Below, piece after piece: positions 1-64,000 of a stretch of DNA of 64,000 nucleotides. The stretch lies in assembly GCF_000177635.2 (NCBI RefSeq), contig NC_014836.1:62001-126000 (forward strand), in the 5' to 3' direction. The stretch is from Desulfurispirillum indicum S5. Lineage in GTDB: Bacteria > Chrysiogenota > Chrysiogenetes > Chrysiogenales > Chrysiogenaceae. The translations under genes and the position numbers were made by a program. Positions within the stretch are counted from its first letter, which is position 1; each line of letters starts with the position of its first letter. The notes below the pieces were generated by a model. The model searched no databases. It worked only from the letters and a program-made list of their open reading frames with translations, and was not told the origin of the DNA.

Positions 1-1501
1 GGACCGTGAAGTGTGAGCCCTTGCCTGGGGTGCTCTCGACACGGATAGATCCACCCATCATATGGCAGAAGTGTTGGCTGATGGAGAGCCCCAGTCCAGT
101 TCCTCCGTATTTGCGCGTCGTAGAAGCATCGGCCTGGGTGAAGGCCTTGAAGAGTCGATCCACCTGTTCAGGATCCATGCCAATGCCTGTATCATGGACA
201 CTCACGACGATATGCTCGCCATGGTTCTGCACCTCGACGGTGATCTCCCCCTGGTGGGTGAATTTGGTGGCATTACTGAGGAGGTTGATCAGAATCTGGC
301 GCACTTTGGTCTGGTCAGCGTGCATCATGCCAATATCGGGACTGAGTACGAGCTGAAACTGATTGCCCTGCTTTTCCATAAGGGGAGTCATGATCGCCAC
401 CACATCGTGGAGAAGCTGCGTTATGTCAAAATCTTCCAGGAACAGATCCATTTTTCCCGCTTCAATCTTGGAAATGTCCAGAATGTCGTTGACGATTGAC
501 AGCAGGTGCAGGCCCGCCTTGTTGATCTTCTCCAGGTCCTGCTGAACGCTTTGGGTATTGCCTGCGGCGATGTCTTCCTGGGTCATTTCACTGTAGCCGA
601 TAATGGCATTCAGCGGGGTGCGCAGCTCATGGCTCATGTTGGCCAGAAACTGGGCCTTGGCCTCACTGGCTGCTTCGGCGGCAGTGCGGGCCTGCTCCAG
701 TTCCTGCTGGGCCAGGCGCAGTCGCTTCAGCATCTGGTTGAAAGACAGCGCGATCTGGCGCATTTCTCCCTCGGCGTTGCCTTCAAACTGTACCTGGGTA
801 GACAGGTCGCCACTGCGACCTGTGTGGCGAATGGCGTGAATGAGGCGCGCCATGGAGCGATTGATGGAGAGCGTCATGGTGGCGACGGGAACCAGCAGCA
901 GGAAGATGATGGTCAGGACGATAAAGGCGCTCAGGCGAACCTGACCCCAGAACAGGGTATTGATCTCATCCAGGTAGACCCCACTGCCCAGCACCCAGTC
1001 CCACGGCTCGAAGTACTTGAGGTATGAGACCTTTGGCACGGATTCGCTATGCCCGGGTTTAGGCCAGAGATACTCCATGTAGCCCTGCTGGCTTGCCCTG
1101 GCAATTTCCACCGATGTCACAAAGAGCCTTTTCCCGGCAGGATCTGTATAGGATGAAAGATCCTGCCCATCCAGCTGTGGCTGAATGGGGTGCATGATCA
1201 TGCGGGGATGGGTGTCATTGATCCAGAAGTACTCATTGTTTTCGTAACGCATGGAGCGCAGGAGATCTTTACTGATGCGCTGGGCTTCCTCCCGGCTCAT
1301 GAGTCCGGCGCGCTCCTGCTGCTCATAGAAGCTGAGAACACTGTAGGCATTCTGTACGGCGTAGCGTACCGCATCCTTGCGGGACTCCCAGAGGCTTTTG
1401 TGGAGAGTGTTTATGGAAAGCGAGATCAGGAGCGCCATACCGGCAGCCACGATGATCACAAAGGTGATGATTTTGCCCCGGATGGTATTGAGGAGGCCCA
1501 T
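1..1501 (-). CDS. Cache-HAMP membrane sensor histidine kinase (3' end beyond window)
   Basis: The reading frame opens with an ATG at 1501 preceded by GGGAG, and runs off the left edge, so only about 500 N-terminal residues are visible. Order of parts: short cytoplasmic N-terminus (MGLLNTIRGKI), a first membrane helix, a periplasmic Cache-like domain at about 30-185 (motifs NEYFWIND, DPAGKR, WDWVLGSGVY), a second membrane helix near 195-220, HAMP, then HisKA with MSHELRTPLN (phosphoacceptor His near residue 290) and an HATPase domain with an N box, DTGIGM and KYGGTGLGLS. The extracytoplasmic Cache domain suggests sensing of a small molecule, unidentified. A receiver could follow beyond the edge. 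It lies 88 bp downstream of the hybrid kinase at 1589-4801 on the same strand, whose kinase core is similar, so the two look like a related pair. Confidence 0.85.
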   Translation of the reverse strand, partial: MGLLNTIRGKIITFVIIVAAGMALLISLSINTLHKSLWESRKDAVRYAVQNAYSVLSFYEQQERAGLMSREEAQRISKDLLRSMRYENNEYFWINDTHPRMIMHPIQPQLDGQDLSSYTDPAGKRLFVTSVEIARASQQGYMEYLWPKPGHSESVPKVSYLKYFEPWDWVLGSGVYLDEINTLFWGQVRLSAFIVLTIIFLLLVPVATMTLSINRSMARLIHAIRHTGRSGDLSTQVQFEGNAEGEMRQIALSFNQMLKRLRLAQQELEQARTAAEAASEAKAQFLANMSHELRTPLNAIIGYSEMTQEDIAAGNTQSVQQDLEKINKAGLHLLSIVNDILDISKIEAGKMDLFLEDFDITQLLHDVVAIMTPLMEKQGNQFQLVLSPDIGMMHADQTKVRQILINLLSNATKFTHQGEITVEVQNHGEHIVVSVHDTGIGMDPEQVDRLFKAFTQADASTTRKYGGTGLGLSISQHFCHMMGGSIRVESTPGKGSHFTV

Positions 1502-1588
1502 GAAATTCTCCCAGGAAAACTGATGGTACAAACAGGTTCTGGCAGGAAAATGTTATTGCATAGCAGCAAAAGGCACAAGGAGAAAGTT

Positions 1589-4500
1589 TCACTTCCCGTT
1601 TGATTTGCGATGGCGCGTCAGGAAGTTGCGAACCTGGGAGAGAATGGCTTTGGCGGAGGAAGCATCTTTTTGCAGGATTTCTTCCACAAAGCCCTGCAGG
1701 CGCTCACGGTCATTGCGATGCAGCTCTTTGGCCGTGAGGACGATAACCGGGATGGACTTCCAGCGCGGGTCTGCCTGAAGAGCCTGGACAAAAGCAAAAC
1801 CGTCCATCACGGGCATCATCAGGTCCAGCAGAATGATATGGGGCAGTTCTGGCAGGGTCTGCAGCAGTTCCACCGCCTCGGCGCCATGCTCCGCCTGCTG
1901 TACTTCATAGTGCTCCTCGCTGAGGATGCTGGCGATGGTGTTGCGTGTCAGGGGTTCATCTTCAACGATAAGGATTCGGGCCCCGTGGCGGTAGCGCTGC
2001 AGCAGACCGGTGAGCATCTGCCGGTCAACAGGCTTGACCAGGTACTCATCCGCCCCCAGGGAGAAGCCGATATTGCGTTCACTGATGATGGTGAGCATGA
2101 TCACGGGGATATTCGCGGTCTGATGGTCGGCTTTCAGTGCGGACAGGGTACTCCAGCCATCCATTTCCGGCATCATGACATCCAGGGTGATGGCGATGGG
2201 GGAGCAGCTGCGGGCAAGGCGCAGTGCCTCTTTGCCGCTGTGCGCTTCCATGACGTGAAACTCCTCTTTTTCCAGTGATTTTCGCAGCAGGTGCCGCACT
2301 TCTGGGTCATCGTCAACGATGAGTACCACATCACCAGGGTGCTCGGCAGCCGCCAGGGCGTTGCGAAGATCGCTTTCCCCGCCGTGCCGGGGTGCTGTGG
2401 AGGAGTGGGGCTGCCTGATCAGGGGGAGCGTGAGGCAGAATGTTGAGCCAGCGCCCGGCTTGCTGTGGGCGGTGATGCCACCCCCCAGTAGATGGCTGTA
2501 ACTCTGGCTGATGGCCAGCCCAAGTCCGGTTCCGCCATATTTGCGGGAGATGGAGACATCGGCCTGGGTGAATGACTGGAAGAGAGAGCTCAACCGCTGC
2601 TGCTCAATGCCGATTCCCGTATCAATGACCTGGAAGGAGATCGTGGGGATTTCCCGGTCTTCCTGGCATTGTACCCGGAGGGTGATGCTGCCGTTCTGGG
2701 TGAACTTGGCGGCGTTGTTGAGGAGGTTGAAGAGAATCTGGCGAACTTTGGTCAGGTCTGTGTGCATGGCCCCCAGGTTCTGGCCGCACTCCAGGTGGAA
2801 GTGGTTCTTGTTTTTACGGACCAGGGGGGTGATGGTGTCGGCCACATCGCGTACCAGGCGCGCGATATTCACCTCTTCAAGGTAGACATCCATTTTTCCG
2901 GCTTCAATTTTGGAAATATCCAGCACATCGTTGATGAGTCTGAGCAGGTGCTCGCCAGCGCTGTGGATCTTGGCGAGGTCACCGACCATCTCCTGGGCAC
3001 CCATGACGGCGGCATCTTCCTGGAGCATTTCGCTGTAGCCAAGAATCGCATTGAGGGGGGTGCGCAGCTCATGGCTCATATTGGCCAGAAACATGCTCTT
3101 GAGTTGGCTGGAGTCTTCGGCTTGACGTCGGGCTTCCTGGAGAGCCTCTTCAGCGCGCTTGCGCAGGGTGATATCCAGGCCGACACCCCGGTAGCCCTGT
3201 ACAGTTCCGTACGGGCCCACGATGGGTACACCGCTGATTTCCAGCCAGATAATGGTGCCACTGCGGGTGATGCACCGGTAGGAGAAGCCGCTGAAGGATT
3301 TCTGGGCGCGCACGATGCGCGAGAACACTCTTTGCACCTTCTGGGCGTCTTCCGGGGGGATCAGGGAAAAGGGGGAGCGACCCAGCAGTTCTTCAGCCGG
3401 ATATCCCAGTACGTCTACGACACGATCCGTCAGGAACGTGAAGCAGCCATCGCTGTCAATTTCCCAGATATATTCGCCTGCGGCGTTGGATACATCGCGG
3501 AAGCGTTGTTCGCTTTCGCGCAGGCGCAGTTCGCTGGTTTTTCTACGGGTAATATTGCGGGCGACCAGCAGGATATGTGTTTCGTCCATGCTGACGGCGT
3601 GGACGTCAAGGTAGATGGGTTTTTCGCCGGAAATTATGATCTCCTGCTGGGCCCTGTGCCCCTGTCTGGCGGCATTGACCAGATCCAGCATGGCCTGCAG
3701 ATTTTCCCCTTCTGGTGCCAGCAGCTCAAAGATGCTGTTCATGGCAAAGTGTCCGATGCTGTGTTCCACCAGGGATTGGGCTGCCGGGTTGCTTTCTGAC
3801 ACCTGCCCCTCATCATCAATGAGAAAAATACTGTCGAGGGACCGTTCGAAGAGGGTGCGGTAACGCTCTTCACTGCTTCTGAGTTCAGCGGAAATCCGGT
3901 CACGGGCAAGCATGTTGCGCCAGAGGAAGGTTCCCACAGCGAGAGCCATCAGCGAAAACAGGGACATGAAGAAAAGATGGGTCCGGATTCCGTCATACCA
4001 GCGACCCATGAACTCATCGGCGGCAATGGTAACCGTCACGGCCAGAGGCGAGCCGTCCACAGCCAGGAAGCTGAAGGCGTGGAGCTGGTGGTTCAGGGTG
4101 AGCATCTGTGTATGGGAGCGATCGGGATGTGTAGAAATGTCGATGGGAACCCAGTCAGCGGAATCGCCGGGGTGCGCCATGGCCCTGTGGGGCGGGTAGG
4201 CGGCCAGCACGGAGTTTGAGGGGATGTGCAGCAGGGAGAAAGCGCGATGGCCATCCCGGTCCAGGCTGGCATAATAGGTGCTGAGAGAATCGCTTTGCAG
4301 GGCACCCAGGATCACACCCTCAAGCTGGCCATCGGTGATGATCGGGCGGCTGACGGGAATAAACCACTCCCCATCGACGCGACTGCGCTGGGCCTGGCCG
4401 ATGAAAAGCCCCGAGGAGCGGATATCGCGCTGAGCCAGAAAAAATTCGCGATCGCTGACGTCAATGGAGTGCGGTGATTTTTCGCGATAGCGGGCCAGGT

Positions 4501-4801
4501 GAAGTGCCTGGCCATCAGCGTCGAAAATGGCCAGGTCTGCCAGCTCCGGTATGCTCTGAAGCCGTTGTCGCAAAAGCTCCGATGTCCCAGGATCTGCCAG
4601 GAGCTCCTGGTGGGCGCCAAACTCCTCGGCGATACTTTCCAGGATGATGTCAACGGCGCGAATGGTCAGTGTGATATGGCGCTCCTGGGCGATAGCCAGG
4701 TTGGCAGCGGTACGCATCCCCTGGTCGGTATTGCGCTCGTGGAGATAACGGGAAAAGCCTGCCGTGGAGGCGGCGATGGCCACGAGAATCAGGGATATCA
4801 A
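1589..4801 (-). CDS. Hybrid sensor histidine kinase (PDC/Cache-PAS-PAS-HisKA-HATPase-REC-REC)
   Basis: Membrane hybrid kinase of at least 1070 residues. Using the TTG at 4801 as residue 1: membrane helix 1-20, extracytoplasmic PDC/Cache-like region about 25-270, second helix about 275-295, PAS about 310-420, PAS/PAC about 430-550, HisKA with His577 in MSHELR, HATPase about 680-795 (DTGIGI, GGTGLGL), REC1 about 823-940 (Asp874 in LDVMMP) and REC2 about 941-1060 (Asp993 in LDLMMP). Two tandem C-terminal receivers suggest an internal phosphorelay; no Hpt domain is seen here. The start is uncertain. TTG 4801 has no Shine-Dalgarno sequence and cuts into the membrane helix, while the frame stays open upstream to an ATC at 4867 that sits 5 nt after a perfect AGGAGG. 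It has its own promoter candidate at 4964-4992. Confidence 0.88.
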   Translation of the reverse strand: MISLILVAIAASTAGFSRYLHERNTDQGMRTAANLAIAQERHITLTIRAVDIILESIAEEFGAHQELLADPGTSELLRQRLQSIPELADLAIFDADGQALHLARYREKSPHSIDVSDREFFLAQRDIRSSGLFIGQAQRSRVDGEWFIPVSRPIITDGQLEGVILGALQSDSLSTYYASLDRDGHRAFSLLHIPSNSVLAAYPPHRAMAHPGDSADWVPIDISTHPDRSHTQMLTLNHQLHAFSFLAVDGSPLAVTVTIAADEFMGRWYDGIRTHLFFMSLFSLMALAVGTFLWRNMLARDRISAELRSSEERYRTLFERSLDSIFLIDDEGQVSESNPAAQSLVEHSIGHFAMNSIFELLAPEGENLQAMLDLVNAARQGHRAQQEIIISGEKPIYLDVHAVSMDETHILLVARNITRRKTSELRLRESEQRFRDVSNAAGEYIWEIDSDGCFTFLTDRVVDVLGYPAEELLGRSPFSLIPPEDAQKVQRVFSRIVRAQKSFSGFSYRCITRSGTIIWLEISGVPIVGPYGTVQGYRGVGLDITLRKRAEEALQEARRQAEDSSQLKSMFLANMSHELRTPLNAILGYSEMLQEDAAVMGAQEMVGDLAKIHSAGEHLLRLINDVLDISKIEAGKMDVYLEEVNIARLVRDVADTITPLVRKNKNHFHLECGQNLGAMHTDLTKVRQILFNLLNNAAKFTQNGSITLRVQCQEDREIPTISFQVIDTGIGIEQQRLSSLFQSFTQADVSISRKYGGTGLGLAISQSYSHLLGGGITAHSKPGAGSTFCLTLPLIRQPHSSTAPRHGGESDLRNALAAAEHPGDVVLIVDDDPEVRHLLRKSLEKEEFHVMEAHSGKEALRLARSCSPIAITLDVMMPEMDGWSTLSALKADHQTANIPVIMLTIISERNIGFSLGADEYLVKPVDRQMLTGLLQRYRHGARILIVEDEPLTRNTIASILSEEHYEVQQAEHGAEAVELLQTLPELPHIILLDLMMPVMDGFAFVQALQADPRWKSIPVIVLTAKELHRNDRERLQGFVEEILQKDASSAKAILSQVRNFLTRHRKSNGK

Positions 4802-4864
4802 CAGACTGAGCAGAATTTTCTGGCGCGGTGCGGTGCATGCAGGGTGGGCGTACGGATGGCGGTC

Positions 4865-4878
4865 GATGGGAGCCTCCT
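4865..4878 (-). promoter_or_regulatory. Consensus Shine-Dalgarno with apparent ATC start
   Basis: AGGAGG lies at 4878-4873 (minus strand), followed by the 5-nt spacer CTCCC and then ATC at 4867-4865, in frame with the hybrid kinase. Between the in-frame upstream TAA near 4895 and the TTG at 4801 there is no ATG, GTG or TTG in this frame. Starting at ATC adds 22 residues, including a basic stretch ahead of a full-length membrane helix. Confidence 0.45.
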
Positions 4879-4963
4879 GCGATCGGGTGCGGCCTGTTTA
4901 CAGAGTGTTGCGGTGAGCGCCCTTCTGCCTTGCCAGCGACTGTGTCAAGGGAGCGTGCTGTGC

Positions 4964-4992
4964 AATATAGCTAATGATCGCAGTGGAGTAAA
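4964..4992 (-). promoter_or_regulatory. Sigma-70-type promoter candidate for the hybrid kinase
   Basis: On the minus strand TTTACT (4992-4987) is separated by 17 bp from TATATT (4969-4964), predicting a start near 4957 and a leader of about 90 nt to the AGGAGG/ATC site. It lies in the 168-bp gap after the barrel-protein gene, so the kinase need not be co-transcribed with the genes upstream. Confidence 0.5.
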
Positions 4993-5035
4993 GCATTTTG
5001 AAACAAATAATCCCGTATGCCCGTAACTCAGGGGT

Positions 5036-6853
5036 TCAGAAGGTCAGGTGCCACGAGAGGCCTCCCTGCAGAGCGCGGTAATCATAGGCGGGAACATTGG
5101 AGGAGTTTTCGCGATAGCCAAGGAGTAGCCGAAGGGCTGTTCGCTTGCCGATCTGGCTGTGGATACCGGTTTGCAGGCGAGTCGCTTTGTCTTCACGTAC
5201 GGATTCACCGGGCAGGGCCTCGTCGTAGCTGGCCACGCGATACTCCAGGTTCGCGAAAAGGATGGAGCGAACACCGAGGTGATAGTTTTCGGTCAAAGAG
5301 ATCTCCCAGCCTTCATTGGACGAGGTGTCCAGGTCGGAGCGCTCGTGGAAGAGGGCGAAGCCGATGGCGATATTATGGGCATCATGCTGTCCCCTGACCA
5401 TCCGCAGGGATTGGCCCAGGCGGGAAATTACGCTGCTGCGCTCATCAAAGATTCTGTAGTCGCGATATTCGAAGCTCAGGTCAGTGCGCGTTGCCAGCCT
5501 GGGAGTGGCGACGAACGTGTAGCGGGGCTGGAGAATAACCCGATTGACCAGAGTGCCTTCATCGTCGCGGGCGTGGCCGATGCGCAGGACAGCTGCAGTG
5601 TGGTGGCGCTGGTGATTTTCCTGGGAGAGCCCCCAGGCGATCTCGCTGTAGGAGGTGTCGTACTGATCAAGATCCTGGTGCCACTTCTGATAGTGGCTGA
5701 GGCTGATGTCAATGCGGTTGTCGCTGCCAGCGGCCCAACTGGTCGTTCCCAGCGCAAAGCCGGCAAAAAGAGCGGTATCGCTTTGCTTGCGGCTGTCGAG
5801 GGGCAGGGGCAGCTCGACGCCACCAATGGCGACGCTGGTGCCCGCTGGCGCCAAAGGGATATTGCTGTCGTAGAGGGCTCCCAGGAAGAACTCACCCCGG
5901 TACGTGCGGTATGTGGGTACGACGCGGGTCTGATCCAGGGTCAACTCCACCGCGCTGCGTACCTGGGGAGAGAGCTGGCGCTGCAGGGCTCTTTCCAGGT
6001 CCAGGCTGGCCATTGCGGGATTGCCCATGGCGAGGTGGGCACGGGCCATTTCCACCAGTGGCTGACCGTTCGAGGGATCGAGGGCCAGGGCGCGTTCAAA
6101 GGCGTTGAGGGCAAGGGGAAAACGGCCGGTAGAGAAGGCGGCAATACCCATATTGAAGTGCAGGTTGGCGTCATCGGGATACTGGCGGACCAGGTGAGAG
6201 AGGTTCTCAAAATCTTCCTGGGGAGAGTGGTATTCCACCGCTGCCAGCTCGACATTCTCGGCGGGGAGTTCAATGTCGGTAATGGTTTCTCCGCCAGGGG
6301 TTTGCGCGGTAGTGGATGCATCAGCTGCCGTGATGGGGCCATGGTTCTGGCTCCCCTCCGTGGGGGTGCTGTTCTGCGGTGCGGGGGATTTCTGAGAGGC
6401 CAGCGCTTGCGTGTGCCCTTTCTTCGGCGCCATGGCTGATGGGCGCGGAAGCGCCTGCAGGTCTTCCCAGTGGATCATCAGGGGTTCACGGGGGAAGTCG
6501 AGTACCAGCTTGCGTTGCTTTGCCAGGGTAAAGTGGCGCACGGTGGAAAGGTGCATGCGCAGCGAGATATCAATACTGCTGACTGTTGTTTCCACGCGGG
6601 CGATGACCTGGCTGCTGCTCAGATCCGGCATGGTCGGGCGAGGTTCGGCTTTCCAGATATCCTGGGCAAAGTGGATGCGCACCCGGTCAGGCGCAATGTG
6701 TTCAACGGTGTAGGATGGAATCGGCTGGCTGAAGTTCAGCACCAGCCGCTCCTTGTCGCTGTGGGTGGCCCAGGTGTATTCCAGGGCATGGGCCTGGCTC
6801 ATGGCCAGCAGGCACAGAAGCACAGTGGCGAGTCGTATGCGCAGATTCTTCAT
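5036..6853 (-). CDS. AMIN-TPR outer-membrane beta-barrel protein
   Basis: 605 residues from the ATG at 6853, which overlaps the stop of the FecR-domain gene by 4 nt (ATGA), so translational coupling is likely. A signal peptide (LATVLLCLLAMSQAHA) is followed by an AMIN-like region (about 22-115; RLVLNFSQPI, DRVRIHF), a low-complexity linker rich in Pro, Thr and Gln (about 125-195), TPR helices (about 215-300; ALNAFERALALDPSNG), and a C-terminal half made of alternating strands that ends in the sequence HLTF with a terminal Phe, the usual signature of a Bam-inserted barrel. The layout resembles TPR-plus-barrel surface-assembly proteins (Slam/DUF560-like), with AMIN, a glycan/peptidoglycan-binding module, added. 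The function is unknown. The partner FecR protein may be a client. Confidence 0.72.
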   Translation of the reverse strand: MKNLRIRLATVLLCLLAMSQAHALEYTWATHSDKERLVLNFSQPIPSYTVEHIAPDRVRIHFAQDIWKAEPRPTMPDLSSSQVIARVETTVSSIDISLRMHLSTVRHFTLAKQRKLVLDFPREPLMIHWEDLQALPRPSAMAPKKGHTQALASQKSPAPQNSTPTEGSQNHGPITAADASTTAQTPGGETITDIELPAENVELAAVEYHSPQEDFENLSHLVRQYPDDANLHFNMGIAAFSTGRFPLALNAFERALALDPSNGQPLVEMARAHLAMGNPAMASLDLERALQRQLSPQVRSAVELTLDQTRVVPTYRTYRGEFFLGALYDSNIPLAPAGTSVAIGGVELPLPLDSRKQSDTALFAGFALGTTSWAAGSDNRIDISLSHYQKWHQDLDQYDTSYSEIAWGLSQENHQRHHTAAVLRIGHARDDEGTLVNRVILQPRYTFVATPRLATRTDLSFEYRDYRIFDERSSVISRLGQSLRMVRGQHDAHNIAIGFALFHERSDLDTSSNEGWEISLTENYHLGVRSILFANLEYRVASYDEALPGESVREDKATRLQTGIHSQIGKRTALRLLLGYRENSSNVPAYDYRALQGGLSWHLTF

Positions 6854-7614
6854 GGTTGCATCCCCAGCCAACGACTATCGGTTTTTACCGGAACGATAAC
6901 CTCGTCTCCGGGTTCTGTGGTATCAATGGCGATGAAGGCGGGCGTATGCTGGCCATAGCCAAAGCGGCGGCCCTTGTGGCCGACACTGACATCGCTGTGA
7001 ATGGTCATTTCGCTGGTCAGCATGGGACGGGGCGTGCCGATGTCCGCGCGGGTGCTCAGCTCCACGGTGTTGCGCACCCCATCCAGCTGCACCTTTCGGG
7101 CGCTTTTTTTACTGCGCACTTCCATGGGATACTGGGTCTCCTGGTAGAGGTGAAAGTGCTGCTCCCGTCCAGGCTGGATATGGTGTCCTGACATGCCACC
7201 CGGAACGGCAGCCACCGCCATGGGGGACTCCAGTCGTATACCGTCCCGAAAATAGAGGGCCATCTCCCCAGGGGCAAAGCGAAAGCTCCCCCGGAGCATG
7301 ACCAGGTGCAGGCCGGGCAGTTCATGGGTGTCGTGGGGGTAGAGGTAGTGCTGCAGGTGCACCCGGCTGCTGGGACCCATGGCCAGATGGGAGTTGTCGC
7401 TGAAGAGTATCTGAACCTTGCCCTGACGACCGGTGACAATCTGTTCGCCGGGGAAGATGGGGCTGCCGGCCTCCAGGTGGCGTACGCGGCTGCCCAGTTC
7501 CGCCCAGGAGCGCTCTTCCACAGCGCCCACCATGCCGATTTCGTATTCTTCAGCCCAGGCGGGGGTGGCTGCGAGACAGGCAATGCAGAACAGAAGAATG
7601 GTGAGTTTTCGCAT
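6850..7614 (-). CDS. Secreted FecR-domain protein
   Basis: 254 residues from the ATG at 7614 (AGGAG 5 nt upstream). A clear signal peptide (LTILLFCIACLAATPAWA) precedes a FecR-type fold: PIFPGEQIVTGRQGKVQILF, then a short turn and a strand-rich section with RVHLQHYLYP, LHLVMLRGSFRF and ESPMAVAAVPGG. There is no membrane helix after the signal peptide, so it is not an anti-sigma regulator of the FecIR type, and no sigma factor lies nearby. It is the first gene of a coupled pair with the AMIN-TPR-barrel protein and probably acts in the periplasm or on the surface. Start codons upstream of 7614 in the same frame lack a Shine-Dalgarno sequence and would spoil the signal peptide. Confidence 0.72.
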   Translation of the reverse strand: MRKLTILLFCIACLAATPAWAEEYEIGMVGAVEERSWAELGSRVRHLEAGSPIFPGEQIVTGRQGKVQILFSDNSHLAMGPSSRVHLQHYLYPHDTHELPGLHLVMLRGSFRFAPGEMALYFRDGIRLESPMAVAAVPGGMSGHHIQPGREQHFHLYQETQYPMEVRSKKSARKVQLDGVRNTVELSTRADIGTPRPMLTSEMTIHSDVSVGHKGRRFGYGQHTPAFIAIDTTEPGDEVIVPVKTDSRWLGMQP

Positions 7615-7697
7615 GGTGGCTCCTTGGGTTGTTATCTCCTTTTTCGGCGGGTACAAGGAAAACTTAATGGCCTTTGCGCAACTCTTCTTTTCCCGTG

Positions 7698-9629
7698 TCA
7701 GAATTCCTTGCGGGGCCACATGTCCGGCTCAAAGCGCACGGTCTTGTTGCGACCAGTCTCTTTGGCTTTGTACAGGGCCACGTCGGCAAACTTGATGGCC
7801 TGCCAGAATCCGTCAGTGTCTCCGGGGAATTCGCTGACTCCGATGGAGATGGTTTTCTGGATGACGGCATCGGGTACGGTTATTTTCATGTCGCCGATTT
7901 TGACCCGGATTTTTTCTGCCACGTCAATGGCGTCACCCTGATCGACATCCAGAAGGAGGATCAGGAATTCCTCGCCGCCAAAGCGTATGACGATGTCTGC
8001 TTCGCGTACACTGTTGCGCATGCAGGCGGCGGCTTCTTTCAGGACGAGGTCTCCCACATCATGGCCGAAGGTATCGTTAATCTGCTTGAAGTAATCGATG
8101 TCGCACAGCAGCAGCCCTATGGTTTTGCGGCGGCGCAGGACGCCGCTGATGATCTGCTTGGTGTGTTCCTGCAGAAAGCGGCGGTTGTAGAGCCCGGTGA
8201 GCGTGTCCACCATCGCCGATTCCCGCAGGGTATTCATAAGGCGTTTTGTCTCCACCACCGACAGAGATTGCTTGATATAGGTCTCTGCCTTGAAAAGCTG
8301 CTGGTTTTCCACTTCGTTGATATGGCCCTTTTCGCCCCGCGAGGGAAAGAGGAACTGCACGACCCCGCCGGTGACGCCAGCCAGCATCATGGGGATGCAC
8401 ACGTGCTCCATGCCGGTGTCGGGCAGAAACTGACGGCAGACACCGCGGAACTCGAAGGAGGAGACCGTATGGCCGGTTTTGACGGCGCGGCAGAGGCTGC
8501 AGTCGGAGAGGATGTCCTCGTAGCAGAAGAGTTTGCGGTCTCCCACCAGGGGAGGGTAGCCGGCGCGCATCTCTTTCTTGTTTCCGTTCACTTCGTAGAT
8601 CATGTAGCGCTCAATGCCAAGCTCGTTTTCAAAGACTTCGCCCAGGCGGCGGTAGACTTCGTCCAGGGTGGAGTCCTCCTCGATGACCTTTTTGAATATG
8701 GTCATGCCGTACACGGTTTCTATAAGCTCGTTGAATTCGCTGGAGAGGGTTCCCATCTCGTCTTTTGAATGGATAGTGAGTTTATTGTCCAGGTCAACCT
8801 TGCCGGTCCCCAGGTCGTGGATCTGGTTGATAATGGCGTCAATGGGTTTGTAGAAGGCTCCGGTGATCCAGCGGGTGAATATGAGCAGGAGCAGGGTTGC
8901 CAGCAGCAGCACCAGCAGAATAATGTGGATGGAGGTGCGTACGATTTCGTTGATGAGCTGGGTGTTGGCGGTGTACTCCCCCGTCAGGGACTCGGTGAAG
9001 CTGGCAGAGAGCGTGTGGGCCTCTTCCAGCTGGCCTCCCAGCAAGTTCAGGATGTGCTGTATGTCTGGTGCGTTTTCAGCGGGATTCTGTCGGAACTGCT
9101 GCAGAAGGCTGATATGGCGATCCATCTGCTCCACCAGGGTCAGCATGCGCTGCAGGTACTGGGTTCCTTCCACGTCGGAGCGTGCCATGCTCAGGATGAA
9201 GTTTTCCACAAGATTACCGCCAGTGCTGCCCTGGCTGCTGTTGATGCCCAGGCTCAGGGCCGAAATAATACCCCGGATGCTCTTGACATGACTCTGGGCT
9301 GACTCCAGCTGACGCGCCCCGGCATCACCGGTTTCCTGCTGCGCCTGGGTGATACTGCTGGAGATGCCCTGCACATGGACGATGACTTTGCTGATAGCCT
9401 GGGAGTAGGGCAGGGTGTGCCCCGCGATCTGGTTGTATTTATAGTGAATGGCGGTCAGGGAGACCACTGCGACTGCGGCCATGGAGAGAAACCAGAAAAT
9501 GGTGCCCACGGCAAAGAGGCGGAATTTCTTCTTGATGGGCAGATCAACAAAAGTAATCAGGCGTATGAGTTCATGCCAGGTCTGGCGGCGGGATTCCTGG
9601 CGGCACCCGTTATCTGTTGGAATTTCCAA
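7698..9629 (-). CDS. Membrane GAF-GGDEF diguanylate cyclase
   Basis: 643 residues, TTG start at 9629 with GGAGG 5 nt upstream. Helices at about 36-60 and 236-252 bracket a mostly helical periplasmic domain. A HAMP-like stretch (about 253-305) and a GAF-like domain (about 310-455) follow, then a GGDEF domain with the active site FGGEEF (551-555) and an RxxD inhibitory site (Arg542-Asp545), so it should make c-di-GMP from GTP with product feedback. The GAF-like region is unusually rich in cysteine (369, 377, 380, 398, 411), hinting at metal, Fe-S or redox sensing. It sits 83 bp upstream of the FecR-barrel pair and may control or be co-regulated with it. Confidence 0.88.
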   Translation of the reverse strand: MEIPTDNGCRQESRRQTWHELIRLITFVDLPIKKKFRLFAVGTIFWFLSMAAVAVVSLTAIHYKYNQIAGHTLPYSQAISKVIVHVQGISSSITQAQQETGDAGARQLESAQSHVKSIRGIISALSLGINSSQGSTGGNLVENFILSMARSDVEGTQYLQRMLTLVEQMDRHISLLQQFRQNPAENAPDIQHILNLLGGQLEEAHTLSASFTESLTGEYTANTQLINEIVRTSIHIILLVLLLATLLLLIFTRWITGAFYKPIDAIINQIHDLGTGKVDLDNKLTIHSKDEMGTLSSEFNELIETVYGMTIFKKVIEEDSTLDEVYRRLGEVFENELGIERYMIYEVNGNKKEMRAGYPPLVGDRKLFCYEDILSDCSLCRAVKTGHTVSSFEFRGVCRQFLPDTGMEHVCIPMMLAGVTGGVVQFLFPSRGEKGHINEVENQQLFKAETYIKQSLSVVETKRLMNTLRESAMVDTLTGLYNRRFLQEHTKQIISGVLRRRKTIGLLLCDIDYFKQINDTFGHDVGDLVLKEAAACMRNSVREADIVIRFGGEEFLILLLDVDQGDAIDVAEKIRVKIGDMKITVPDAVIQKTISIGVSEFPGDTDGFWQAIKFADVALYKAKETGRNKTVRFEPDMWPRKEF

Positions 9630-9752
9630 GCCTTCCTCCGACTGGTAACGTTTTCAGGATATAAAGTCAACATGAAACGTTAAGTATAGTATGAATTGGC
9701 CGTCGGGGGAAGAGGGATGTGGAAATTGAACGTTTTCTGGTGTGGATTATGG

Positions 9753-9799
9753 CTCAGGATTCGGTGCGCCAGGCTCAGTCTGGCGCGCCGAATCCTGAG
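9753..9799. repeat. 20-bp perfect stem inverted repeat between transcription units
   Basis: Arms 9753-9772 and 9780-9799 pair over 20 bp (one G-U) around a 7-nt loop. The right arm touches the stop codon of the DciA-like gene on the minus strand. No U-tract follows on either side, so it is only a weak intrinsic terminator; it could stabilise the mRNA 3' end. Confidence 0.6.
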
Positions 9800-10246
9800 T
9801 TATCGCTTTGAAGTGAGGTCTTTTTCAACGATGCGGCGGAATATATCAGCCAGCTCACCTTCAATATGCTGCGCCATCGAAGCACACCATTGCTTTTCCT
9901 CCGGGCTCAGGGGTCGCGGTGGAGCTGCAGGTGGCGGGGCTTTTTCAAATTGAGCGCGGTTGGAGTAGGAGAAGGTGATATCGCGGAAGTTTCCGAGATC
10001 TTTCTCCACAATCGCTTTCAAAATCTGTGGCTTCAGCAGGGAGAGGGGGTAGAGGAAGCGCTGCTCTTTGACGACGACGTGGAGGCGGTCGTGGGTCACT
10101 CGCTGGACGCGCGTATGGTAGCGCATGGGCTCTCCCACTAGGGCAGGCCACAAAGCGGCGATGCGGTGCTGTTCAATGCCGCTGTCCAGGTCATATTGCT
10201 TCAGGAGGGAGGGCAGGAGATGGCTGAGGCGTTGTGGCGTTTTCAC
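9800..10246 (-). CDS. DUF721 / DciA-like protein
   Basis: 148 residues using the GTG at 10246, which has GGAG 5 nt upstream; a longer open frame to 10423 overlaps fmdB and its terminator and looks spurious. The N-terminal part (TPQRLSHLLPSLLKQYDL ... WPALVGEPMRYHTRV) and the strand section LHVVVKEQRFLYPLSLLKPQIL match the DUF721 (DciA) fold, a KH-like domain that in many bacteria lacking DnaC loads or regulates DnaB. The C-terminal tail is proline-rich, then helical (SPEEKQWCASMAQHIEGELA), unlike the minimal family member. dnaB itself is about 8 kb away on the other strand. The family call is moderately sure; the loader role is by analogy. Confidence 0.65.
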   Translation of the reverse strand: MKTPQRLSHLLPSLLKQYDLDSGIEQHRIAALWPALVGEPMRYHTRVQRVTHDRLHVVVKEQRFLYPLSLLKPQILKAIVEKDLGNFRDITFSYSNRAQFEKAPPPAAPPRPLSPEEKQWCASMAQHIEGELADIFRRIVEKDLTSKR

Positions 10247-10255
10247 AAGGGCTCC

Positions 10256-10293
10256 AGAAAAGAAGCGGGAGCCGGAACAGGGTCCCGGCTCCC
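10256..10293 (-). terminator. Intrinsic terminator downstream of fmdB-like gene
   Basis: Minus-strand hairpin with 9-bp arms (10285-10293 and 10267-10275) followed by a T-rich tract (TTCTTTTCT at about 10264-10256). It lies between the zinc-ribbon gene and the Shine-Dalgarno sequence of the DciA-like gene. Confidence 0.65.
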
Positions 10294-10307
10294 GGAAAGT
10301 TGCACAA

Positions 10308-10568
10308 TCAGGATGATGCGGCAGCGCACTGGCCCGCAGAAGGGCAGCCGCCACTGGCGGCACAGGGGGAAGCGGGTGCGCTGGCCTTTGAAGTGCCGTA
10401 ACCGTCGCTGTACCAGCCGCCACCTTTGAGGGCGAAGGCGCTCAGGCTGATTTGACGCTGGGCCTGGGCCTGACACTGGGGGCAGTTTGTGGTTTTGGGC
10501 GCATCCATCTTTTCCATTTTTTCAAACTGATGGCTGCAGGTGCTGCATTGGTATTCGTAGATTGGCAT
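10308..10568 (-). CDS. FmdB-type zinc ribbon protein
   Basis: 86 residues from the ATG at 10568, GGAGG 7 nt upstream. The N-terminus MPIYEYQCSTCSHQFEK with a second CPQC pair near residue 28 is the FmdB/CxxC_CxxC_SSSS putative regulator signature: a single zinc ribbon of about 40 residues. The C-terminal tail is low in complexity and rich in Ala, Ser, Gly and Cys (CAASGGCPSAGQCAA), common in this family. Function is not established; in other bacteria such proteins neighbour formamidase and amide genes, which are not seen here. It is probably transcribed from the TTGCTT/TATAAT promoter at 10616-10643. Confidence 0.8.
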   Translation of the reverse strand: MPIYEYQCSTCSHQFEKMEKMDAPKTTNCPQCQAQAQRQISLSAFALKGGGWYSDGYGTSKASAPASPCAASGGCPSAGQCAAASS

Positions 10569-10593
10569 AGTACGCCTCCATCGTGTATAGTCA

Positions 10594-10643
10594 TTGTTGT
10601 TGATTTCGGCCATGAATTATAATTCGGTCACCAGAAAAAGCAA
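10594..10643. promoter_or_regulatory. Overlapping divergent promoters sharing a palindromic -10
   Basis: AATTATAATT (10615-10624) carries TATAAT on both strands. Minus strand: TTGCTT (10643-10638), 16 bp, TATAAT (10621-10616), towards the FmdB-like gene. Plus strand: TTGTTG (10594-10599), 18 bp, TATAAT (10618-10623), towards the deacetylase gene. Only one polymerase could use the shared box at a time. Confidence 0.4.
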
Positions 10644-10666
10644 GTGGTTTTCCTGAGGGTTCTTAC

Positions 10667-11761
10667 ATGAAAAACTACCGAGGATTTCACCGGTTCCGGG
10701 CGCTTCTGGCTGCCCTGATATTCACAGCATTTTTTTCCGGGGCAGCCCAGGCTGCGGATTCCTGTGTGGTGCTGGTCTATCACCATTTTGCCACCGACAC
10801 ACCCGCTTCAACCAGTGTAACACCGGAGCTTTTTGAAGCCCATCTGCGCTACCTCAAGCAGAATAATTTCAATGTGATTTTTCTGAGCGAAGCGATGGAG
10901 CTGTATCGCCAACAGCAGCCCTTTCCGTCGAAGTGTGTGGTGCTGACGGCTGACGATGCGTATCGCTCGGTGTATTCCAGCGCCATGCCGCTGCTGCGTC
11001 AGTATGAATTTCCCATGACGATTTTTGTGACCACCGAAGGGGTGCAGCGCGGCTTCGGTGTCTACATGACCTGGGAGCAGATGCGCGAAATACAGGGGAG
11101 CGGACTGATTGAGTACGGTAACCACTCTCACACCCACGAGCACTTTATCCTGCGTAAAGACGGTGAAACCGAGAGCCAGTATCGTCAGCGGCTGCGCGGG
11201 GATTTCACGCGGGCACGGGATATTCTCAAGGAGGAACTGGGGAGCGATCACGGCCTCTTTGCCTATCCCTATGGCGAGTATAACCGGGAAATGATGGAAG
11301 TGCTGCGCGAGCTGGGCTATATGGGCATCGCCCAGCATTCCGGTGCCATGAGCCACCGCAGTGACGCCATGGTCATCACGCGTTTTCCCATGGCAGCCCA
11401 GTTTGCGGAAATGGGTGAATTTCGCGTCAAGGTGAACAGCCGGGCCCTGCCGGTACTCTCTGCCGAGCCCTCTGATCCCGTTCTGCGGGATCATGACAAC
11501 CCCTATACCCTGACCATGACCCTTGAGCGGGGGAATTTTCGGGAAAACGATCTGGCCTGCTACATGAGTTTCCAGGGGAGGGTCCCGGTGACCTGGCTGG
11601 AGCGCGGCGAAGACACAGCCACCATTGAGGTGAAAACGCCCCGTCCACCGGGCAAAGGGCGTACCCGTATCAACTGCACCGCGCCAGCGGCACGGGGGAA
11701 TTTCTTCTACTGGTACAGCCATCCCATCTTCAATCTCTCCGATCCACAGGCGCTGGACTGA
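10667..11761 (+). CDS. Secreted polysaccharide deacetylase (NodB/PgaB-like)
   Basis: 364 residues with a signal peptide (ALLAALIFTAFFSGAAQA). A carbohydrate esterase 4 fold follows: YHHFATDTPAS and VTPELFEAHLRYLKQ near the start, then the metal/catalytic motif TADDAYRS (usual form TFDDG, so Phe and Gly are changed but both Asp remain), the metal-binding NHSHTHEHF, and YPYGEYNREM. The N-terminal layout resembles the PgaB/IcaB deacetylase section. The last 90 residues form a strand-rich domain of unknown role. It likely removes acetyl groups from an extracellular or periplasmic glycan (poly-GlcNAc or peptidoglycan). No pgaC-type synthase is seen nearby, so the substrate is open. Confidence 0.82.
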   Translation: MKNYRGFHRFRALLAALIFTAFFSGAAQAADSCVVLVYHHFATDTPASTSVTPELFEAHLRYLKQNNFNVIFLSEAMELYRQQQPFPSKCVVLTADDAYRSVYSSAMPLLRQYEFPMTIFVTTEGVQRGFGVYMTWEQMREIQGSGLIEYGNHSHTHEHFILRKDGETESQYRQRLRGDFTRARDILKEELGSDHGLFAYPYGEYNREMMEVLRELGYMGIAQHSGAMSHRSDAMVITRFPMAAQFAEMGEFRVKVNSRALPVLSAEPSDPVLRDHDNPYTLTMTLERGNFRENDLACYMSFQGRVPVTWLERGEDTATIEVKTPRPPGKGRTRINCTAPAARGNFFYWYSHPIFNLSDPQALD

Positions 11762-11895
11762 ATCCGGGAAGCGCTTATTGACAATGGAGTGCAATTTTCA
11801 TTGCCATTTGTCTGACATCTTTTTACTATAAGAGCGGTGCGCACACAGGCACGCTCTACCCGGGTATGTCCGGACGGGCAATGGAAAGGGAAATT

Positions 11896-12660
11896 ATGCT
11901 GGAAGACAAAACGGTACTGGTGGTGGAAGATTCATCCACCATGCGGCGCATTATCGTGAGCATTATCAGGGACCACTTGGGTTGCCAGCATATTCTGGAA
12001 GCAGCGAACGGCCGCGAGGCCCTTGCCATCATTTACAGTCACCCCATTGAGTGGATTTTCTGTGACTGGGAGATGCCCGACATGTCGGGCCATGATCTGT
12101 TGCGCGAAGTACGGGCAACTCCCAGCATGATTGATATTCCCTTTATCATGATCACCACCCGCAAGGACAAGGAATCTATTGTCGCCGCTATCCAGGCTGG
12201 TGCTTCCTCTTATATTGTGAAGCCCTTTACGCCCCGTATCATTACGGAAAAGGTGGAAGGTATCTTCAATCAGCGTGAGCGGCGCCGCGCTGAACGGGTT
12301 ATGGCTGTCGGAGATCTGGCAGTAGAAGTGGTGATTGACGGAAAGGTCTCCTATAAAGCCTTTCTGAAGGATATTTCTGTTACGGGCGCCCAGATTCAGG
12401 TGGTGCGAACCTTCAGCAAGGAGACCGCCATTTACGACCGCATCGGCCTGCGTTTCCACAACAGCCTGGCCCAGGAACTCCAGATTATTGAGGTAACTGG
12501 TGTGCTGATGCGTACCCAGGCGTTCCACAACCTTTTATTGAAACATGATCATGTTCGGGCTGCCTTTCAGTTTCTCCCCATGGATCCGGATCAGCGTCGC
12601 CTGATCATCAACTTTGTCGACAGCCTGGAGCAGTTGAAGTGCCAGCGCAACGGCGAGTGA
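11896..12660 (+). CDS. Response regulator with C-terminal PilZ domain
   Basis: 254 residues from the ATG at 11896 (AGGG 5 nt upstream; an ATG at 11881 is less well placed). The receiver (1-122) has the acidic pair ED (11-12), phosphorylation Asp57 (CDWEMPDM), Thr87 and Lys109. A PilZ domain follows, with the arginine box QRERRRAERV (126-135) and DISVTG (159-164), the two c-di-GMP contact motifs. The protein therefore joins phosphorylation input to c-di-GMP binding, with no DNA-binding domain; it probably acts on motility or the chemotaxis machinery. It lies 125 bp upstream of a chemoreceptor gene on the same strand. The likely partner kinase (CheA or other) is outside the window. Confidence 0.88.
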   Translation: MLEDKTVLVVEDSSTMRRIIVSIIRDHLGCQHILEAANGREALAIIYSHPIEWIFCDWEMPDMSGHDLLREVRATPSMIDIPFIMITTRKDKESIVAAIQAGASSYIVKPFTPRIITEKVEGIFNQRERRRAERVMAVGDLAVEVVIDGKVSYKAFLKDISVTGAQIQVVRTFSKETAIYDRIGLRFHNSLAQELQIIEVTGVLMRTQAFHNLLLKHDHVRAAFQFLPMDPDQRRLIINFVDSLEQLKCQRNGE

Positions 12661-12785
12661 CCCCTTCTTGACATAAGTCAATTTCTTCCTGTGATTCTTC
12701 TGCTATGACCTGAAAACGGGCAGTGATCGCGCCGGGTTTGTGAACTGGCGCACTTGCGCTTGGAGTCTTTCCGGTAGGTGGAACT

Positions 12786-15179
12786 ATGGTCATATTTTCA
12801 CGATTTTCCATGAAGTTGAAACTGGCAGTCCTGGTGCTGGTTCCCGTCGGATCTTTGCTGTTGATGGGCAGCTGGTTGATTATGGGAGCATGGCAGCAGT
12901 CACGAACCCTGTCTTCCCTCGCGCTGCAGGTTGACCTTTCCGCTACCATTGGTTCCCTGGTACATGAGCTGCAGCGTGAACGTGGCCTGAGCGCGGGAAT
13001 GCTGGGTTCCCAGGGTGAGCAGTTCCGCGCTGAGCTCAGGGATCAGCATAAGAACACCGATCAGCGTGTTGCCGAGCTTGAGGCTTTCCTCTCCCGCAAT
13101 CCATCCACGAAGCAGCACCACACCCTGGATCAGGTTTTCAGCGAACTGCGTCGCCTGGCGTCCGTGCGCGGCCAGGTATCGTCCCTTGCCCTGAATGTTG
13201 ATGACACCCTCGCCTATTACACCGCAATCAACCATCAGTGTCTGCAGATGGTTGCGCAGCTGAGTCTGCTGAGCGATGACGCTGCCATTACCAGAAATCT
13301 GACCGCCTATGCCAGTGTACTCAGTGCCAAGGAATACGCCGGTATAGAGCGTGCAGTTCTGACCAATACCTTCTCGCGCCAAGGTTTCGCGCCGGGCATG
13401 TATATGCTGTTCCTCTCACTGGTAGCGGACCAGCAGACGCATCTGGGCAATTTCACTACCCTGGCGGGCGCACCGGGTCGACAGGCCTCTGAGCAGTTAC
13501 TTGCCGATCCGGTTCATGCCGAAGTCGAGCGAATGCGCGGCAGAGCGCAGGCACTGCCTGGTGGTGGGGACTTCGGCGTGGATTCTCAGCAGTGGTTTTC
13601 GCTCAGTACGAAACGGATCAACCTCCTCAAGCAGTTGGAAGACGCGCAGGCAGGAGCACTTGTGGATATGATGGCAGAGCGTCAGTCAAGCGCGGCGGCG
13701 CAGCTGCTGCTTACCTTCGGGCATGTGCTGGCCTCCCTGCTGGTGACCCTGGGCCTGGCCATGGTTATTGCCCGGGAGCTGACAAAAGGGATATTTGAAA
13801 TCAACACCCACGCACGTGCCCTGGCGTCGGGAACGGGGGATCTGCGGCAGCGGCTGGAGAGCAGCAGTCGCGATGAACTGGGAACGCTGAGCCGCTCTTT
13901 TAATACGTTTATCGAGAGTATGGATAAAAATGTCTCCAGTACCATGGAATTACTGGCGCGAACCGCTGGTGCCACTGCCAGTGTGCTGGAAGTCATGGAG
14001 CATGTGCGATTGGCCAGCAATCGCAACCTGGATACTACCAGTGAAGTTTCCACTGCCGCCCATGAAATGAACGCCACGATTCATGAAATATCATCCAGTG
14101 TTTCTGTTTCCACCCAGTCTTCCCTGGCAACGGTGGACCTGGCCCGGGATGGAGTCCACAGCCTGCGGGAATCCACTGCCAGCATTCAGCAGCTGAAAAC
14201 AGAAATCGGGGAGCTGGCAGCGCAGATCCTTGAGTTGCAAAGCAGTGCCCAGGAGATACGGCATGTGGTTTCGGTGATCAATGATATCTCTGAGCAGACG
14301 AACCTGCTGGCGCTCAATGCCGCCATCGAAGCGGCCAGGGCCGGTGAATCTGGACGAGGGTTCTCGGTGGTGGCCGACGAAGTGCGGAAGTTGGCGGAAA
14401 ATACCCAGAACTCTACCGGTGAAATCGAGAAATCTATTGCCGTTATTGTGAACCGGGTAGAAGGTGCTACCATCAGCGCGCGTCGGGCCAGCGAAACCGC
14501 TGATCAGCAGGAGCAGGCTTCTCAGAAGGCCCAGAGCAGCTTTCAGCAAATCATGGAGGCCATTGAAGAAGTGGGTGATATGATGAGCAGTATTAATGCG
14601 GCCCTGGAGCAGCAGTCCACCACGACCGGGCAGGTGGCCGCCAGCATAGAGCAGCTGGCGGGAAGCTCTGAAGAGCTGAGTCAACAGGTGAACACCCTGG
14701 TGACCGATACGGATATGCTGGTTGAGAATATCCAGGGGCTGGGGGGGCTGTACGGCAAGTTTCAGACCAGTAGCCTGGCCATTCCCTGTATACGCGCCAA
14801 GATTACCCACGTGCTCCTGGTGCACGGGCTTTTGAGTGCTGCGCGTACCGGGCAGCACCCTCCACAGATGGATTCGGCAGGGATGGGTGATGAGCTGGAG
14901 CGCACGTTAAACCCAGCGCTACTGGATGTGTTGCACGGCAGCGAGGTTCTCCGGGAATGGCAGCATGCCCGCCAGCTCTTTGCGCAGCAGGTACAGGAAT
15001 TTCTCAAATACAGCGGGGGCGAGGGGCAGCTGCTTGAGCGTCGGCGCAACGAACTGCTCAGCACCAGTCAACAGTACCTCGAGCGCCTGGATTCCCTGAC
15101 AGATGTCTGTCAGGGGGCACCTGCAAAGGGGCTGCGCGAGGGTGAGCCAGCGTTGGCGACGTTCACCCTGATCTCATAA
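12786..15179 (+). CDS. NIT-domain methyl-accepting chemotaxis protein
   Basis: 797 residues. Membrane helix 11-33; periplasmic NIT-type nitrate/nitrite-sensing domain about 40-300, recognised by [14 protein letters not shown]; second helix about 305-329; HAMP about 330-385; signalling domain about 415-660 with the conserved hairpin tip [19 protein letters not shown] (503-521) that binds CheA/CheW. After the usual end there is an extra 130-residue tail (665-797), helical, with [13 protein letters not shown] resembling the start of a CZB (zinc-binding) domain but lacking the Cys and most His ligands. Nitrate or nitrite is a plausible ligand by family, unproven. No che genes are adjacent except the CheY-PilZ protein upstream. 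Confidence 0.88.
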
Positions 15180-15256
15180 GAGAAGCGCAAGCCATAATGC
15201 CAGGTGGGCCAAGTCTGCACAGTCTCAGGTCATGGCTGCAGGCTGTGAAACTTGAG

Positions 15257-15589
15257 TTACTTTTTCCGGCGGCCCTGCGCATCGCTGCTGTACCCTGAGA
15301 TTTCCTCTTCGCGCTGCAGGTACTCGCCAAAGGCGCCGCCAAGGGTTATGAGGTCGCCGATGCGCGCCTGCCCGCTGATGGCGTTGCGGCTGTGCAGCTC
15401 ACTGATGGCCGCGATCATTTTCAGGGCATTGTCAAGGGAGAGGGCCACCACATGATCGCTGCCGAACTTGTTCCAGAGGTAGTTGCGGGCATCCCGGAAG
15501 GCAACGGCGAGTTCCAGTGCTTCCTCCACGGTCAGGGTGCCTTTCAGCAGAGCGGCCTTGTTCTCGATGATTTTTTCCATTCCCAGCAT
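15257..15589 (-). CDS. Small hypothetical helical protein
   Basis: 110 residues from the ATG at 15589, preceded by GGGGG; upstream in-frame codons to 15874 look non-coding. The sequence is soluble and largely helical (MEKIIENKAALLKG, VEEALELAVAFRDARNYLW, NALKMIAAISELHSR), ending in a charged tail (GYSSDAQGRRKK). I do not recognise the family. It stands alone, convergent to the chemoreceptor gene and divergent from the candidate RNA at 15716. Good Shine-Dalgarno spacing and normal codon use support a real gene. Confidence 0.6.
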   Translation of the reverse strand: MLGMEKIIENKAALLKGTLTVEEALELAVAFRDARNYLWNKFGSDHVVALSLDNALKMIAAISELHSRNAISGQARIGDLITLGGAFGEYLQREEEISGYSSDAQGRRKK

Positions 15590-15663
15590 GGTTCCCCCTT
15601 TGAGCTGCGCTCCAGGCGCTGTTGTGGTACCTGAAGAGATATTTCCAGCGATATTGTACAAAA

Positions 15664-15709
15664 AATTCAAGAAAAGCCTTGAATTATTTCTGCAAAAACT
15701 CACTATACT
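15664..15709 (+). promoter_or_regulatory. Promoter candidate with inverted-repeat operator for the 15.7-kb RNA
   Basis: TTGAAT (15679-15684) and TATACT (15704-15709) are 19 bp apart, a long but tolerated spacing. A perfect inverted repeat with 8-bp arms, AATTCAAG-N6-CTTGAATT (15664-15685), covers the -35 and could bind a dimeric repressor or activator. Confidence 0.4.
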
Positions 15710-15715
15710 CTGTGA

Positions 15716-15951
15716 GTACCAGCGGTACTCAAGATCATTCACAGCGGAGGGTACGCTTATTGCGTAGGATGACTGTTCACAGCAAACTCTCCAAGAAGGC
15801 ACGCCGCCACGAGGAATCCACGGTATGACATCATGGATCACTGTAACGGGACAAACCCGCAGAGCGTGCCGCAACCAAAGGGCCCACTAGGGATTAGCGA
15901 CACTGTCAATGTAAAGGGATATGGCTATCGAATAGTGGGCCTTTGGCTTTT
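15716..15951 (+). ncRNA. Candidate non-coding RNA (about 235 nt)
   Basis: A promoter-like sequence upstream, no open frame with a ribosome site, and a strong terminator-like stem at the end define a short transcript. Downstream on this strand lie only genes of opposite orientation, so it cannot be a leader of a coding gene here. The 5' end can fold as GAGTACC-AGC-GGTACTC (15714-15730). Seven GGA triplets occur (15746-15920 region), three in ANGGA context, so a CsrA-sequestering RNA (CsrB type) is one idea, supported only by csrA being in this genome. It does not match tmRNA, SRP RNA, RNase P or 6S features that I can recall. Existence is inferred, not shown. Confidence 0.35.
15875..15951 (+). 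terminator. Long terminator-like stem ending the candidate RNA
   Basis: CCAAAGGGCCCACTA (15875-15889) pairs with TAGTGGGCCTTTGG (15933-15946) with one bulged base, closing a 43-nt loop that holds a GATA-TGGC-TATC mini-hairpin; CTTTT follows at 15947-15951. It is also just past the stop of the minus-strand gene at 15964, so it could serve both directions. Confidence 0.5.
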
Positions 15952-15963
15952 CAGAACTCCCCA

Positions 15964-16473
15964 TCAGTGGGACGATTGCCTCTTCCAGTTCAGCCACCCG
16001 CTTACGTGGGTGGCTATATCGTTTCGGCTCCACAGCCGGTATGCCTCCTCGGGACTCTTCTTACCATCACAGACCCACACACTGCTGAAAATACAATACC
16101 CATCCTGGTAATTCCAGGCGCGCGTGGCATCCAGCTCAGAGATACCCGTGTGGCGACGCAGCGCGTCGAGCTTTGCTGTCAGTGCATCGGGGTGCCCTGC
16201 TCCCATAGCCGGATCAGCGATGGCGATGACCCCGCAGTTTTCCCGCTGTCCAGGGGGAAGTTCAGCCCAGAAAAAACCCACATTGACCTGGTGTTCTTCG
16301 ATTGCCTGGCGAATGCTTTTGCTGAGCCCTTCATACCGTGCGGAAGCTGGGGGGCAGTAGAGCCTGGGTTCAGGGGCGAGCATCATAGCCTGGGCGGTTT
16401 TCTGTAAACGTTCAGCGTCGGCTGGGGGCGTTGATTGCCTGTGGAAAAGTCTCCTGAAGAGCACCTTGAACAT
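15964..16473 (-). CDS. Hypothetical protein downstream of nifQ-like gene
   Basis: 169 residues from the ATG at 16473, with GGAG 5 nt upstream and only 8 bp after the NifQ-like stop, so the two are probably co-transcribed. The N-terminus is basic (MFKVLFRRLFHRQS), the rest mixed alpha/beta with VNVGFFWAELPPGQRENCGVIAIADP and YQDGYCIFSSVWVCDGKKSPEEAYRLW. There is no signal peptide or membrane helix. I do not recognise a family. Coupling to a NifQ-like molybdenum protein is the only clue to its role. Confidence 0.65.
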   Translation of the reverse strand: MFKVLFRRLFHRQSTPPADAERLQKTAQAMMLAPEPRLYCPPASARYEGLSKSIRQAIEEHQVNVGFFWAELPPGQRENCGVIAIADPAMGAGHPDALTAKLDALRRHTGISELDATRAWNYQDGYCIFSSVWVCDGKKSPEEAYRLWSRNDIATHVSGWLNWKRQSSH

Positions 16474-16481
16474 CTGCGCTC

Positions 16482-16817
16482 CTACTGCACGATCTGGCAG
16501 TCGAAGCACTCGTCAAAGTCCTGGCACATGCCACAGGCGGGGGCAGTTTTGCCCAGCAGGTCGTAGAGGTACTTCTTCCAGCGGATGTTTTCCGGTTTGC
16601 GGGCGGCCAGCGCGGGGAAATGCTCCTGCATGAGGGCGTTCATCTCCTTGCGCGAGGCGAGCCCCAGATCCTCATAGAGATGGTTCATCAGCAGGGATTT
16701 GGCCGCGATCAGGGGGGCCAGTTCATGGCGGGCGTAGTCATTGCTGCCGTGTTCGGCGAGCAGCTGGCGCAGGGCCTCTTCCATTTCGCGGTAGGGGTAT
16801 GGTGATGATGTGTTCAC
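16482..16817 (-). CDS. nifQ: NifQ-like molybdenum donor protein (short)
   Basis: 111 residues using the GTG at 16817 (GGAGG 6 nt upstream). The section HLYEDLGLASRKEMNALM, HFPALAARKPENIRWKKYLY, then a C-terminal cysteine cluster (CGMCQDFDECFDC) matches the C-terminal half of NifQ, which carries a Mo-Fe-S cluster and supplies molybdenum for FeMo-cofactor synthesis. The classical NifQ motif is C-x4-C-x2-C-x5-C; here the first Cys is missing while C-x2-C-x5-C remains and an extra Cys follows two residues later. It is shorter than the usual 170-190 residues. No other nif gene is in the window, but a molybdopterin operon is. A role in molybdenum handling is inferred. Confidence 0.65.
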   Translation of the reverse strand: MNTSSPYPYREMEEALRQLLAEHGSNDYARHELAPLIAAKSLLMNHLYEDLGLASRKEMNALMQEHFPALAARKPENIRWKKYLYDLLGKTAPACGMCQDFDECFDCQIVQ

Positions 16818-16910
16818 GGTATGCCTCCAGATTCTGGAATCTACGATTCGACAGCTGAAAAGGCAAGTGTTTTGCCTTGACGGGCGGGAGCAGCAGGCCG
16901 GGAATAGCAA

Positions 16911-16939
16911 GTGACACTGTGGGCACTTTGATTTATAGT
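16911..16939 (+). promoter_or_regulatory. recA promoter candidate
   Basis: GTGACA (16911-16916), 17 bp, TATAGT (16934-16939), start predicted near 16946, about 35 nt before the recA ATG. I see no clear LexA box of the E. coli or Bacillus type around it. Confidence 0.45.
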
Positions 16940-16979
16940 ACTCGCTGACATCGACATCTCACACTGAGGGAGCGTATTC

Positions 16980-18053
16980 ATGAGTGAAAAGCAAAAAGCA
17001 CTGGAGTTGGCAATAGCCCAGATAGAGAAAGCCCACGGAAAAGGCAGCATCATGCGCCTTGGCTCCGGGGAGATACCCGCCATTCCCGTGGTGCCCAGTG
17101 GGAATCTGGCTCTGGATATCGCCCTGGGCGTTGGTGGTTATCCACGGGGGCGTGTCATTGAGATTTACGGCCCTGAATCCAGCGGGAAAACAACCCTCAG
17201 CCTGCACGCCATCGCCGAGGCCCAGAAGATGGGAGGCACGGCGGCCTTCATCGATGCCGAGAACGCCTTTGACGCCATGTATGCCAGGAAAATCGGCATC
17301 AATACGGAAGCCCTGCTGGTCAGCCAGCCCGACTATGGCGAGTCGGCCCTGGAAATTGCCGACACCCTGGTGCGCAGTGGCGCCATTGACGTAATCGTCA
17401 TTGACTCCGTGGCGGCCCTGGTGCCCAAGGCCGAACTGGAAGGGGAAATGGGCGAAGCCACCATGGGAGCTCAGGCACGCCTGATGTCCCAGGCCCTGCG
17501 CAAACTGACCGGAGCCATCAATAAATCCCATACGGTGGTTATCTTCATCAACCAGATCCGCTCGAAGATAGGTGTCATGTTCGGAAATCCTGAGACCACC
17601 ACCGGTGGCAACGCGCTGAAGTTCTACGCCTCCATGCGCCTGGATATCCGTCGCATCGCTTCCATCAAGGAGGGCACCGACGTGACGGGCAACCGCGCCC
17701 GGGTTAAAGTGGTGAAAAACAAAGTGGCGCCACCCTTCAAGGAAGCGGAGTTCGACATCACTTTTGGTGAGGGGATCAGCTCCATCGGCACCATCATCGA
17801 TATGGCGACGGACTATGACATCCTGGGCAAGAGCGGCTCCTGGTACTCCTATAATGGCGAACGCATTGGCCAGGGGCGCGAAAACGTCAAGACCTATCTG
17901 AAAGAGCATCCGGAAGTGACCAAGGAACTGGAGCGCAAGGTCAAGGAGAAGGTAGGCCTGATACCGGTCCTTGAGGATGATGCACCTCAGGCAAAAGAGG
18001 AGCCGGCAGCGCCGACGGGCAAAGGTTCCCGTAAAGCAAAGGATAAGGAGTAA
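16980..18053 (+). CDS. recA: RecA recombinase
   Basis: 357 residues, full length. RecA forms ATP-dependent filaments on single-stranded DNA for strand exchange and SOS induction. Walker [10 protein letters not shown] (about 67-75), Walker [11 protein letters not shown], the L1/L2 loop regions ([37 protein letters not shown]) and [18 protein letters not shown] are all present; the C-terminus is acidic then basic. Oddities against the near-invariant family: [12 protein letters not shown] where IDAEHALDP is usual, and [11 protein letters not shown] where QPDTGEQALEI is usual. It is followed after 4 nt by rplI and then dnaB on the same strand. Confidence 0.98.
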
Positions 18054-18057
18054 TTCC

Positions 18058-18504
18058 ATGAAAGTCATATTTCTGCAGAATGTCCCCGGACAGGGCCGTG
18101 CGGGCGACGTCAAGGACGTTAACCCCGGGTTTGCCCGCAACTTTCTGTTCAAGAAAAGCCTGGCCATCGAGGCCACAGACATCAACCTGGCCGAACTACA
18201 GGAGCGCAAGCGTCAGGAACAGGAGCAGGCCGCCTACGAGCTCGCCCAGGCCCAGGCTCTGGGCAAGGCGGTGCAGGAGGTTGGCGTCCTGAAGTTCACC
18301 CGTCCCTGTGGCGACAAGGGTAAACTCTTCGGTGCTGTGACTTCCGCTGACGTGGCCGATGAACTGGGCAAGCTGGGGCTGGTGGTGGACAAAAAGCAGA
18401 TCAAGCTGCCCCAGGGCATCAAGGCGCTGGGCAAGCATTCTGTTCAGATGCGCCTGCACCCCGAAGTCAAGTTCGACCTGGAGATACAGGTGTTTGAAGA
18501 GTGA
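18058..18504 (+). CDS. rplI: 50S ribosomal protein L9
   Basis: 148 residues from the ATG at 18058, AAGGAG 7 nt upstream. The N-terminal L9 domain is typical ([30 protein letters not shown] in pieces: [22 protein letters not shown]), then the long connecting helix rich in Glu, Gln and Ala (about 42-75) and the C-terminal domain with [15 protein letters not shown]. It binds 23S rRNA domain V near the L1 stalk base. The gene follows recA by 4 nt and its stop overlaps the dnaB start (TGATG), the common rplI-dnaB order. Confidence 0.97.
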
Positions 18505-19856
18505 TGGAGATCCAGCAGCGTTCCGCGATAAAAATTCCGCCCCATAATACCGAGTCCGAGCACGCTGTGCTGGGAGCCTGTATTGTGGACGACAAGGCCA
18601 TGGCCAAGGTGGTGGAGGTGCTCGGCGCCGAGGACTTCTATCTGGAGGCCCATCGCCATATTTTCACCGCCCTGACCGACCTGTTCAATCATGGCCAGGC
18701 CATTGATTACATCACCCTTTCCGACCAGCTCTCCAAACGCAAGCAACTGGAATACTGCGGCGGGCTGGAGTACCTGGTTAATCTGGCTGGACGGGTAGTG
18801 ACCAGCGCCAACGTCGTTCACTACGCCCGCATTGTGAAGGAGAAGTCGGTCTGCCGCCAGCTGATTGAGGCGGGCACGGACATTGTGGAAAAGGGCTACG
18901 ATGGCGAACAGGACTCCGAGTACCTGTTGGACTATGCCGAAAGCAAGGTTTACCAGATCAGCCAGGGGCGTGCCAAAAAGGGCTTTCACCATATCTATGA
19001 CATCACCAAAGCCGCCTATATGCGCATTGAGGAGCTGTACGAGAAGAAATCCAAGGTCACCGGAGTGACAACCGGTTACCACGACCTGGATGACAAGACC
19101 AGCGGTCTGCAGCCCTCGGATCTCATTATTATTGCTGGTCGTCCCGCCATGGGGAAGACCGCCTTTGCCCTGAGCCTGACTCAGAATGCCACCAGTATCG
19201 GCAAGCACAAGGTGGCCATCTTCTCCCTGGAAATGAGCAAGGAGCAGCTGGTCATGCGTCTTCTGTGCGCCGAAGCTCAGGTGAACTCCAACCGGGTGCG
19301 CACCGGGCAGCTGGAACGCGACGACTGGCCCAGGCTGGCTCAGGCCACGGGCAGCCTCTCCAATCTGGAAATCTATATCGATGACACGCCGGGCATATCG
19401 GTGCTGGAGATCCGCGCCAAGGCGCGTCGACTGGCCAATGAGAAGGGCCTTGACATGATTATCGTGGACTACCTGCAGCTGGTGGGCGGCACCATCAAGG
19501 AGAGTCGCGAGCAGCAGATATCCGAGATATCGCGCTCTCTCAAGGGCCTGGCCAAGGAACTCAATGTGCCGGTTATCGCCCTGAGTCAGCTCAACCGCAG
19601 TGTGGAACAGCGTCAGGACAAGCGTCCCATGCCCTCAGACCTGCGCGAGTCGGGAGCCATTGAGCAGGACGCCGACATCATCATGTTCATCTACCGCGAT
19701 GTGGTTTACCACTCCGACACTCCCGAACCCAATGTGGCCGAGATTATCATCGCCAAGCAGCGCAATGGTCCCACCGGCACGGTCAAACTGCTGTTCCGCG
19801 AGGAACTCACCCGCTTTGAGAACCTGGCCAAGGGTTATCAGCAGGACGGCTACTGA
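18504..19856 (+). CDS. dnaB: Replicative DNA helicase DnaB
   Basis: 450 residues from the ATG at 18504, overlapping the rplI stop by one base; a GTG directly before it (18501) is an alternative. The N-terminal domain (PPHNTESEHAVLGACI) mediates hexamer and primase contacts; the C-terminal RecA-like domain carries GRPAMGKTAFAL (Walker A), SLEMSKEQL, IIVDYLQLV (Walker B), LSQLNRSVEQRQDKRPMPSDLRESGAIEQDAD and the arginine-finger region near IIIAKQRNGPTGTV. It unwinds the fork ahead of the polymerase. A DciA-like candidate loader is encoded at 9800-10246. Confidence 0.97.
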   Translation: MEIQQRSAIKIPPHNTESEHAVLGACIVDDKAMAKVVEVLGAEDFYLEAHRHIFTALTDLFNHGQAIDYITLSDQLSKRKQLEYCGGLEYLVNLAGRVVTSANVVHYARIVKEKSVCRQLIEAGTDIVEKGYDGEQDSEYLLDYAESKVYQISQGRAKKGFHHIYDITKAAYMRIEELYEKKSKVTGVTTGYHDLDDKTSGLQPSDLIIIAGRPAMGKTAFALSLTQNATSIGKHKVAIFSLEMSKEQLVMRLLCAEAQVNSNRVRTGQLERDDWPRLAQATGSLSNLEIYIDDTPGISVLEIRAKARRLANEKGLDMIIVDYLQLVGGTIKESREQQISEISRSLKGLAKELNVPVIALSQLNRSVEQRQDKRPMPSDLRESGAIEQDADIIMFIYRDVVYHSDTPEPNVAEIIIAKQRNGPTGTVKLLFREELTRFENLAKGYQQDGY

Positions 19857-19932
19857 GCCGTCTTTTCCTTTGTATTTCAGCAGGAGCGCCAGTGCTTCGA
19901 AGAGAATGCTGGCGAGAGTGCTGAGTGAATTA

Positions 19933-21633
19933 TTACATCGTTTTTTCTTCTCCACTTTCTGCCTTGTGAGCGTGGGATGGCAGCCGCTCCCTGGAAAGGC
20001 GTCGTTTACGCAGGCTTCTGGCTGACGTGCGTCTCCAGGTGCTCTTCTGCCCTGCGTCATCGAGATCAATCCAAGGTTCGCGGGGTGCTTCCGTGCGCAG
20101 ACCTTTGCGAGCAGCAAAGCGTTCATGGTTCAGAGCGCGCAGCAATCCACCGATCATCAGGACGATGATCAGGGAGAAGGGCAGCGCGGCAGCAATGACC
20201 GTTGACTGAAGGGTTTCAAGTCCACCAGCCACCAGCAGCACCGATGTCAGCAGGGCCAGCACAGCACCCCAGAGAATGCGGTGAGCCGTGGGCGGCTCTG
20301 TGTCCCCGCCGGAAAGAATGGTGTTGATCACCAGGGTTCCCGCATTGGCAGAGGTGATGAGATAGGTGCAGATCAGGAGCACCATGGCCATGGAGGCCAT
20401 GGTTGAAAAAACTCCCAGATTCATGGCCTCGATGGTGACAAACAAGGCGCTGGCGATATCCTGCTCCACTGCGGCAACGATGCCCCCGGCGCCGAACTGC
20501 TCGTGGTGCAGAGCTGTTCCTCCGAAGAGGCCGATCCACACGATGGTGATCAGTGTCGGCACCAGCAGTACGCCGGCCACAAATTCGCGGAAGGTGCGGC
20601 CCCGGGAGATGCGGGCGATGAACATGCCCACAAAGGGTGACCATGCGATCCACCAGCCCCAGAAGAAGACCGTCCACTGGGCTTGCCACTGGTCTCCCCG
20701 CGTGACGTTGGTGTGGAAGGTCATGGCCAGAATGTTCTGGAGATAGTCCCCCGTGGACTCCAGGATCAGCCCGATCAGGTACTGGGTGGGCCCAAAGAGC
20801 AGGATAAAACTCACCATGGCGATGCTGAGCCAGAAATTCATCTCCGACAGTATGCGCACCCCGCGGCGAACTCCGGATACCACCGATGTCGTGGCAATGG
20901 CCATGATGATAGCGGTGATGGAAAGTTGCAGGCGCACAGAGGCGTCCAGTCCAAAGACCTGCTGTAATCCGGAGTTCATCTGCTGAACGCCCAGTCCGAG
21001 GGTGGTGGCGATACCGAAAATGGTGCCGAAAACCGCCAGCGTGTCCACGATGTCGCCCAGGGGACCGCGTACCCGTTCACCGAAGAATGGGTAGAGGGCT
21101 GAGCGCACTGTGAGGGGCAGGTTGTGGCGAAAAGAGAAATAGGCCATGGACAGAGCAACAAAGGCAAAAATAGCCCAGCCGTTGAGCCCCCAGTGGAAAT
21201 AGGTCAGGCGCATGGCGACCGTGGCGGCTTCCGGGCTCATGCCGCTGCCGATAAAGGGGTTCTCCTGAAATTGCAGGATGGGTTGAGCCACAGCCCAGAA
21301 GAGAATGCCCACCCCAGTGCCGGCGGCAAAAAGCATGGCGACCCAGGAGAAAAAGGTGAACTCGGGGCGTTCATCATCGCCGCCGAGGCGGACATTTTTG
21401 AAGCGCCCGATGCCAAGCCATACCATGAAGAAGAGCAGGAAAGCCACCAGGGCCACATAATACCACTCCAGGAACGGATTCAGGGCAGTGCGGATGGTGC
21501 TGATATGCCGGGCGCTCAGCTGGTTATGGAAGGTTCCCGCCCACAGGGCCAGCAGGATAATGACGATGGTGGCAATGGTAGTGCGCGGGTTCATGCCCTG
21601 CAGGAGTCCTGATCTGGCCTGTCCGTAGTACAC
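19933..21633 (-). CDS. BCCT-family betaine/choline/carnitine transporter
   Basis: 566 residues; the GTG at 21633 has AGGAGG 7 nt upstream and is preferred over the ATG at 21594. About twelve membrane helices. Family motifs: FHWGLNGWAIFAF (aromatic substrate site) and FFWGWWIAWSPFVGMFIARISRGRT, the BCCT signature. The C-terminal tail is hydrophilic and strongly basic (WRRTSARSLRKRRLSRERL), as in osmosensing members such as BetP. It probably imports glycine betaine or a related compatible solute with Na+ under osmotic stress; the substrate cannot be fixed from sequence. Last gene of a minus-strand run (uvrD-like, CDF, BCCT), convergent with dnaB. Confidence 0.9.
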   Translation of the reverse strand: MYYGQARSGLLQGMNPRTTIATIVIILLALWAGTFHNQLSARHISTIRTALNPFLEWYYVALVAFLLFFMVWLGIGRFKNVRLGGDDERPEFTFFSWVAMLFAAGTGVGILFWAVAQPILQFQENPFIGSGMSPEAATVAMRLTYFHWGLNGWAIFAFVALSMAYFSFRHNLPLTVRSALYPFFGERVRGPLGDIVDTLAVFGTIFGIATTLGLGVQQMNSGLQQVFGLDASVRLQLSITAIIMAIATTSVVSGVRRGVRILSEMNFWLSIAMVSFILLFGPTQYLIGLILESTGDYLQNILAMTFHTNVTRGDQWQAQWTVFFWGWWIAWSPFVGMFIARISRGRTFREFVAGVLLVPTLITIVWIGLFGGTALHHEQFGAGGIVAAVEQDIASALFVTIEAMNLGVFSTMASMAMVLLICTYLITSANAGTLVINTILSGGDTEPPTAHRILWGAVLALLTSVLLVAGGLETLQSTVIAAALPFSLIIVLMIGGLLRALNHERFAARKGLRTEAPREPWIDLDDAGQKSTWRRTSARSLRKRRLSRERLPSHAHKAESGEEKTM

Positions 21634-21684
21634 TCTCTGGCCTCCTTGTTCTGAGATTACTGGGCGATGCCGTTCGTGGCGCCC

Positions 21685-22644
21685 TTATGATTTTATGGTC
21701 TGCTTGCCGATGGGGCACTGGGTGTTTGGCGTCTCCTCCGGGCAGTGCTTGACGCTGCAGGGGTCGAGGTGGATGACAATATCGGCATCCGCAAACTGCT
21801 CCTTCAGGCTGGCCTCCACGGCATCGGCGATATCGTGGGCCTGTTTGATGGTGTAATTTTTACAGACGGTTATGTGCATATCCATAATTTTTGTGGAGCC
21901 GCTTTTGCGGGTGCGCAGGTCGTGGAGGTCGACAATCTCCCGATTGGCCAGCACAATTTCCGTAATCTGCTGTCGCTGAGTTTCAGGCAGGGCGCTCTCG
22001 GCCAGTTCGTTCAGCACTTTTCCCAGCAGGGGCAGGGCTTCCTTGATGATGTACAGGGCAATGAGGATGGAGATCAGTGGGTCCAGCCAGGGCCATGGCA
22101 CAAAGAACATGACCGTAAGGGCCACCATGACACCGCCGTTGGTCCAGACATCGGTGGAATAGTGCAGGGAGTCAGTCTGAAGGGCCAGCGAATCGGTGGT
22201 TCGGGCAGTCCTGCGCAGGTAGCGGCTTAACACCAGGGAGACCATGGCGCTGACGGCCATAATGGCGATACCCAGCTGCAGACCCTCCGTGGCCATGGTG
22301 TCGCCGCTGACAATGCGTCGAACGCCTTCATAGGTCAGAAAGATACCAATGCCGAGGATGACGGTTCCCTGGAAGAGAGCGGCCATGGTTTCGAACTTGC
22401 CGTGACCGAAAGGGTGCTCCGGGTCGGCAGGTTGGGCGGCCATGCGGATTCCGACAAAATTGGCGGCGCTCATGACGATATCCATGATGGAGTCGATGGC
22501 CATGGCGATAATGGCCAGGGAGTTGATGGTTATACCCACGGCCAGTTTGGCGGTGGCCAGGATGATGGCGACACTGACGCTGAAGAAGGAAGCGCGCTTT
22601 TTCAGGCGCAGGTGGTGGCCGGCATGCTCATCGCGGTTGTTCAT
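21685..22644 (-). CDS. Cation diffusion facilitator metal exporter
   Basis: 319 residues; the start overlaps the stop of the UvrD-family helicase by 4 nt (ATGA). Six membrane helices and a cytoplasmic C-terminal domain. Metal site residues: Asp pair in TM2 (AIDSIMDIVMSAANF) and HYSTDVWTN (HxxxD) in TM5; HPFGHGKFE follows TM2. This is the FieF/YiiP-type arrangement for Zn2+, Fe2+ or Mn2+ export by proton antiport. The C-terminal region contains HLDPCSVKHCPEETPNTQC, a Cys/His-rich tail that may bind metal. Coupling to a helicase gene looks incidental. Confidence 0.9.
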   Translation of the reverse strand: MNNRDEHAGHHLRLKKRASFFSVSVAIILATAKLAVGITINSLAIIAMAIDSIMDIVMSAANFVGIRMAAQPADPEHPFGHGKFETMAALFQGTVILGIGIFLTYEGVRRIVSGDTMATEGLQLGIAIMAVSAMVSLVLSRYLRRTARTTDSLALQTDSLHYSTDVWTNGGVMVALTVMFFVPWPWLDPLISILIALYIIKEALPLLGKVLNELAESALPETQRQQITEIVLANREIVDLHDLRTRKSGSTKIMDMHITVCKNYTIKQAHDIADAVEASLKEQFADADIVIHLDPCSVKHCPEETPNTQCPIGKQTIKS

Positions 22645-24572
22645 AGCTTATGCAGCAGTTCCTGGGGAATATCCCGCAGGAACATGCTTTCTCCGCAGAA
22701 GGTGGTTTTGCCGAACATGGTTCGGCTTTGGGCGCGGGTGAGAAAGAGCTTTTCCTGGCAGCGAGTAACGGCCACGTACATCAGGCGGCGCTCTTCTTCC
22801 TGGGCAAACTGATTCCCCATGCTCATGGGCGAAGGAAAAAGGGTGTTTTCCAGCCCGCTGAGGAAGACAACGGGAAACTCAAGGCCCTTGGCGGAGTGAA
22901 TAGTCAGCAGGCTGACGCCCTCCTGGGTGTTCTGGCGGGTTTCAATGCCCAGATTGATCTCCTCAAGGAAGTGGCTCAGGGTGATCTGCTCCGCAGGGCG
23001 CTCCTTTTCGAAGGCGGTGGCGGCGCTGATCAGTTCGCCGATGTTCTCCAGGCGCGACTGGGCCTGGTGCTCATCTTCGCGATTGCGGATATCCTTGTCG
23101 ATTCCCGCCTTGCGCACGATTTCCTCAATCATGTCGCTGATGAGGTAGTCCTGGCCACCCTGGAAGGAGGCAAGAAACTCCAGGAAATTCTCGATGCTCT
23201 GGCGGGCCTTACCCCGCAGGTCAGCGGCCATGAGGGCGGCAGCTTCCAGCACGGGGCGACCGCTGTCCACGGCCAGGCTGACGATTTTCTCCACTGACGC
23301 GGCACCAATACCCCGCAGGGGGTAGTTGACGACGCGTTCAAAGGCCTGAATATCCCTGGGGTTGGCGATCAGGCTGACATAGGCAAGTACGTCCTGAATT
23401 TCTTTACGTTTCCAGAACTCGAAGGAGCCCACCACGCGGTAGGGGATTCCCCGGCGCAGCAGCAGGGCTTCAAAGAGGCGGCTCTGGGCGTTGGTGCGGT
23501 AGAGCACAGCAATGTCACTGGGGGCGAACCCGTCGCTGAGAAGCTGCTGGATTTCACCGACGATGAAGCTGGCTTCGTCGTCGGCGCTGGGTAACACCTT
23601 GAGACCGATTTTCTCGCCGGGTCCCAGGTCGGAGAAGAGTTGCTTGGGGTGACGGCGCGGGTTACGGCTGATGATACTGTTGGCGCAGTCGAGAATACTC
23701 TGGGGAGACCGGTAATTCTGCTCCAGCTTGAAGATGGCGGTATTGGGATAGTGCTGTTCGAAGTTGAGGATATTCTCGATGGTGGCACCACGAAAGCGAT
23801 AGATGGACTGATCGTCATCGCCCACGGCAAAAAGATTGCGGTGCTGTCCGGCCAGCAGGTGCAGGATTTCAAACTGAACCTGGTTGGTGTCCTGGTACTC
23901 ATCCACGTGGATGTAGCGAAACTTCTGCTGGTACTTCTGCAGGACATCGGAAGAGTGGTACAGGATCTCCTTGAGGTTCAGCAGCAGATCATCGAAATCC
24001 ATGGCGTTGAAGCTGAGCATCAGCTTCTGATATTCGCGGAAGACCGGGGCGATCACAGTGGTGTCGAGGGTCGAAGCGCTCTCCAGGTCGTCTGGGCGAT
24101 AACCGCTGTTTTTAAGGGAGCTTATGATACCAAGAGCCTTTTTGGCCGGCATGGTCTGCGCGCTGATGTTGAGGCGCTTGAGAACCTTGGTGACCACCTT
24201 GAGGCCGTCGGCAGGATCGTAGATGACAAAATCGCTTTCGTACCCGATATGGTGACACTCAATACGCAGGATGCGCAAGGCGATGCTGTGGAAGGTTCCG
24301 ATCCAGATGTCGCTGGCCACGGGGCCCAGCCGGGAGCGAATCCGCTGGCGCATTTCTCCAGCGGCCTTGTTGGTGAAGGTGACCGCCAGGATATTCCAGG
24401 GTGCGACTCCCTGCTGAAGGAGATTCATGATTCTGGCGGTGAGGACACGGGTCTTGCCGCTGCCAGCTCCGGCCAGGATCAGGGCAGGCCCGTCCACGTG
24501 GGCCACGGCTGCGCCCTGCTGGGTATTGAGTTGGGAAAAAATGGCTTGTGAAATGTCCTGGGTATGGGGCAC
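22641..24572 (-). CDS. UvrD/PcrA/Rep-family DNA helicase
   Basis: 643 residues from a GTG at 24572 (AAGGA 7 nt upstream), close to Rep in length and shorter than UvrD (about 720). Superfamily 1A motifs in order: Q motif LNTQQGAAV, motif I LAGAGSGKTRVL, Ia VTFTNKAAGEMRQR, II VDEYQDTN, III GDDDQSIYRFRGA, IV EQNYRSPQSIL, V LLTIHSAKGLEFPVVF, VI EEERRLMYVAVTR. It is a 3'-5' ATP-dependent helicase for repair or restart of replication forks. UvrD, PcrA and Rep cannot be separated safely here, so no symbol is given. An inverted-repeat element lies just upstream. Confidence 0.93.
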   Translation of the reverse strand: MPHTQDISQAIFSQLNTQQGAAVAHVDGPALILAGAGSGKTRVLTARIMNLLQQGVAPWNILAVTFTNKAAGEMRQRIRSRLGPVASDIWIGTFHSIALRILRIECHHIGYESDFVIYDPADGLKVVTKVLKRLNISAQTMPAKKALGIISSLKNSGYRPDDLESASTLDTTVIAPVFREYQKLMLSFNAMDFDDLLLNLKEILYHSSDVLQKYQQKFRYIHVDEYQDTNQVQFEILHLLAGQHRNLFAVGDDDQSIYRFRGATIENILNFEQHYPNTAIFKLEQNYRSPQSILDCANSIISRNPRRHPKQLFSDLGPGEKIGLKVLPSADDEASFIVGEIQQLLSDGFAPSDIAVLYRTNAQSRLFEALLLRRGIPYRVVGSFEFWKRKEIQDVLAYVSLIANPRDIQAFERVVNYPLRGIGAASVEKIVSLAVDSGRPVLEAAALMAADLRGKARQSIENFLEFLASFQGGQDYLISDMIEEIVRKAGIDKDIRNREDEHQAQSRLENIGELISAATAFEKERPAEQITLSHFLEEINLGIETRQNTQEGVSLLTIHSAKGLEFPVVFLSGLENTLFPSPMSMGNQFAQEEERRLMYVAVTRCQEKLFLTRAQSRTMFGKTTFCGESMFLRDIPQELLHKL

Positions 24573-24590
24573 CAGTTCGTCCTTTTGCAG

Positions 24591-24653
24591 GCTGCTGAAA
24601 AACCCTCGCCGTTGGCCGTGTCCGTGGCGCGCACGTGAGCATTTTTCAGCAGC
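24591..24653. repeat. Inverted-repeat element, copy A (csrA-uvrD gap)
   Basis: Perfect 12-bp ends GCTGCTGAAAAA (24591-24602) and TTTTTCAGCAGC (24642-24653) around a 39-bp GC-rich core. Similar ends recur at 58581-58699 and, less well, 59637-59730, so this is a dispersed non-coding element. On the minus strand it forms a stem between csrA and the helicase gene and may act as a terminator. Confidence 0.65.
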
Positions 24654-24706
24654 GTGTCGATTATGGGGTTTGCAGCAAGCTGAGGGTGTGCCAATACGTG
24701 CCGGGC

Positions 24707-24946
24707 TTAATTTTTCTTGCTGGTGGGGAAGGTGAAGTTGCCGGGAAGCTGGAGGTGCTGCGAACTCTGGGCGGCGGCGCGGTTTTCTTCCTGGATGGCG
24801 TCGTAAACTTCCTTGCGATAAACCTTGACATTACGCGGGGCTTCAATGCCGATCTTCACCACGCCATTCATGGCATCCACAACGGTGATGAAGATATCGT
24901 CCCCGATCATGATGGTTTCGTTTTTTTTACGGGAGAGTACCAGCAT
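24707..24946 (-). CDS. csrA: Carbon storage / translational regulator CsrA
   Basis: 79 residues. [18 protein letters not shown] is the signature start; core strands continue through [23 protein letters not shown], including the RNA-contact residues Leu4, Arg6 and Arg44 region (APRNVKVYR). The dimer binds GGA motifs in mRNA leaders and represses or stabilises targets, typically flagellin. The C-terminal tail of about 20 residues is longer than in E. coli. It starts 2 nt after the fliW stop, the usual fliW-csrA pair in which FliW binds and inhibits CsrA. Confidence 0.96.
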
Positions 24947-24948
24947 GA

Positions 24949-25374
24949 CTATTCCCCGAATACCGGGTATTTGATGGGATACTGCGGATCATTCAGCACC
25001 ACCTGCTTGGCGATGTTGTTGCGGGTATTGAGCACAAGGGGCGCCTGGAGGTTGGCAGTCATCTTCTTGGGATCCTGGGGTACGACCACGATGGTGTAGA
25101 CCTGGGCAGACTCTTCCGATTCCAGCTGCAGATCCTCCACGTCGGAGCGACTCAGGCGCACGGCGTAGTCGGGCTTGAAGAGTACCGGGTCGAGCACCAC
25201 AAAGGCCAGAGTAGTGTCATCCAGTGACTGGAGCCACTTGAACGGGGTGTCATCGGAGTGATCCCGCAACACATACTGCTTGAGATCGGGGAAACCCAGC
25301 AGGGGTTCGGTCATGCGGATGATGTCTTCTTCGGCGACGGTTATTTCGCCAAAGCGGCTGGTTGTAATTTTCAT
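24949..25374 (-). CDS. fliW: Flagellar assembly factor FliW (CsrA antagonist)
   Basis: 141 residues from the ATG at 25374, AGGAG 5 nt upstream; longer frames to 25452 lack support. Typical FliW features: [50 protein letters not shown], and the C-terminal [19 protein letters not shown]. FliW binds CsrA allosterically and releases flagellin mRNA when flagellin is exported. It sits between an L,D-transpeptidase gene and csrA rather than beside flgK/flgL, so the flagellar structural genes are elsewhere. Confidence 0.95.
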
Positions 25375-25421
25375 TGAGACTCCTGTATTGTTCCCTGGCT
25401 CCTCGGCAGGGCGATGTTGTG

Positions 25422-26846
25422 TCAGAACGAACCTTCCGTGATGATTTTCCAATGGCCATTTTCTTTGACCAGATAGATGAATTTGAAGGAGTCGCTGTTA
25501 AAGTTACTGGATCGGTAGACCTGATTGAAGGTGGCCAGGGCGACTTCCTTGCCGTTTTCCAGTTCGGGATACAGGAAGAGGGAGATGTCTTCCATTTCGA
25601 TTTCTATAAAGGTTTTCCGGCGGTTAATGCGGGCCTTGTCGCTGCTCCAGGTATTGCGGTTGAATCGGCCGGCGGAGAAAGTATCGGCATAATGGGACAT
25701 GTAGGCATCGTGATCCAGGGAGGCCCAGTCATCGCGCCAGCGGTACAGCGTATGCAAGAGTTCTTCGCGTTTGGCAGTCATTTCATCGTGGCTCAGGAAG
25801 AGGAAGTCCTCGGCCAGGATGACAGGAGTTTCCCGCAGCACTATATGTCGCGAAACCCCGAAGATACCTTCGTTGCTGAAGACTACGCAGCCTTCACTGT
25901 TATAGGGGATCTGACCGTTATCGTTTTCATTGATGCCGTGCAGCCAGATGCCGCTGCCGGTTCGCCCCAGGTGTTTATCCAGGTGATTGGGGTAATTTAC
26001 GGGGAAGGCATAAGCGCCGTAGCGCTGGGGCATCTGGTTGGTGGTCATCTTGCTGACGGGAAAATAAATCCCGGTGGGCGTTTTCTCATCGCCGCGTCGC
26101 TGTTTCTCCCCTGGAATGCGCCCGGTGCTCGAGTGGTAGGCTTCCAGCACCGTAAAACCTTCGCCCTGCCGCTGGATGATGTAGGTCACCTGCTGGTTCT
26201 TGGAGGTCCAGATGAAAATCTGGCCGTCAGCCACCTGCAGCACATGGCCTGGCAGCGAGTGTTCGGAGAACACGGGAGGATCAATGATCGGAGTGTCGTC
26301 GATGAAGTTGATGTCATTGCTGTTGGCCTGAAAAGAAGTGAGCAGTTCATAGGCCAGATCCTTGCGTGTCCCGGGCAGGGTCTGATGGGTAGAGAGGATG
26401 ATCTGCAGTCCCTTTTCAAAGGAGATGTAGCCCAGCAGCTTGCGGGCTTCTTTGGTCTCGCAGTCCCGCAGCAGGGTTTCTGCCAGTTCATGCTGGCCAT
26501 TTTTCCAGTAAGCGAAGGCCAGGTTATACTTGGCGTTATGGGGATTGGTGCCTTCGGGGATGATTTCCAGGCTGCGAGCGAGGTTGCGAATGGCGCTGGT
26601 ATAGTTTTCCAGTCGAAGATCCACAAGGCCCGCCAGGTAGAAGTACTTGAAGCTCTCTTCACGCTGGACAGCGCCGTGTATGAATTCCCGGGCCGAGGTA
26701 TAGTTGCTTTCGCCGAACTGTGCGAGGGCCTGCTGATAGAGATAGCCGGGGGAGTTGACCTGGGCTCCTGCGTATACCGCAGAGAAAAGGAAGAGCAGCA
26801 GGCTGCCGGAGAGGCTGCTCAGGCATCGGTTGCGTATTCGAGTCAT
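25422..26846 (-). CDS. Periplasmic L,D-transpeptidase with TPR repeats
   Basis: 474 residues with a signal peptide (SLLLFLFSAVYAGAQ). Residues about 30-160 hold TPR helices (YLYQQALAQFGESNYTSAREFI, NAKYNLAFAYWKNGQHELAE in pieces). The YkuD catalytic domain (about 195-345) has KTPTGIYFP, GSGIWLHGIN and the active-site NSEGCVVFSN (His...Ser-x-Gly-Cys). The last 100 residues resemble an NTF2/SnoaL-type domain (DAYMSHYADTF, RKTFIEIEMEDISLFLYPELENG in parts). Such proteins make 3-3 crosslinks in peptidoglycan or attach proteins to it, or act as amidases of the YafK kind. It lies 47 bp upstream of fliW; a link with flagellar placement in the wall is possible but speculative. Confidence 0.85.
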   Translation of the reverse strand: MTRIRNRCLSSLSGSLLLFLFSAVYAGAQVNSPGYLYQQALAQFGESNYTSAREFIHGAVQREESFKYFYLAGLVDLRLENYTSAIRNLARSLEIIPEGTNPHNAKYNLAFAYWKNGQHELAETLLRDCETKEARKLLGYISFEKGLQIILSTHQTLPGTRKDLAYELLTSFQANSNDINFIDDTPIIDPPVFSEHSLPGHVLQVADGQIFIWTSKNQQVTYIIQRQGEGFTVLEAYHSSTGRIPGEKQRRGDEKTPTGIYFPVSKMTTNQMPQRYGAYAFPVNYPNHLDKHLGRTGSGIWLHGINENDNGQIPYNSEGCVVFSNEGIFGVSRHIVLRETPVILAEDFLFLSHDEMTAKREELLHTLYRWRDDWASLDHDAYMSHYADTFSAGRFNRNTWSSDKARINRRKTFIEIEMEDISLFLYPELENGKEVALATFNQVYRSSNFNSDSFKFIYLVKENGHWKIITEGSF

Positions 26847-27004
26847 AAAAAGTCAAACTCCCATACAAACGTTTCCAGGTTGCTGCTTTTGCGCAGGGCA
26901 GCATACCGGGTATCAGGCGCGAAATAGAGGTTTTCGCTCCAAACGCGGATGTTACCAGAGCCTGTGACATTAGGCAACGATTTCAGGCCCACGGCATCCT
27001 GCAG

Positions 27005-27034
27005 TTGTGGTACTATCAAAAATATGGATATAAT
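27005..27034 (+). promoter_or_regulatory. Promoter candidate for mreCD-mrdA
   Basis: TTGTGG (27005-27010), 18 bp, TATAAT (27029-27034). The -10 lies inside the palindrome GGATATAATATCC (27026-27038). Predicted leader about 95 nt to the mreC ATG. Confidence 0.5.
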
Positions 27035-27134
27035 ATCCAAAAGCCCTTAAACTGCAATTGAATTATTTCTGTGGTTGACAAGAAACGCCACTTTCGAAAA
27101 TATCTGCCTTTTATTCTGTTTCGCGGACTCCAGC

Positions 27135-27995
27135 ATGCTGCAATTTCTCTTTGCCAAAAAAAAACGCATATACTTTTCCCTGATCAGCCTCTTCCTTCTT
27201 GTGCTCATTGCGTTGCAGCTTTCCGGAAAGCTGCACCCGGCCAACCCTATCAATGTCATCCTCATGCCGGTCACGGGTCCGGTGCAGAGCTTTTTTGTGA
27301 AGAACTACTATAACCTGCAGGATTTCAGAGCCAGGTATATTGATTTGCGGGAAGTGGAGGAGCGCAATCGACAGCTTTCCCGTGAGCTTGATGATGCCCG
27401 CATCGCGTTGCTGGGGTTTCACGAAGTGCAGCGAGAGCTTATGGAGCTGCGCCGCCACCTGGAGTACACTCGTCAGAACCGCCATGAGTATCTGTATGCC
27501 CGCGTTATCGGGCGCAATCCTTCGTCGTGGCTGCGCACCATTACTCTGGACGTGGGCGTGGAGAAGGGTATTAAGGTCAATATGCCGGTGGTGACCCCTG
27601 AGGGTATTGTGGGCCGGGTGGTGCATGTCTCCCTGGGGTACTCCCAGGTGCTCAGCGTACTGGATCCGAAATTTGCAGTCAGCAGCGTCACCAGCGCGGA
27701 TCGTGAGCCTCTGGTGGCCGTGGGTGGCTATGGCAGTGAAATGAATATCCGTTATCTGGATGCCGGTGGAAAGGCGCGGGAAGGGGATATTGTCTTCACC
27801 AGTGGTGTGGATCAGGTCTTTCCCGCTGGTCTTCCGGTTGGGCGTATTACGGGAATTGCGGCTGATACCGACTTGTTCTTCAAGGGAACCATTGCCCCCT
27901 TTGTTGACATCAATCGACTGGAAGAGGTGCTGGTGCTGAAAGTGGAAGCGGGCGAATTTGACGCTCACAAGGAAGAGGCGAAGGTGGTCCCGTGA
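27135..27995 (+). CDS. mreC: Rod shape-determining protein MreC
   Basis: 286 residues from the ATG at 27135; the longer frame from 27075 adds residues unlike the family. A short cytoplasmic end (MLQFLFAKKKR), one membrane helix (about 11-30), a coiled coil (about 65-110, REVEERNRQLSRELDDAR) and the periplasmic beta barrels with VIGRNPSSWLRTITLDVG, GIVGRVVHVSLGYSQVLSVLD and GDIVFTSGVDQVFPAGLPVG. MreC links the MreB filament to PBP2 in the elongasome. The Shine-Dalgarno sequence is weak. Stop overlaps the mreD start (GTGA). Confidence 0.93.
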   Translation: MLQFLFAKKKRIYFSLISLFLLVLIALQLSGKLHPANPINVILMPVTGPVQSFFVKNYYNLQDFRARYIDLREVEERNRQLSRELDDARIALLGFHEVQRELMELRRHLEYTRQNRHEYLYARVIGRNPSSWLRTITLDVGVEKGIKVNMPVVTPEGIVGRVVHVSLGYSQVLSVLDPKFAVSSVTSADREPLVAVGGYGSEMNIRYLDAGGKAREGDIVFTSGVDQVFPAGLPVGRITGIAADTDLFFKGTIAPFVDINRLEEVLVLKVEAGEFDAHKEEAKVVP

Positions 27996-28543
27996 AGTTT
28001 TTCGCCTACCTGCTGCTTTTCTTTTTCTTTATAGCTGTGCAGTCCTCCTTTCCTTTTGGAATGTACACGCCGGATCTGCCCTTTCTGTTCTTTTTCTGCA
28101 TGGTGACACTCATGGATGAGCTGGAAGGCTTATCCATCGCCATACTGTTCGGGTTTATCATGGATGCGGTAACGGGCATTCTCTTCGGCTACCATATTCT
28201 GCTCTACTCCTTTACCGCATATCTGATGACTTCATTACGGAATCGTCAACTTTTGTGCCAAAAGTATGAATTGTCTATTATTCTGATGGTCATCAGCGTT
28301 CTGGCGGGAATGTCACAAATTTACCTCATAGGTGCCTTGGCCGCTCCCCTGGGCCAGGCGGATACGCTGACCATGCACAGCATTCTGCTGCGCGTTTTCC
28401 TGGACGCCTTCCTGAGCGTCATTGCCTTTGGGTTGCTCTATCAGCCATTGATTCTGCTGAATCACTGGTTCCTCTCCCTCTATGAGCGGCGAAACTCCCG
28501 ACGTCGCCGGCGCTGGACTCCCCAGGGTGACGATCAATGGTAG
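27992..28543 (+). CDS. mreD: Rod shape-determining protein MreD
   Basis: 183 residues, GTG start at 27992 overlapping the mreC stop by 4 nt. About five membrane helices (FFAYLLLFFFFIAV, LPFLFFFCMVTLMDEL, AILFGFIMDAVTGILFGYHIL, IILMVISVLAGMSQIYLIGAL, AFLSVIAFGLLYQPLIL) and a short basic C-terminus (RRNSRRRRRW). MreD is the integral membrane partner of MreC; the sequence is poorly conserved in general, and the call rests on helices, length and position. It overlaps mrdA by 7 nt. Confidence 0.88.
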   Translation: MKFFAYLLLFFFFIAVQSSFPFGMYTPDLPFLFFFCMVTLMDELEGLSIAILFGFIMDAVTGILFGYHILLYSFTAYLMTSLRNRQLLCQKYELSIILMVISVLAGMSQIYLIGALAAPLGQADTLTMHSILLRVFLDAFLSVIAFGLLYQPLILLNHWFLSLYERRNSRRRRRWTPQGDDQW

Positions 28544-30342
28544 TGGTTCACGAAGAGCGTAATTACCAGCCTTTTTTTCAGGGGCGTCTGCTGGTGTTGC
28601 TGAGCCTGATCATTCTTGGTTTTGTCGTTGTTGGCCTGCGCCTGTGGTATATTCAGGTGCTGCAGCATGAATCGCTCTCCAGTCGCGCCGAGAGCAACCG
28701 TATCCGTACCTATGAAACCAAGGCCCACCGCGGCAAGATATTTGATCGCAACAACATTCTGCTGGTGGAGAATGTCCCCAGTTATAACCTTGTGGTCATC
28801 AAGGAGAATGTGGATGACCTGGAGAAACTGGTGGAGTTTCTCATTGACCGTTTTCATATTGACGAACGGGATTTCCGCGATCGCTACCGGGCCATCAACC
28901 GCTTTCGTCCTTTGACAGTGAAGCGTGATATCAGCTTTGAAGAGGTATGCTATGTGGAGGCGCGCCATTACGAGTATCCTGGTCTGCGGGTGGAGACTGT
29001 TCCCAAGCGCCACTACATCAAGGGAAAGATGGCGGCCAATGTTTTTGGCTACCTGGGTGAGATCAGCGAAAGCGAGTTGCGCCGCTCGGAGTTCAGTGAT
29101 TATTCCGTGGGAGACCTGATTGGAAAATCCGGCGTGGAAGTGGCCTACGAGCGTTTTCTGCGGGGAACCTCTGGTCGAGTGACCTATGAGGTCGATGCGG
29201 TGAACCGCCCCATACGCACCATTGATGAAGTGACCCCGGTTTCCGGAACGGATATTCGCCTGGCCCTGGACTACCGGCTCCAAAAACACATGGACGCCCT
29301 CTTTAAGCATTACGCCGGTGCCGCGGTTGTCATGGACGTGCGCACCGGCCATATTCTGGCCATGGGCAGCTACCCCTCCTTCGATCCCAATCTCTTTGCC
29401 ACGGGCATCAGCCGGGCTGACTGGCAGAGCCTGATTTCCAATAAGCACCACCCCCTGGAGAACAAGGCCACCCGCAGTATTTTTCCTCCCGGGAGCTACT
29501 TCAAGATGATAACGGCTCTGGCGGGCCTGGAGATGGGGGTTATTGATGAAAAGACGGTCACCAACTTTCCTGGTTACTATGAGTATGGCAACCGACGCTA
29601 CCGCGACTGGAACCGTGGAGGGCATGGTGCAACTGATGTGTACAAGTCTCTGGAAGAGAGTGTGGATTCGTTTTACTACCATTACGGGCTGGAGATCGGC
29701 ATCGACAACATGGCCAAGTATGGCAGCATGTTTGGCCTTGGCAGGCGTACCGGCATTGATATCCCTGGCGAAAAGCCGGGGATTCTCCCCACTCGCGCCT
29801 GGAAACTGGAAAACCGTGGTGAAGTATGGTATCCCGGAGATACCATTCCCGCCAGTATCGGTCAGGGATATGTGACACTGACGCCCCTGCAGCTGGCCGT
29901 TATGACCGCAGCCATTGCCAACGGTGGCTATGTACTGACGCCTCGCCTTGTTTCCCATGTCGGCGAGGAGGAGCAGCTGATTGTACCCGGCCAGCAGGCA
30001 GATATCTCACCCCGCAACCTTTCCATCATCCAGGAGGGCATGCGGCGGGTTATCTATGGCGAACGAGGCACAGGGCGCCATCTGCGTCACCCACGCGTTA
30101 CCATGGCCGGCAAAAGTGCAACTGCCCAGGTTATCGGCCTGGCCCCCGATGAGGAGTACGATGAGCAGAATATCTACGTGGGACACCGGGATCACGCCTG
30201 GTTCGGTGGCTATGCTCCCCTCGACAACCCCAAAATAGCGGTGCTGGTCTTTGTGCAGAACGGAGGATCAGGAGCCCGCACCGCCGGTCCGCTTTTCCGT
30301 GACCTGGTGGTCTACGCCCTTGAGGAGTTGAAAGTTCCCTGA
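28537..30342 (+). CDS. mrdA: Penicillin-binding protein 2 (elongation transpeptidase)
   Basis: 601 residues. One membrane helix (about 18-40), a dimerisation/pedestal region with AHRGKIFDRN, VPKRHYIKGKMAANVFGYLGEI and GKSGVEVAYERFLRG, then the transpeptidase: SxxK motif PGSYFKM (catalytic Ser), SVD in ESVDSFYY, and the third box KSA in AGKSATAQV, where KTG or KSG is usual, so the Gly is replaced by Ala. Otherwise a normal PBP2 that crosslinks lateral wall peptidoglycan with MreC/MreD and RodA. Neither mreB nor rodA is in the window. Confidence 0.95.
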   Translation: MVVVHEERNYQPFFQGRLLVLLSLIILGFVVVGLRLWYIQVLQHESLSSRAESNRIRTYETKAHRGKIFDRNNILLVENVPSYNLVVIKENVDDLEKLVEFLIDRFHIDERDFRDRYRAINRFRPLTVKRDISFEEVCYVEARHYEYPGLRVETVPKRHYIKGKMAANVFGYLGEISESELRRSEFSDYSVGDLIGKSGVEVAYERFLRGTSGRVTYEVDAVNRPIRTIDEVTPVSGTDIRLALDYRLQKHMDALFKHYAGAAVVMDVRTGHILAMGSYPSFDPNLFATGISRADWQSLISNKHHPLENKATRSIFPPGSYFKMITALAGLEMGVIDEKTVTNFPGYYEYGNRRYRDWNRGGHGATDVYKSLEESVDSFYYHYGLEIGIDNMAKYGSMFGLGRRTGIDIPGEKPGILPTRAWKLENRGEVWYPGDTIPASIGQGYVTLTPLQLAVMTAAIANGGYVLTPRLVSHVGEEEQLIVPGQQADISPRNLSIIQEGMRRVIYGERGTGRHLRHPRVTMAGKSATAQVIGLAPDEEYDEQNIYVGHRDHAWFGGYAPLDNPKIAVLVFVQNGGSGARTAGPLFRDLVVYALEELKVP

Positions 30343-30377
30343 ACGCCTGATTGAACAAGTGAGTAAAGGAGTGAGCC

Positions 30378-31256
30378 ATGAAGGTAGCTGTAACCGGTGG
30401 TACAGGATTTGTTGGTTCCCATGTTGTATCTGCGCTCCTGGAGCAAGGATACCAGGTTCGCTTGCTGGCCCGAAAGCCCCAGAGCCTGCGTCCGGGCATG
30501 GAAAGCGTGCTGGGGAGCATGGAAAAATACGACAGCCTGCTGGAGCTTGTGGAGGGCTGCGATGCTGTTGTTCACCTGGTGGGAATTATTCGTGAATTTC
30601 CGCCAGCCATAACCTATGAAGCCCTCCACACCCAGGCAACCCTGAGCATGTTGAAAGCCGCCAGGGAGAAGGGAGTCAATCGTTTTATTCACATGTCTGC
30701 CCTGGGCAGCGCCCCCGATTCCCGCAGCGCTTACCATCGTACGAAATTTGTTGCGGAAAAAGCCGTCCAGGAGAGTGGCCTGGACTACACCATATTCAAG
30801 CCCAGTGTGATTTTTGGGCCACGGGATGAGTTTATCAATCTCCTGCTTTCTTTTCTCAAGTTGCCAGCAATTCCGGTGATTGGAGACGGGAAATACCAGC
30901 TGCAGCCGGTGGCAGTGGATAATATCGCCCAGGCCTTTGCCCGCTGTATTGAAAGCCCGGCAGCCCGGGGCAGAACCTACGAGGTGGGCGGGCCACGGCG
31001 CTATACCTATGACGAGCTGCTGGATGCCCTGGCGGCTCTGCGCGGCAAGGGCAAGCCCCTGAAAGTCCATCAGCCTGTTTCCCTGGTGGACTTCTCGGCC
31101 AGGCTCTTTGGTCGCTTTCCCTTCTTCCCCATCAGCAGTGATCAGCTGCATATGCTCCTGAAGGGCTCCACTACCAGTGAGACAGCGGTATTTGACGATC
31201 TCAATATAACTCCCTGCAGCCTGGAGGAGAAGTTTGCCCTGTATTACGGGCAGTAG
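30378..31256 (+). CDS. NAD(P)-binding NDUFA9-like atypical SDR
   Basis: 292 residues, GGAG upstream of the ATG at 30378. Rossmann glycine motif TGGTGFVGSHV (6-16), VVHLVGIIRE, and a reduced active site YHRTK (YxxxK kept). FKPSVIFGPRDEFIN and the C-terminal region match the NDUFA9-like/extended atypical SDR group, often annotated as complex I accessory or NAD-dependent epimerase. The substrate is unknown; some relatives bind quinones or NAD as redox sensors. It lies between PBP2 and hldE, on the same strand with short gaps, and is probably part of one transcription unit with them. Confidence 0.82.
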   Translation: MKVAVTGGTGFVGSHVVSALLEQGYQVRLLARKPQSLRPGMESVLGSMEKYDSLLELVEGCDAVVHLVGIIREFPPAITYEALHTQATLSMLKAAREKGVNRFIHMSALGSAPDSRSAYHRTKFVAEKAVQESGLDYTIFKPSVIFGPRDEFINLLLSFLKLPAIPVIGDGKYQLQPVAVDNIAQAFARCIESPAARGRTYEVGGPRRYTYDELLDALAALRGKGKPLKVHQPVSLVDFSARLFGRFPFFPISSDQLHMLLKGSTTSETAVFDDLNITPCSLEEKFALYYGQ

Positions 31257-31283
31257 GCAAGCAGAGATATCAAGGAGAATATT

Positions 31284-32765
31284 TTGGAAACTTTTTCCTA
31301 TCCCGCCATTTTTGAACAGTTTCCCAAGAAGCGCATTCTGGTGGCTGGAGATCTGATGATTGACGAATACCTGTGGGGACAGACGGAACGAATCTCCCCC
31401 GAGGCCCCCGTGCCCGTGGTGGACATCGGCCGCGAAGACACCCGTCTGGGAGGTGCCGGAAACGTCCTGCATAACCTCCGGGCCCTGGGCGCGGCAGTGG
31501 ATATACTGGGCGTCGTCGGAACCGATGCCCATGGTGTCGAGCTCTGCCAGATGCTGCAGACGCTCGGTGTCGGGCAGCAGGGCATCCTGCGCGAACCGGA
31601 TCGCCGCACCTCCCGGAAAACCCGTATTATGGCTTCGCACCAGCAGATGATGCGCATTGACCGCGAAAGCCGTCAGCCCATAAGTGCCGACAGCGAGCGC
31701 CAGGCCGTGGACTTTCTGCAGCGACAGCAACAGGCGTGGGACGCCATTGTCATCAGTGATTACGGCAAGGGCCTGCTGACGACACATCTGGTGCAGGCCA
31801 TCATCAGCATGGCAAGGCAGCAGGGCATCCCCGTACTGGTTGACCCCAAGGGCGATGACTACCGTCTCTATCGTGGAGCCACCACCATTACCCCCAACCG
31901 TCGCGAGGCATCCATCGCGTCGGGAATCCGCATTGCCGACCATGACAGCCTGCTGGCGGCAGGCCGTAAACTGCTGACGGAGTTGAACCTGGACGTGATG
32001 ACCATCACCCGCAGTGAAGAGGGCATGAGCCTTTTCTTCCCGCAAGACCGCGTTGAACATATTCCCACCATGGCTCTGGACGTCTTCGACGTTACCGGAG
32101 CTGGTGATACGGTGATCTCCGTCATGGCCCTGTGCTGTGCCTGCGGACTGGACTTTGTGGAATGCGGCCGCATTGCCAACGCGGCCGCAGGTGTGGTTGT
32201 GGGCAAGGTGGGAACCAGCACCGCCAGTGCCGAAGAGATCCTGCAGCGCCTGCAGCCCCAGCGTTCCCTGGCTTCGCGTAAGATCAAAAGCCTGCCGGAG
32301 CTGCTTCCGCAGGTGGAGCAGCTGCGCCGTCAGGGTAAGAAGATCCTCTTCACCAACGGCTGTTTTGACCTGCTGCACCATGGCCATATCACCTACCTGC
32401 AGGATGCCCGCAAACAGGGTGATGTCCTGATCCTCGGCCTGAACTCCGACGCTTCCATCAGGCGGCTCAAAGGTCCTTCCCGCCCCATCATCGGACAGCA
32501 TGAACGGGCTGTTGTGCTGGCGGCGCTGGAGGCCATCGACTATGTGGTTATTTTTGATGAAGACACCCCCCTGGAGCTTATTGCAGCCATTCAGCCACAG
32601 GGGCTGATCAAGGGGGGGGACTACCGTCCCGAGCAGGTTGTCGGCCGCGAAATCGTGGAAGCCGGTGGCGGCGAGGTCATTATTATCCCCTTTGTGGAAG
32701 GTTCATCCACCACCGGGATCATTGAACGCATCCTGGCGAATCAGAAGGAGAGAGAACAGCTATGA
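31284..32765 (+). CDS. hldE: Bifunctional heptose kinase / ADP-heptose synthase HldE
   Basis: 493 residues from a TTG start at 31284 with AAGGAG 6 nt upstream. N-terminal PfkB-type kinase (about 1-320: LVAGDLMIDEYLWG, GGAGNVLHNL, VTGAGDTVIS), which phosphorylates D-glycero-beta-D-manno-heptose 7-phosphate at C1. C-terminal nucleotidyltransferase (about 350-493: FTNGCFDLLHHGHITYL, LNSDASIRRLKGPSRP, IKGGDYRPE), which makes ADP-heptose. The two are fused as in E. coli. This is strong evidence for heptose-containing LPS. The stop overlaps the next gene by 4 nt. Confidence 0.96.
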   Translation: METFSYPAIFEQFPKKRILVAGDLMIDEYLWGQTERISPEAPVPVVDIGREDTRLGGAGNVLHNLRALGAAVDILGVVGTDAHGVELCQMLQTLGVGQQGILREPDRRTSRKTRIMASHQQMMRIDRESRQPISADSERQAVDFLQRQQQAWDAIVISDYGKGLLTTHLVQAIISMARQQGIPVLVDPKGDDYRLYRGATTITPNRREASIASGIRIADHDSLLAAGRKLLTELNLDVMTITRSEEGMSLFFPQDRVEHIPTMALDVFDVTGAGDTVISVMALCCACGLDFVECGRIANAAAGVVVGKVGTSTASAEEILQRLQPQRSLASRKIKSLPELLPQVEQLRRQGKKILFTNGCFDLLHHGHITYLQDARKQGDVLILGLNSDASIRRLKGPSRPIIGQHERAVVLAALEAIDYVVIFDEDTPLELIAAIQPQGLIKGGDYRPEQVVGREIVEAGGGEVIIIPFVEGSSTTGIIERILANQKEREQL

Positions 32766-33547
32766 AACAGTATCTGCAAGGAAAAACTGTCTGTATCACC
32801 GGTGCCAGTGACGGCATAGGCGCCGCCTGCGCCAGGGAATTCGCTGCCCACGGAGCCCGTTTGCTGCTGTGCTCGCGCACCCTGGGCAATGTGCAGCGAC
32901 TGGCCGATGAACTGACGAGCCAGTACGGCATCTCCACCCACGCCTTTGCCCTGGATGTGCGCCAGCGCCAGCAGGTCAGTGATGCGCTGGAGAAGCTGCC
33001 CCCGCAGTGGCGCGCAATCGACATCCTCATCAATAACGCCGGCCTGGCGCTGGGGCTTGAAGCCTTCCAGGAGGGCGACCTCGACGACTGGGATCAGATG
33101 ATTGACACCAATGTCAAAGGGCTGCTCTATGTGACCCGCAAAATCGTTCCCGGCATGATAGAGCGGGGCAGTGGCCACATCATCAATATCGGCTCCCTGG
33201 CAGGGCGCTACGCCTATCCCGGGGCAGCGGTGTACTGCGCCACCAAGGCTGCCGTGCGCACCCTGACCGATGGTCTGCGCATGGATCTGGTTGACACGCC
33301 ATTGCGGGTAACGGACCTGCAGCCGGGCATGACGGAGACCAATTTCAGCAAAGTGCGCTTTCACGGCGATGAAGAGCGGGCCGGACAGGTCTACCGGGAT
33401 ATCGACCCCCTGCAGGCATCGGACGTGGCGGAAACCGCCCTGTTTATCGCTACCCGACCGCCCCATGTCCAGATTCAGGAAGTGCTCATTACGTGTACCA
33501 GCCAGGCTGCTTCTCTGGTGGTGCACCGTCCGGGCAGGTCCGGCTGA
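32762..33547 (+). CDS. Short-chain dehydrogenase (YdfG-like)
   Basis: 261 residues, start overlapping hldE (ATGA). Classical SDR: cofactor motif TGASDGIG (13-20), NNAG, catalytic Ser (INIGSLAG) and YCATK, then QPGMTETNFSKVRFHGDEERA typical of the YdfG/serine 3-dehydrogenase group, which oxidise 3-hydroxy acids or L-allo-threonine with NADP. After the usual end the C-terminal 20 residues (VLITCTSQAASLVVHRPGRSG) fit the family. Metabolic role here is unknown; the tight coupling with hldE suggests only shared transcription. Confidence 0.9.
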   Translation: MKQYLQGKTVCITGASDGIGAACAREFAAHGARLLLCSRTLGNVQRLADELTSQYGISTHAFALDVRQRQQVSDALEKLPPQWRAIDILINNAGLALGLEAFQEGDLDDWDQMIDTNVKGLLYVTRKIVPGMIERGSGHIINIGSLAGRYAYPGAAVYCATKAAVRTLTDGLRMDLVDTPLRVTDLQPGMTETNFSKVRFHGDEERAGQVYRDIDPLQASDVAETALFIATRPPHVQIQEVLITCTSQAASLVVHRPGRSG

Positions 33548-33555
33548 ACAGTTCA

Positions 33556-33585
33556 CTGGCATCGCATGTTTTTTAGTGTTAGAAT
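33556..33585 (+). promoter_or_regulatory. Weak promoter candidate for the HD-GYP gene
   Basis: CTGGCA (33556-33561), 18 bp, TAGAAT (33580-33585), start about 25 nt before the coding ATG, with AGGAG in the leader. The -35 is poor. Confidence 0.3.
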
Positions 33586-33612
33586 GTTACAAAATATCAG
33601 GAGTCAAGCCCT

Positions 33613-34842
33613 ATGCGCATAGTGCCCATTGATAAGCTGGAGCCAGGTATGGTGATGGGGGAGCAAATTGAAGTCGCGGGCCAGATCATGCTGGCACGCG
33701 GTGTCGAACTGACTCCGACCTACATCAGTAAACTCCAGCAGATGGATATGGGCGAACTGGTGATCGATGACGAAGCCAGCAAAGACATTGAGTTGCAGAC
33801 CACCGTCAACGCGGAAATTCATCGCAAGGGCACCCACCTTGTCAAGGAAGCGTTCGAAGAGACCCAGAGTGTTCTGCAGAGCATTCAACAGGAAAGTGAC
33901 AGCTCCGTGGAGGAGGTACTCCAGAACAGCAAGTTCACCGGATACCTGAAGACGGCGACCGCCTTCAGCCGAGTCATGGAGTACACCGAGGTTCTGCTCA
34001 ACGATATCCTCATGTCCGACTCCGGCATCTCGCTCAACAGCATCAAGCAGTACGACAGTCATATGTTTCAGCACTCTGTTGACGTTTCCGCCATGGCCAT
34101 CGCCATCGGCAAGCACCTGCAGCTTCCCGAGCGTCACCTGGAAGACCTCGCCCTGGGGTGCCTGCTGCACGATATCGGCAAGATTGCCATTCCCCGGAAA
34201 ATTCTCGACAAGTCGCCATCACAGATGACCAAAGACGAGCGGGCCATCGTGAAAATTCACACCATGCTGGGGCGGCGCATACTCCTGAATAACTCCCGGC
34301 TTTCTCAGCGGGTGCGCGCCATCACTGTAGTGACTCAGCACCATGAATATCATGATGGCAGCGGCTTTCCCCACCGGTTAAAAGGGTCGGAAGTCGCCTG
34401 GTCCCTGAAGAATAACAAGCACACCACCGGCATCTCCCATCTGGCGGAAATCGCCAATATCGCCAATACGTTTGACAATCTCACCAGCGGCGTCGGTACC
34501 CGGAAAAAACCCCTCAGCTATCTGGACGCCTCGTACCTGATGGTCAATCGCATGTTCAACCGCTTTCACCCCGTGTATCTCAATGCGTTTCTGCGTATCC
34601 TCAACGTCTTTGCCGCCGGCTCCAATGTGCAGCTCTACGAAGGCAAATATAAAGGCTATGTGGGTACCGTGGTGCGCGCGGAAGCCAATAATCGGCTCAG
34701 CCCGGTAGTGAGACTCTTTTTTGATGACCGCCAGCAGCGCCTGCCTCGCCCCATTGACGTGGACCTCTCACGGGAGACTGGCATGAGCCTTCAGCGCAAA
34801 TCCCTCAAAGAGCTCAATGAGATTAAGATAGAGTTGCTGTAG
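33613..34842 (+). CDS. HD-GYP domain protein (probable c-di-GMP phosphodiesterase)
   Basis: 409 residues. N-terminal DUF3391-like region (about 1-60: VPIDKLEPGMVMGEQI), helical linker (60-145), HD-GYP domain (about 150-330) with FQHSVDVSAMAIAIG, LLHDIGKIAIP and HHEYHDGSGFP (the GYP triad reads GFP), and a C-terminal strand domain (about 335-409: YEGKYKGYVGTVVRAE). The HD and HHExxDGxG metal ligands are all present, so hydrolysis of c-di-GMP to GMP or pGpG is likely. There is no receiver or membrane helix. It may oppose the GGDEF protein at 7698-9629. Confidence 0.9.
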   Translation: MRIVPIDKLEPGMVMGEQIEVAGQIMLARGVELTPTYISKLQQMDMGELVIDDEASKDIELQTTVNAEIHRKGTHLVKEAFEETQSVLQSIQQESDSSVEEVLQNSKFTGYLKTATAFSRVMEYTEVLLNDILMSDSGISLNSIKQYDSHMFQHSVDVSAMAIAIGKHLQLPERHLEDLALGCLLHDIGKIAIPRKILDKSPSQMTKDERAIVKIHTMLGRRILLNNSRLSQRVRAITVVTQHHEYHDGSGFPHRLKGSEVAWSLKNNKHTTGISHLAEIANIANTFDNLTSGVGTRKKPLSYLDASYLMVNRMFNRFHPVYLNAFLRILNVFAAGSNVQLYEGKYKGYVGTVVRAEANNRLSPVVRLFFDDRQQRLPRPIDVDLSRETGMSLQRKSLKELNEIKIELL

Positions 34843-34847
34843 CGACT

Positions 34848-35990
34848 TCAGCGGATGTGGCGGGGGATGCGTACCAGGAAACAGGCTCCCTCTGGGCCGT
34901 TTTCGGCTCGAATTGTTCCGCCTGACTTCTCCTCAATGATTGTCCTGGCCAGCGAGAGCCCGATGCCCGTGCCCTTATCAGGTTTTGTGCTGAAAAACGG
35001 CTCAAAAATCCTGTCTGGCAGAAGTTCCACCGGGATGCCTCCACCATTGTCTCGAATACTGATGGTCAGCATCGATTCATCAGGTTCCACCTTGATGGCA
35101 ATGTGCCCATCGTGCCTTTGCTGCTCCTGGAAGATATCCAGTGCATTATTGATGATATTGAGGACTACCTGCTTGAACTCACTGGGGTACCCCCTGGAAT
35201 AGAGGAGGGGTTCACTGGCAGAAATCTCCAGAGTGGCCTTGGCTTTGAGCAACTGGCCTTGAAGAAGGTCGCGAACGGTGGCGATAGCATCGCTGACATG
35301 AAAGATCTCCTGCTCCCGTGATGGCAGGTAGAAGTCACGAAAATCGTTCATGGTTTGGCTCATGAAGCGAATTTGTTGCATGACTTGCTCCACATGGGAG
35401 TTCAGATTCTCCCGTGTCAGTGTCCCCTGATCGAGCAGCAGGGGAAGGGTCTGTGTCATCAGGGCAATGGCATTGACCGGCTGCTGCCATTGATGGGCGA
35501 TGGCACCCACCATCGCTCCGACTTCAGCCAGCTTGGCCTGCTGGATCAGTATGGCTTGCTGATACTCCGTCTGCTTCTGGAGCGTTTTCAGTTCGCTTAC
35601 ATCCGCCGCTGTAGTGATTTTGTATGCATGGCCACCTGGCGTGACAAGCCTTCCCGCAGTGGCATAAATATCAATATCTCGGCCGCTGCGGTGTCGCACC
35701 GTCCAGTGCTGGGCGATTTCGTCCACTCGCCCACTGAGAAAGTCGTCATGGAGCTTTTCCAGACGCTCGTGGTCACCTGGAGGCACCACCAGCGTAAAAG
35801 GCTTCCCGAGCAGCTCCGCCTCCGTGTAGCCGTAAAGATCGCAGTATGCCCTGTTGACCTTGACATAACGGTAGCTGCTGTCGGTGATGCAAATGCCCAG
35901 CTGGGCAGATTCAAAAACACCCTGCAGAATCTGAAGCGTTGTCAGCTCGCTTTGCTGGTCAATTGGTTGAAGAAAATCATTGTGTGGCAT
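34848..35990 (-). CDS. Soluble PAS sensor histidine kinase
   Basis: 380 residues, no membrane helix. PAS/PAC domain (about 20-135: GICITDSSYRYVKVNRAYCDLYGY, HRSGRDIDIYA), HisKA variant with GAIAHQWQQPVNAIA (phosphoacceptor His166) and HATPase (about 260-378: NIINNALDIF, DNGGGIP, FFSTKPDKGTGIGLS). The HQW(Q/R)QP-type H box is shared with the kinase at 51401-53374, so they are paralogues in the same subfamily. No response regulator is adjacent; it is an orphan. The stop is 5 bp from the convergent HD-GYP stop. The Shine-Dalgarno sequence is weak. Confidence 0.88.
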   Translation of the reverse strand: MPHNDFLQPIDQQSELTTLQILQGVFESAQLGICITDSSYRYVKVNRAYCDLYGYTEAELLGKPFTLVVPPGDHERLEKLHDDFLSGRVDEIAQHWTVRHRSGRDIDIYATAGRLVTPGGHAYKITTAADVSELKTLQKQTEYQQAILIQQAKLAEVGAMVGAIAHQWQQPVNAIALMTQTLPLLLDQGTLTRENLNSHVEQVMQQIRFMSQTMNDFRDFYLPSREQEIFHVSDAIATVRDLLQGQLLKAKATLEISASEPLLYSRGYPSEFKQVVLNIINNALDIFQEQQRHDGHIAIKVEPDESMLTISIRDNGGGIPVELLPDRIFEPFFSTKPDKGTGIGLSLARTIIEEKSGGTIRAENGPEGACFLVRIPRHIR

Positions 35991-36112
35991 GGTATTCCCG
36001 CATCCCCTGCATGGCAGAAACTGTTATGATGTGGCCTGGTTGACGAGGAGTAACCGTCCTGAAAGACAGTGGAAGCCCGTGGTCAAATAAAAAGTCAAAA
36101 CGATGTGTAGAA

Positions 36113-36139
36113 AAGGCCTCCGGAAAATCCGGAGGCCTT
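36113..36139 (-). terminator. Terminator of tRNA-Ser
   Basis: Perfect 12-bp stem AAGGCCTCCGGA / TCCGGAGGCCTT with a 3-nt loop; on the minus strand it ends in TTTTC, about 20 nt after the tRNA 3' end. Confidence 0.8.
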
Positions 36140-36160
36140 ATTTGCATGGTGCGCAGAAAA

Positions 36161-36254
36161 TGGCGGAGAGCGAGGGATTCGAACCCTCGATACCGCTATT
36201 AGCAGTATACTCGCTTAGCAGGCGAGCGCCTTCGACCTACTCGGCCAGCTCTCC
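36161..36254 (-). tRNA. tRNA-Ser (GCU anticodon)
   Basis: 94 nt including the encoded CCA. Acceptor stem GGAGAGC / GCTCTCC, D arm with GCCGAGTAGGTCGAAGGC, anticodon stem CTCGC-GCGAG with loop CTGCTAA (anticodon GCT, reading AGC/AGU), a long variable arm (TACTGC-TAATA-GCGGTA) that marks class II serine tRNA, and T arm GAGGGTTCGAATCCCTC. It stands alone between the PAS kinase and amt. Confidence 0.97.
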
Positions 36255-36314
36255 GTTGAAATGGCTTGTTCAAGCCGGTTGACAACTTACTGCATCGTTC
36301 CTGAAAAGGCAAGC

Positions 36315-36345
36315 AAAAATCCCCGGCCGGAGGCCGGGGATTTTT
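36315..36345 (-). terminator. Terminator of amt
   Basis: Perfect 14-bp stem (36315-36328 with 36332-36345) around GGA, flanked by A5 and T5, so it works on either strand. It lies 25 bp past the amt stop. Confidence 0.85.
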
Positions 36346-36370
36346 ATCTGGTGGGTGATGGGCAGAGGGA

Positions 36371-37588
36371 TCAGAGAATCTTCTGAGAGCCTTTGCCGAA
36401 TTCGGGATAGGCTTCCAGGCCGCACTCGTGCATATCCAGACCTTCCACTTCCACTTCTTCGTCGACACGGATGCCCATGGTGACTTTGAGGATCATCCAG
36501 ACGATGAAGGAGGCGATGAAGACAAAGCCACCGATGAGAATGATGCCCTTGAGCTGGTCGATCAGGGTTACTTCGGCGTTGAAGATGGCCACGGCCAGGG
36601 TTCCCCAGATGCCGCAGACAAGGTGTACGGAGAGGGCGCCCACGGGGTCGTCGATGCGTACTTTATCGAAGGCGGGTACGGCGATGACGACGAGGATGGC
36701 GGAGACAGTACCAATGATGATGGCTGCCCATGGAGCCACGTCGGGGCCGGCGGTGATGCCCACCAGTCCACCCAGGGCGCCGTTGAGAACCATGGTGGTG
36801 TCAACTTTCTGGTAGATAATTCGTGTCAGAATGGCGGCTACGATAGCGCCGGTGGCGGCAGCGGTGTTGGTGGATGCCACGACCAGGCCGATCTCGTCGG
36901 CCAGCTCAGCGCTGTGCATGGCCAGGGCGGAGCCGCCGTTGAAGCCAAACCAGCCAAACCACAGCAGGAAGGTTCCCAGGGTTGCCAGGGGGATGTTGGA
37001 GCCGGGGATGGCGCGAATCTTGCCGCCTTCGTACTTCCCTTTGCGTGCGCCGAGCAGCAGGACACCAGCCAGAGCGGCCCAGCCGCCAACGGAGTGAACG
37101 ATGGTGGAGCCAGCGTAGTCAGAGAAACCTTCCAGGAACTCCAGGGACTCGCCCCAGGTCCAGTGGCCCTGGATGGGATAGATGATTGCGGTCAAAATAA
37201 GTACAAAGATCAGGAAGGGCCAGAGTTTGATGCGCTCGGCCACGGTTCCGGAGATGACCGATGCTGCGGTAGCTACGAAAACCATTTGGAAAAAGAAGTC
37301 GGCGTAGACGGAGTGGCTGTCATATTCAATGCCACTGAGGAAGGCGCCGCTGCCCATAAAGGCATTGCCGTCGCCATACATGATGTTGTAGCCCACAATG
37401 TAGTAAGCCACGGATGCGATGGAAAAAATGAGAACGTTCTTGGTCATGATGGTGGCCGTATTTTTGGAGCGGGTCAGCCCCGATTCCAGCATGGCAAAAC
37501 CACATGCCATGATCATGACCAGGATGCCTGCAAAGACCATCAAAAATGAATCCAGTATGAAAGGGAGTTCAAGCACAATACCTTCCAC
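36371..37588 (-). CDS. amt: Ammonium transporter Amt
   Basis: 405 residues from the GTG at 37588, which has GGAGG 7 nt upstream; the frame extends to 37630 without support. Eleven membrane helices are expected. Key features: FMVFAGILVMIMACGFAMLE-like start in pieces (ACGFAMLESG), KNVLIFSIAS, the pore twin histidines in GSTIVHSVGGW and GALSVHLVCGIWG, and LWFGWFGFNGGSAL. It conducts NH4+/NH3 under nitrogen limitation. No glnK (PII) gene is adjacent, which is unusual for bacterial amt. Expression is probably sigma-54 dependent (site at 37638-37652) under the divergent activator. Confidence 0.94.
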   Translation of the reverse strand: MEGIVLELPFILDSFLMVFAGILVMIMACGFAMLESGLTRSKNTATIMTKNVLIFSIASVAYYIVGYNIMYGDGNAFMGSGAFLSGIEYDSHSVYADFFFQMVFVATAASVISGTVAERIKLWPFLIFVLILTAIIYPIQGHWTWGESLEFLEGFSDYAGSTIVHSVGGWAALAGVLLLGARKGKYEGGKIRAIPGSNIPLATLGTFLLWFGWFGFNGGSALAMHSAELADEIGLVVASTNTAAATGAIVAAILTRIIYQKVDTTMVLNGALGGLVGITAGPDVAPWAAIIIGTVSAILVVIAVPAFDKVRIDDPVGALSVHLVCGIWGTLAVAIFNAEVTLIDQLKGIILIGGFVFIASFIVWMILKVTMGIRVDEEVEVEGLDMHECGLEAYPEFGKGSQKIL

Positions 37589-37637
37589 GACTTCACCTCC
37601 ACGTAAAGTAATAAAATTGCGATATGCCACTGTCAGA

Positions 37638-37652
37638 GCAACTGGCGTGCCA
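37638..37652 (-). promoter_or_regulatory. Sigma-54 (-24/-12) promoter of amt
   Basis: Minus strand reads TGGCACG-CCAG-TTGC, a full match to the core TGGCACG-N4-TTGC consensus, with GG at -24 and GC at -12. The predicted start is near 37626, about 38 nt before the GTG start codon. Confidence 0.85.
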
Positions 37653-37679
37653 AAAGATAAAGTATTGCTTTATTGAGAT

Positions 37680-37740
37680 TTGTCGTGTAGATTGACAATG
37701 ACAAAAATAACAAAAAAACCATGAGTGACAAAAATGACAA
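37680..37740. promoter_or_regulatory. Probable activator-binding repeats between amt and its activator gene
   Basis: An inverted repeat TTGTC-N9-GACAA spans 37680-37698. Two direct repeats TGACAAAAAT-A/G-ACA follow at about 37699-37711 and 37726-37738, the second overlapping the start of the activator gene. They lie 28-90 bp upstream of the amt -24 element, a suitable place for enhancer sites and for autorepression of the activator. Confidence 0.45.
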
Positions 37741-39233
37741 GCGAATGGCTCTTTCTGAGGTCGGCGGTGGATATCATCCATTCCGGCCGCAATATCAAGA
37801 TGGGAATCAATACGACCCTGCAGATGATGTCGGAATACTTTGACTTCCGCTTTCCCTCCCTGTTTCTGAAGGACATGGTCACCGGTCAGTATGGGCTGGA
37901 GATCAGCCCTGAGATCCCCTCCAGGGAAAAGTCCCGTATTTCCGAACGCATGAACCAGTGGCGTTATCACCGCAGCATCAATTCCGCCTCGGTGGTTATT
38001 CTGGGTGAGGAGGAGGATGATTTTGACGATAACCCCTTCGCGCCGTACCTGGGGGAGGCGCCCCTGCGCTTCTTTGTGATGGTGGCCATCGAGGAGCCAT
38101 CCAAGACCCTGCCCCTCTCATTTTTTACCTTCTTCTGCCGCGATATGTACGCGTTGAACCGGCGCATTGATGTGTTGCGCACGGTGGGGCGGGTGCTCTA
38201 TTTCTCTCTGAATTCCTACGGCTATCGCCTCAATGTCAGCGATGAGCCTCACCGGCGTCCCATTCCGGCGGTGCTGGATGGAGTTATCGGGAAATCCACA
38301 GCCATGCGCGAAGTGGCTGATCTGGTGCAGAAGGTGGCTGCCAGCCGTGCCAGTGTGCTGATTACCGGAGAATCGGGGACGGGGAAAGAGCTGATTGCCC
38401 AGGCTATCCATAAACTTTCTATCCGTTCCAACAGTCCTTTTGTAGCGGTAAACTGCGCGGCTCTTTCCCACACGGTACTGGAGAGCGAGCTTTTCGGACA
38501 TGAAAAAGGGGCGTTCACCGGTGCCATGAACCGGCGCATCGGGCGCTTTGAAAAGGCAGATGGCGGAACGCTCTTTCTGGATGAAATTGGCGAGGTTTCT
38601 GCCGAGTTCCAGAGCAAACTGCTGCGTGTCTTGCAGGAGGGGGAGTTTGAGCGGGTTGGTGGCAACGAGACCATCAAGGTGGACGTGCGCATCATCTGCG
38701 CCACCAATCAGGATCTTCACCGCGCTGTACTGGAAAAGCGCTTTCGCGAAGATCTCTACTACCGGGTCAATGTGGTAAATATCACCATGCCGCCGCTGCG
38801 GGAGCGCGCGGGCGATGTGGCGCTGCTGGCCCAGCATTTTCTGGAGAAAATCAACGAGGATAATAATACGGATATCAGTATTCATTCACATGATATTGGC
38901 CTGCTGGACTCCTACCCGTGGAAGGGCAATGTGCGGGAACTGCAGAACGCGGTCTTTCGAGCCTTCCTGGAGCAGAAGCAGGGGTATGCCAATTTCCGCT
39001 TCCTTCAGTACAGCGGGCGCAGTGAGGAGCCACTTCCCAGCAGCAGTTCCCGAGTCGCTCCATTGGCGCCTGCCATTGTGGAAAGCCGCCGGGAGTACGA
39101 GCGACGCAAGATCGAGGAGGCCTTGCAGGCCACCAAGGGAGTGCAGACGGAAGCAGCCCATATTCTGGGAATCAGCCCGAGGCAGCTGCGCTATCGCATC
39201 AGCAAGTATGGCATTCCGGTGCGGAAGTTCTGA
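37734..39233 (+). CDS. NifA/NtrC-family sigma-54-dependent activator
   Basis: 499 residues from the ATG at 37734 (a GTG at 37725 is an alternative; neither has a good Shine-Dalgarno sequence). N-terminal GAF-like sensory region (about 1-175), AAA+ domain (about 190-420) with [15 protein letters not shown] (Walker A), [13 protein letters not shown] (the GAFTGA sigma-54 contact loop), [11 protein letters not shown] (Walker B) and the arginine-finger region, then a Fis-type HTH (about 455-495: [26 protein letters not shown]). The absence of a receiver and the GAF domain recall NifA. Divergent from amt and its sigma-54 promoter, it is the obvious candidate activator, possibly sensing nitrogen status through GAF. 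Confidence 0.92.
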
Positions 39234-39297
39234 CAGGCCGTGGAAAACCTTCACCATGGGGCGTAACTTTGTTCCGTAATCATTTGGCCGAGTGTGC

Positions 39298-39831
39298 TTA
39301 CGGGTGCCTGAGGTGGGGGAGCTGCTCCAGCACAAAATCCAGCACCGCTGATGGCGTATCCAGATCCAGCAGGGGCAGCTGGCTGGCTTCCAGGCGGGTG
39401 TGATCTTCCGCGGGGGCCGCTATGGCGATGATGTGCTGGATATGCCCGTAGAGGGGGGCTTTGCCATTGGCACTGCGGAAAATCTCGACTTTCGGGTGGG
39501 GACTGCTCTTGTGTCCTTCAATGATGATGAGATCTTCGTCGGTGAAGTATGCCAGCAGCGCCTCCAGTGGCGCTGGCTGCGCTGTGCGCTTCTGGATGGC
39601 CACCAGCTGGTCACTGGAAATGAGGGTGGTGGTTGCTCCGGCTTCCCGAAAGCGCCAGGAGTCCTTGCCGGGCTTGTCGATGTCAAAGCGGTGGGCGTCG
39701 TGCTTGATGACGCCCACTTTCAGTCCGCGATGGCTGAGTTGCTGCACCAGTTTTTCGATCAGTGTGGTTTTGCCTGAGCCCGAGGTGCCGGTAAAGCCAA
39801 TGACGGGGATATTACTGGCGTTCAAATACAC
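39298..39831 (-). CDS. mobB: Molybdopterin-guanine dinucleotide biosynthesis protein MobB
   Basis: 177 residues from a GTG at 39831, overlapping the moaC end by 20 nt. P-loop [18 protein letters not shown], the MobB motif [20 protein letters not shown], and [19 protein letters not shown]. MobB is a GTP-binding helper for MobA, which attaches GMP to molybdopterin. No mobA is in the window. Last gene of the long minus-strand operon starting at birA. Confidence 0.93.
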
Positions 39832-40279
39832 CGGATTTTCCGCCTGCTTTATAGAGAAGCCTGATGTTGGTGATTTCCATGGCCCGGTCGACGGCCTTGC
39901 ACATGTCGTAGATGGTCGAGGCGGCTATGGATGCGGCCACGACGGCTTCCACTTCAATGCCGGTCTTGTAGGTGGTGCGCAGTTCGGTGGTAATGATCAC
40001 GCGCTCATCCTGAACCTCAAAGTCCACGCTGACTCCCTCAATGGGGATGGGGTGGCACATGGGGATCAGGTCTGAAGTGCGCTTGGCGGCCATGATTCCG
40101 GCAACCCGGGCGACGCCGAGTACATCCCCCTTCTTGTGAGTGCCCTGGCGGATCATCTCGATGGTTTGCGGTTGGGCGATGACGGTGGCGGTGGCGCGGG
40201 CGACGCGCACGGTATCCTCCTTGCGGGAAACGTCCACCATGATGGCGTTGCCCTGCTGGTCGAAGTGTGTCAGTTCCAT
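39812..40279 (-). CDS. moaC: Cyclic pyranopterin monophosphate synthase MoaC
   Basis: 155 residues. Typical Moa[52 protein letters not shown] (in parts: [12 protein letters not shown]) and [27 protein letters not shown], with the conserved Lys and Asp near AVDRAMEI. It converts the MoaA product 3',8-cH2GTP into cPMP. Starts 22 bp after moaA; overlaps mobB. Confidence 0.96.
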
Positions 40280-40301
40280 AAATCCTCCTCCGGAAGCGCG
40301 G

Positions 40302-41279
40302 TTATCCTCCGATACGCGTCATATTGCGTGATCCTCGGTACATATCGTCAATTTCTGTCACCTTGCCGCCTGCCACTTGCAGGAAGTATGCCCTGAGCTC
40401 GGCATCACTGCAGTTCTGCTGGCGTAGCATGGGCAGGAAGTCGTGTTCCTGCTTGGAGAAGAGGCAGGTTTTTATTTTGCCGTCGGCGGTAATGCGCAGG
40501 CGGTTGCAGGTGTGGCAGAAGTGCTCGGTCATAGGGGAGATAAAGCCGAAGGTGCCCCGGCCGCCGACAATGCGGAACATGCGGGCGGTGGAGTAGCGTT
40601 CCTGATCAAGGGGCTCGATGGAAAAGCGATTTTTCACCTGGGAGAGCATTTCCGCCACGCTGACCAGCTGGTCGGTATTGTAGCGATCACGGATTCCCAC
40701 CGGCATGTACTCGATAAAGCGTACGCTGATGTCTTCATGTTCCGTGAGGGCGACAAAGTCGGCAATTTCGTCGTCGTTGATACCGCGTATGGCCACGGCG
40801 TTGATCTTGATGGGCACCAGTCCATTCTCCTGGGCGGCCTGGATGCCCTTCCATACCTGTTCGAAGCTATCCACTCCCGTGATGCTGGCAAAGCGTTCCG
40901 GATGCAGGGAGTCCAGACTGATATTGACCCGCTTCAGACCACATTCCCGCAGCAGCCCGGCAAACCGGGGCAGGAGCACGCCGTTGGTGGTCATGGCGAT
41001 ATCTGAAAAGCCGATGGCGCTGATTTGACGAATAAGCTTGCCGATACCTCGGCGGGCCAGGGGCTCACCGCCGGTGATGCGTACCTTGCTGACGCCCAGG
41101 CCATGGAGCAGATTCAGAACGCGAATAATCTCCTCCGGTGTCAGGAGCTGGTCTTTGGTGGCGTGGCAGATGCCGTCCTCCGGGACGCAGTAGAAACACT
41201 TGAGGTTGCAGCGATCCGTGACGCTGATGCGTACGTAGGTAATGGGGTTGCCTTGGGAGTCCAGGAGCTGTTGTGTCAT
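40302..41279 (-). CDS. moaA: GTP 3',8-cyclase MoaA (radical SAM)
   Basis: 325 residues from the ATG at 41279 with AGGA upstream; a longer frame to 41522 is antisense noise inside moeA. Radical SAM cluster CNLKCFYC near residue 25, [10 protein letters not shown], and the second cluster region [20 protein letters not shown] near the C-terminus, which ends in RIGG (the conserved GG tail required for activity). First step of molybdenum cofactor synthesis from GTP. Lies 10 bp after moeA. Confidence 0.96.
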
Positions 41280-41289
41280 GGCATGCTTC

Positions 41290-42510
41290 CTACAGCAGCT
41301 GCAGGGCAAAGGGCATGCCCCGCAGTCGCGTGCCCCGCGGGGCATTGCCGATATCTTCCGGGAAGATGACCAGGCCGTCGGCGTTGGCGAAGGGGATAAA
41401 GTGGGAGGACTTCTGGTTTTCGCCGCCCCGGGCGTGCCAGTGTCCGTTGACCAGATCGAAGTTGGCACGGTTGAACACCAGGTGCCCCTGGCGGGAGCGC
41501 ATGTCATTATCCAGCTCCACATCCACTTCGACGGGGTGATGGTCAGGGCGCCCCATGATTCGCTTCAGAGCCGGAACAACGTAGACCAGCATCACCGTGA
41601 AGAAGGCTGAAGGGTAGCCGGGCAGGCCGAAAAGAACCTGCTTGCCACGGGAGGCGAAGAGCAGGGGGCCACCGGGCCTGATGGCGGTACGGGTAAAGTG
41701 CAGGTTGACATCCAGGCTCTGGAAGATGGGTTTGACAAAGTCATATTTCCCCATGGAGACACCACCGGAAGTCAGCACTACGTCGCACTCCTCCATGGCC
41801 AGCCTGATGGTGGTGGCAATCTGCTCGCGGCTGTCCTGCACCATGCCGTAGCTTGTGCAGGGAATCCCCATGGCCTGCAGGATGTACTGGGCGGTGTACT
41901 GGTTGGTGTTGCGTACCTTTCCCCTCTGGTGGGGGCTGTGGCTCTCAAGGAGTTCATCGCCGGTGACGATGATGCCCACCCGGGGTTTGCGGTAGACGGA
42001 CAGATGGGTGGCACCCAGGTAGTGGATCAGGGGCATGCGTGCCCAGTTGAGCCAGGTGCCGGCTTTCAGGGCGATGTCTTCTCCATGGGCCTCTTCACCG
42101 GGCTGGCAGATATTCTCCTGGGAGCCGTACTCCTGGGAGAGGGCGATATGGTCTCCCTCCTGGACGGCGTCCTCGACGCGCACCACGAAGCCGCTGTTTT
42201 CCGGAACTTCGGCTCCGGTCATCACGTGAATGGCTTTGCCGGAAGTCAGGGTGGTGGAAAACCGGTGGCCGGCTCCCACCTGCTCCTGCACGGTAAAGTG
42301 CCGCACGCCATTGAGGCGATCTTCCTCGCTGATGGCAAAGCCGTCCACAGCAGCTTTTTTCACGTCGGGATAGGCGTGGTGGGTGAGAACATCACGGGCC
42401 AGCACGTGGTCTTGAGCCTCGTTGTGGGGCAGGGAGACCACCTCCAGGGGCGCGGTATGCCTGGCGATGAGTTCCGATGCCTGGGGGAAGGGAATATGGT
42501 GCAAGCTCAT
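41290..42510 (-). CDS. moeA: Molybdopterin molybdenumtransferase MoeA
   Basis: 406 residues from the ATG at 42510, overlapping the upstream stop by 4 nt. MoeA domains: AYPDVKKAAVDGFAI, MTGAEVPENSGFVVRVED, the MoCF domain GIIVTGDELLE and VVLTSGGVSMGKYDFVKP, then RPGGPLLFASRGKQVLFGLPGYPSAFFTV, and the C-terminal beta domain. It inserts molybdate into adenylylated molybdopterin. Second MoCF-fold protein in the operon, after the upstream 345-residue one. Confidence 0.95.
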   Translation of the reverse strand: MSLHHIPFPQASELIARHTAPLEVVSLPHNEAQDHVLARDVLTHHAYPDVKKAAVDGFAISEEDRLNGVRHFTVQEQVGAGHRFSTTLTSGKAIHVMTGAEVPENSGFVVRVEDAVQEGDHIALSQEYGSQENICQPGEEAHGEDIALKAGTWLNWARMPLIHYLGATHLSVYRKPRVGIIVTGDELLESHSPHQRGKVRNTNQYTAQYILQAMGIPCTSYGMVQDSREQIATTIRLAMEECDVVLTSGGVSMGKYDFVKPIFQSLDVNLHFTRTAIRPGGPLLFASRGKQVLFGLPGYPSAFFTVMLVYVVPALKRIMGRPDHHPVEVDVELDNDMRSRQGHLVFNRANFDLVNGHWHARGGENQKSSHFIPFANADGLVIFPEDIGNAPRGTRLRGMPFALQLL

Positions 42511-43544
42511 CGGACACCTCCAAAGGTGCAATTGGGAAAGTGGCAGGTTGGGCATTGCTGGCACAGTCCACCGAGGGACGCGTGGTCCAGCTCGCGTTTG
42601 TGTATGGGCAAGCCAGCCAGCAGGCGCGGCAGGTAGATGTCCAGGGTCGTGATGGGCGTGCTGAGGGCGCCGGCCGGGATGGTCAACACGGGTATCGTGC
42701 GGGTGTGCTCATAGGCGATGGTGAAATTGTTCCCTGGCTGTGCTGGAACTCCCCGGCGCAGAGGAACTGCGCCGCTGTCGCACACGGCGGCAATGGTAAC
42801 ATCGTCGGGGTCAACGGAAGTTCCACCAGTGATGCAGACCAGCTCTGCTTTCGCGTAGGCTTCAGCCAGGGCACTGGCGATGTGTTGACGATCATCGGGC
42901 AGAAGCTGATGGTGGACGATCTCTACGCCGAAGGCACCGAGTTTCCGGGTCAGTAGGGGCAGGAAGCGATCCTGAATGCGCCCTTCATACACTTCGCTTC
43001 CGGTCACCAGTACTGCCGCCTTTGTGACTCGGTATGGCGCAATACGTATCAGTGGCGTGTCCAGGATGTTCAGGGTGCTCTGGAGCGTGTCGCGGGGTGC
43101 AAAGAGCGGGAGGATACGGAAGGCCGCCACCCGGTCCTCAGCTTTTACGGCGTAATACTGTGGCAGGGTTGGCAATGCTATTTCCCCGTGCTGTTCGTGG
43201 AGGCGGAAGAGTCGCTGCGAATCTATGCAGAGGACGCCTGTGGAACGGGCATAAAGTCCAAGGCGGCCCTGAACGGGCTTTGTATCATGGGAGATGGTGT
43301 CAGGGTCTCCGATGCGGCTGATGACGGCCAGAGCAAAGTCATCCTCATGGACGGCATCGGAGCTGCCATCGTTGTCAGCATAGATGTGGTTTTTCCCGAG
43401 ATTTTTCAGGAGTGCGACATCGGCGGCTTCAATGCGGTGCCCACGAAAAAAAGCGGTGCTTTTGACACCGCTTTGTGGATCAATTCCCATGATGTCGTGG
43501 CCAAGGCTCAGGCCGATGGCTTGTTCGACGGGGACTTTTTTCAT
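42507..43544 (-). CDS. Molybdopterin-binding (MoCF-domain) protein with Cys-rich tail
   Basis: 345 residues, start overlapping the rodZ-like stop (ATGA). The N-terminal half (1-165) has MoeA-like beginnings (VPVEQAIGLSLGHDI, FFRGHRIEAADVALLKNLG) but no full MoeA scaffold. The C-terminal half has a MoCF/MogA-like domain: AAVLVTGSEVYEGRIQD, LVCITGGTSVDPDD. The last 20 residues hold a cysteine cluster (CQQCPTCHFPNCTFG) that could bind Zn or Fe-S. No mogA/moaB gene is visible, so this protein may supply the adenylyltransferase step, or regulate. Found in various anaerobes as an unnamed molybdopterin-binding protein; exact function unknown. Confidence 0.78.
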   Translation of the reverse strand: MKKVPVEQAIGLSLGHDIMGIDPQSGVKSTAFFRGHRIEAADVALLKNLGKNHIYADNDGSSDAVHEDDFALAVISRIGDPDTISHDTKPVQGRLGLYARSTGVLCIDSQRLFRLHEQHGEIALPTLPQYYAVKAEDRVAAFRILPLFAPRDTLQSTLNILDTPLIRIAPYRVTKAAVLVTGSEVYEGRIQDRFLPLLTRKLGAFGVEIVHHQLLPDDRQHIASALAEAYAKAELVCITGGTSVDPDDVTIAAVCDSGAVPLRRGVPAQPGNNFTIAYEHTRTIPVLTIPAGALSTPITTLDIYLPRLLAGLPIHKRELDHASLGGLCQQCPTCHFPNCTFGGVR

Positions 43545-44581
43545 GGGCTCTGTCCCAGAGAGCGCAATACCGCTATATATTGTTCCCGCGATATCTGGAT
43601 GATACGGTACTGGTCATCTTCGCGTGGTTCCACCAGAAAGCGGCGAACCTGTCCCGGGCGCCCGACCGGGCCGTGTTCCTTGTTGTCGATAAAGACGTTG
43701 ACGCCTCCGGCGTTGCCCAGTGCGACGATAACGGTTCCCTGTGATTCGATGGAAAGGCTTCTGCCTTCCCGCAGGGTGGTGGTTTCCATGGCTTCCCCAT
43801 GGGAGCCAACCATCTTTACCCAGGCTTCACTCAACCCCTCCAGGCGAACGGACAGGGGGATGTCGTTGAGAAAGGCACCGGCAAAAGGATTTTCCGTTGC
43901 GGTTTCCGTGCTTGGCTGTGTGGCCTGTTGCTGCGCGGCTGCCTGCTCCCGCTGACGTGCTTCGCGTTCCGCCTGCAGTCGTGCCTCTTCTTCTGCCCTC
44001 AGGCGAGCCTCTTCCGCCTGTTGTTGTCGCAGCTCCTCCTGTCTGCGTGCTTCTTCCTCGGCGGCCTGCTGCTCCTGGAGGTTTCGCTGGGCTTCAGCTA
44101 TCACGTCGTACTGTTCACGCTCTGCCGCAACAGGCTCCTGGGGCTGGGATGAGAGGTAGAAGTAGGCAATGGCGGCGACAACGACAACGACAACGGCGCC
44201 GAAGATGACCGGGGAGAGTGAACTGTTCTTGTTGATGATTTCCTTGGCGGATTCTTTTTTTTCAGGGTCCGAGCTTTCCCGTGGAGCTTCGCCAGGTTCA
44301 ATTTCGCCGAGCATGGTGAACAGGAGTACCTTGGCGTACTCATAGTCCCCGCGGACTTCGTTGCAGATAGCTTTAATGAAACCCAGCACGAACGCTTTCG
44401 GGGGAAGGAACTGGTGCTGATCATTCTCAATGGCAGCAATCTGACTGACGGCTATTTTGGTGCGGTCAGCGACTTCCTCGACGGTGATGCCGCGGGCTTC
44501 CCGCAGCCTTTTCAGGTAAGAGCCAAGCGTTTCGGGCTCTGTGGCGTCGTGAGGTGTGCCGTGAATGTCGGTTTCCTTCAT
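43541..44581 (-). CDS. rodZ: RodZ-like HTH/DUF4115 membrane protein
   Basis: 346 residues. N-terminal XRE-type HTH (about 17-85: LGSYLKRLREARGITVEEVADRTKI), a short linker, one membrane helix (about 128-147: VIFGAVVVVVVAAIAYFYL), a highly charged Glu/Ala/Arg/Gln coiled-coil segment (about 155-225: repeated EEAR, RAEEEARLQAE), and a C-terminal DUF4115 domain (about 245-335: LEGLSEAWVKMV, GNAGGVNVFIDN). This is the RodZ layout, which anchors MreB to the elongasome. It is not next to mreCD-mrdA but embedded between coaX and the molybdopterin genes, overlapping both by 4 nt. Confidence 0.85.
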   Translation of the reverse strand: MKETDIHGTPHDATEPETLGSYLKRLREARGITVEEVADRTKIAVSQIAAIENDQHQFLPPKAFVLGFIKAICNEVRGDYEYAKVLLFTMLGEIEPGEAPRESSDPEKKESAKEIINKNSSLSPVIFGAVVVVVVAAIAYFYLSSQPQEPVAAEREQYDVIAEAQRNLQEQQAAEEEARRQEELRQQQAEEARLRAEEEARLQAEREARQREQAAAQQQATQPSTETATENPFAGAFLNDIPLSVRLEGLSEAWVKMVGSHGEAMETTTLREGRSLSIESQGTVIVALGNAGGVNVFIDNKEHGPVGRPGQVRRFLVEPREDDQYRIIQISREQYIAVLRSLGQSP

Positions 44582-45357
44582 GCGCGATTCCTTTCAAAAA
44601 GTATCTTAAGTCCTTGAAGGGTCAAGTCATGGCTGTATTCGTGGAAAAGCCCTGATTCCTGGTGGAACAAAGAGCCCAGTCCGCCGGTGGCGATTACATA
44701 GGGCTTCATACCCTCTTCCTGGGAGATCCTTTGAACTATCCCTTGTATCATAGAGACATATCCGTAGTAAATACCCGACTGCAGCGAATGAATGGTATTG
44801 CGACCCACGACTTTTTTTGGCCGGGCAATTTCGATGAGTGGCAGGCGATCGGTTCGCTCCACAAGCGCTTCCAGTGATACGGTTATACCTGGAATTATGG
44901 CCCCGCCGATATAGCTTCCGTCGGGTGAGACGACGTCAAAGGTGGTGGCCGTGCCGAAGTCGACGACAATAGCGGCACCCTGCGCCTTGTCATAGGCTGC
45001 GACCGCGTTGACGATGCGATCGGCACCTACCTCCTTGGGGTTGTCCATGCGAATGGGCATCCCGGTGCGCACTCCGGCGGAGATAATCAGTGGTTCCTGG
45101 CCAAAGAGGGTGGTGGAAAGCTTGCGGAAAACCCTGGTCAGTGGAGTGACCACGCTGGAGATCACGACTCCCTCCACATCCCTTGGGGAGATGTCTTCAA
45201 GGCGCATCAGGTTGCCCAGCAGAACCATGTATTCGTCGGTGGTGCGGTGAATATTCGACTGCAGGCGCCACTTGGTGCGCGCGTTCATGTCATCGCCATC
45301 AAAGACGCCGATGACCACATTGGTGTTCCCTACATCAATAGCTATGAGCAACTTCAA
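44578..45357 (-). CDS. coaX: Type III pantothenate kinase CoaX
   Basis: 259 residues from a TTG at 45357 (GAGG upstream; TTG at 45351 also possible). ASKHA-fold motifs: AIDVGNTNVVIGVF (phosphate 1), GADRIVNAVAAYD, VVDFGTATTFDVVSPDG, YIGGAIIPGI, ATGGLGSLF. It phosphorylates pantothenate, the first step of CoA synthesis, is K+/NH4+ dependent and not inhibited by CoA. Its start overlaps birA by 23 nt, a common birA-coaX pairing. Confidence 0.96.
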   Translation of the reverse strand: MKLLIAIDVGNTNVVIGVFDGDDMNARTKWRLQSNIHRTTDEYMVLLGNLMRLEDISPRDVEGVVISSVVTPLTRVFRKLSTTLFGQEPLIISAGVRTGMPIRMDNPKEVGADRIVNAVAAYDKAQGAAIVVDFGTATTFDVVSPDGSYIGGAIIPGITVSLEALVERTDRLPLIEIARPKKVVGRNTIHSLQSGIYYGYVSMIQGIVQRISQEEGMKPYVIATGGLGSLFHQESGLFHEYSHDLTLQGLKILFERNRA

Positions 45358-46144
45358 TTACCTCGCCGGAGCTGATAGTGGTTATGGTGCCATCCTGGTT
45401 TCTGACGACCAGTGAGCCGTCATCTGCCATATCCAGTGGTGTGAACACCTGGTCATGGCGGCGGTCGCGATAGGGGCGGCCGAACATGGCGCAGGACGCT
45501 TTCCATCTGTCGACGAGGGCACCCCCGTTATGGTTGAGGAGTTCATTGTAGCCGCTGAGCAGCTCTTGCGCAATGGATAGAATAACCGCAGGGCAAGAAA
45601 AGGTGGTGTTTGCCGTCAATATGCGCAGGCTTTGGGCAATTTCGGCCACTTCAGGAGGGAATTGCGCCTGATTGACGTTGAGCCCGATGCCTACTATGAC
45701 GTTGCGGGGAGTGCCACCCTGGGTGCGCAGTTCCGTCAGGATGCCGCAGAGTTTACGCCCTTTTGTGTCGGTTATGTCGTTGGGCCATTTCACCCGGACG
45801 TCTGCGCCCAGCGCACTGCAGGTGTTGAGTACGGCCACTGCCGCCAGGACGGGAATGAGGGTGAGGTGCTGCATCTCACGGGGGGCGTCAAGGCAGACGG
45901 AGAAGGCGATGGATTCACTATCGGAAAACCATGGGCGTCCGAAGCGCCCTCGTCCGCCGGACTGGATTTTCGTGGCGGCAAGGGTTCCGTGCTCAAGGGT
46001 GCCGGACTGCTCCAGCAGATAGCTGTTAGTGGAGGGAGTACTCTCCAGCAGATCCAGGCGGTGGGGCCAGGTGGCCAGAATTTCACCGAAATCTTCCTCG
46101 CTGCGCTGGCCGGAAGGGTTGACGTTAAACGCTGTTTTACTCAT
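45335..46144 (-). CDS. birA: Biotin-protein ligase (BirA, without DNA-binding domain)
   Basis: 269 residues from the ATG at 46144, GGGAG 4 nt upstream; the frame to 46228 lacks a ribosome site. Catalytic features: LESTPSTNSYLLEQ, GGRGRFGRPWFS (biotinyl-AMP loop), VRVKWPNDI, KLCGILTEL and VIVGIGLNVNQ. The C-terminal SH3-like domain ends in SGEVIEVAHSY. There is no N-terminal winged helix, so it is a group I ligase that attaches biotin to carboxylase carriers but cannot repress bio genes. First gene of the eight-gene operon. Confidence 0.94.
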   Translation of the reverse strand: MSKTAFNVNPSGQRSEEDFGEILATWPHRLDLLESTPSTNSYLLEQSGTLEHGTLAATKIQSGGRGRFGRPWFSDSESIAFSVCLDAPREMQHLTLIPVLAAVAVLNTCSALGADVRVKWPNDITDTKGRKLCGILTELRTQGGTPRNVIVGIGLNVNQAQFPPEVAEIAQSLRILTANTTFSCPAVILSIAQELLSGYNELLNHNGGALVDRWKASCAMFGRPYRDRRHDQVFTPLDMADDGSLVVRNQDGTITTISSGEVIEVAHSY

Positions 46145-46356
46145 CTCGCTCCCTGTGTGAAGATAAGCTCCAGGAACCCTTTTACAAAAACGGATTTTTC
46201 TTATAAAATCCTTGAATTCCCTATCCATATTCAGTAATGTGCTGCAACTTTACCGCACCTGGCCGAAGGCGGTGCTCTAGGAATTTTGTATCAATCTTAG
46301 CAGTCGTCGGTTTGTATGTACAGAGAATAATTTTTGTGACAGCGGGAGCGTTCCAT

Positions 46357-48009
46357 ATGAGAAGTGATCGTGTAAAGAAAGGGATCGAAAGAGCCCCTCA
46401 CCGTTCTTTAATGTATGCCACCGGCGTCAGTAAGAAATCCATGGAACGACCATTTATCGGAATAGTTTCCAGCTTTACGGATCTGATTCCGGGGCATACT
46501 GGCATGCGGGATCTTGAGCGCTTTATTGAAAAAGGGGTCCATTCCGGTGGGGGCCAGTCATTTATCTTCAGCGTGCCCGGTGTCTGTGACGGCATATCCA
46601 TGGGCCATGTGGGAATGCACTACTCCCTGCCGACCCGTGAGCTGATTGCCGACATGATAGAGTCTGTGACCATGGCCCACGCGCTGGACGGCCTGGTACT
46701 GCTGACCAACTGTGACAAGATCACACCGGGGATGCTGCTGGCGGCCGGACGTCTCAACGTACCCTGCATAGTTGTTACCGCCGGACCGATGATGACGGGG
46801 AACTACAAGAATATCCGCCGTGATTTCATTACCGACACCTTTGAGGCCATGGGTCAGTGTCAGGCTGGTCTGATTACCCGTGATGAACTGGATCGCCTGG
46901 AAATGTCGGCCTGCCCCGGGCAGGGATCCTGTCAGGGGCTTTTCACCGCCAATACCATGGCCTGTGTCAGCGAAGCCCTGGGTATGAGTCTGCCCTACTG
47001 CGCCACGGCGCTGGCCGGGTTTGCTGAAAAGCGGCGCATCGCCCAGGAGTCGGGGGAGGTCATCTGCCGCCTGGTACGCGAAGACATCAAGCCTCGCGAT
47101 ATCATGACCGCACAGGCTTTTGACAATGCCATTGCCATTGATATGGCTCTGGGTGGTTCCACCAATACCGCTTTACATATCCCCGCCATTGCCCACGAAT
47201 GCGGCATCCGCATTCCCATGGAACGATTCGATGAGATCAGTCGCCAGGTACCCAATATCTCAAGCCTCAAACCGGCTGGTATCTACTATATGGAGGACTT
47301 CCACTTTGCAGGTGGTATTCCTGCCGCCATGCAGCAGCTGGGAGCCAATATCCACGACTGCCTGACGCTCAGTGGCCTCACCACCGCCCAGATCGCGGCT
47401 CAGGCCATCAATTACAATCAGGAAGTCATTCGCACCATGGACAACCCCGTGAAAAAAGAGGGGGGGATCGCTGTGCTCAAGGGGAATCTTGCTCCCGGTG
47501 GCAGCGTCATCAAGCAGACGGCGGTCAGCGATGCCATGCGTCATTTCAGCGGCACCGCCAGGGTGTTCAACTCTGAGGAGATGGCCATGGAGGCTATCAT
47601 GGGCAAGCAGATCAAGGCTGGTGACGTGGTGGTAATCCGCTACGAGGGACCGCGCGGTGGCCCTGGCATGCGCGAGATGCTGGCGCCCACGGCAGCCATC
47701 ATGGGCATGGGGCTGGGCGAGAAGGTCTGCCTGATCACCGATGGCCGCTTCAGCGGTGGTACCCGTGGCCCCTGTATTGGTCACATTTCACCGGAAGCCG
47801 CTGCCGGAGGACCCATTGCCGCGGTTCAGGAAGGTGATACGATCATCATAGATCTGGATAGCCGCTCCCTGCACCTGGATATTACCGATGAGGAAATCGC
47901 CCGACGTATGGAGCGCGTGGTTCACCCTGAACCGAAGATCAAAACCGGCTGGCTGGCCCGTTACGCCCGCCAGGTGACATCGGCCGATACCGGCGCGGTG
48001 ATGGAATAA
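46357..48009 (+). CDS. ilvD: Dihydroxy-acid dehydratase IlvD
   Basis: 550 residues from the ATG at 46357 (GGGAG 8 nt upstream); the upstream frame from 46237 is not family-like. Signature motifs with the three cluster cysteines: [11 protein letters not shown] and [16 protein letters not shown] plus the first Cys in PGVCDGI; later [27 protein letters not shown] and [21 protein letters not shown]. It dehydrates dihydroxy-isovalerate and dihydroxy-methylvalerate in valine, isoleucine and leucine synthesis. Followed by ilvB and ilvH; ilvC is not in view. Confidence 0.96.
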
Positions 48010-48070
48010 CCAGACAGGTTTGTCGTAGCTGCAAAGGCTATTCACATAGGTCAGAAACCGGAGGGTATGC

Positions 48071-49771
48071 ATGAAACTGACAGGAGCGCAGATATTTGTT
48101 GAATGTCTGAGGAAAGAAAATGTGGATGTGATGTTCGGTTACCCGGGGGGGGTTCTGATCGGTATCTACGATGCTTTGTATGATTCCGACATCAACCACA
48201 TCCTCACCCGTCACGAGCAGGGCGCGGCCCACGCCGCCGACGGTTATGCCCGCAGCACCGGCAAGGTGGGTGTCTGCATGGCTACCAGTGGTCCCGGTGC
48301 CACCAACCTGGTAACCGGTATTGCCACGGCGTACATGGACTCGGTTCCCATGGTGGTCTTCACTGGCCAGGTTCCCACGGCTGCCATTGGCAACGACGCT
48401 TTCCAGGAAGCGGATATCGTGGGTATCACCCGCCCTATTGTCAAACACAACTATCTGGTGCAGGACATCAGCGAGTTGGCCACCACCATCAAGGAGGCTT
48501 TCCACATTGCTTCCACTGGCCGGCCCGGGCCAGTGCTGGTGGATATCCCCAAAGATGTCATTCACGCCCAGTACGAGTTCAGTTATCCCGAAGAAGTGAA
48601 TATTCCCGGCTATCGTCCCACCACCAAGGGGCATCCCGGGCAGATCAAGAAATTCGTGCAGCTGGTGAAGCAGGCCAGGCGTCCGCTGTTCTATGTGGGC
48701 GGCGGGGTGAAGGCCTCCAACGCGGCTGAAGAGTTGCGCACCATTGCTGAAAAACTGCACATCCCCGTTACCGAAACCTTGATGGGCCTTGGGTCGGTGG
48801 GCGGCTACAACAAGCTGTTTATCGGCATGCTCGGTATGCACGGCTGTTATGCCGCCAATACGGCTATCAGTGAGTGCGATCTGGTTATTGCCGTGGGTGC
48901 GCGCTTTGATGACCGCGTCACCGGCAAGCTCGACGAATTCGCCAAAGATGCCACGGTCATTCACATTGATATCGACCCCTCCTCCATCTCGAAGAGCGTC
49001 TTTGCCCACCATCCCATTGTGGGTGATGTGAAAGAGGTTCTGCAGGATATTCTGCAGGAGCTGGAAAAGCACGACGTCAAGGAAATTGCCAGTGGCCATG
49101 ACGACTGGGTGGAGCAGATCCAGCAGTGGCAGCGTCAGTACCCCCTGACCTATGTGCCCAGCGATGAAGTCATCAAGCCTCAGTTTGTGCTGGAGACGCT
49201 CAGTGACATGATCAAGGAGCGCGATGCCATTATTACCACCGAGGTTGGCCAGCACCAGATGTGGGCTGCCCAGTTCATCAAGCATCGCGATGCGCGGCGC
49301 TTTGTCACCAGCGGAGGCCTCGGCACCATGGGATTTGGCTTCCCGGCGGCAGTGGGAGCGGCCTTTGGCAACCCTGACTCCATCGTTATTGATGTGGCTG
49401 GTGATGGCTCCATCCAGATGAATATTCAGGAGATGATTGTGGCCGTTCAGTTCAAACTGAACGTGAAGATCCTCATCCTCAACAATGGTTTCCTGGGCAT
49501 GGTGCGCCAGTGGCAGCAGCTGTTTTTCAACCGTCGCTACAGCAGCACCAACATCGAATTCCAGCCGGACTTTGTCAAGCTGGGCGAGGCCTACGGTGCC
49601 ACGGGGCTGCGCACCAGCAAGCCTTCGGAAGTCGCCGGGGTGCTGGAGAAGATGCTCAACACGCCGGGGCCGGTTATTGTGGACATGGTTATCGACCGTG
49701 AAGAGAACGTCATGCCCATGGTTCCGGCAGGAGCCAGTGTCAGAGATATGATCCTGACAGATCAAATCTAA
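48071..49771 (+). CDS. ilvB: Acetolactate synthase, large subunit
   Basis: 566 residues, GGAGG upstream of the ATG. ThDP enzyme: [35 protein letters not shown] (catalytic Glu of the HEQ motif), [21 protein letters not shown], the FAD-binding middle domain, and the ThDP motif [11 protein letters not shown] to [13 protein letters not shown]. The residues are those of the biosynthetic FAD-dependent AHAS rather than the catabolic enzyme. Condenses two pyruvates, or pyruvate and 2-oxobutyrate. 17 bp before ilvH. Confidence 0.96.
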
Positions 49772-49788
49772 GCCAGGTGAGGACAGAG

Positions 49789-50274
49789 ATGAAACATACC
49801 ATAAGCGTCATTGTAGAAAATAAATTCGGGGTTCTGTCGCGGGTGACGGGACTGTTCAGCGGTCGCGGGTACAATATCGAAAGTCTCAGCGTGGCCCCCA
49901 TTGATGACAATCGCTTCAGCCGTATCACCCTGGTGACTACGGGTGACGACAAAGTGGTGGAGCAGATTACCAAGCAACTGCACAAGCTTATCAACACCAT
50001 CAAGGTCATCGACCTGACCAACGAAGAGCATATTGAACGCGAGCTGCTGCTGGTTAAGATAAACTGCCCCAACACGACGGTGCGCAGCGAAATTCTGCAG
50101 ATCATGGATATTTTCCGTGGCAAGACGGTGGATGTGGCTGTCAAGAGCATTACCGTCGAGGTGACCGGTGCCGCCGAGAAGGTCAACGCCTTTATCGACA
50201 TGATCAGGCCCTTTGGCATCAAGGAGATGGCCCGCACCGGCAAGGTGGCCATGCTGCGCGGTCAGAAGCCCTGA
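49789..50274 (+). CDS. ilvH: Acetolactate synthase, small regulatory subunit
   Basis: 161 residues from the ATG at 49789 (GAGG 6 nt upstream). N-terminal ACT domain (MKHTISVIVENKFGVLSRVTGLF, GRGYNIESLSVAP) and C-terminal regulatory domain (ELLLVKINCPN, GKTVDVAVKSITVEVTG, IKEMARTGKVAMLRG). It activates IlvB and confers valine feedback inhibition. Ends before an intrinsic terminator. Confidence 0.95.
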   Translation: MKHTISVIVENKFGVLSRVTGLFSGRGYNIESLSVAPIDDNRFSRITLVTTGDDKVVEQITKQLHKLINTIKVIDLTNEEHIERELLLVKINCPNTTVRSEILQIMDIFRGKTVDVAVKSITVEVTGAAEKVNAFIDMIRPFGIKEMARTGKVAMLRGQKP

Positions 50275-50294
50275 ATCAATTGCTGCACCATCAC

Positions 50295-50330
50295 AAAGGC
50301 CCCGCCGCTCATCTGAGCAGCGGGGCCTTT
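50295..50330 (+). terminator. Terminator after ilvDBH
   Basis: AAAGGCCCCGC (50295-50305) pairs with GCGGGGCCTTT (50320-50330), with an inner GCTC/GAGC extension; T-run and A-run on both sides fit two-way termination with the convergent response-regulator gene. Confidence 0.85.
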
Positions 50331-50339
50331 CATATTCAC

Positions 50340-51404
50340 TCAGAAAAGTTCCAGCTCTCCCCCATCTTCCTCATGCCCCTCAAGTTTGTTGCATATCTGT
50401 TCAATATTGCTCATCAGGGCGTCGTCGAGGTAGTGGATATCAACAGCATCGCCGTCCACAAAGATATGGGTGGTGAATTTCTGGATATCCTCGGCCAGGC
50501 TTTCGAGCATGCTGGCCAGAATGCTCACATGGTTGTGGTCGAGGTTTTCGGTGTCAATGGCCTCAATGCTGATGACCAGCTTATGCAGGGCGTCTGCTAT
50601 GGCGGAAAAGCGCATGAAACGGTCGAAGATCACCCGGTAGCTTTCGAATATCTCCAGGAAATCATCGCGCATCTCCATAGTGAATCCTTCGACGATCATG
50701 GTGCTGATGATGGAGTCCAGGCTGGCACCCAGTTCCATCATCTCATCGATGTCCTCCAGGGCGCTCTCCCAGTCCTTGGGATCACTTTTGAGCTCTTCAA
50801 TGAAGTGCAGGGCCGAGACTTTGCCGGCCTTGAAGCTGTTGATGGCCTCATCCTGTCGCTTCTTCAGTTCTTCCTGGCTGATCTGGCTGACCTGTTCCAT
50901 GGCCCGATCATAGGAGCTTGTCTTGCGTGGGCGCGTCGCGATCTGGCTGCGCAGCGATTCGATGTACTTTTTGGCCCGCAGCAGTTCAAACTGCTTGCGA
51001 TGGACGATGAACTCCGATGCGCGTAACAGGACACTGGCCAGCTGGTGGGTCTTGACGGGCTTGAGGATAAATCCATCGATGCCGATGTTGATGAGTTCGA
51101 TAAAGTACTCGGTCTCATGGTGGGCGGAGATCACAACGATCTTCTGCTCGGGGTCCATGGACTTGATGGCCTGGCTCAGCTCAATGCCGTTCATGCGAGG
51201 CATGCGAATGTCAGTTATGACAATATCGTAGCCGTCGTTTTTGCGGTAGAGCTCCAGGGCATCCTGCCCGTCCCTGGCCACATCGACTTTCAGGAAGAAT
51301 TTCCCCAGCAGTTCGCCAAGCTGGCGGCCGAGGATCTCTTCATCTTCAGCGATGAGAATGCTCTGTTTGGCGGCAAAGACTTCCAGTTGCTTGATGGTCT
51401 TCAT
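50340..51404 (-). CDS. Response regulator with unusual helical output domain
   Basis: 354 residues. The start overlaps the kinase stop by 4 nt. A receiver (about 14-130) with ED (20-21), phosphorylation Asp65 (ITDIRMPRM), Ser93 and Lys115. The rest (about 130-354) is predicted all-helical and acidic (EELKKRQDEAINSF, EDIDEMMELGASL, ESYRVIFDRFMRFSAI, ends HEEDGGELELF) with no DNA-binding, GGDEF or HD motif that I can recognise. It is the evident partner of the adjacent hybrid-fold kinase. The output is probably a protein-protein interaction, in some respects like the histidine-phosphotransfer or helical partner-switch proteins; unknown. Confidence 0.82.
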   Translation of the reverse strand: MKTIKQLEVFAAKQSILIAEDEEILGRQLGELLGKFFLKVDVARDGQDALELYRKNDGYDIVITDIRMPRMNGIELSQAIKSMDPEQKIVVISAHHETEYFIELINIGIDGFILKPVKTHQLASVLLRASEFIVHRKQFELLRAKKYIESLRSQIATRPRKTSSYDRAMEQVSQISQEELKKRQDEAINSFKAGKVSALHFIEELKSDPKDWESALEDIDEMMELGASLDSIISTMIVEGFTMEMRDDFLEIFESYRVIFDRFMRFSAIADALHKLVISIEAIDTENLDHNHVSILASMLESLAEDIQKFTTHIFVDGDAVDIHYLDDALMSNIEQICNKLEGHEEDGGELELF

Positions 51405-53374
51405 GGAGTGCTCCTGTTGCGGTGAAAGCGCAATTGAAATACGGCTCCGCCAGCACTGTTGCGGGCATGGATGGAGCCGTGATTGTGTTCTTCCATAATG
51501 ACCTTGGACATGTAGAGCCCAAGGCCTGTTCCATTCTTGTTTTCCTTGGTGCTGAAATAGGGATCAAAGATCAGGGGCAGAAACTTTTCGGGAATGCCTC
51601 CGCCGTTGTCTTCTATTTCCAGACAGAGCTCCCCATCCTCCACCGAATCACGGAAAGTCACAACGGGATTTTCAACAGATCGTTCAGAAAGGACATCAAA
51701 GGCGTTTTTCAGGATATTGACAATAACCTGAATGATTTCATTGGTGTGAACATTGACGGGCTCCCTGGTGGCGGTCAAATTCTGCAGGACGATACTGTTG
51801 CGGGCGAACAGATGACCCATCAGGGCCAGGCAGCGGCTGACCAGATCCGGTATGGGAATATCTTCCCGCGAGGAGGTGGGGCGGAAAAAGTTGCGGAAGT
51901 CTTCAATGACCCGTGAAAGGTAGTCGGTCTGCTGTTCAATATCGGTGACAGCTACGTTGATGTCCTTTTCGGTGAGAATACCCATCTGCTGGTAGGTGTC
52001 CAGGGTGCCAACGGCCATGGAGATGGCTGAGAGGGGCTGGCGCCACTGGTGGGCAATCATGGAGAGCATTTCCCCCATAATGGCGTGACGGGATTGCTGC
52101 AGAATCAGGGCATTCTGTTTGCGGTTTTTTTCCAGCTCCTCCTGAACCCGCTCTTCCAGGTGGCGGTTCAGGGATGCCAGCTTCTGTTCCGCTTTCCACT
52201 GGCGGGTCCAGTCGCGACTGACGGTGACAATGCCGATCACCTGACCGCTGTGGCTGCGCAACAGTGATGTGCTGGAGATAAAGCGTCGCATTTCCTCGGG
52301 GTTATCGTCCTTCCACGACCAGCCCAAAGACGCCTCGGGCTGTTGACGAGCCAATACCTTCTCTTCAAACAAGCGAAAGAATCGGGCATAGGTTGGCTCA
52401 AAGAGGTCCTCGTCGCTCTTGTCGACAATATCTTCTGTGCTGAGCCCGACAAAGTCGGCGAAAGCTTTGTTGCAGCCGATGTAGCGAAGCTGGCAATCCT
52501 TGTAGAAAATGAGATCCGACACCGAATTGGTGACAATGTCCAGCAGGGCCGCCTGCTGGGTAACTTCCTGCTCCAGCTGGTGGGACTTCTCCAGGGCCTG
52601 CTCCAGGTGCTTGCGCTCCACCACTTCACCATAGGTCTCCAGGGCGGCCTGGATGCTCTTTTTGCTGAGCAGCGCGGCCATGGCCTCCATGCCCGAGGTG
52701 AGCGCGGCAATGTCGGTTGCGGTGATCACGGGGCCGCGATTGGGCAGGATGGTTTGTACTGTCAGGCTCTGGATACGACTCAGTGCCAGCCCGAGCAACT
52801 GACTGTTGGGTATGGCCTGAGAGTGATACTGGGCAATGGCTTCGAAATCGTCTTCATGGTGCAGAATTCCTGCACTCAGGGTGTTGCCGAAGAGTTCCCC
52901 GGAGAAGAGCAGCCCCTTTTCGGGAAAGCAGGTCACAAAGGAGCCGGGGCAGGGACAGTAGGGCGTCGGAATAAAGTGGCAGAGAAAGCCGGGTCGCGAA
53001 AGCTGAAAGTTGCGCTGATCAATGGGGTAGATGGAGGAGCGTACCCCCATCTGCCGCAGGCTGTCCGCCATCTGCCCCTGGGTGACGATGAGCAGATCGT
53101 CGCGCCCAATGCGTTTTTCCAGGTAGGGCAAAGCTCCACACGCCTCTGGAAGGGCACTGTTTACCACTATATAGCGGATCCGTTCCAGGGGGAAATCCCG
53201 GCGGATGCGCTCAAAATCCTCTTCCTGTCCAAGGGTTCCCCCGGGATTGAACAGGACGCTTTCGTGCTGGTTTTCCAGCCAGTAGGTGCGACTGTGGGGC
53301 TTCTGCCGCATGCGCACCAGAAAGACGTCGGAAGCTATGCTGACAGGGAGGCCCTGACTGAAGCTGGAGTGCAT
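51401..53374 (-). CDS. Histidine kinase with degenerate flavodiiron/MBL-like N-terminus and PAS
   Basis: 657 residues from the ATG at 53374 (GAGG upstream). Residues 1-250 follow the metallo-beta-lactamase/ODP fold of flavodiiron proteins (FNPGG, RYIVVNSALPEACGALPYL, TPYCPCPGSFVTCFPEKGLLFSGELFG, ILPNRGPVI), but every metal-ligand position I can align is changed: NSALPEACG for NHVEPDHSG, CPCPGS for the His site, and PNRG for PSHG. A PAS domain (about 275-390), HisKA with AHQWRQPLSA (His442) and HATPase (about 540-650) follow. It is cytosolic. The MBL domain may sense a ligand without metal, or fold as a dimerisation module. Divergent from lrgAB and coupled to the response regulator. Confidence 0.82.
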   Translation of the reverse strand: MHSSFSQGLPVSIASDVFLVRMRQKPHSRTYWLENQHESVLFNPGGTLGQEEDFERIRRDFPLERIRYIVVNSALPEACGALPYLEKRIGRDDLLIVTQGQMADSLRQMGVRSSIYPIDQRNFQLSRPGFLCHFIPTPYCPCPGSFVTCFPEKGLLFSGELFGNTLSAGILHHEDDFEAIAQYHSQAIPNSQLLGLALSRIQSLTVQTILPNRGPVITATDIAALTSGMEAMAALLSKKSIQAALETYGEVVERKHLEQALEKSHQLEQEVTQQAALLDIVTNSVSDLIFYKDCQLRYIGCNKAFADFVGLSTEDIVDKSDEDLFEPTYARFFRLFEEKVLARQQPEASLGWSWKDDNPEEMRRFISSTSLLRSHSGQVIGIVTVSRDWTRQWKAEQKLASLNRHLEERVQEELEKNRKQNALILQQSRHAIMGEMLSMIAHQWRQPLSAISMAVGTLDTYQQMGILTEKDINVAVTDIEQQTDYLSRVIEDFRNFFRPTSSREDIPIPDLVSRCLALMGHLFARNSIVLQNLTATREPVNVHTNEIIQVIVNILKNAFDVLSERSVENPVVTFRDSVEDGELCLEIEDNGGGIPEKFLPLIFDPYFSTKENKNGTGLGLYMSKVIMEEHNHGSIHARNSAGGAVFQLRFHRNRSTP

Positions 53375-53569
53375 AATGAATCCTCGGGCAGGGAAAATCA
53401 TGGTCGCGCAAAGTCGACACCTGATATACTCTTTATATGTACGCCATGAAATACATTGCGTCAATTCCTCTTGCCCAACGAAATCGGTAATAATTATTCC
53501 TGATTTTATAGGGGCAGGTGTTGACGCCCCAAGGTGCGTATCGTTACATTTCATTTCTGGAGGGGGCCT

Positions 53570-53935
53570 ATGCTGGGTGGCATACTCTTGATACTGTTTT
53601 GTCAATTGGGAGGGGAAGTACTGGTTCGTTCCCTGGGGCTGCCGTTGCCCGGGCCGGTGGCTGGCATGGTGCTGCTGCTGGGTGTGGTTATTGTCTATCG
53701 CGATGTTCCGGCCACCCTGCGCAGTGCCACTGACGGGCTGCTGCGCTATCTTGCCCTGCTCTTTGTGCCCATTGCCGTGACAGGAATCATGGCGCACCGG
53801 GTCTTTATGTATGAAATCTGGTTTCCCCTGACCGTGGCCATTCTCGGCAGCACCATCCTGGGCATTATCACGACCGCCCTGGTTTTTCGCCTGCTGATGC
53901 GACGCCAGCAGCGCTCCGGGAGGTCAGCGTCATGA
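53570..53935 (+). CDS. lrgA: LrgA/CidA family membrane protein
   Basis: 121 residues from the ATG at 53570 with GGAGG upstream; longer frames are not supported. Four membrane helices (LGGILLILFCQLGGEVL, GPVAGMVLLLGVVIVYR, LALLFVPIAVTGIMAHR, ILGSTILGIITTALVFRLL). LrgA/CidA proteins are holin-like; LrgAB in Bacillus and Streptococcus has pyruvate transport activity. The motif PLPGPVAGMVLLL fits the family. It overlaps lrgB by 4 nt (ATGA). Confidence 0.88.
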   Translation: MLGGILLILFCQLGGEVLVRSLGLPLPGPVAGMVLLLGVVIVYRDVPATLRSATDGLLRYLALLFVPIAVTGIMAHRVFMYEIWFPLTVAILGSTILGIITTALVFRLLMRRQQRSGRSAS

Positions 53936-54633
53936 TGGAATGGGTGCTCGAAAGCTCGCTGCTGTGGCTGGGCATTACCATTACGGCCTTCTTACTGGGC
54001 AGCTGGCTCAATATCAAAGCCAGGCGAAATGCCCTGGTTAATCCGGCGCTGATCAGCATTTTTCTCGTCTGCGTTGCCCTGGTGGCCACGGGGGTTTCCC
54101 ATGAGGAGTACTTCGCCTCCGTCTCCCTGATCCACTTTCTGCTGGGGCCTGCCACGGTGGCTTTGGCCATTCCCCTGTACGACCAGTTTGCCCAGATACG
54201 CCGCCTGCTGGTGCCCATCATGGTGGCCTGCCTGTGTGGCCTGACCGTCTGCGCCGTTTCAGCGGTGGCCATCGGCATGTATTTTGATCAGTCCCGGGAG
54301 CTGCTGATTTCTCTGGCGCCAAAATCGGTTACCACCCCGATTGCCATGGGCATCAGCGAAACCCTTGGTGGTCTTGGATCACTGACCGCGGCTCTGGTTA
54401 TTATCACGGGCGTCTCCGGCAGTATTGTGGGGCCGCTGGTGCTGAAGCTGATCCGGGAGAAAGACGAGAATACCCAGGGCTTCACCATGGGTCTGGTGGC
54501 CCACGGCTTTGGAACTGCTTACGCTTTCAGCATCAGCCCTGCGGCCGGAGCTTTTGCTGGTCTGGCCATGGGATTGACAGGCCTTTTCAGCGCTTTCTTG
54601 CTGCCACTGTTTTTACAGTTGATGGGAGTGTGA
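53932..54633 (+). CDS. lrgB: LrgB family membrane protein
   Basis: 233 residues, about six to seven membrane helices. LrgB features: NPALISIFLVCVALV, SVSLIHFLLGPATVALAIPLYDQF, LAPKSVTTPIAMGISETLGG, KDENTQGFTMGLVAHGFGTAYAF. It pairs with LrgA and may move pyruvate or modulate murein hydrolases; the pairing with a kinase-regulator couple upstream recalls the LytST-lrgAB arrangement, though this kinase is not LytS. Confidence 0.9.
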   Translation: MMEWVLESSLLWLGITITAFLLGSWLNIKARRNALVNPALISIFLVCVALVATGVSHEEYFASVSLIHFLLGPATVALAIPLYDQFAQIRRLLVPIMVACLCGLTVCAVSAVAIGMYFDQSRELLISLAPKSVTTPIAMGISETLGGLGSLTAALVIITGVSGSIVGPLVLKLIREKDENTQGFTMGLVAHGFGTAYAFSISPAAGAFAGLAMGLTGLFSAFLLPLFLQLMGV

Positions 54634-55303
54634 AAACCCGCTCTTCAATGGTAAGTTTCTCAACTTTCGCACCCCCGAAACGGCAGGTTGTCGGCGCTGA
54701 CCCACATGCAATGCTGGAATGGCCGAAATGGTTCTGCTCAGACTGCATTTCTTTTGCCACTTTGGACCCGCCCAAAGTGGCTGGGAAGCGTTCCCCAGTG
54801 CTGTCCTTTTCAGCCGTCCGCTTGCCTGGAACTGGGGACCGCAAACAACCGCCCTCCGTGGCTTTTGGTTTGCGGTTGCCGCCCTCGTGGCGGCAACCCT
54901 GCGGATCCATCGCGTTATGCAGGCAAGACCCGAACGGGACACCTGCAGGAAGCAGGTGGTCCGGCAGCACTGCAGGGAAGCAGGGGTCAGGCAACGCAGC
55001 AGATGGGGCTCTTTGAGCAGCCTGCTGCCGGATCTCCAGGACAGGCGAGCAGGCGAACCGGAAGAACGGGCGTTCGGGGGGCGCGTTTTTGTACCCTTTT
55101 TGACCGCGCAAAAAGGGTAATATCTGGAAACAGAAAGAGGAATACCAGATGATTCAAGTAATTAAAATCAATACGGTTTTAGTGATGTAAAGGCTAGGAT
55201 AATAATGCCTTAGTCCAAGGCAGCAAGATGCGAAACTTGAGTAAGTTTGTCATGTTTAATCACCCGCTGGGCGAACCAGCAACGGAAAGGGAGGGAAGAG
55301 GCC
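54634..55303. other. Hairpin-rich stretch without a convincing gene
   Basis: No frame here has a ribosome site and family-like protein. Several perfect hairpins are seen: 10-bp GCCACTTTGG/CCAAAGTGGC (54756-54781), 9-bp ACCGCAAAC/GTTTGCGGT (54838-54876), 10-bp GGTTGCCGCC/GGCGGCAACC (54874-54898), 7-bp CACCTGC/GCAGGTG (54940-54958) and 10-bp TACCCTTTTT/AAAAAGGGTA (55092-55119). Past 55140 it becomes AT-rich and leads into the oxidoreductase gene. It could be a decayed element or structured RNA. Confidence 0.6.
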
Positions 55304-56704
55304 ATGCGTGAAGTTGATGTAGCCATTATCGGAGCCGGATCTGCCGGATTGACGGCTTTCAGCGAGGTCAATCGGGTCACGGAGAATGTGGTGATCATAG
55401 AAGCCGGTGTGGGGGGCACGACCTGTGCCCGTGTCGGCTGCATGCCCTCCAAGGTGATGATTCAGGTTGCCGAAGATTTCCACCGGCGCGAATACCTGGC
55501 CACCGAGGGCATCATGGGTGCTGAGCACCTGCGTCTGGATATTCCTGCTGCCATGGCCCATGTGCGCAAAATGCGTGACCGTTTTGTGGCCAGTGTCATG
55601 GGCGGTACGGTGGCACGGGCGGGGGATCGCTATATTCGCGGTAAGGCCCGATTTTGCGGGATGAATATCCTGGACGTAGACGGACAGAAGATCAAAGCCG
55701 GCAAAGTCATTCTTGCCACCGGATCACGCCCCTTTGTCCCCGAGGGCTGGGAGCGCTTGCCAGTGCCGGTCTATACCAGCGATACCCTTTTTGAGCAGGA
55801 AGACTTTCCCGCCTCCCTGGCGGTCATGGGAACCGGTGTTATTGGTCTGGAGCTTGGCCAGGCACTGGCACGCATGGGAGTTGAAGTTACTGCCTTCGGA
55901 CGCTCTGGACGGGTAGCCGGCATCACGGATCCCGAACTGAACACCTCTGCTGTAACAGCCTACAGCAGGGAATTTCCACTGCGCTTCTCGCGCGATATCC
56001 GGGTTGAACCCATCGCGGGAGCTTCAAAGGTGCGTATCGTCTGGCCGGAAGGCTCGGTGGAGGTCGATGGTATCCTGGCGGCACAGGGGCGTCGCCCGAA
56101 CCTTGATGATCTGGGACTGGAGCCGCTGGATATCCCCCGTGACGAACATGGCATTCCCCTGTTTGACCCCCAGACCATGCAGGTGGGTGATCTGCCACTG
56201 TTTATCGCCGGCGATGTGACGGGCAGCCTGCCGGTGCTCCACGAAGCCTCCGATGAAGGGCGCATTGCCGGTTACAATGCCGTGAATTCCGTGCAGCGTT
56301 TCCGGCGCAAGACGCCTTTGCTGGTGGTCTTTACCGATCCCAATGTGATGCAGGTGGGGCAGACGTACCAGCAGCTGCGTGATGCTGGTACCCCTTTCGA
56401 GGTGGGGCAGGTGAGTTTTGAAGGACAGGGGCGCAGTCTGGTTATGGGTAGAAATTGTGGGTTGCTGCGCGTTTATGGGCACCGTGACAGCGGTGCGCTG
56501 CTGGGAGCGGAAATGATGGGCCCGGCTGGAGAGCACATCGCCCATGAGCTGGCCTGGGCTATGGAGCGTGGGCTGGACGTGTTTGAGATGATTCGTCTGC
56601 CCTTTTACCATCCTGTGGTGGAGGAAGGTCTGCGCACAGCGTTGCGGGAGCTGGCCGCCCGGGTGGATAGGCGAAAGGCCCGCTGGGAACTTTCTTTTGC
56701 CTGA
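55304..56704 (+). CDS. Dihydrolipoamide dehydrogenase-like flavin disulfide oxidoreductase
   Basis: 466 residues from the ATG at 55304 (AAGAGG 2-8 nt upstream). FAD-binding GAGSAGLTA, redox disulfide TTCARVGCMPSK (C-x4-C), NAD-binding GTGVIGLELGQALARMG, FAD-contacting FIAGDVTG, and C-terminal His-Glu pair in FYHPVVEEGLRTAL. This is the class I pyridine nucleotide-disulfide reductase layout (Lpd, mercuric reductase, glutathione reductase). There is no lipoyl or 2-oxo acid dehydrogenase gene next to it and no MerA N-terminal metal domain, so it is a stand-alone Lpd homologue of unknown substrate, like the Sth/Lpd-like reductases. Confidence 0.88.
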   Translation: MREVDVAIIGAGSAGLTAFSEVNRVTENVVIIEAGVGGTTCARVGCMPSKVMIQVAEDFHRREYLATEGIMGAEHLRLDIPAAMAHVRKMRDRFVASVMGGTVARAGDRYIRGKARFCGMNILDVDGQKIKAGKVILATGSRPFVPEGWERLPVPVYTSDTLFEQEDFPASLAVMGTGVIGLELGQALARMGVEVTAFGRSGRVAGITDPELNTSAVTAYSREFPLRFSRDIRVEPIAGASKVRIVWPEGSVEVDGILAAQGRRPNLDDLGLEPLDIPRDEHGIPLFDPQTMQVGDLPLFIAGDVTGSLPVLHEASDEGRIAGYNAVNSVQRFRRKTPLLVVFTDPNVMQVGQTYQQLRDAGTPFEVGQVSFEGQGRSLVMGRNCGLLRVYGHRDSGALLGAEMMGPAGEHIAHELAWAMERGLDVFEMIRLPFYHPVVEEGLRTALRELAARVDRRKARWELSFA

Positions 56705-56725
56705 GCTTCCCCGGCCGTGTATAAT
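56697..56725 (+). promoter_or_regulatory. Promoter candidate for the small coiled-coil protein
   Basis: TTGCCT (56697-56702), 17 bp, TATAAT (56720-56725), a good sigma-70 match that overlaps the stop of the oxidoreductase gene. Confidence 0.55.
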
Positions 56726-56766
56726 CCGCTAAGATTCTGTGACCAAAGCTTTCCGGAGGGCGTATC

Positions 56767-57102
56767 ATGGGACTTTTTGAGCTTGGTGGCTATATACTCT
56801 TTGTGCTGATGATGGCCTTTGCCGTCATTGTCATCCATCTCAAGGACAAGCGCATTGCCCAGTTGCGAGACGATCGAAATCGCTATCTGCAGGAGCGCAA
56901 CGAAGCGGTGGACTATGCCAACAAGCTCAGTGGTCAGGTGGATCTGGACTTCTCCCGTCAGGAGGAGAAGATTCAGCGGTTCCAGCGAGAGCGCGATGTC
57001 CTGCTGGAGCTGGCCAAGGAGAACCTGCCCGGTGATCAGTACGGTGTCCTGAACCGCGCCTTTGAACAGCGGGTCAGCAAGATGAAGCCGGTCAAGGACT
57101 GA
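56767..57102 (+). CDS. Small membrane-anchored coiled-coil protein
   Basis: 111 residues. One N-terminal membrane helix (about 7-24: GYILFVLMMAFAVIVIHL) is followed by a charged helix likely to form a coiled coil (about 25-85: QLRDDRNRYLQERNEAVDYANKL, RQEEKIQRFQRERDVLLELA). There is a short basic C-terminus. I recognise no family. It has its own promoter candidate and GGAGG before the ATG, and is convergent with the HAD gene. A scaffold or LapA-like role is possible but unproven. Confidence 0.7.
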   Translation: MGLFELGGYILFVLMMAFAVIVIHLKDKRIAQLRDDRNRYLQERNEAVDYANKLSGQVDLDFSRQEEKIQRFQRERDVLLELAKENLPGDQYGVLNRAFEQRVSKMKPVKD

Positions 57103-57121
57103 GCGCTTCTTTCAATCCCAC

Positions 57122-57769
57122 TCAGGGTAGCAGATGTAATAATTCTTCAGGGGTTTCCAGGATGGGAACCCCTTTTTTCTGAAAAAAGGCCCTGTCATAG
57201 GCACCCCAGCCAGCGCAGATGAATTCGGCACCGGCGCTGTGAGCACTGTGCAGATCATTTTCGGAATCGCCGATATACACGGCTTTGCGCGGTGAGATAC
57301 TCCATTGGCGGCACACTTCCAGCATGGGGTCCGGATAGGGCTTTGGCCGGGCAATATCATCGACACAGATAGCCGGGTCGAAAAAGCGGTCAAGGTCAAA
57401 GCGGTTTTCCATGAGCTTGTACTTGAAACGCAGATTGTTGGTAACAACACCCATGCGCCCATAACGCTGCCGAAGCCGCACCAGCACCTCTTCCATTCCA
57501 TCGTAAAACCCCAGCTTCTCTTCATGGTTCGCGTAATTTTCGTACCACTGGCGTATACCGTGCTGGGGGTCGTGGTATCCCAGTTTTTTCAGGGTAACGG
57601 CTCCTGGACTGCCCATGACCCAGTCAAGCTCATCGGGATCCAGCTCCAGGTTCAGCAGCTGGCGGGCGGTGTCCACCAGGGAGTAGACGATGACATCCCG
57701 GCTGTCCAGCAGGGTTCCATCCACATCAAAAATCAGACCTTCCAGAGGCTTATGCCAGAAGTGGGACAT
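57122..57769 (-). CDS. HAD-superfamily phosphatase (Gph/PpaX-like)
   Basis: 215 residues from the ATG at 57769, overlapping the PHP gene by 20 nt. HAD motif I FDVDGTLLDS (Asp nucleophile), a helical cap (30-85), motif II VVTNNLR, motif III KPYPDPML (Lys), motif IV YIGDSENDLHSA. This is the phosphoglycolate/pyrophosphate phosphatase group. The substrate is not fixed by sequence. Confidence 0.88.
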   Translation of the reverse strand: MSHFWHKPLEGLIFDVDGTLLDSRDVIVYSLVDTARQLLNLELDPDELDWVMGSPGAVTLKKLGYHDPQHGIRQWYENYANHEEKLGFYDGMEEVLVRLRQRYGRMGVVTNNLRFKYKLMENRFDLDRFFDPAICVDDIARPKPYPDPMLEVCRQWSISPRKAVYIGDSENDLHSAHSAGAEFICAGWGAYDRAFFQKKGVPILETPEELLHLLP

Positions 57770-58565
57770 ACTGTCGTTTCCTTTTCTCAAAACGTACCAG
57801 GGTGGTGATGTCCGCTTCGCGGGCCATCCGCTGTGCCAGGGGGAAATCGCGACCCACATGCTCGGGGCAGTGGGCATCACTGGTGATAATGACCGGCAGC
57901 CTGTACTTCCCGGCCATCTGCAGGATCTCCGGCGCGGGATAGATCTGCCCGGCAGGCTTGTACAGGCCGGCGGTATTGATTTCCAGTACCATGTCATAGT
58001 CTTTCATCAGGCGTATCGTACTCTCGTATACCGCTGTCATGATGACATTGCGGGGTGGCCGGTAGCCGAATACCTTGATCAGGTCGAAGTGGCCGATGAT
58101 ATCAAAAAGCTGGCTGCGGATGGCCATCTGCAGAATTTCATAGTAACTGTAGTAGACATCCACCACATCGCGTTCTTTCCACTCATGGGCAAAACGAGGC
58201 AGGTCGAATCCCCAGTCGCCGATCCAGTGGACACTGCCGATGATATAATCCCAGTGGACTGATTCCAGGAAGGCGCGTATACCCGCTTCGCGGGAAGGGA
58301 TATAGTCCATCTCTATTCCGGTTTTCACTGCCATGCCCTGCTGGCGGGCCTGCTCAACGGCATGTACGTACTCGTGAACATCGTAGTGAAAGGCTGCGTC
58401 CGCCCAGGAGGTTTCCAGCAGGCTGCTGGCCTGGCTGAATCGGTAGGCGTGCTCGCTGAAACCCAGTTCGCTCAAGCCGCGTTCCATGGCAGTGTCGTAG
58501 TACTGGCGGATCCACTGTGCCGTGTAGGGGCCACTTTCGAGGTGGACATGATAGTCGTGCAGCAT
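57750..58565 (-). CDS. PHP-domain phosphatase (histidinol-phosphatase-like)
   Basis: 271 residues from the ATG at 58565 (AGGA upstream). PHP motifs: MLHDYHVHLE (first metal His pair), FSEHAYRF, GIEMDYIPSR, IIGSVHWIG, IGHFDLIKVFG and the last metal site TSDAHCPEHVG. It probably hydrolyses L-histidinol phosphate (HisK type) with a tri-metal centre; related PHP proteins act on other phosphoesters. Co-transcribed with the HAD phosphatase. The start lies just inside an inverted-repeat element. Confidence 0.86.
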   Translation of the reverse strand: MLHDYHVHLESGPYTAQWIRQYYDTAMERGLSELGFSEHAYRFSQASSLLETSWADAAFHYDVHEYVHAVEQARQQGMAVKTGIEMDYIPSREAGIRAFLESVHWDYIIGSVHWIGDWGFDLPRFAHEWKERDVVDVYYSYYEILQMAIRSQLFDIIGHFDLIKVFGYRPPRNVIMTAVYESTIRLMKDYDMVLEINTAGLYKPAGQIYPAPEILQMAGKYRLPVIITSDAHCPEHVGRDFPLAQRMAREADITTLVRFEKRKRQYVPLLA

Positions 58566-58580
58566 CGGGCGTCCTGTCAA

Positions 58581-58699
58581 CAGGCTGCTGAAACCATTTA
58601 CGGTGCTGTCCGCCGGACGCTCACGCGCAGCAGCGCACTTTGCGTGCACTTCGCACCAAGCCTGGCGTGCGCCTGCATCTGTGGGTTTTCAACGGCCTG
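58581..58699. repeat. Inverted-repeat element, copy B
   Basis: Ends CAGGCTGCTGAAA (58581-58593) and TTTTCAACGGCCTG (58686-58699) are imperfect inverted repeats; the core (about 90 bp) is GC-rich with several internal stems and shares the TGTCCG...ACG/CTCAC pattern with copy A. Length 119 bp. The element sits just upstream of the PHP gene. Confidence 0.6.
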
Positions 58700-58836
58700 C
58701 CTGATGTAAAGTATTCCAAGTGCTCAGGCAAGGTTCTGTGATAGCCGCAGATCATAGCGGCAAACCCGTGGGAATTCAAGAGAGCTCCCTGGAAAGACGC
58801 TGCCAGGAAAATATTTGCATGGATTACGGTTTTTTG

Positions 58837-58865
58837 GTGACAGCTGACATTCTTTCTGTTACAAG
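58837..58865 (+). promoter_or_regulatory. Weak promoter and leader of the first RRM gene
   Basis: GTGACA (58837-58842), 17 bp, TACAAG (58860-58865). If used, it gives a leader of about 88 nt, U/A-rich, before the first RRM gene. Nothing else is recognisable in 58700-58959; an 79-codon frame there has no ribosome site. Confidence 0.3.
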
Positions 58866-58959
58866 ATGTACCCATGTTGTTTTTCCGCTCGCAGGACAAG
58901 TCTTTTTGCCTTTCTTGTATCGTGAACACCAACGATTACACTTTTTAAGGATCTATTGA

Positions 58960-59211
58960 ATGATGAAATCTATCTATGCCGGTAACTTGCCTTTCACGAC
59001 GACTGAAGACGAACTCGGAAACCTCTTTGCTCAATACGGAGATGTTTACTCTGTAAAACTCATCTCTGACCGTGAAACTGGCAGACTGCGCGGCTTTGGT
59101 TTCGTTGAAATGGAAGAGAAAGACTGCGAAGCGGCAGTTGAAGCTCTCAACGGTTTCGAATTCGGTGGCCGCAAGCTGCGCGTCAACGAAGCTCGCCCTA
59201 AAGGCTTCTGA
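58960..59211 (+). CDS. RRM RNA-binding protein (copy 1)
   Basis: 83 residues, ATG at 58960 (AAGG 9 nt upstream). A single RNA recognition motif: RNP2 SIYAGNLPF and RNP1 RGFGFVEM, followed by EALNGFEFGGRKLRVNEARPKGF. Bacterial and cyanobacterial Rbp-like proteins of this size bind RNA, some as cold-shock chaperones. It has its own terminator at 59235-59269 and a near-identical copy downstream. Confidence 0.93.
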   Translation: MMKSIYAGNLPFTTTEDELGNLFAQYGDVYSVKLISDRETGRLRGFGFVEMEEKDCEAAVEALNGFEFGGRKLRVNEARPKGF

Positions 59212-59234
59212 GCAACACTTCTCCGTAACCTCAA

Positions 59235-59269
59235 GGCACTGGCTCAGCTGTTGGGCCGGTGCTTTTTTT
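59235..59269 (+). terminator. Terminator between the two RRM genes
   Basis: GGCACTGGCTCA pairs with TGGGCCGGTGCT (with G-U pairs), followed by TTTTTTT at about 59263-59269. Confidence 0.75.
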
Positions 59270-59314
59270 CTTTCCCACCTGTCGCCCCGGCGATACTACT
59301 CCCAAGGATTCAGA

Positions 59315-59569
59315 ATGTCTGTGAAATCTATCTATGCTGGAAATCTGCCTTTCACCACTACCGAAGACGAACTCGGAAACCTCTTTGCACAATACGGTGA
59401 CGTGTACTCCGTAAAACTTATCTCTGACCGTGAAACTGGCCGCCTGCGTGGTTTTGGTTTTGTTGAAATGGATGAGAAGGATTGTGCTGCTGCAGTTGAA
59501 GCTCTCAACGGCTATGAGCTGGGTGGCCGCAATCTGCGCGTCAACGAAGCTCGCCCCAAAGGTTTCTGA
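59315..59569 (+). CDS. RRM RNA-binding protein (copy 2)
   Basis: 84 residues from the ATG at 59315. Nearly the same as copy 1 (changes such as VKS for MKS, MDEKDCAAA for MEEKDCEAA, GYELGGRNL for GFEFGGRKL), with the same RNP1 and RNP2. The DNA is highly similar, so this is a recent tandem duplication. Copy 2 may depend on read-through or its own weak promoter in the 100-bp gap. Confidence 0.93.
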   Translation: MSVKSIYAGNLPFTTTEDELGNLFAQYGDVYSVKLISDRETGRLRGFGFVEMDEKDCAAAVEALNGYELGGRNLRVNEARPKGF

Positions 59570-59591
59570 GGAAAATTTTCCTGAAATCATG

Positions 59592-59626
59592 AAAGCCCTG
59601 ACTCTCCGGAGTCAGGGCTTTTTTTG
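59592..59626 (+). terminator. Terminator after the second RRM gene
   Basis: AAAGCCCTGACTC pairs with GAGTCAGGGCTTT (13 bp, 4-nt loop), followed by a run of T. Confidence 0.88.
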
Positions 59627-59636
59627 CGTGTGCTAC

Positions 59637-59730
59637 GGGGTGCTGAAAAATTCCTGTATGGGGCGCTGCTTGCTGGACACTGCGCGAGCAATGCTTCATT
59701 TTGGCGACCTGAGTGTTTTCAATTGCCTGC
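59637..59730. repeat. Inverted-repeat element, copy C (weak)
   Basis: GGGGTGCTGAAAAA (59637-59650) and GTTTTCAATTGCCTGC (59715-59730) resemble the ends of copies A and B. The core differs, so this is a diverged or partial copy. Confidence 0.4.
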
Positions 59731-59798
59731 TTGTTTTGAGGTATCTGAGCAAGCTGCCTCATGTCGCAGTTCTTTCTCGTCCTCAGGAGGAGATGTCG

Positions 59799-60527
59799 TC
59801 ACTCTTTGGGGGAAAATATTTTGCGGGTTTGATCCTCAATGTACTTCATATGGTCCAGCATGGCCAACGTGGCTCGTTCCGGGTCGCGATCCCGTATGGC
59901 TTCGAAGACGGCACGGTGTTGACGGTAGAGTAGATTGTGATGGTTCGGATCCTGAAACATCCGGGAGCGTACCTCAAAGGAGACCTGTTCCACCCAGTGG
60001 TGGATGGTGTTCATAATATGTACCAGCAGTACATTGTGGGTGGCGTGGCTGATGGTGGAGTGAAAGCTGGCATCCGGCTCGTGGCCTACCTGGGTTTGCT
60101 CGCAGGCGATGCGCATCTCCTCGAGATACTCCTCCATCTGCGCTATTTCCTCATCGGTTGCCCGTTCAGCGGCAATGCGGGCGGCCCAGGTTTCCAGCAC
60201 TTTACGCATTTCCACCGCATCAAATATGGATTCGTCACGCTTGAAAAACTCATCAATGGCGATACCCATGGAATTTTGTGTCATGGAGCGCACAAAAGTG
60301 CCACTGCCCTGAACATTGTAAACAAACCCCTGGGCCTCCAGGCGATGAATGGCTTCGCGCAGGCTGGGGCGGCTGACCCCCATATTGGCAGCCAGCTCCC
60401 GTTCCGGTGGCAGCTTTTGTCCCGGCTGCAGCTTGCCTGACAGAATAAGTTCTTTTATCTGCTTGTATATTTCGTCGCTGATGCGCTTTGGTTTGATTTT
60501 TTCAAACATTTCCATGGTCTGGCTCAT
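59799..60527 (-). CDS. FadR-type GntR regulator, probable lactate regulator (LldR/LutR-like)
   Basis: 242 residues from the ATG at 60527 (GGAG 6 nt upstream). N-terminal winged HTH (about 10-75: ISDEIYKQIKELILSGKLQPGQKLPPERELA in parts, GVSRPSLREAIHRLEAQGFV) and C-terminal FCD domain (about 95-230) with metal/ligand His residues (FHSTISHATHN, YRQHRAVFEAI, DHMKYIE). FCD regulators of the PdhR/LldR/GlcC kind bind TTGGT-N3-ACCAA-like sites and respond to lactate, pyruvate or glycolate. Two such sites lie in the lldP-lutC gap. It precedes lldP (separated by a hairpin), so it is very likely the local regulator. Confidence 0.85.
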   Translation of the reverse strand: MSQTMEMFEKIKPKRISDEIYKQIKELILSGKLQPGQKLPPERELAANMGVSRPSLREAIHRLEAQGFVYNVQGSGTFVRSMTQNSMGIAIDEFFKRDESIFDAVEMRKVLETWAARIAAERATDEEIAQMEEYLEEMRIACEQTQVGHEPDASFHSTISHATHNVLLVHIMNTIHHWVEQVSFEVRSRMFQDPNHHNLLYRQHRAVFEAIRDRDPERATLAMLDHMKYIEDQTRKIFSPKE

Positions 60528-60589
60528 TGGTGGCTCCGAAGACAGTTCCCGCGTGGGTATTCAGTGCATGTAGAGAGAGGAATCCTCAA

Positions 60590-60618
60590 AGATTAGACCT
60601 GGAGCCGTGGGCTGTCAA
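60590..60618 (-). promoter_or_regulatory. Promoter of the GntR-family regulator gene
   Basis: Minus strand TTGACA (60618-60613), 17 bp, TAATCT (60595-60590). It gives the regulator its own start, independent of lldP. Confidence 0.55.
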
Positions 60619-60637
60619 GCAATTTGCCGATGCTTTT

Positions 60638-60674
60638 CGGGCCCGGCAAGCGACACTGCTGCTTACCGGGCCCG
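60638..60674. terminator. GC-rich hairpin between lldP and regulator gene
   Basis: CGGGCCCGG-c-AAGC pairs with GCTT-a-CCGGGCCCG (13 pairs and one mismatch) around a 9-nt loop, 30 bp past the lldP stop. There is no U-tract directly after it on the minus strand, so termination may be factor-assisted. Confidence 0.5.
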
Positions 60675-60703
60675 GGTGGTGGGTGGGTTGTTTTTGGTAG
60701 TTT

Positions 60704-62401
60704 TTAGCCCATCAGCGGATCGGCTACCCCCAGCACGAAGACGGCAATCAGGGCGATAATGCCGGCAAAGACCAGGTAATAGAGTGTGGGTATGGCGGTC
60801 ATGCGCAGGGTGCGCCCTTCGCGGCCCAGCAGGCCAACGGTGGCGGAAGCGGCAACCACATTGTGGATGGCGATCATGTTTCCGGCGGCAGCGCCTACGG
60901 CCTGCATGGCGACCAGCAGCGCGCCAGAGATACCCAGCAATTCACCGACACTGAACTGGAATTGCACCAGCATCAGGTTGGATACGGTGTTGGAGCCGGC
61001 AATAAAGGCTCCCAGGCCACCGACAGCAGGGGCGAAGAAGGGATAGATATTGCCCACGGAGTTAGCCACCAGCTGGGCCATGGCAATGGGCATGGAGGGC
61101 AGGTCGGCTGCATTGACGCCGGAGTTTATGAGGATGCGCACCATGGGTATGGTGAAGATGAGCACGAAACCTGCGCCCAGCAGCGTGCGGGAGGACTCGC
61201 CCACGGCTGCCTTCATCTCCTTGAAGCTCATGCGGTGCAGGAAGTAGGTGATGAACACCACCATCACCATGATACCACCAGGCAGGTAGAGGGGCTGAAT
61301 GCTACCGGAGACACCCGCTTCGCCCAGAATATTGGACCAGCCAAAGCTCAGGAAGCTTGTGAAGAATGACTTGACTTCAGGCACCACGCGGGAGATCACC
61401 AGGATAAGCGCCAGCAGCAGGTAAGGAGTCCAGGCCATGACTCCGGACATGGGGGCGCGTCCAGCCAGGGCGTCCAGCTTGATTTCAATGCTGCCCATCC
61501 AGTCAACGGGCCACTCTTTGGGGGCGGCAAAATCCCATGACTTCTTGGGCACCAGGAATCCGGCTTTGGCGGCGGGAACAACCACAGCCAGGCCTACCAG
61601 GGCGCCGATCAGGGAGGGGAACTCTGGTCCGAGGAAGACGCCGGCAGCGGCGTAGGGCAGCACAAAGGCGAGTCCGGCAAAGATGGCAAAGGGTGCGATG
61701 GAAAGCCCTTCGGTCCAGGACTTGTTCTTGCCGAAGAAGCGGGTGAGCATGATGCACATGAGCAGGGGCATGAACAGGCCCACGATGGCGTGAGTGATGG
61801 CGACCTGGGAGGTGATGAGCTGGTAGAAGACTTCCCAGCTGGACTGATTTTCGATCAGGGTGGCGCTGATGCCTTCGCGGTCAAGGCCAGCACTGACGCC
61901 AATGACGATCGGTGTTCCCACGGCACCAAAGGAGACGGGGGTGGACTGGATCATCATGCCCATGGTGACGGCTGCGAGGGCGGGGAAGCCAATGGCCACC
62001 AGCAGGGGCGCCGCGATGGCGGCGGGAGTGCCGAAGCCGGAGGCGCCTTCAATGAAACAGCCGAAGAGCCAGGCGACAATAATGACCTGAACTCGGCGGT
62101 CGGCACTGACGCTGGAGAATCCGCCCCGGATGGCCGTGACGGCTCCGGAGTGTTTCATGGTGTTCAGCAGCAGGATGGCGCCGAAAATGATCCACAGAAC
62201 TGAGGCGGTCAGGATCAGACCTTGGAGGGAAGAGGCGACAATGCGGGTGAAACTCATCTCCCAGGCGGTCAGACCAATGGCTGCAGTGGTGAGGAAGACG
62301 ACGGGCATGGCGCGGCGTGCCGGCCAGTTCAGTCCCACCAGCAGCACAGCGGCTAAAATGAGTGGGGTGAAAGCGAGGAGTGACAATAGAGTCTGGTTCA
62401 T
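60704..62401 (-). CDS. lldP: L-lactate permease
   Basis: 565 residues, about 12-14 membrane helices. LctP family features: [61 protein letters not shown], and at the end [23 protein letters not shown] and [25 protein letters not shown]. It imports L- or D-lactate (and glycolate) by proton symport. It is divergent from lutC-lutB, and the operator at 62440-62454 lies at its start. Confidence 0.96.
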
Positions 62402-62439
62402 GGGCTCTTTCCTTGTCCGCGGGCGTTTGCCCGGCTTAA

Positions 62440-62454
62440 ATTGGTAATACCAAT
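62440..62454. promoter_or_regulatory. GntR-type operator O1 (lldP side)
   Basis: Perfect palindrome ATTGGTA-A-TACCAAT, which fits the TTGGT-N3-ACCAA consensus known for PdhR/LldR-like regulators. It is placed just after the predicted lldP start, so binding should repress. Confidence 0.75.
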
Positions 62455-62469
62455 AGGTTGTTGATGGGA

Positions 62470-62498
62470 AAAATAGGGAATTGCCGTGGCGATGTCAA
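62470..62498 (-). promoter_or_regulatory. lldP promoter
   Basis: Minus strand TTGACA (62498-62493), 17 bp, TATTTT (62475-62470); the start near 62463 sits 9 bp before the O1 palindrome. Confidence 0.65.
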
Positions 62499-62622
62499 GA
62501 AACTTTTTTGCAAAATAAAAATTGGTTCTATTTTTTCATATTGGAGAATGTGGTGCCTGCATTGTAGTTAGCGGCTATTCTGTGCGGTTCGGCTGAACTG
62601 TTGGGGTGTTCATCGAACGGTG

Positions 62623-62650
62623 TTGACAAAATAATCATGGGGTATATCAT
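62623..62650 (+). promoter_or_regulatory. lut promoter
   Basis: TTGACA (62623-62628), 16 bp, TATCAT (62645-62650), directly followed by operator O2 that covers the predicted start. Confidence 0.65.
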
Positions 62651-62651
62651 G

Positions 62652-62664
62652 TTGGTATTACCAA
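62652..62664. promoter_or_regulatory. GntR-type operator O2 (lut side)
   Basis: TTGGTATTACCAA, a perfect 13-bp palindrome identical in its half-sites to O1. Confidence 0.75.
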
Positions 62665-62682
62665 TTGAAACGGCGGTGCCCT

Positions 62683-63162
62683 ATGCTTGAAAAATTTCTC
62701 CAGCACTGTGCAGTGGCTGCCATGCAGACCCGGGTTATCCCGGCGGCAGAGCTGACATCATCCATAGAATCCTTTCTGCAGGAAGGGGGTGTGGTCTGCG
62801 CCCCTCGCTTTGAGATACCGGAAGTCTCCACCCCAGTGGATCGTGCCGGTATCCCTGTATGTATTCTCGAAGCCGACTGGGCTATCGGTGAAACCGGTAC
62901 TTTTGTCATCAACCAGCGTAATCCGGAAGTTCGCCTGGCCAGTTGTATGGCCGAAACCCTGGTGGTGATCCTGGAGCGCTCACGCCTGGTGGAAAAGCTG
63001 GAAGACGTGGCTGCCTATATGGAAGAGAAACTCTCCGGTGCCGAAGCGGGCTTTGTGGCCTTTATCTCCGGTGCCAGCCGTACCGCCGATATCGAGCGGG
63101 AACTGACCATCGGCGTGCATGGGCCGCGCTACATGCATGCCCTGATTCTGGAAGACAGGTAG
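62683..63162 (+). CDS. lutC: LutC-like LUD-domain protein (short)
   Basis: 159 residues from the ATG at 62683. The LUD domain shows FISGASRTADIERELTIGVHGPR and MHALIL, the LutC/YkgG signature; the N-terminal part that binds NAD-like nucleotides is shorter than in B. subtilis LutC (about 240). LutC is one of three proteins (LutABC) that oxidise L-lactate to pyruvate without a flavin lactate dehydrogenase. Here the gene order is lutC-lutB from the lactate operator, and lutA must lie outside the window. Confidence 0.85.
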   Translation: MLEKFLQHCAVAAMQTRVIPAAELTSSIESFLQEGGVVCAPRFEIPEVSTPVDRAGIPVCILEADWAIGETGTFVINQRNPEVRLASCMAETLVVILERSRLVEKLEDVAAYMEEKLSGAEAGFVAFISGASRTADIERELTIGVHGPRYMHALILEDR

Positions 63163-63168
63163 GAAACC

Positions 63169-64000
63169 ATGAAGAGAAATATCCCCCAGCAGATCCGAGA
63201 AAAAATTGACGACAAGGTTCTCTACCAGGCGCTGCGAAATTTCGGGCGCAACTATCGCATCTCCCGTGACAAGGCGTACAGCGCCCATGACTTTGCCGCC
63301 CTGCGTACTGAGCTGTCAGCGGTAAAGCAGAACTCCTGCCACAACATCGACACCCTCTTTCAGCAATTCAAACAGAACGCCGAAGCTGGTGGGGCCATGG
63401 TCCACCAGGCAGCCACTGCTGAAGAAGCCAACCGCATCATTGCCACAATCTGCCAGCAGGCTGGTGCCACCATGGCGGTGAAATCCAAGTCCATGACCAG
63501 TGAAGAGACCCACCTCAACAGCGCCCTGGAAAAAGAGGGTGTGGAGGTGGTGGAGACCGATCTGGGCGAATACCTGCTGCAGGTGGGCAAACAGCATCCC
63601 TCCCACATGGTCATGCCGGCCATCCACATGACCCGTGGCCAGGCCCGTGATATTTTCAACGATGGCCTGCAGGCAGGTCTCAGCGAAGATATCCCCGCCA
63701 TGGTGGAGTTTGTTCGTCACCACCTGCGCCCATCCTATTTTGAAGCCGGAGCGGGCATCACCGGTGCCAATGTGGCCGTCGCTGACAGCGGCGCCATCGG
63801 CATTGTCACCAACGAGGGCAACGCCCGCCTGACCACCACCCTGCCCCCGGTGCACATCGTCCTGCTGGGCTACGAAAAGCTGGTCCCCAGCTTCACCGAT
63901 GCCCTCAAGGTTATCCGCATGCTGCCCAAGTCGGCCACTGGGCAGACCATCAGCACCTACGTCACCTGGATTCAGGGGCAGGAAGTTACTCCTGCCGGTG
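63169..64000 (+). CDS. lutB: LutB-like iron-sulfur lactate oxidase subunit (3' end beyond window)
   Basis: The ATG at 63169 (AGGA 4 nt upstream) is 6 nt after lutC. About 277 residues are visible and the frame continues past the edge. Start MKRNIPQQIREKIDDKVLY and the LUD-domain motifs SKSMTSEETHLNSALEKEG, ETDLGEYLLQVG, GITGANVAVADSGAIGIVTNEGNARL match LutB/YkgF; the Fe-S (ferredoxin) part lies later, outside the window. It oxidises lactate with LutA and LutC. Confidence 0.9.
   Translation, partial: MKRNIPQQIREKIDDKVLYQALRNFGRNYRISRDKAYSAHDFAALRTELSAVKQNSCHNIDTLFQQFKQNAEAGGAMVHQAATAEEANRIIATICQQAGATMAVKSKSMTSEETHLNSALEKEGVEVVETDLGEYLLQVGKQHPSHMVMPAIHMTRGQARDIFNDGLQAGLSEDIPAMVEFVRHHLRPSYFEAGAGITGANVAVADSGAIGIVTNEGNARLTTTLPPVHIVLLGYEKLVPSFTDALKVIRMLPKSATGQTISTYVTWIQGQEVTPAG

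Follow-up and report, generated by a model that had tools for sequence, protein, structure and literature searches.

Can a sensor kinase keep a flavodiiron-like input domain after the metal ligands of that domain have gone, and what would such a domain then do? The question is raised by a histidine kinase gene of Desulfurispirillum indicum S5T, a member of the Chrysiogenetes that lives as an obligate anaerobe (PMC3368425). The gene lies within the 64,000-nucleotide stretch of DNA analysed here, which is referred to as the window (NC_014836.1, positions 62,001 to 126,000). The oxygen-binding diiron protein (ODP) of Treponema denticola, a chemotaxis sensor, binds diiron and senses O2 (PMC7666581), and the cyanobacterial Flv1/Flv2 have flavodiiron cores that lack the canonical diiron ligands (PMC4390876). 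Ligand-less flavodiiron domains and ODPs in signalling are already known from these cases, and what is new here is that a sensor kinase carries an ODP without its ligands. The literature searched, which leaves out most subscription journals, yielded no paper on histidine kinases with an ODP domain, whether the ligands are intact or not.

Domain layout and fold of the kinase

The gene (51401..53374, minus strand, as are all features of the kinase given below) encodes a sensor histidine kinase of 657 aa, recognised from its translation, from Pfam and from a 64% identical ortholog (L003) that belongs to a second genus of the family. From the N to the C terminus, Pfam and the translation give an ODP domain, a linker, a PAS domain, HisKA and HATPase. 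The ODP domain, which has the metallo-beta-lactamase (MBL) fold and is without canonical metal ligands, covers residues 15-232 (52679..53332), as delimited by Pfam, the structural model, Foldseek and the alignment, and is joined to the PAS domain by a conserved linker (residues 233-280, 52535..52678) that is 71% identical to that of the ortholog. The PAS domain, which we propose as the present sensor, spans residues 281-405 (52160..52534; PAS_4, 44.1 bits); no relative of it was found in the PDB by sequence. The HisKA dimerisation and phosphoacceptor domain (51875..52078) is 87% identical to its counterpart in the ortholog and is followed by HATPase_c (51419..51757), and the H-, N-, D- and G-boxes are all present in the translation (AHQWRQPL, NILKNAFD, DNGGG and GTGLGL). 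The protein is not a flavodiiron protein by Pfam, since PAS and kinase domains, rather than a C-terminal flavodoxin-like domain, come after the ODP.

The Pfam ODP family (PF19583) matched residues 29-214 with 75.1 bits, the cut-off being 27.2, over profile positions 4-194 of 194, while ODP kinases with intact ligands reached 185-212 bits. The relatives of the domain in the PDB, by sequence alone, were flavodiiron proteins (E = 6e-5 and weaker). An AlphaFold2 model, built from a shallow alignment of four sequences (the window domain and three relatives), had a mean pLDDT of 73.5 and a pTM of 0.79; its strands and helices follow one another as in the MBL fold, and Foldseek placed it with flavodiiron and ODP cores (E about 1e-11 to 1e-12, TM about 0.7). 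An earlier note on this DNA had read an MBL/ODP fold into the N-terminal region and had suggested structure prediction against ODP and flavodiiron folds as the check, with a non-MBL fold as the outcome that would speak against it; the model did not give such a fold, and Pfam, AlphaFold2 and Foldseek together bear the assignment out.

The ligand-less Flv1 core (6h0c) ranked first in Foldseek and the ODP chemotaxis sensor (6qrq) close behind. Flv1/Flv2 (6h0c, 6h0d), the top structural match, share a ligand-less flavodiiron-type core with the window domain, but they are electron-transfer enzymes with flavin-binding domains rather than sensor kinases, and the loss of ligands was presumably independent in the two cases. 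The T. denticola ODP (6qrq, 6qwo and 6r9n), also among the best structural matches, has the same MBL-type ODP fold in a signalling protein, whereas the window domain has lost the ligands and forms part of a histidine kinase with a PAS domain.

Loss of the metal ligands and its ancestry

The ligand positions were examined in an alignment of 78 rows, namely the window protein, the ortholog and 76 others, of which L073 and L166 are one protein entered twice, leaving 75 distinct other loci. The rows were the best matches of searches through 385 genomes with a profile of the two orthologs, through a class of the Campylobacterota with a three-sequence profile, and through two further phyla. The six ligand columns read H-D-D-H-D-H in 74 rows, and the remaining two rows outside the ortholog pair have a single change each, one with Asn at the third column and the other, a flavodiiron protein, with Glu at the second. 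In the window protein the columns read S-L-E-P-E-R, without the diiron set H-x-D/E-x-D, H, D, H, and in the ortholog Q-T-E-H-E-C; only in these two of the 78 rows has the set been lost.

By alignment, the former H-x-D-x-D loop is now S73-A-L75-P-E77 (53144..53158), the former His ligand of the C-H-x-P loop is P141 (52952..52954; His in the ortholog), the former bridging Asp of the S-D-L/I-F-G loop is E160 (52895..52897), and the former His of the P-Q-H-G loop is R213 (52736..52738; Cys in the ortholog). The motifs quoted in the earlier note (NSALPEACG, CPCPGS, GELFG and PNRG) do align with the four metal-ligand loops, and its statement that all ligand positions are changed was correct, though two of the six changes, common to both orthologs, are conservative replacements of Asp by Glu. 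When a smaller alignment was tested, the 34 conserved columns outside the ligand positions were kept at 19 places in the window protein, against none of the six ligands (Fisher p = 0.02), and at 20 places in the ortholog, against one ligand of six (p = 0.08), with both tests taking alignment columns as independent.

As the loss is also present in the ortholog, with other residues at four of the six columns, it is inherited, and no replacement set of ligands has been conserved. The only His or Cys residues identical in both proteins are C140 and H184, each being the commonest residue at its position in intact ODPs, and so they do not amount to a newly gained His/Cys cluster. Metal binding by other residues had been named beforehand as a result that would overturn the reading of a lost site, and the alignment holds no conserved His/Cys set in place of the ligands. 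Judged by sequence, the view that an MBL/ODP scaffold has lost its metal site while the kinase still looks intact is thus supported. The Glu residues at two former Asp columns in both proteins, together with the one His kept in the ortholog, leave room for a weak or altered site, at which a metal, perhaps a single ion, would still be bound through E77, E160 and other residues. We consider this unlikely, as the window protein has neither His nor Cys at any ligand column and the shared C140 and H184 are just what intact ODPs have there.

Further searches for ligand-less members gave none in the two additional phyla, and a scan of a species-level genome collection with the ligand-less pair returned no match. 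A six-sequence alignment yielded no usable search pattern, and a three-sequence alignment used as the query recovered three Campylobacterota loci.

The ancestry of the pair was examined in a tree of ODP domains from which the ligand columns were omitted and the most distant (longest) flavodiiron rows were removed. The pair formed a group with 100/100 support and was placed among the ODPs of histidine kinases with intact ligands (99/93), and its nearest neighbour was the ODP-GAF-HK-REC-REC protein L065 of the family member G001 (93/61). Its stem is very long, at 1.9 changes per column, and in a tree that kept the distant flavodiiron rows the pair branched off deeper, again with a long stem, which we read as long-branch attraction. 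As the placement varies with the distant rows, the exact place of the pair is less certain than the loss of its ligands. Since every sampled flavodiiron or ODP relative has the ligands, secondary loss is the simplest reading.

L065 resembles the window protein in being an ODP histidine kinase of the same bacterial family, but its ligands are intact and it is a hybrid kinase with a GAF domain and two receivers. The ODP kinases of Campylobacterota (L085, L086 and L092-L114) fall in the same clade of the tree and likewise have an N-terminal ODP, HisKA/HATPase and an adjacent regulator; they differ in having all ligands intact and in being compact, with no PAS domain detectable in the five that were scanned. 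With an intact relative in the same family and many in Campylobacterota, the loss of the metal site makes a natural experiment in sensor evolution.

Fusions of metal-intact ODPs to GGDEF domains were also seen in relatives of the phylum and in others (L038-L044, L048, L049, L051, L053 and L056), and in some genomes to domains that appeared, by eye, to be nucleotide-cyclase-like, which suggests that the ODP is a widely reused input domain.

Constraint on the domain and its possible roles

Identity between the window protein and the ortholog was 52-54% in the ODP, 67% in the PAS domain and 70% in the kinase. The order was the opposite in Campylobacterota ODP kinases with intact ligands, where the ODP was the better conserved of the two parts in all 276 pairs, by a median of 21.5 points, the pairs being drawn from 24 related sequences and so not independent. 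The dN/dS of the ODP between the orthologs was 0.165 (Nei-Gojobori), with dS saturated. Within the domain, identity was lowest near the former PQHG loop and R213 (30%) and highest at residues 105-134 (70-75%). The open frame and the low dN/dS, together with an ODP identity below that of the kinase, indicate that the domain has been kept and that its strongest constraint is gone, a comparison that covers the two known ligand-less sequences. An ODP that is decaying and contributes nothing would agree with the long stem and with the conservation reduced relative to the kinase; we consider it very unlikely, given an open frame, 54% identity across two genera and a dN/dS well below 1.

Purifying selection on the ODP in two genera could also mean that the emptied site binds another ligand, for example an organic acid or other anion, and that the domain is still a sensor. 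The two Glu replacements and the FSGELFG loop common to both orthologs agree with this, as do the well-conserved residues 105-134. A common new ligand would, however, predict a shared pocket, and the two orthologs have unlike residues at the other four positions that once bound the metal, while the loop of R213 is among the least conserved parts of the domain. This explanation is possible, though we think it doubtful. We likewise hold it to be rather improbable that the metal-free ODP is a re-purposed sensor, in which the former diiron/O2 pocket would recognise another ligand or partner and drive a two-component system in strict anaerobes. The earlier note had offered a new sensor class, a ligand trap or a dimerisation module. 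As the residues now standing at the ligand positions vary from one ortholog to the other and the ODP is less constrained than the kinase, the first two are weakly supported, and a scaffold or dimerisation role fits better.

Another arrangement would pair the ligand-less domain with an ODP or flavodiiron protein that still has its ligands, on the model put forward for the cyanobacterial Flv2/Flv4 (PMC4390876), and a canonical flavodiiron protein is indeed encoded in this genome. On the chromosome map used, some 0.96 Mb separate its gene from that of the kinase, and no intact ODP signalling protein was found when looked for in this genome; we give such a heterodimer hardly any credence.

The reading that we favour, with moderate confidence, is that the ODP, having lost its diiron site, has been retained as a scaffold or relay, that the PAS domain takes the input and that the regulator receives the phosphoryl signal. 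The ancestor would have been an ODP histidine kinase that sensed O2 or the redox state through a diiron site, and the ligands would have been lost in the strict-anaerobe lineage that led to this species and to one other genus of the family. The retained, presumably metal-free ODP may help to set the kinase dimer, and the PAS domain, lying between the ODP and the kinase, most likely takes the input now. The cytoplasmic kinase would then pass its phosphoryl group to the receiver protein encoded next to it, whose helical output is probably not DNA-binding.

We dropped the idea of the PAS domain as a mark of the ligand-less pair alone, as a weak PAS-like match was found in L115, a longer ODP kinase with intact ligands. 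PAS and an intact ODP can therefore coexist, and the presence of a PAS domain is by itself no sign that the ODP was replaced as the sensor.

The window kinase may be of use, as a metal-free counterpart, in tests of how ODP domains communicate with kinases. It also calls for caution, as O2 or NO sensing does not follow from an ODP or flavodiiron annotation alone.

The gene neighbourhood and the partner regulator

The lrgA and lrgB genes (53534-54633, plus strand) sit between the kinase and an lpd-like gene, and the kinase is divergent from lrgAB, as the earlier note had described for the window. The link to lrgAB did not hold beyond it. At the ortholog locus, which keeps the regulator and, on the far side, the lpd-like gene, the latter directly adjoins the kinase, and no lrgB was found in the genome of the ortholog; lrgAB was therefore either gained here or lost there. 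Among the family members, lrgB is present in the genome of the window and was found in neither G001 nor G002, and we rejected lrgAB as a conserved partner and regard it as a local neighbour.

The divergent arrangement of some Sulfurovum-type ODP kinases and ilvB prompted the question of a functional link to ilvBN. Such a link was rejected, as ilvN and the regulator are convergent in the window, most other Campylobacterota copies have no ilvBN nearby, and no match was found around the ortholog. In the Sulfurovum-type genomes themselves (L085, L086, L123, L125, L131, L132 and L133), an intact ODP kinase and its winged-helix regulator are divergent from ilvB and ilvN, the genes of acetolactate synthase; the other Campylobacterota copies are without this arrangement.

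The partner response regulator (50340..51404, minus strand) has 354 aa, with a receiver (Response_reg, 93.8 bits) and a helical C-terminal module, and its gene overlaps that of the kinase by 4 bases. Kinase and regulator have been kept together at the ortholog locus, where they are 64% and 69% identical, respectively. Pfam gave no DNA-binding domain in the regulator, and its helical module differs from the winged-helix output of the regulator of the Sulfurovum ODP kinase. The odd helical output claimed for this regulator is correct for the window but is not unique to it, as the module recurs in the genome, where two more proteins match it, and in relatives.

The module (50340-50957, minus strand) is also seen in receiver proteins of the phylum of about 330-540 aa (L142-L150). 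It has no Pfam name and is marked by a DIHYLD-type motif and by a conserved acidic tail with a hydrophobic end (ELELF, DLDIFF or DIEFF).
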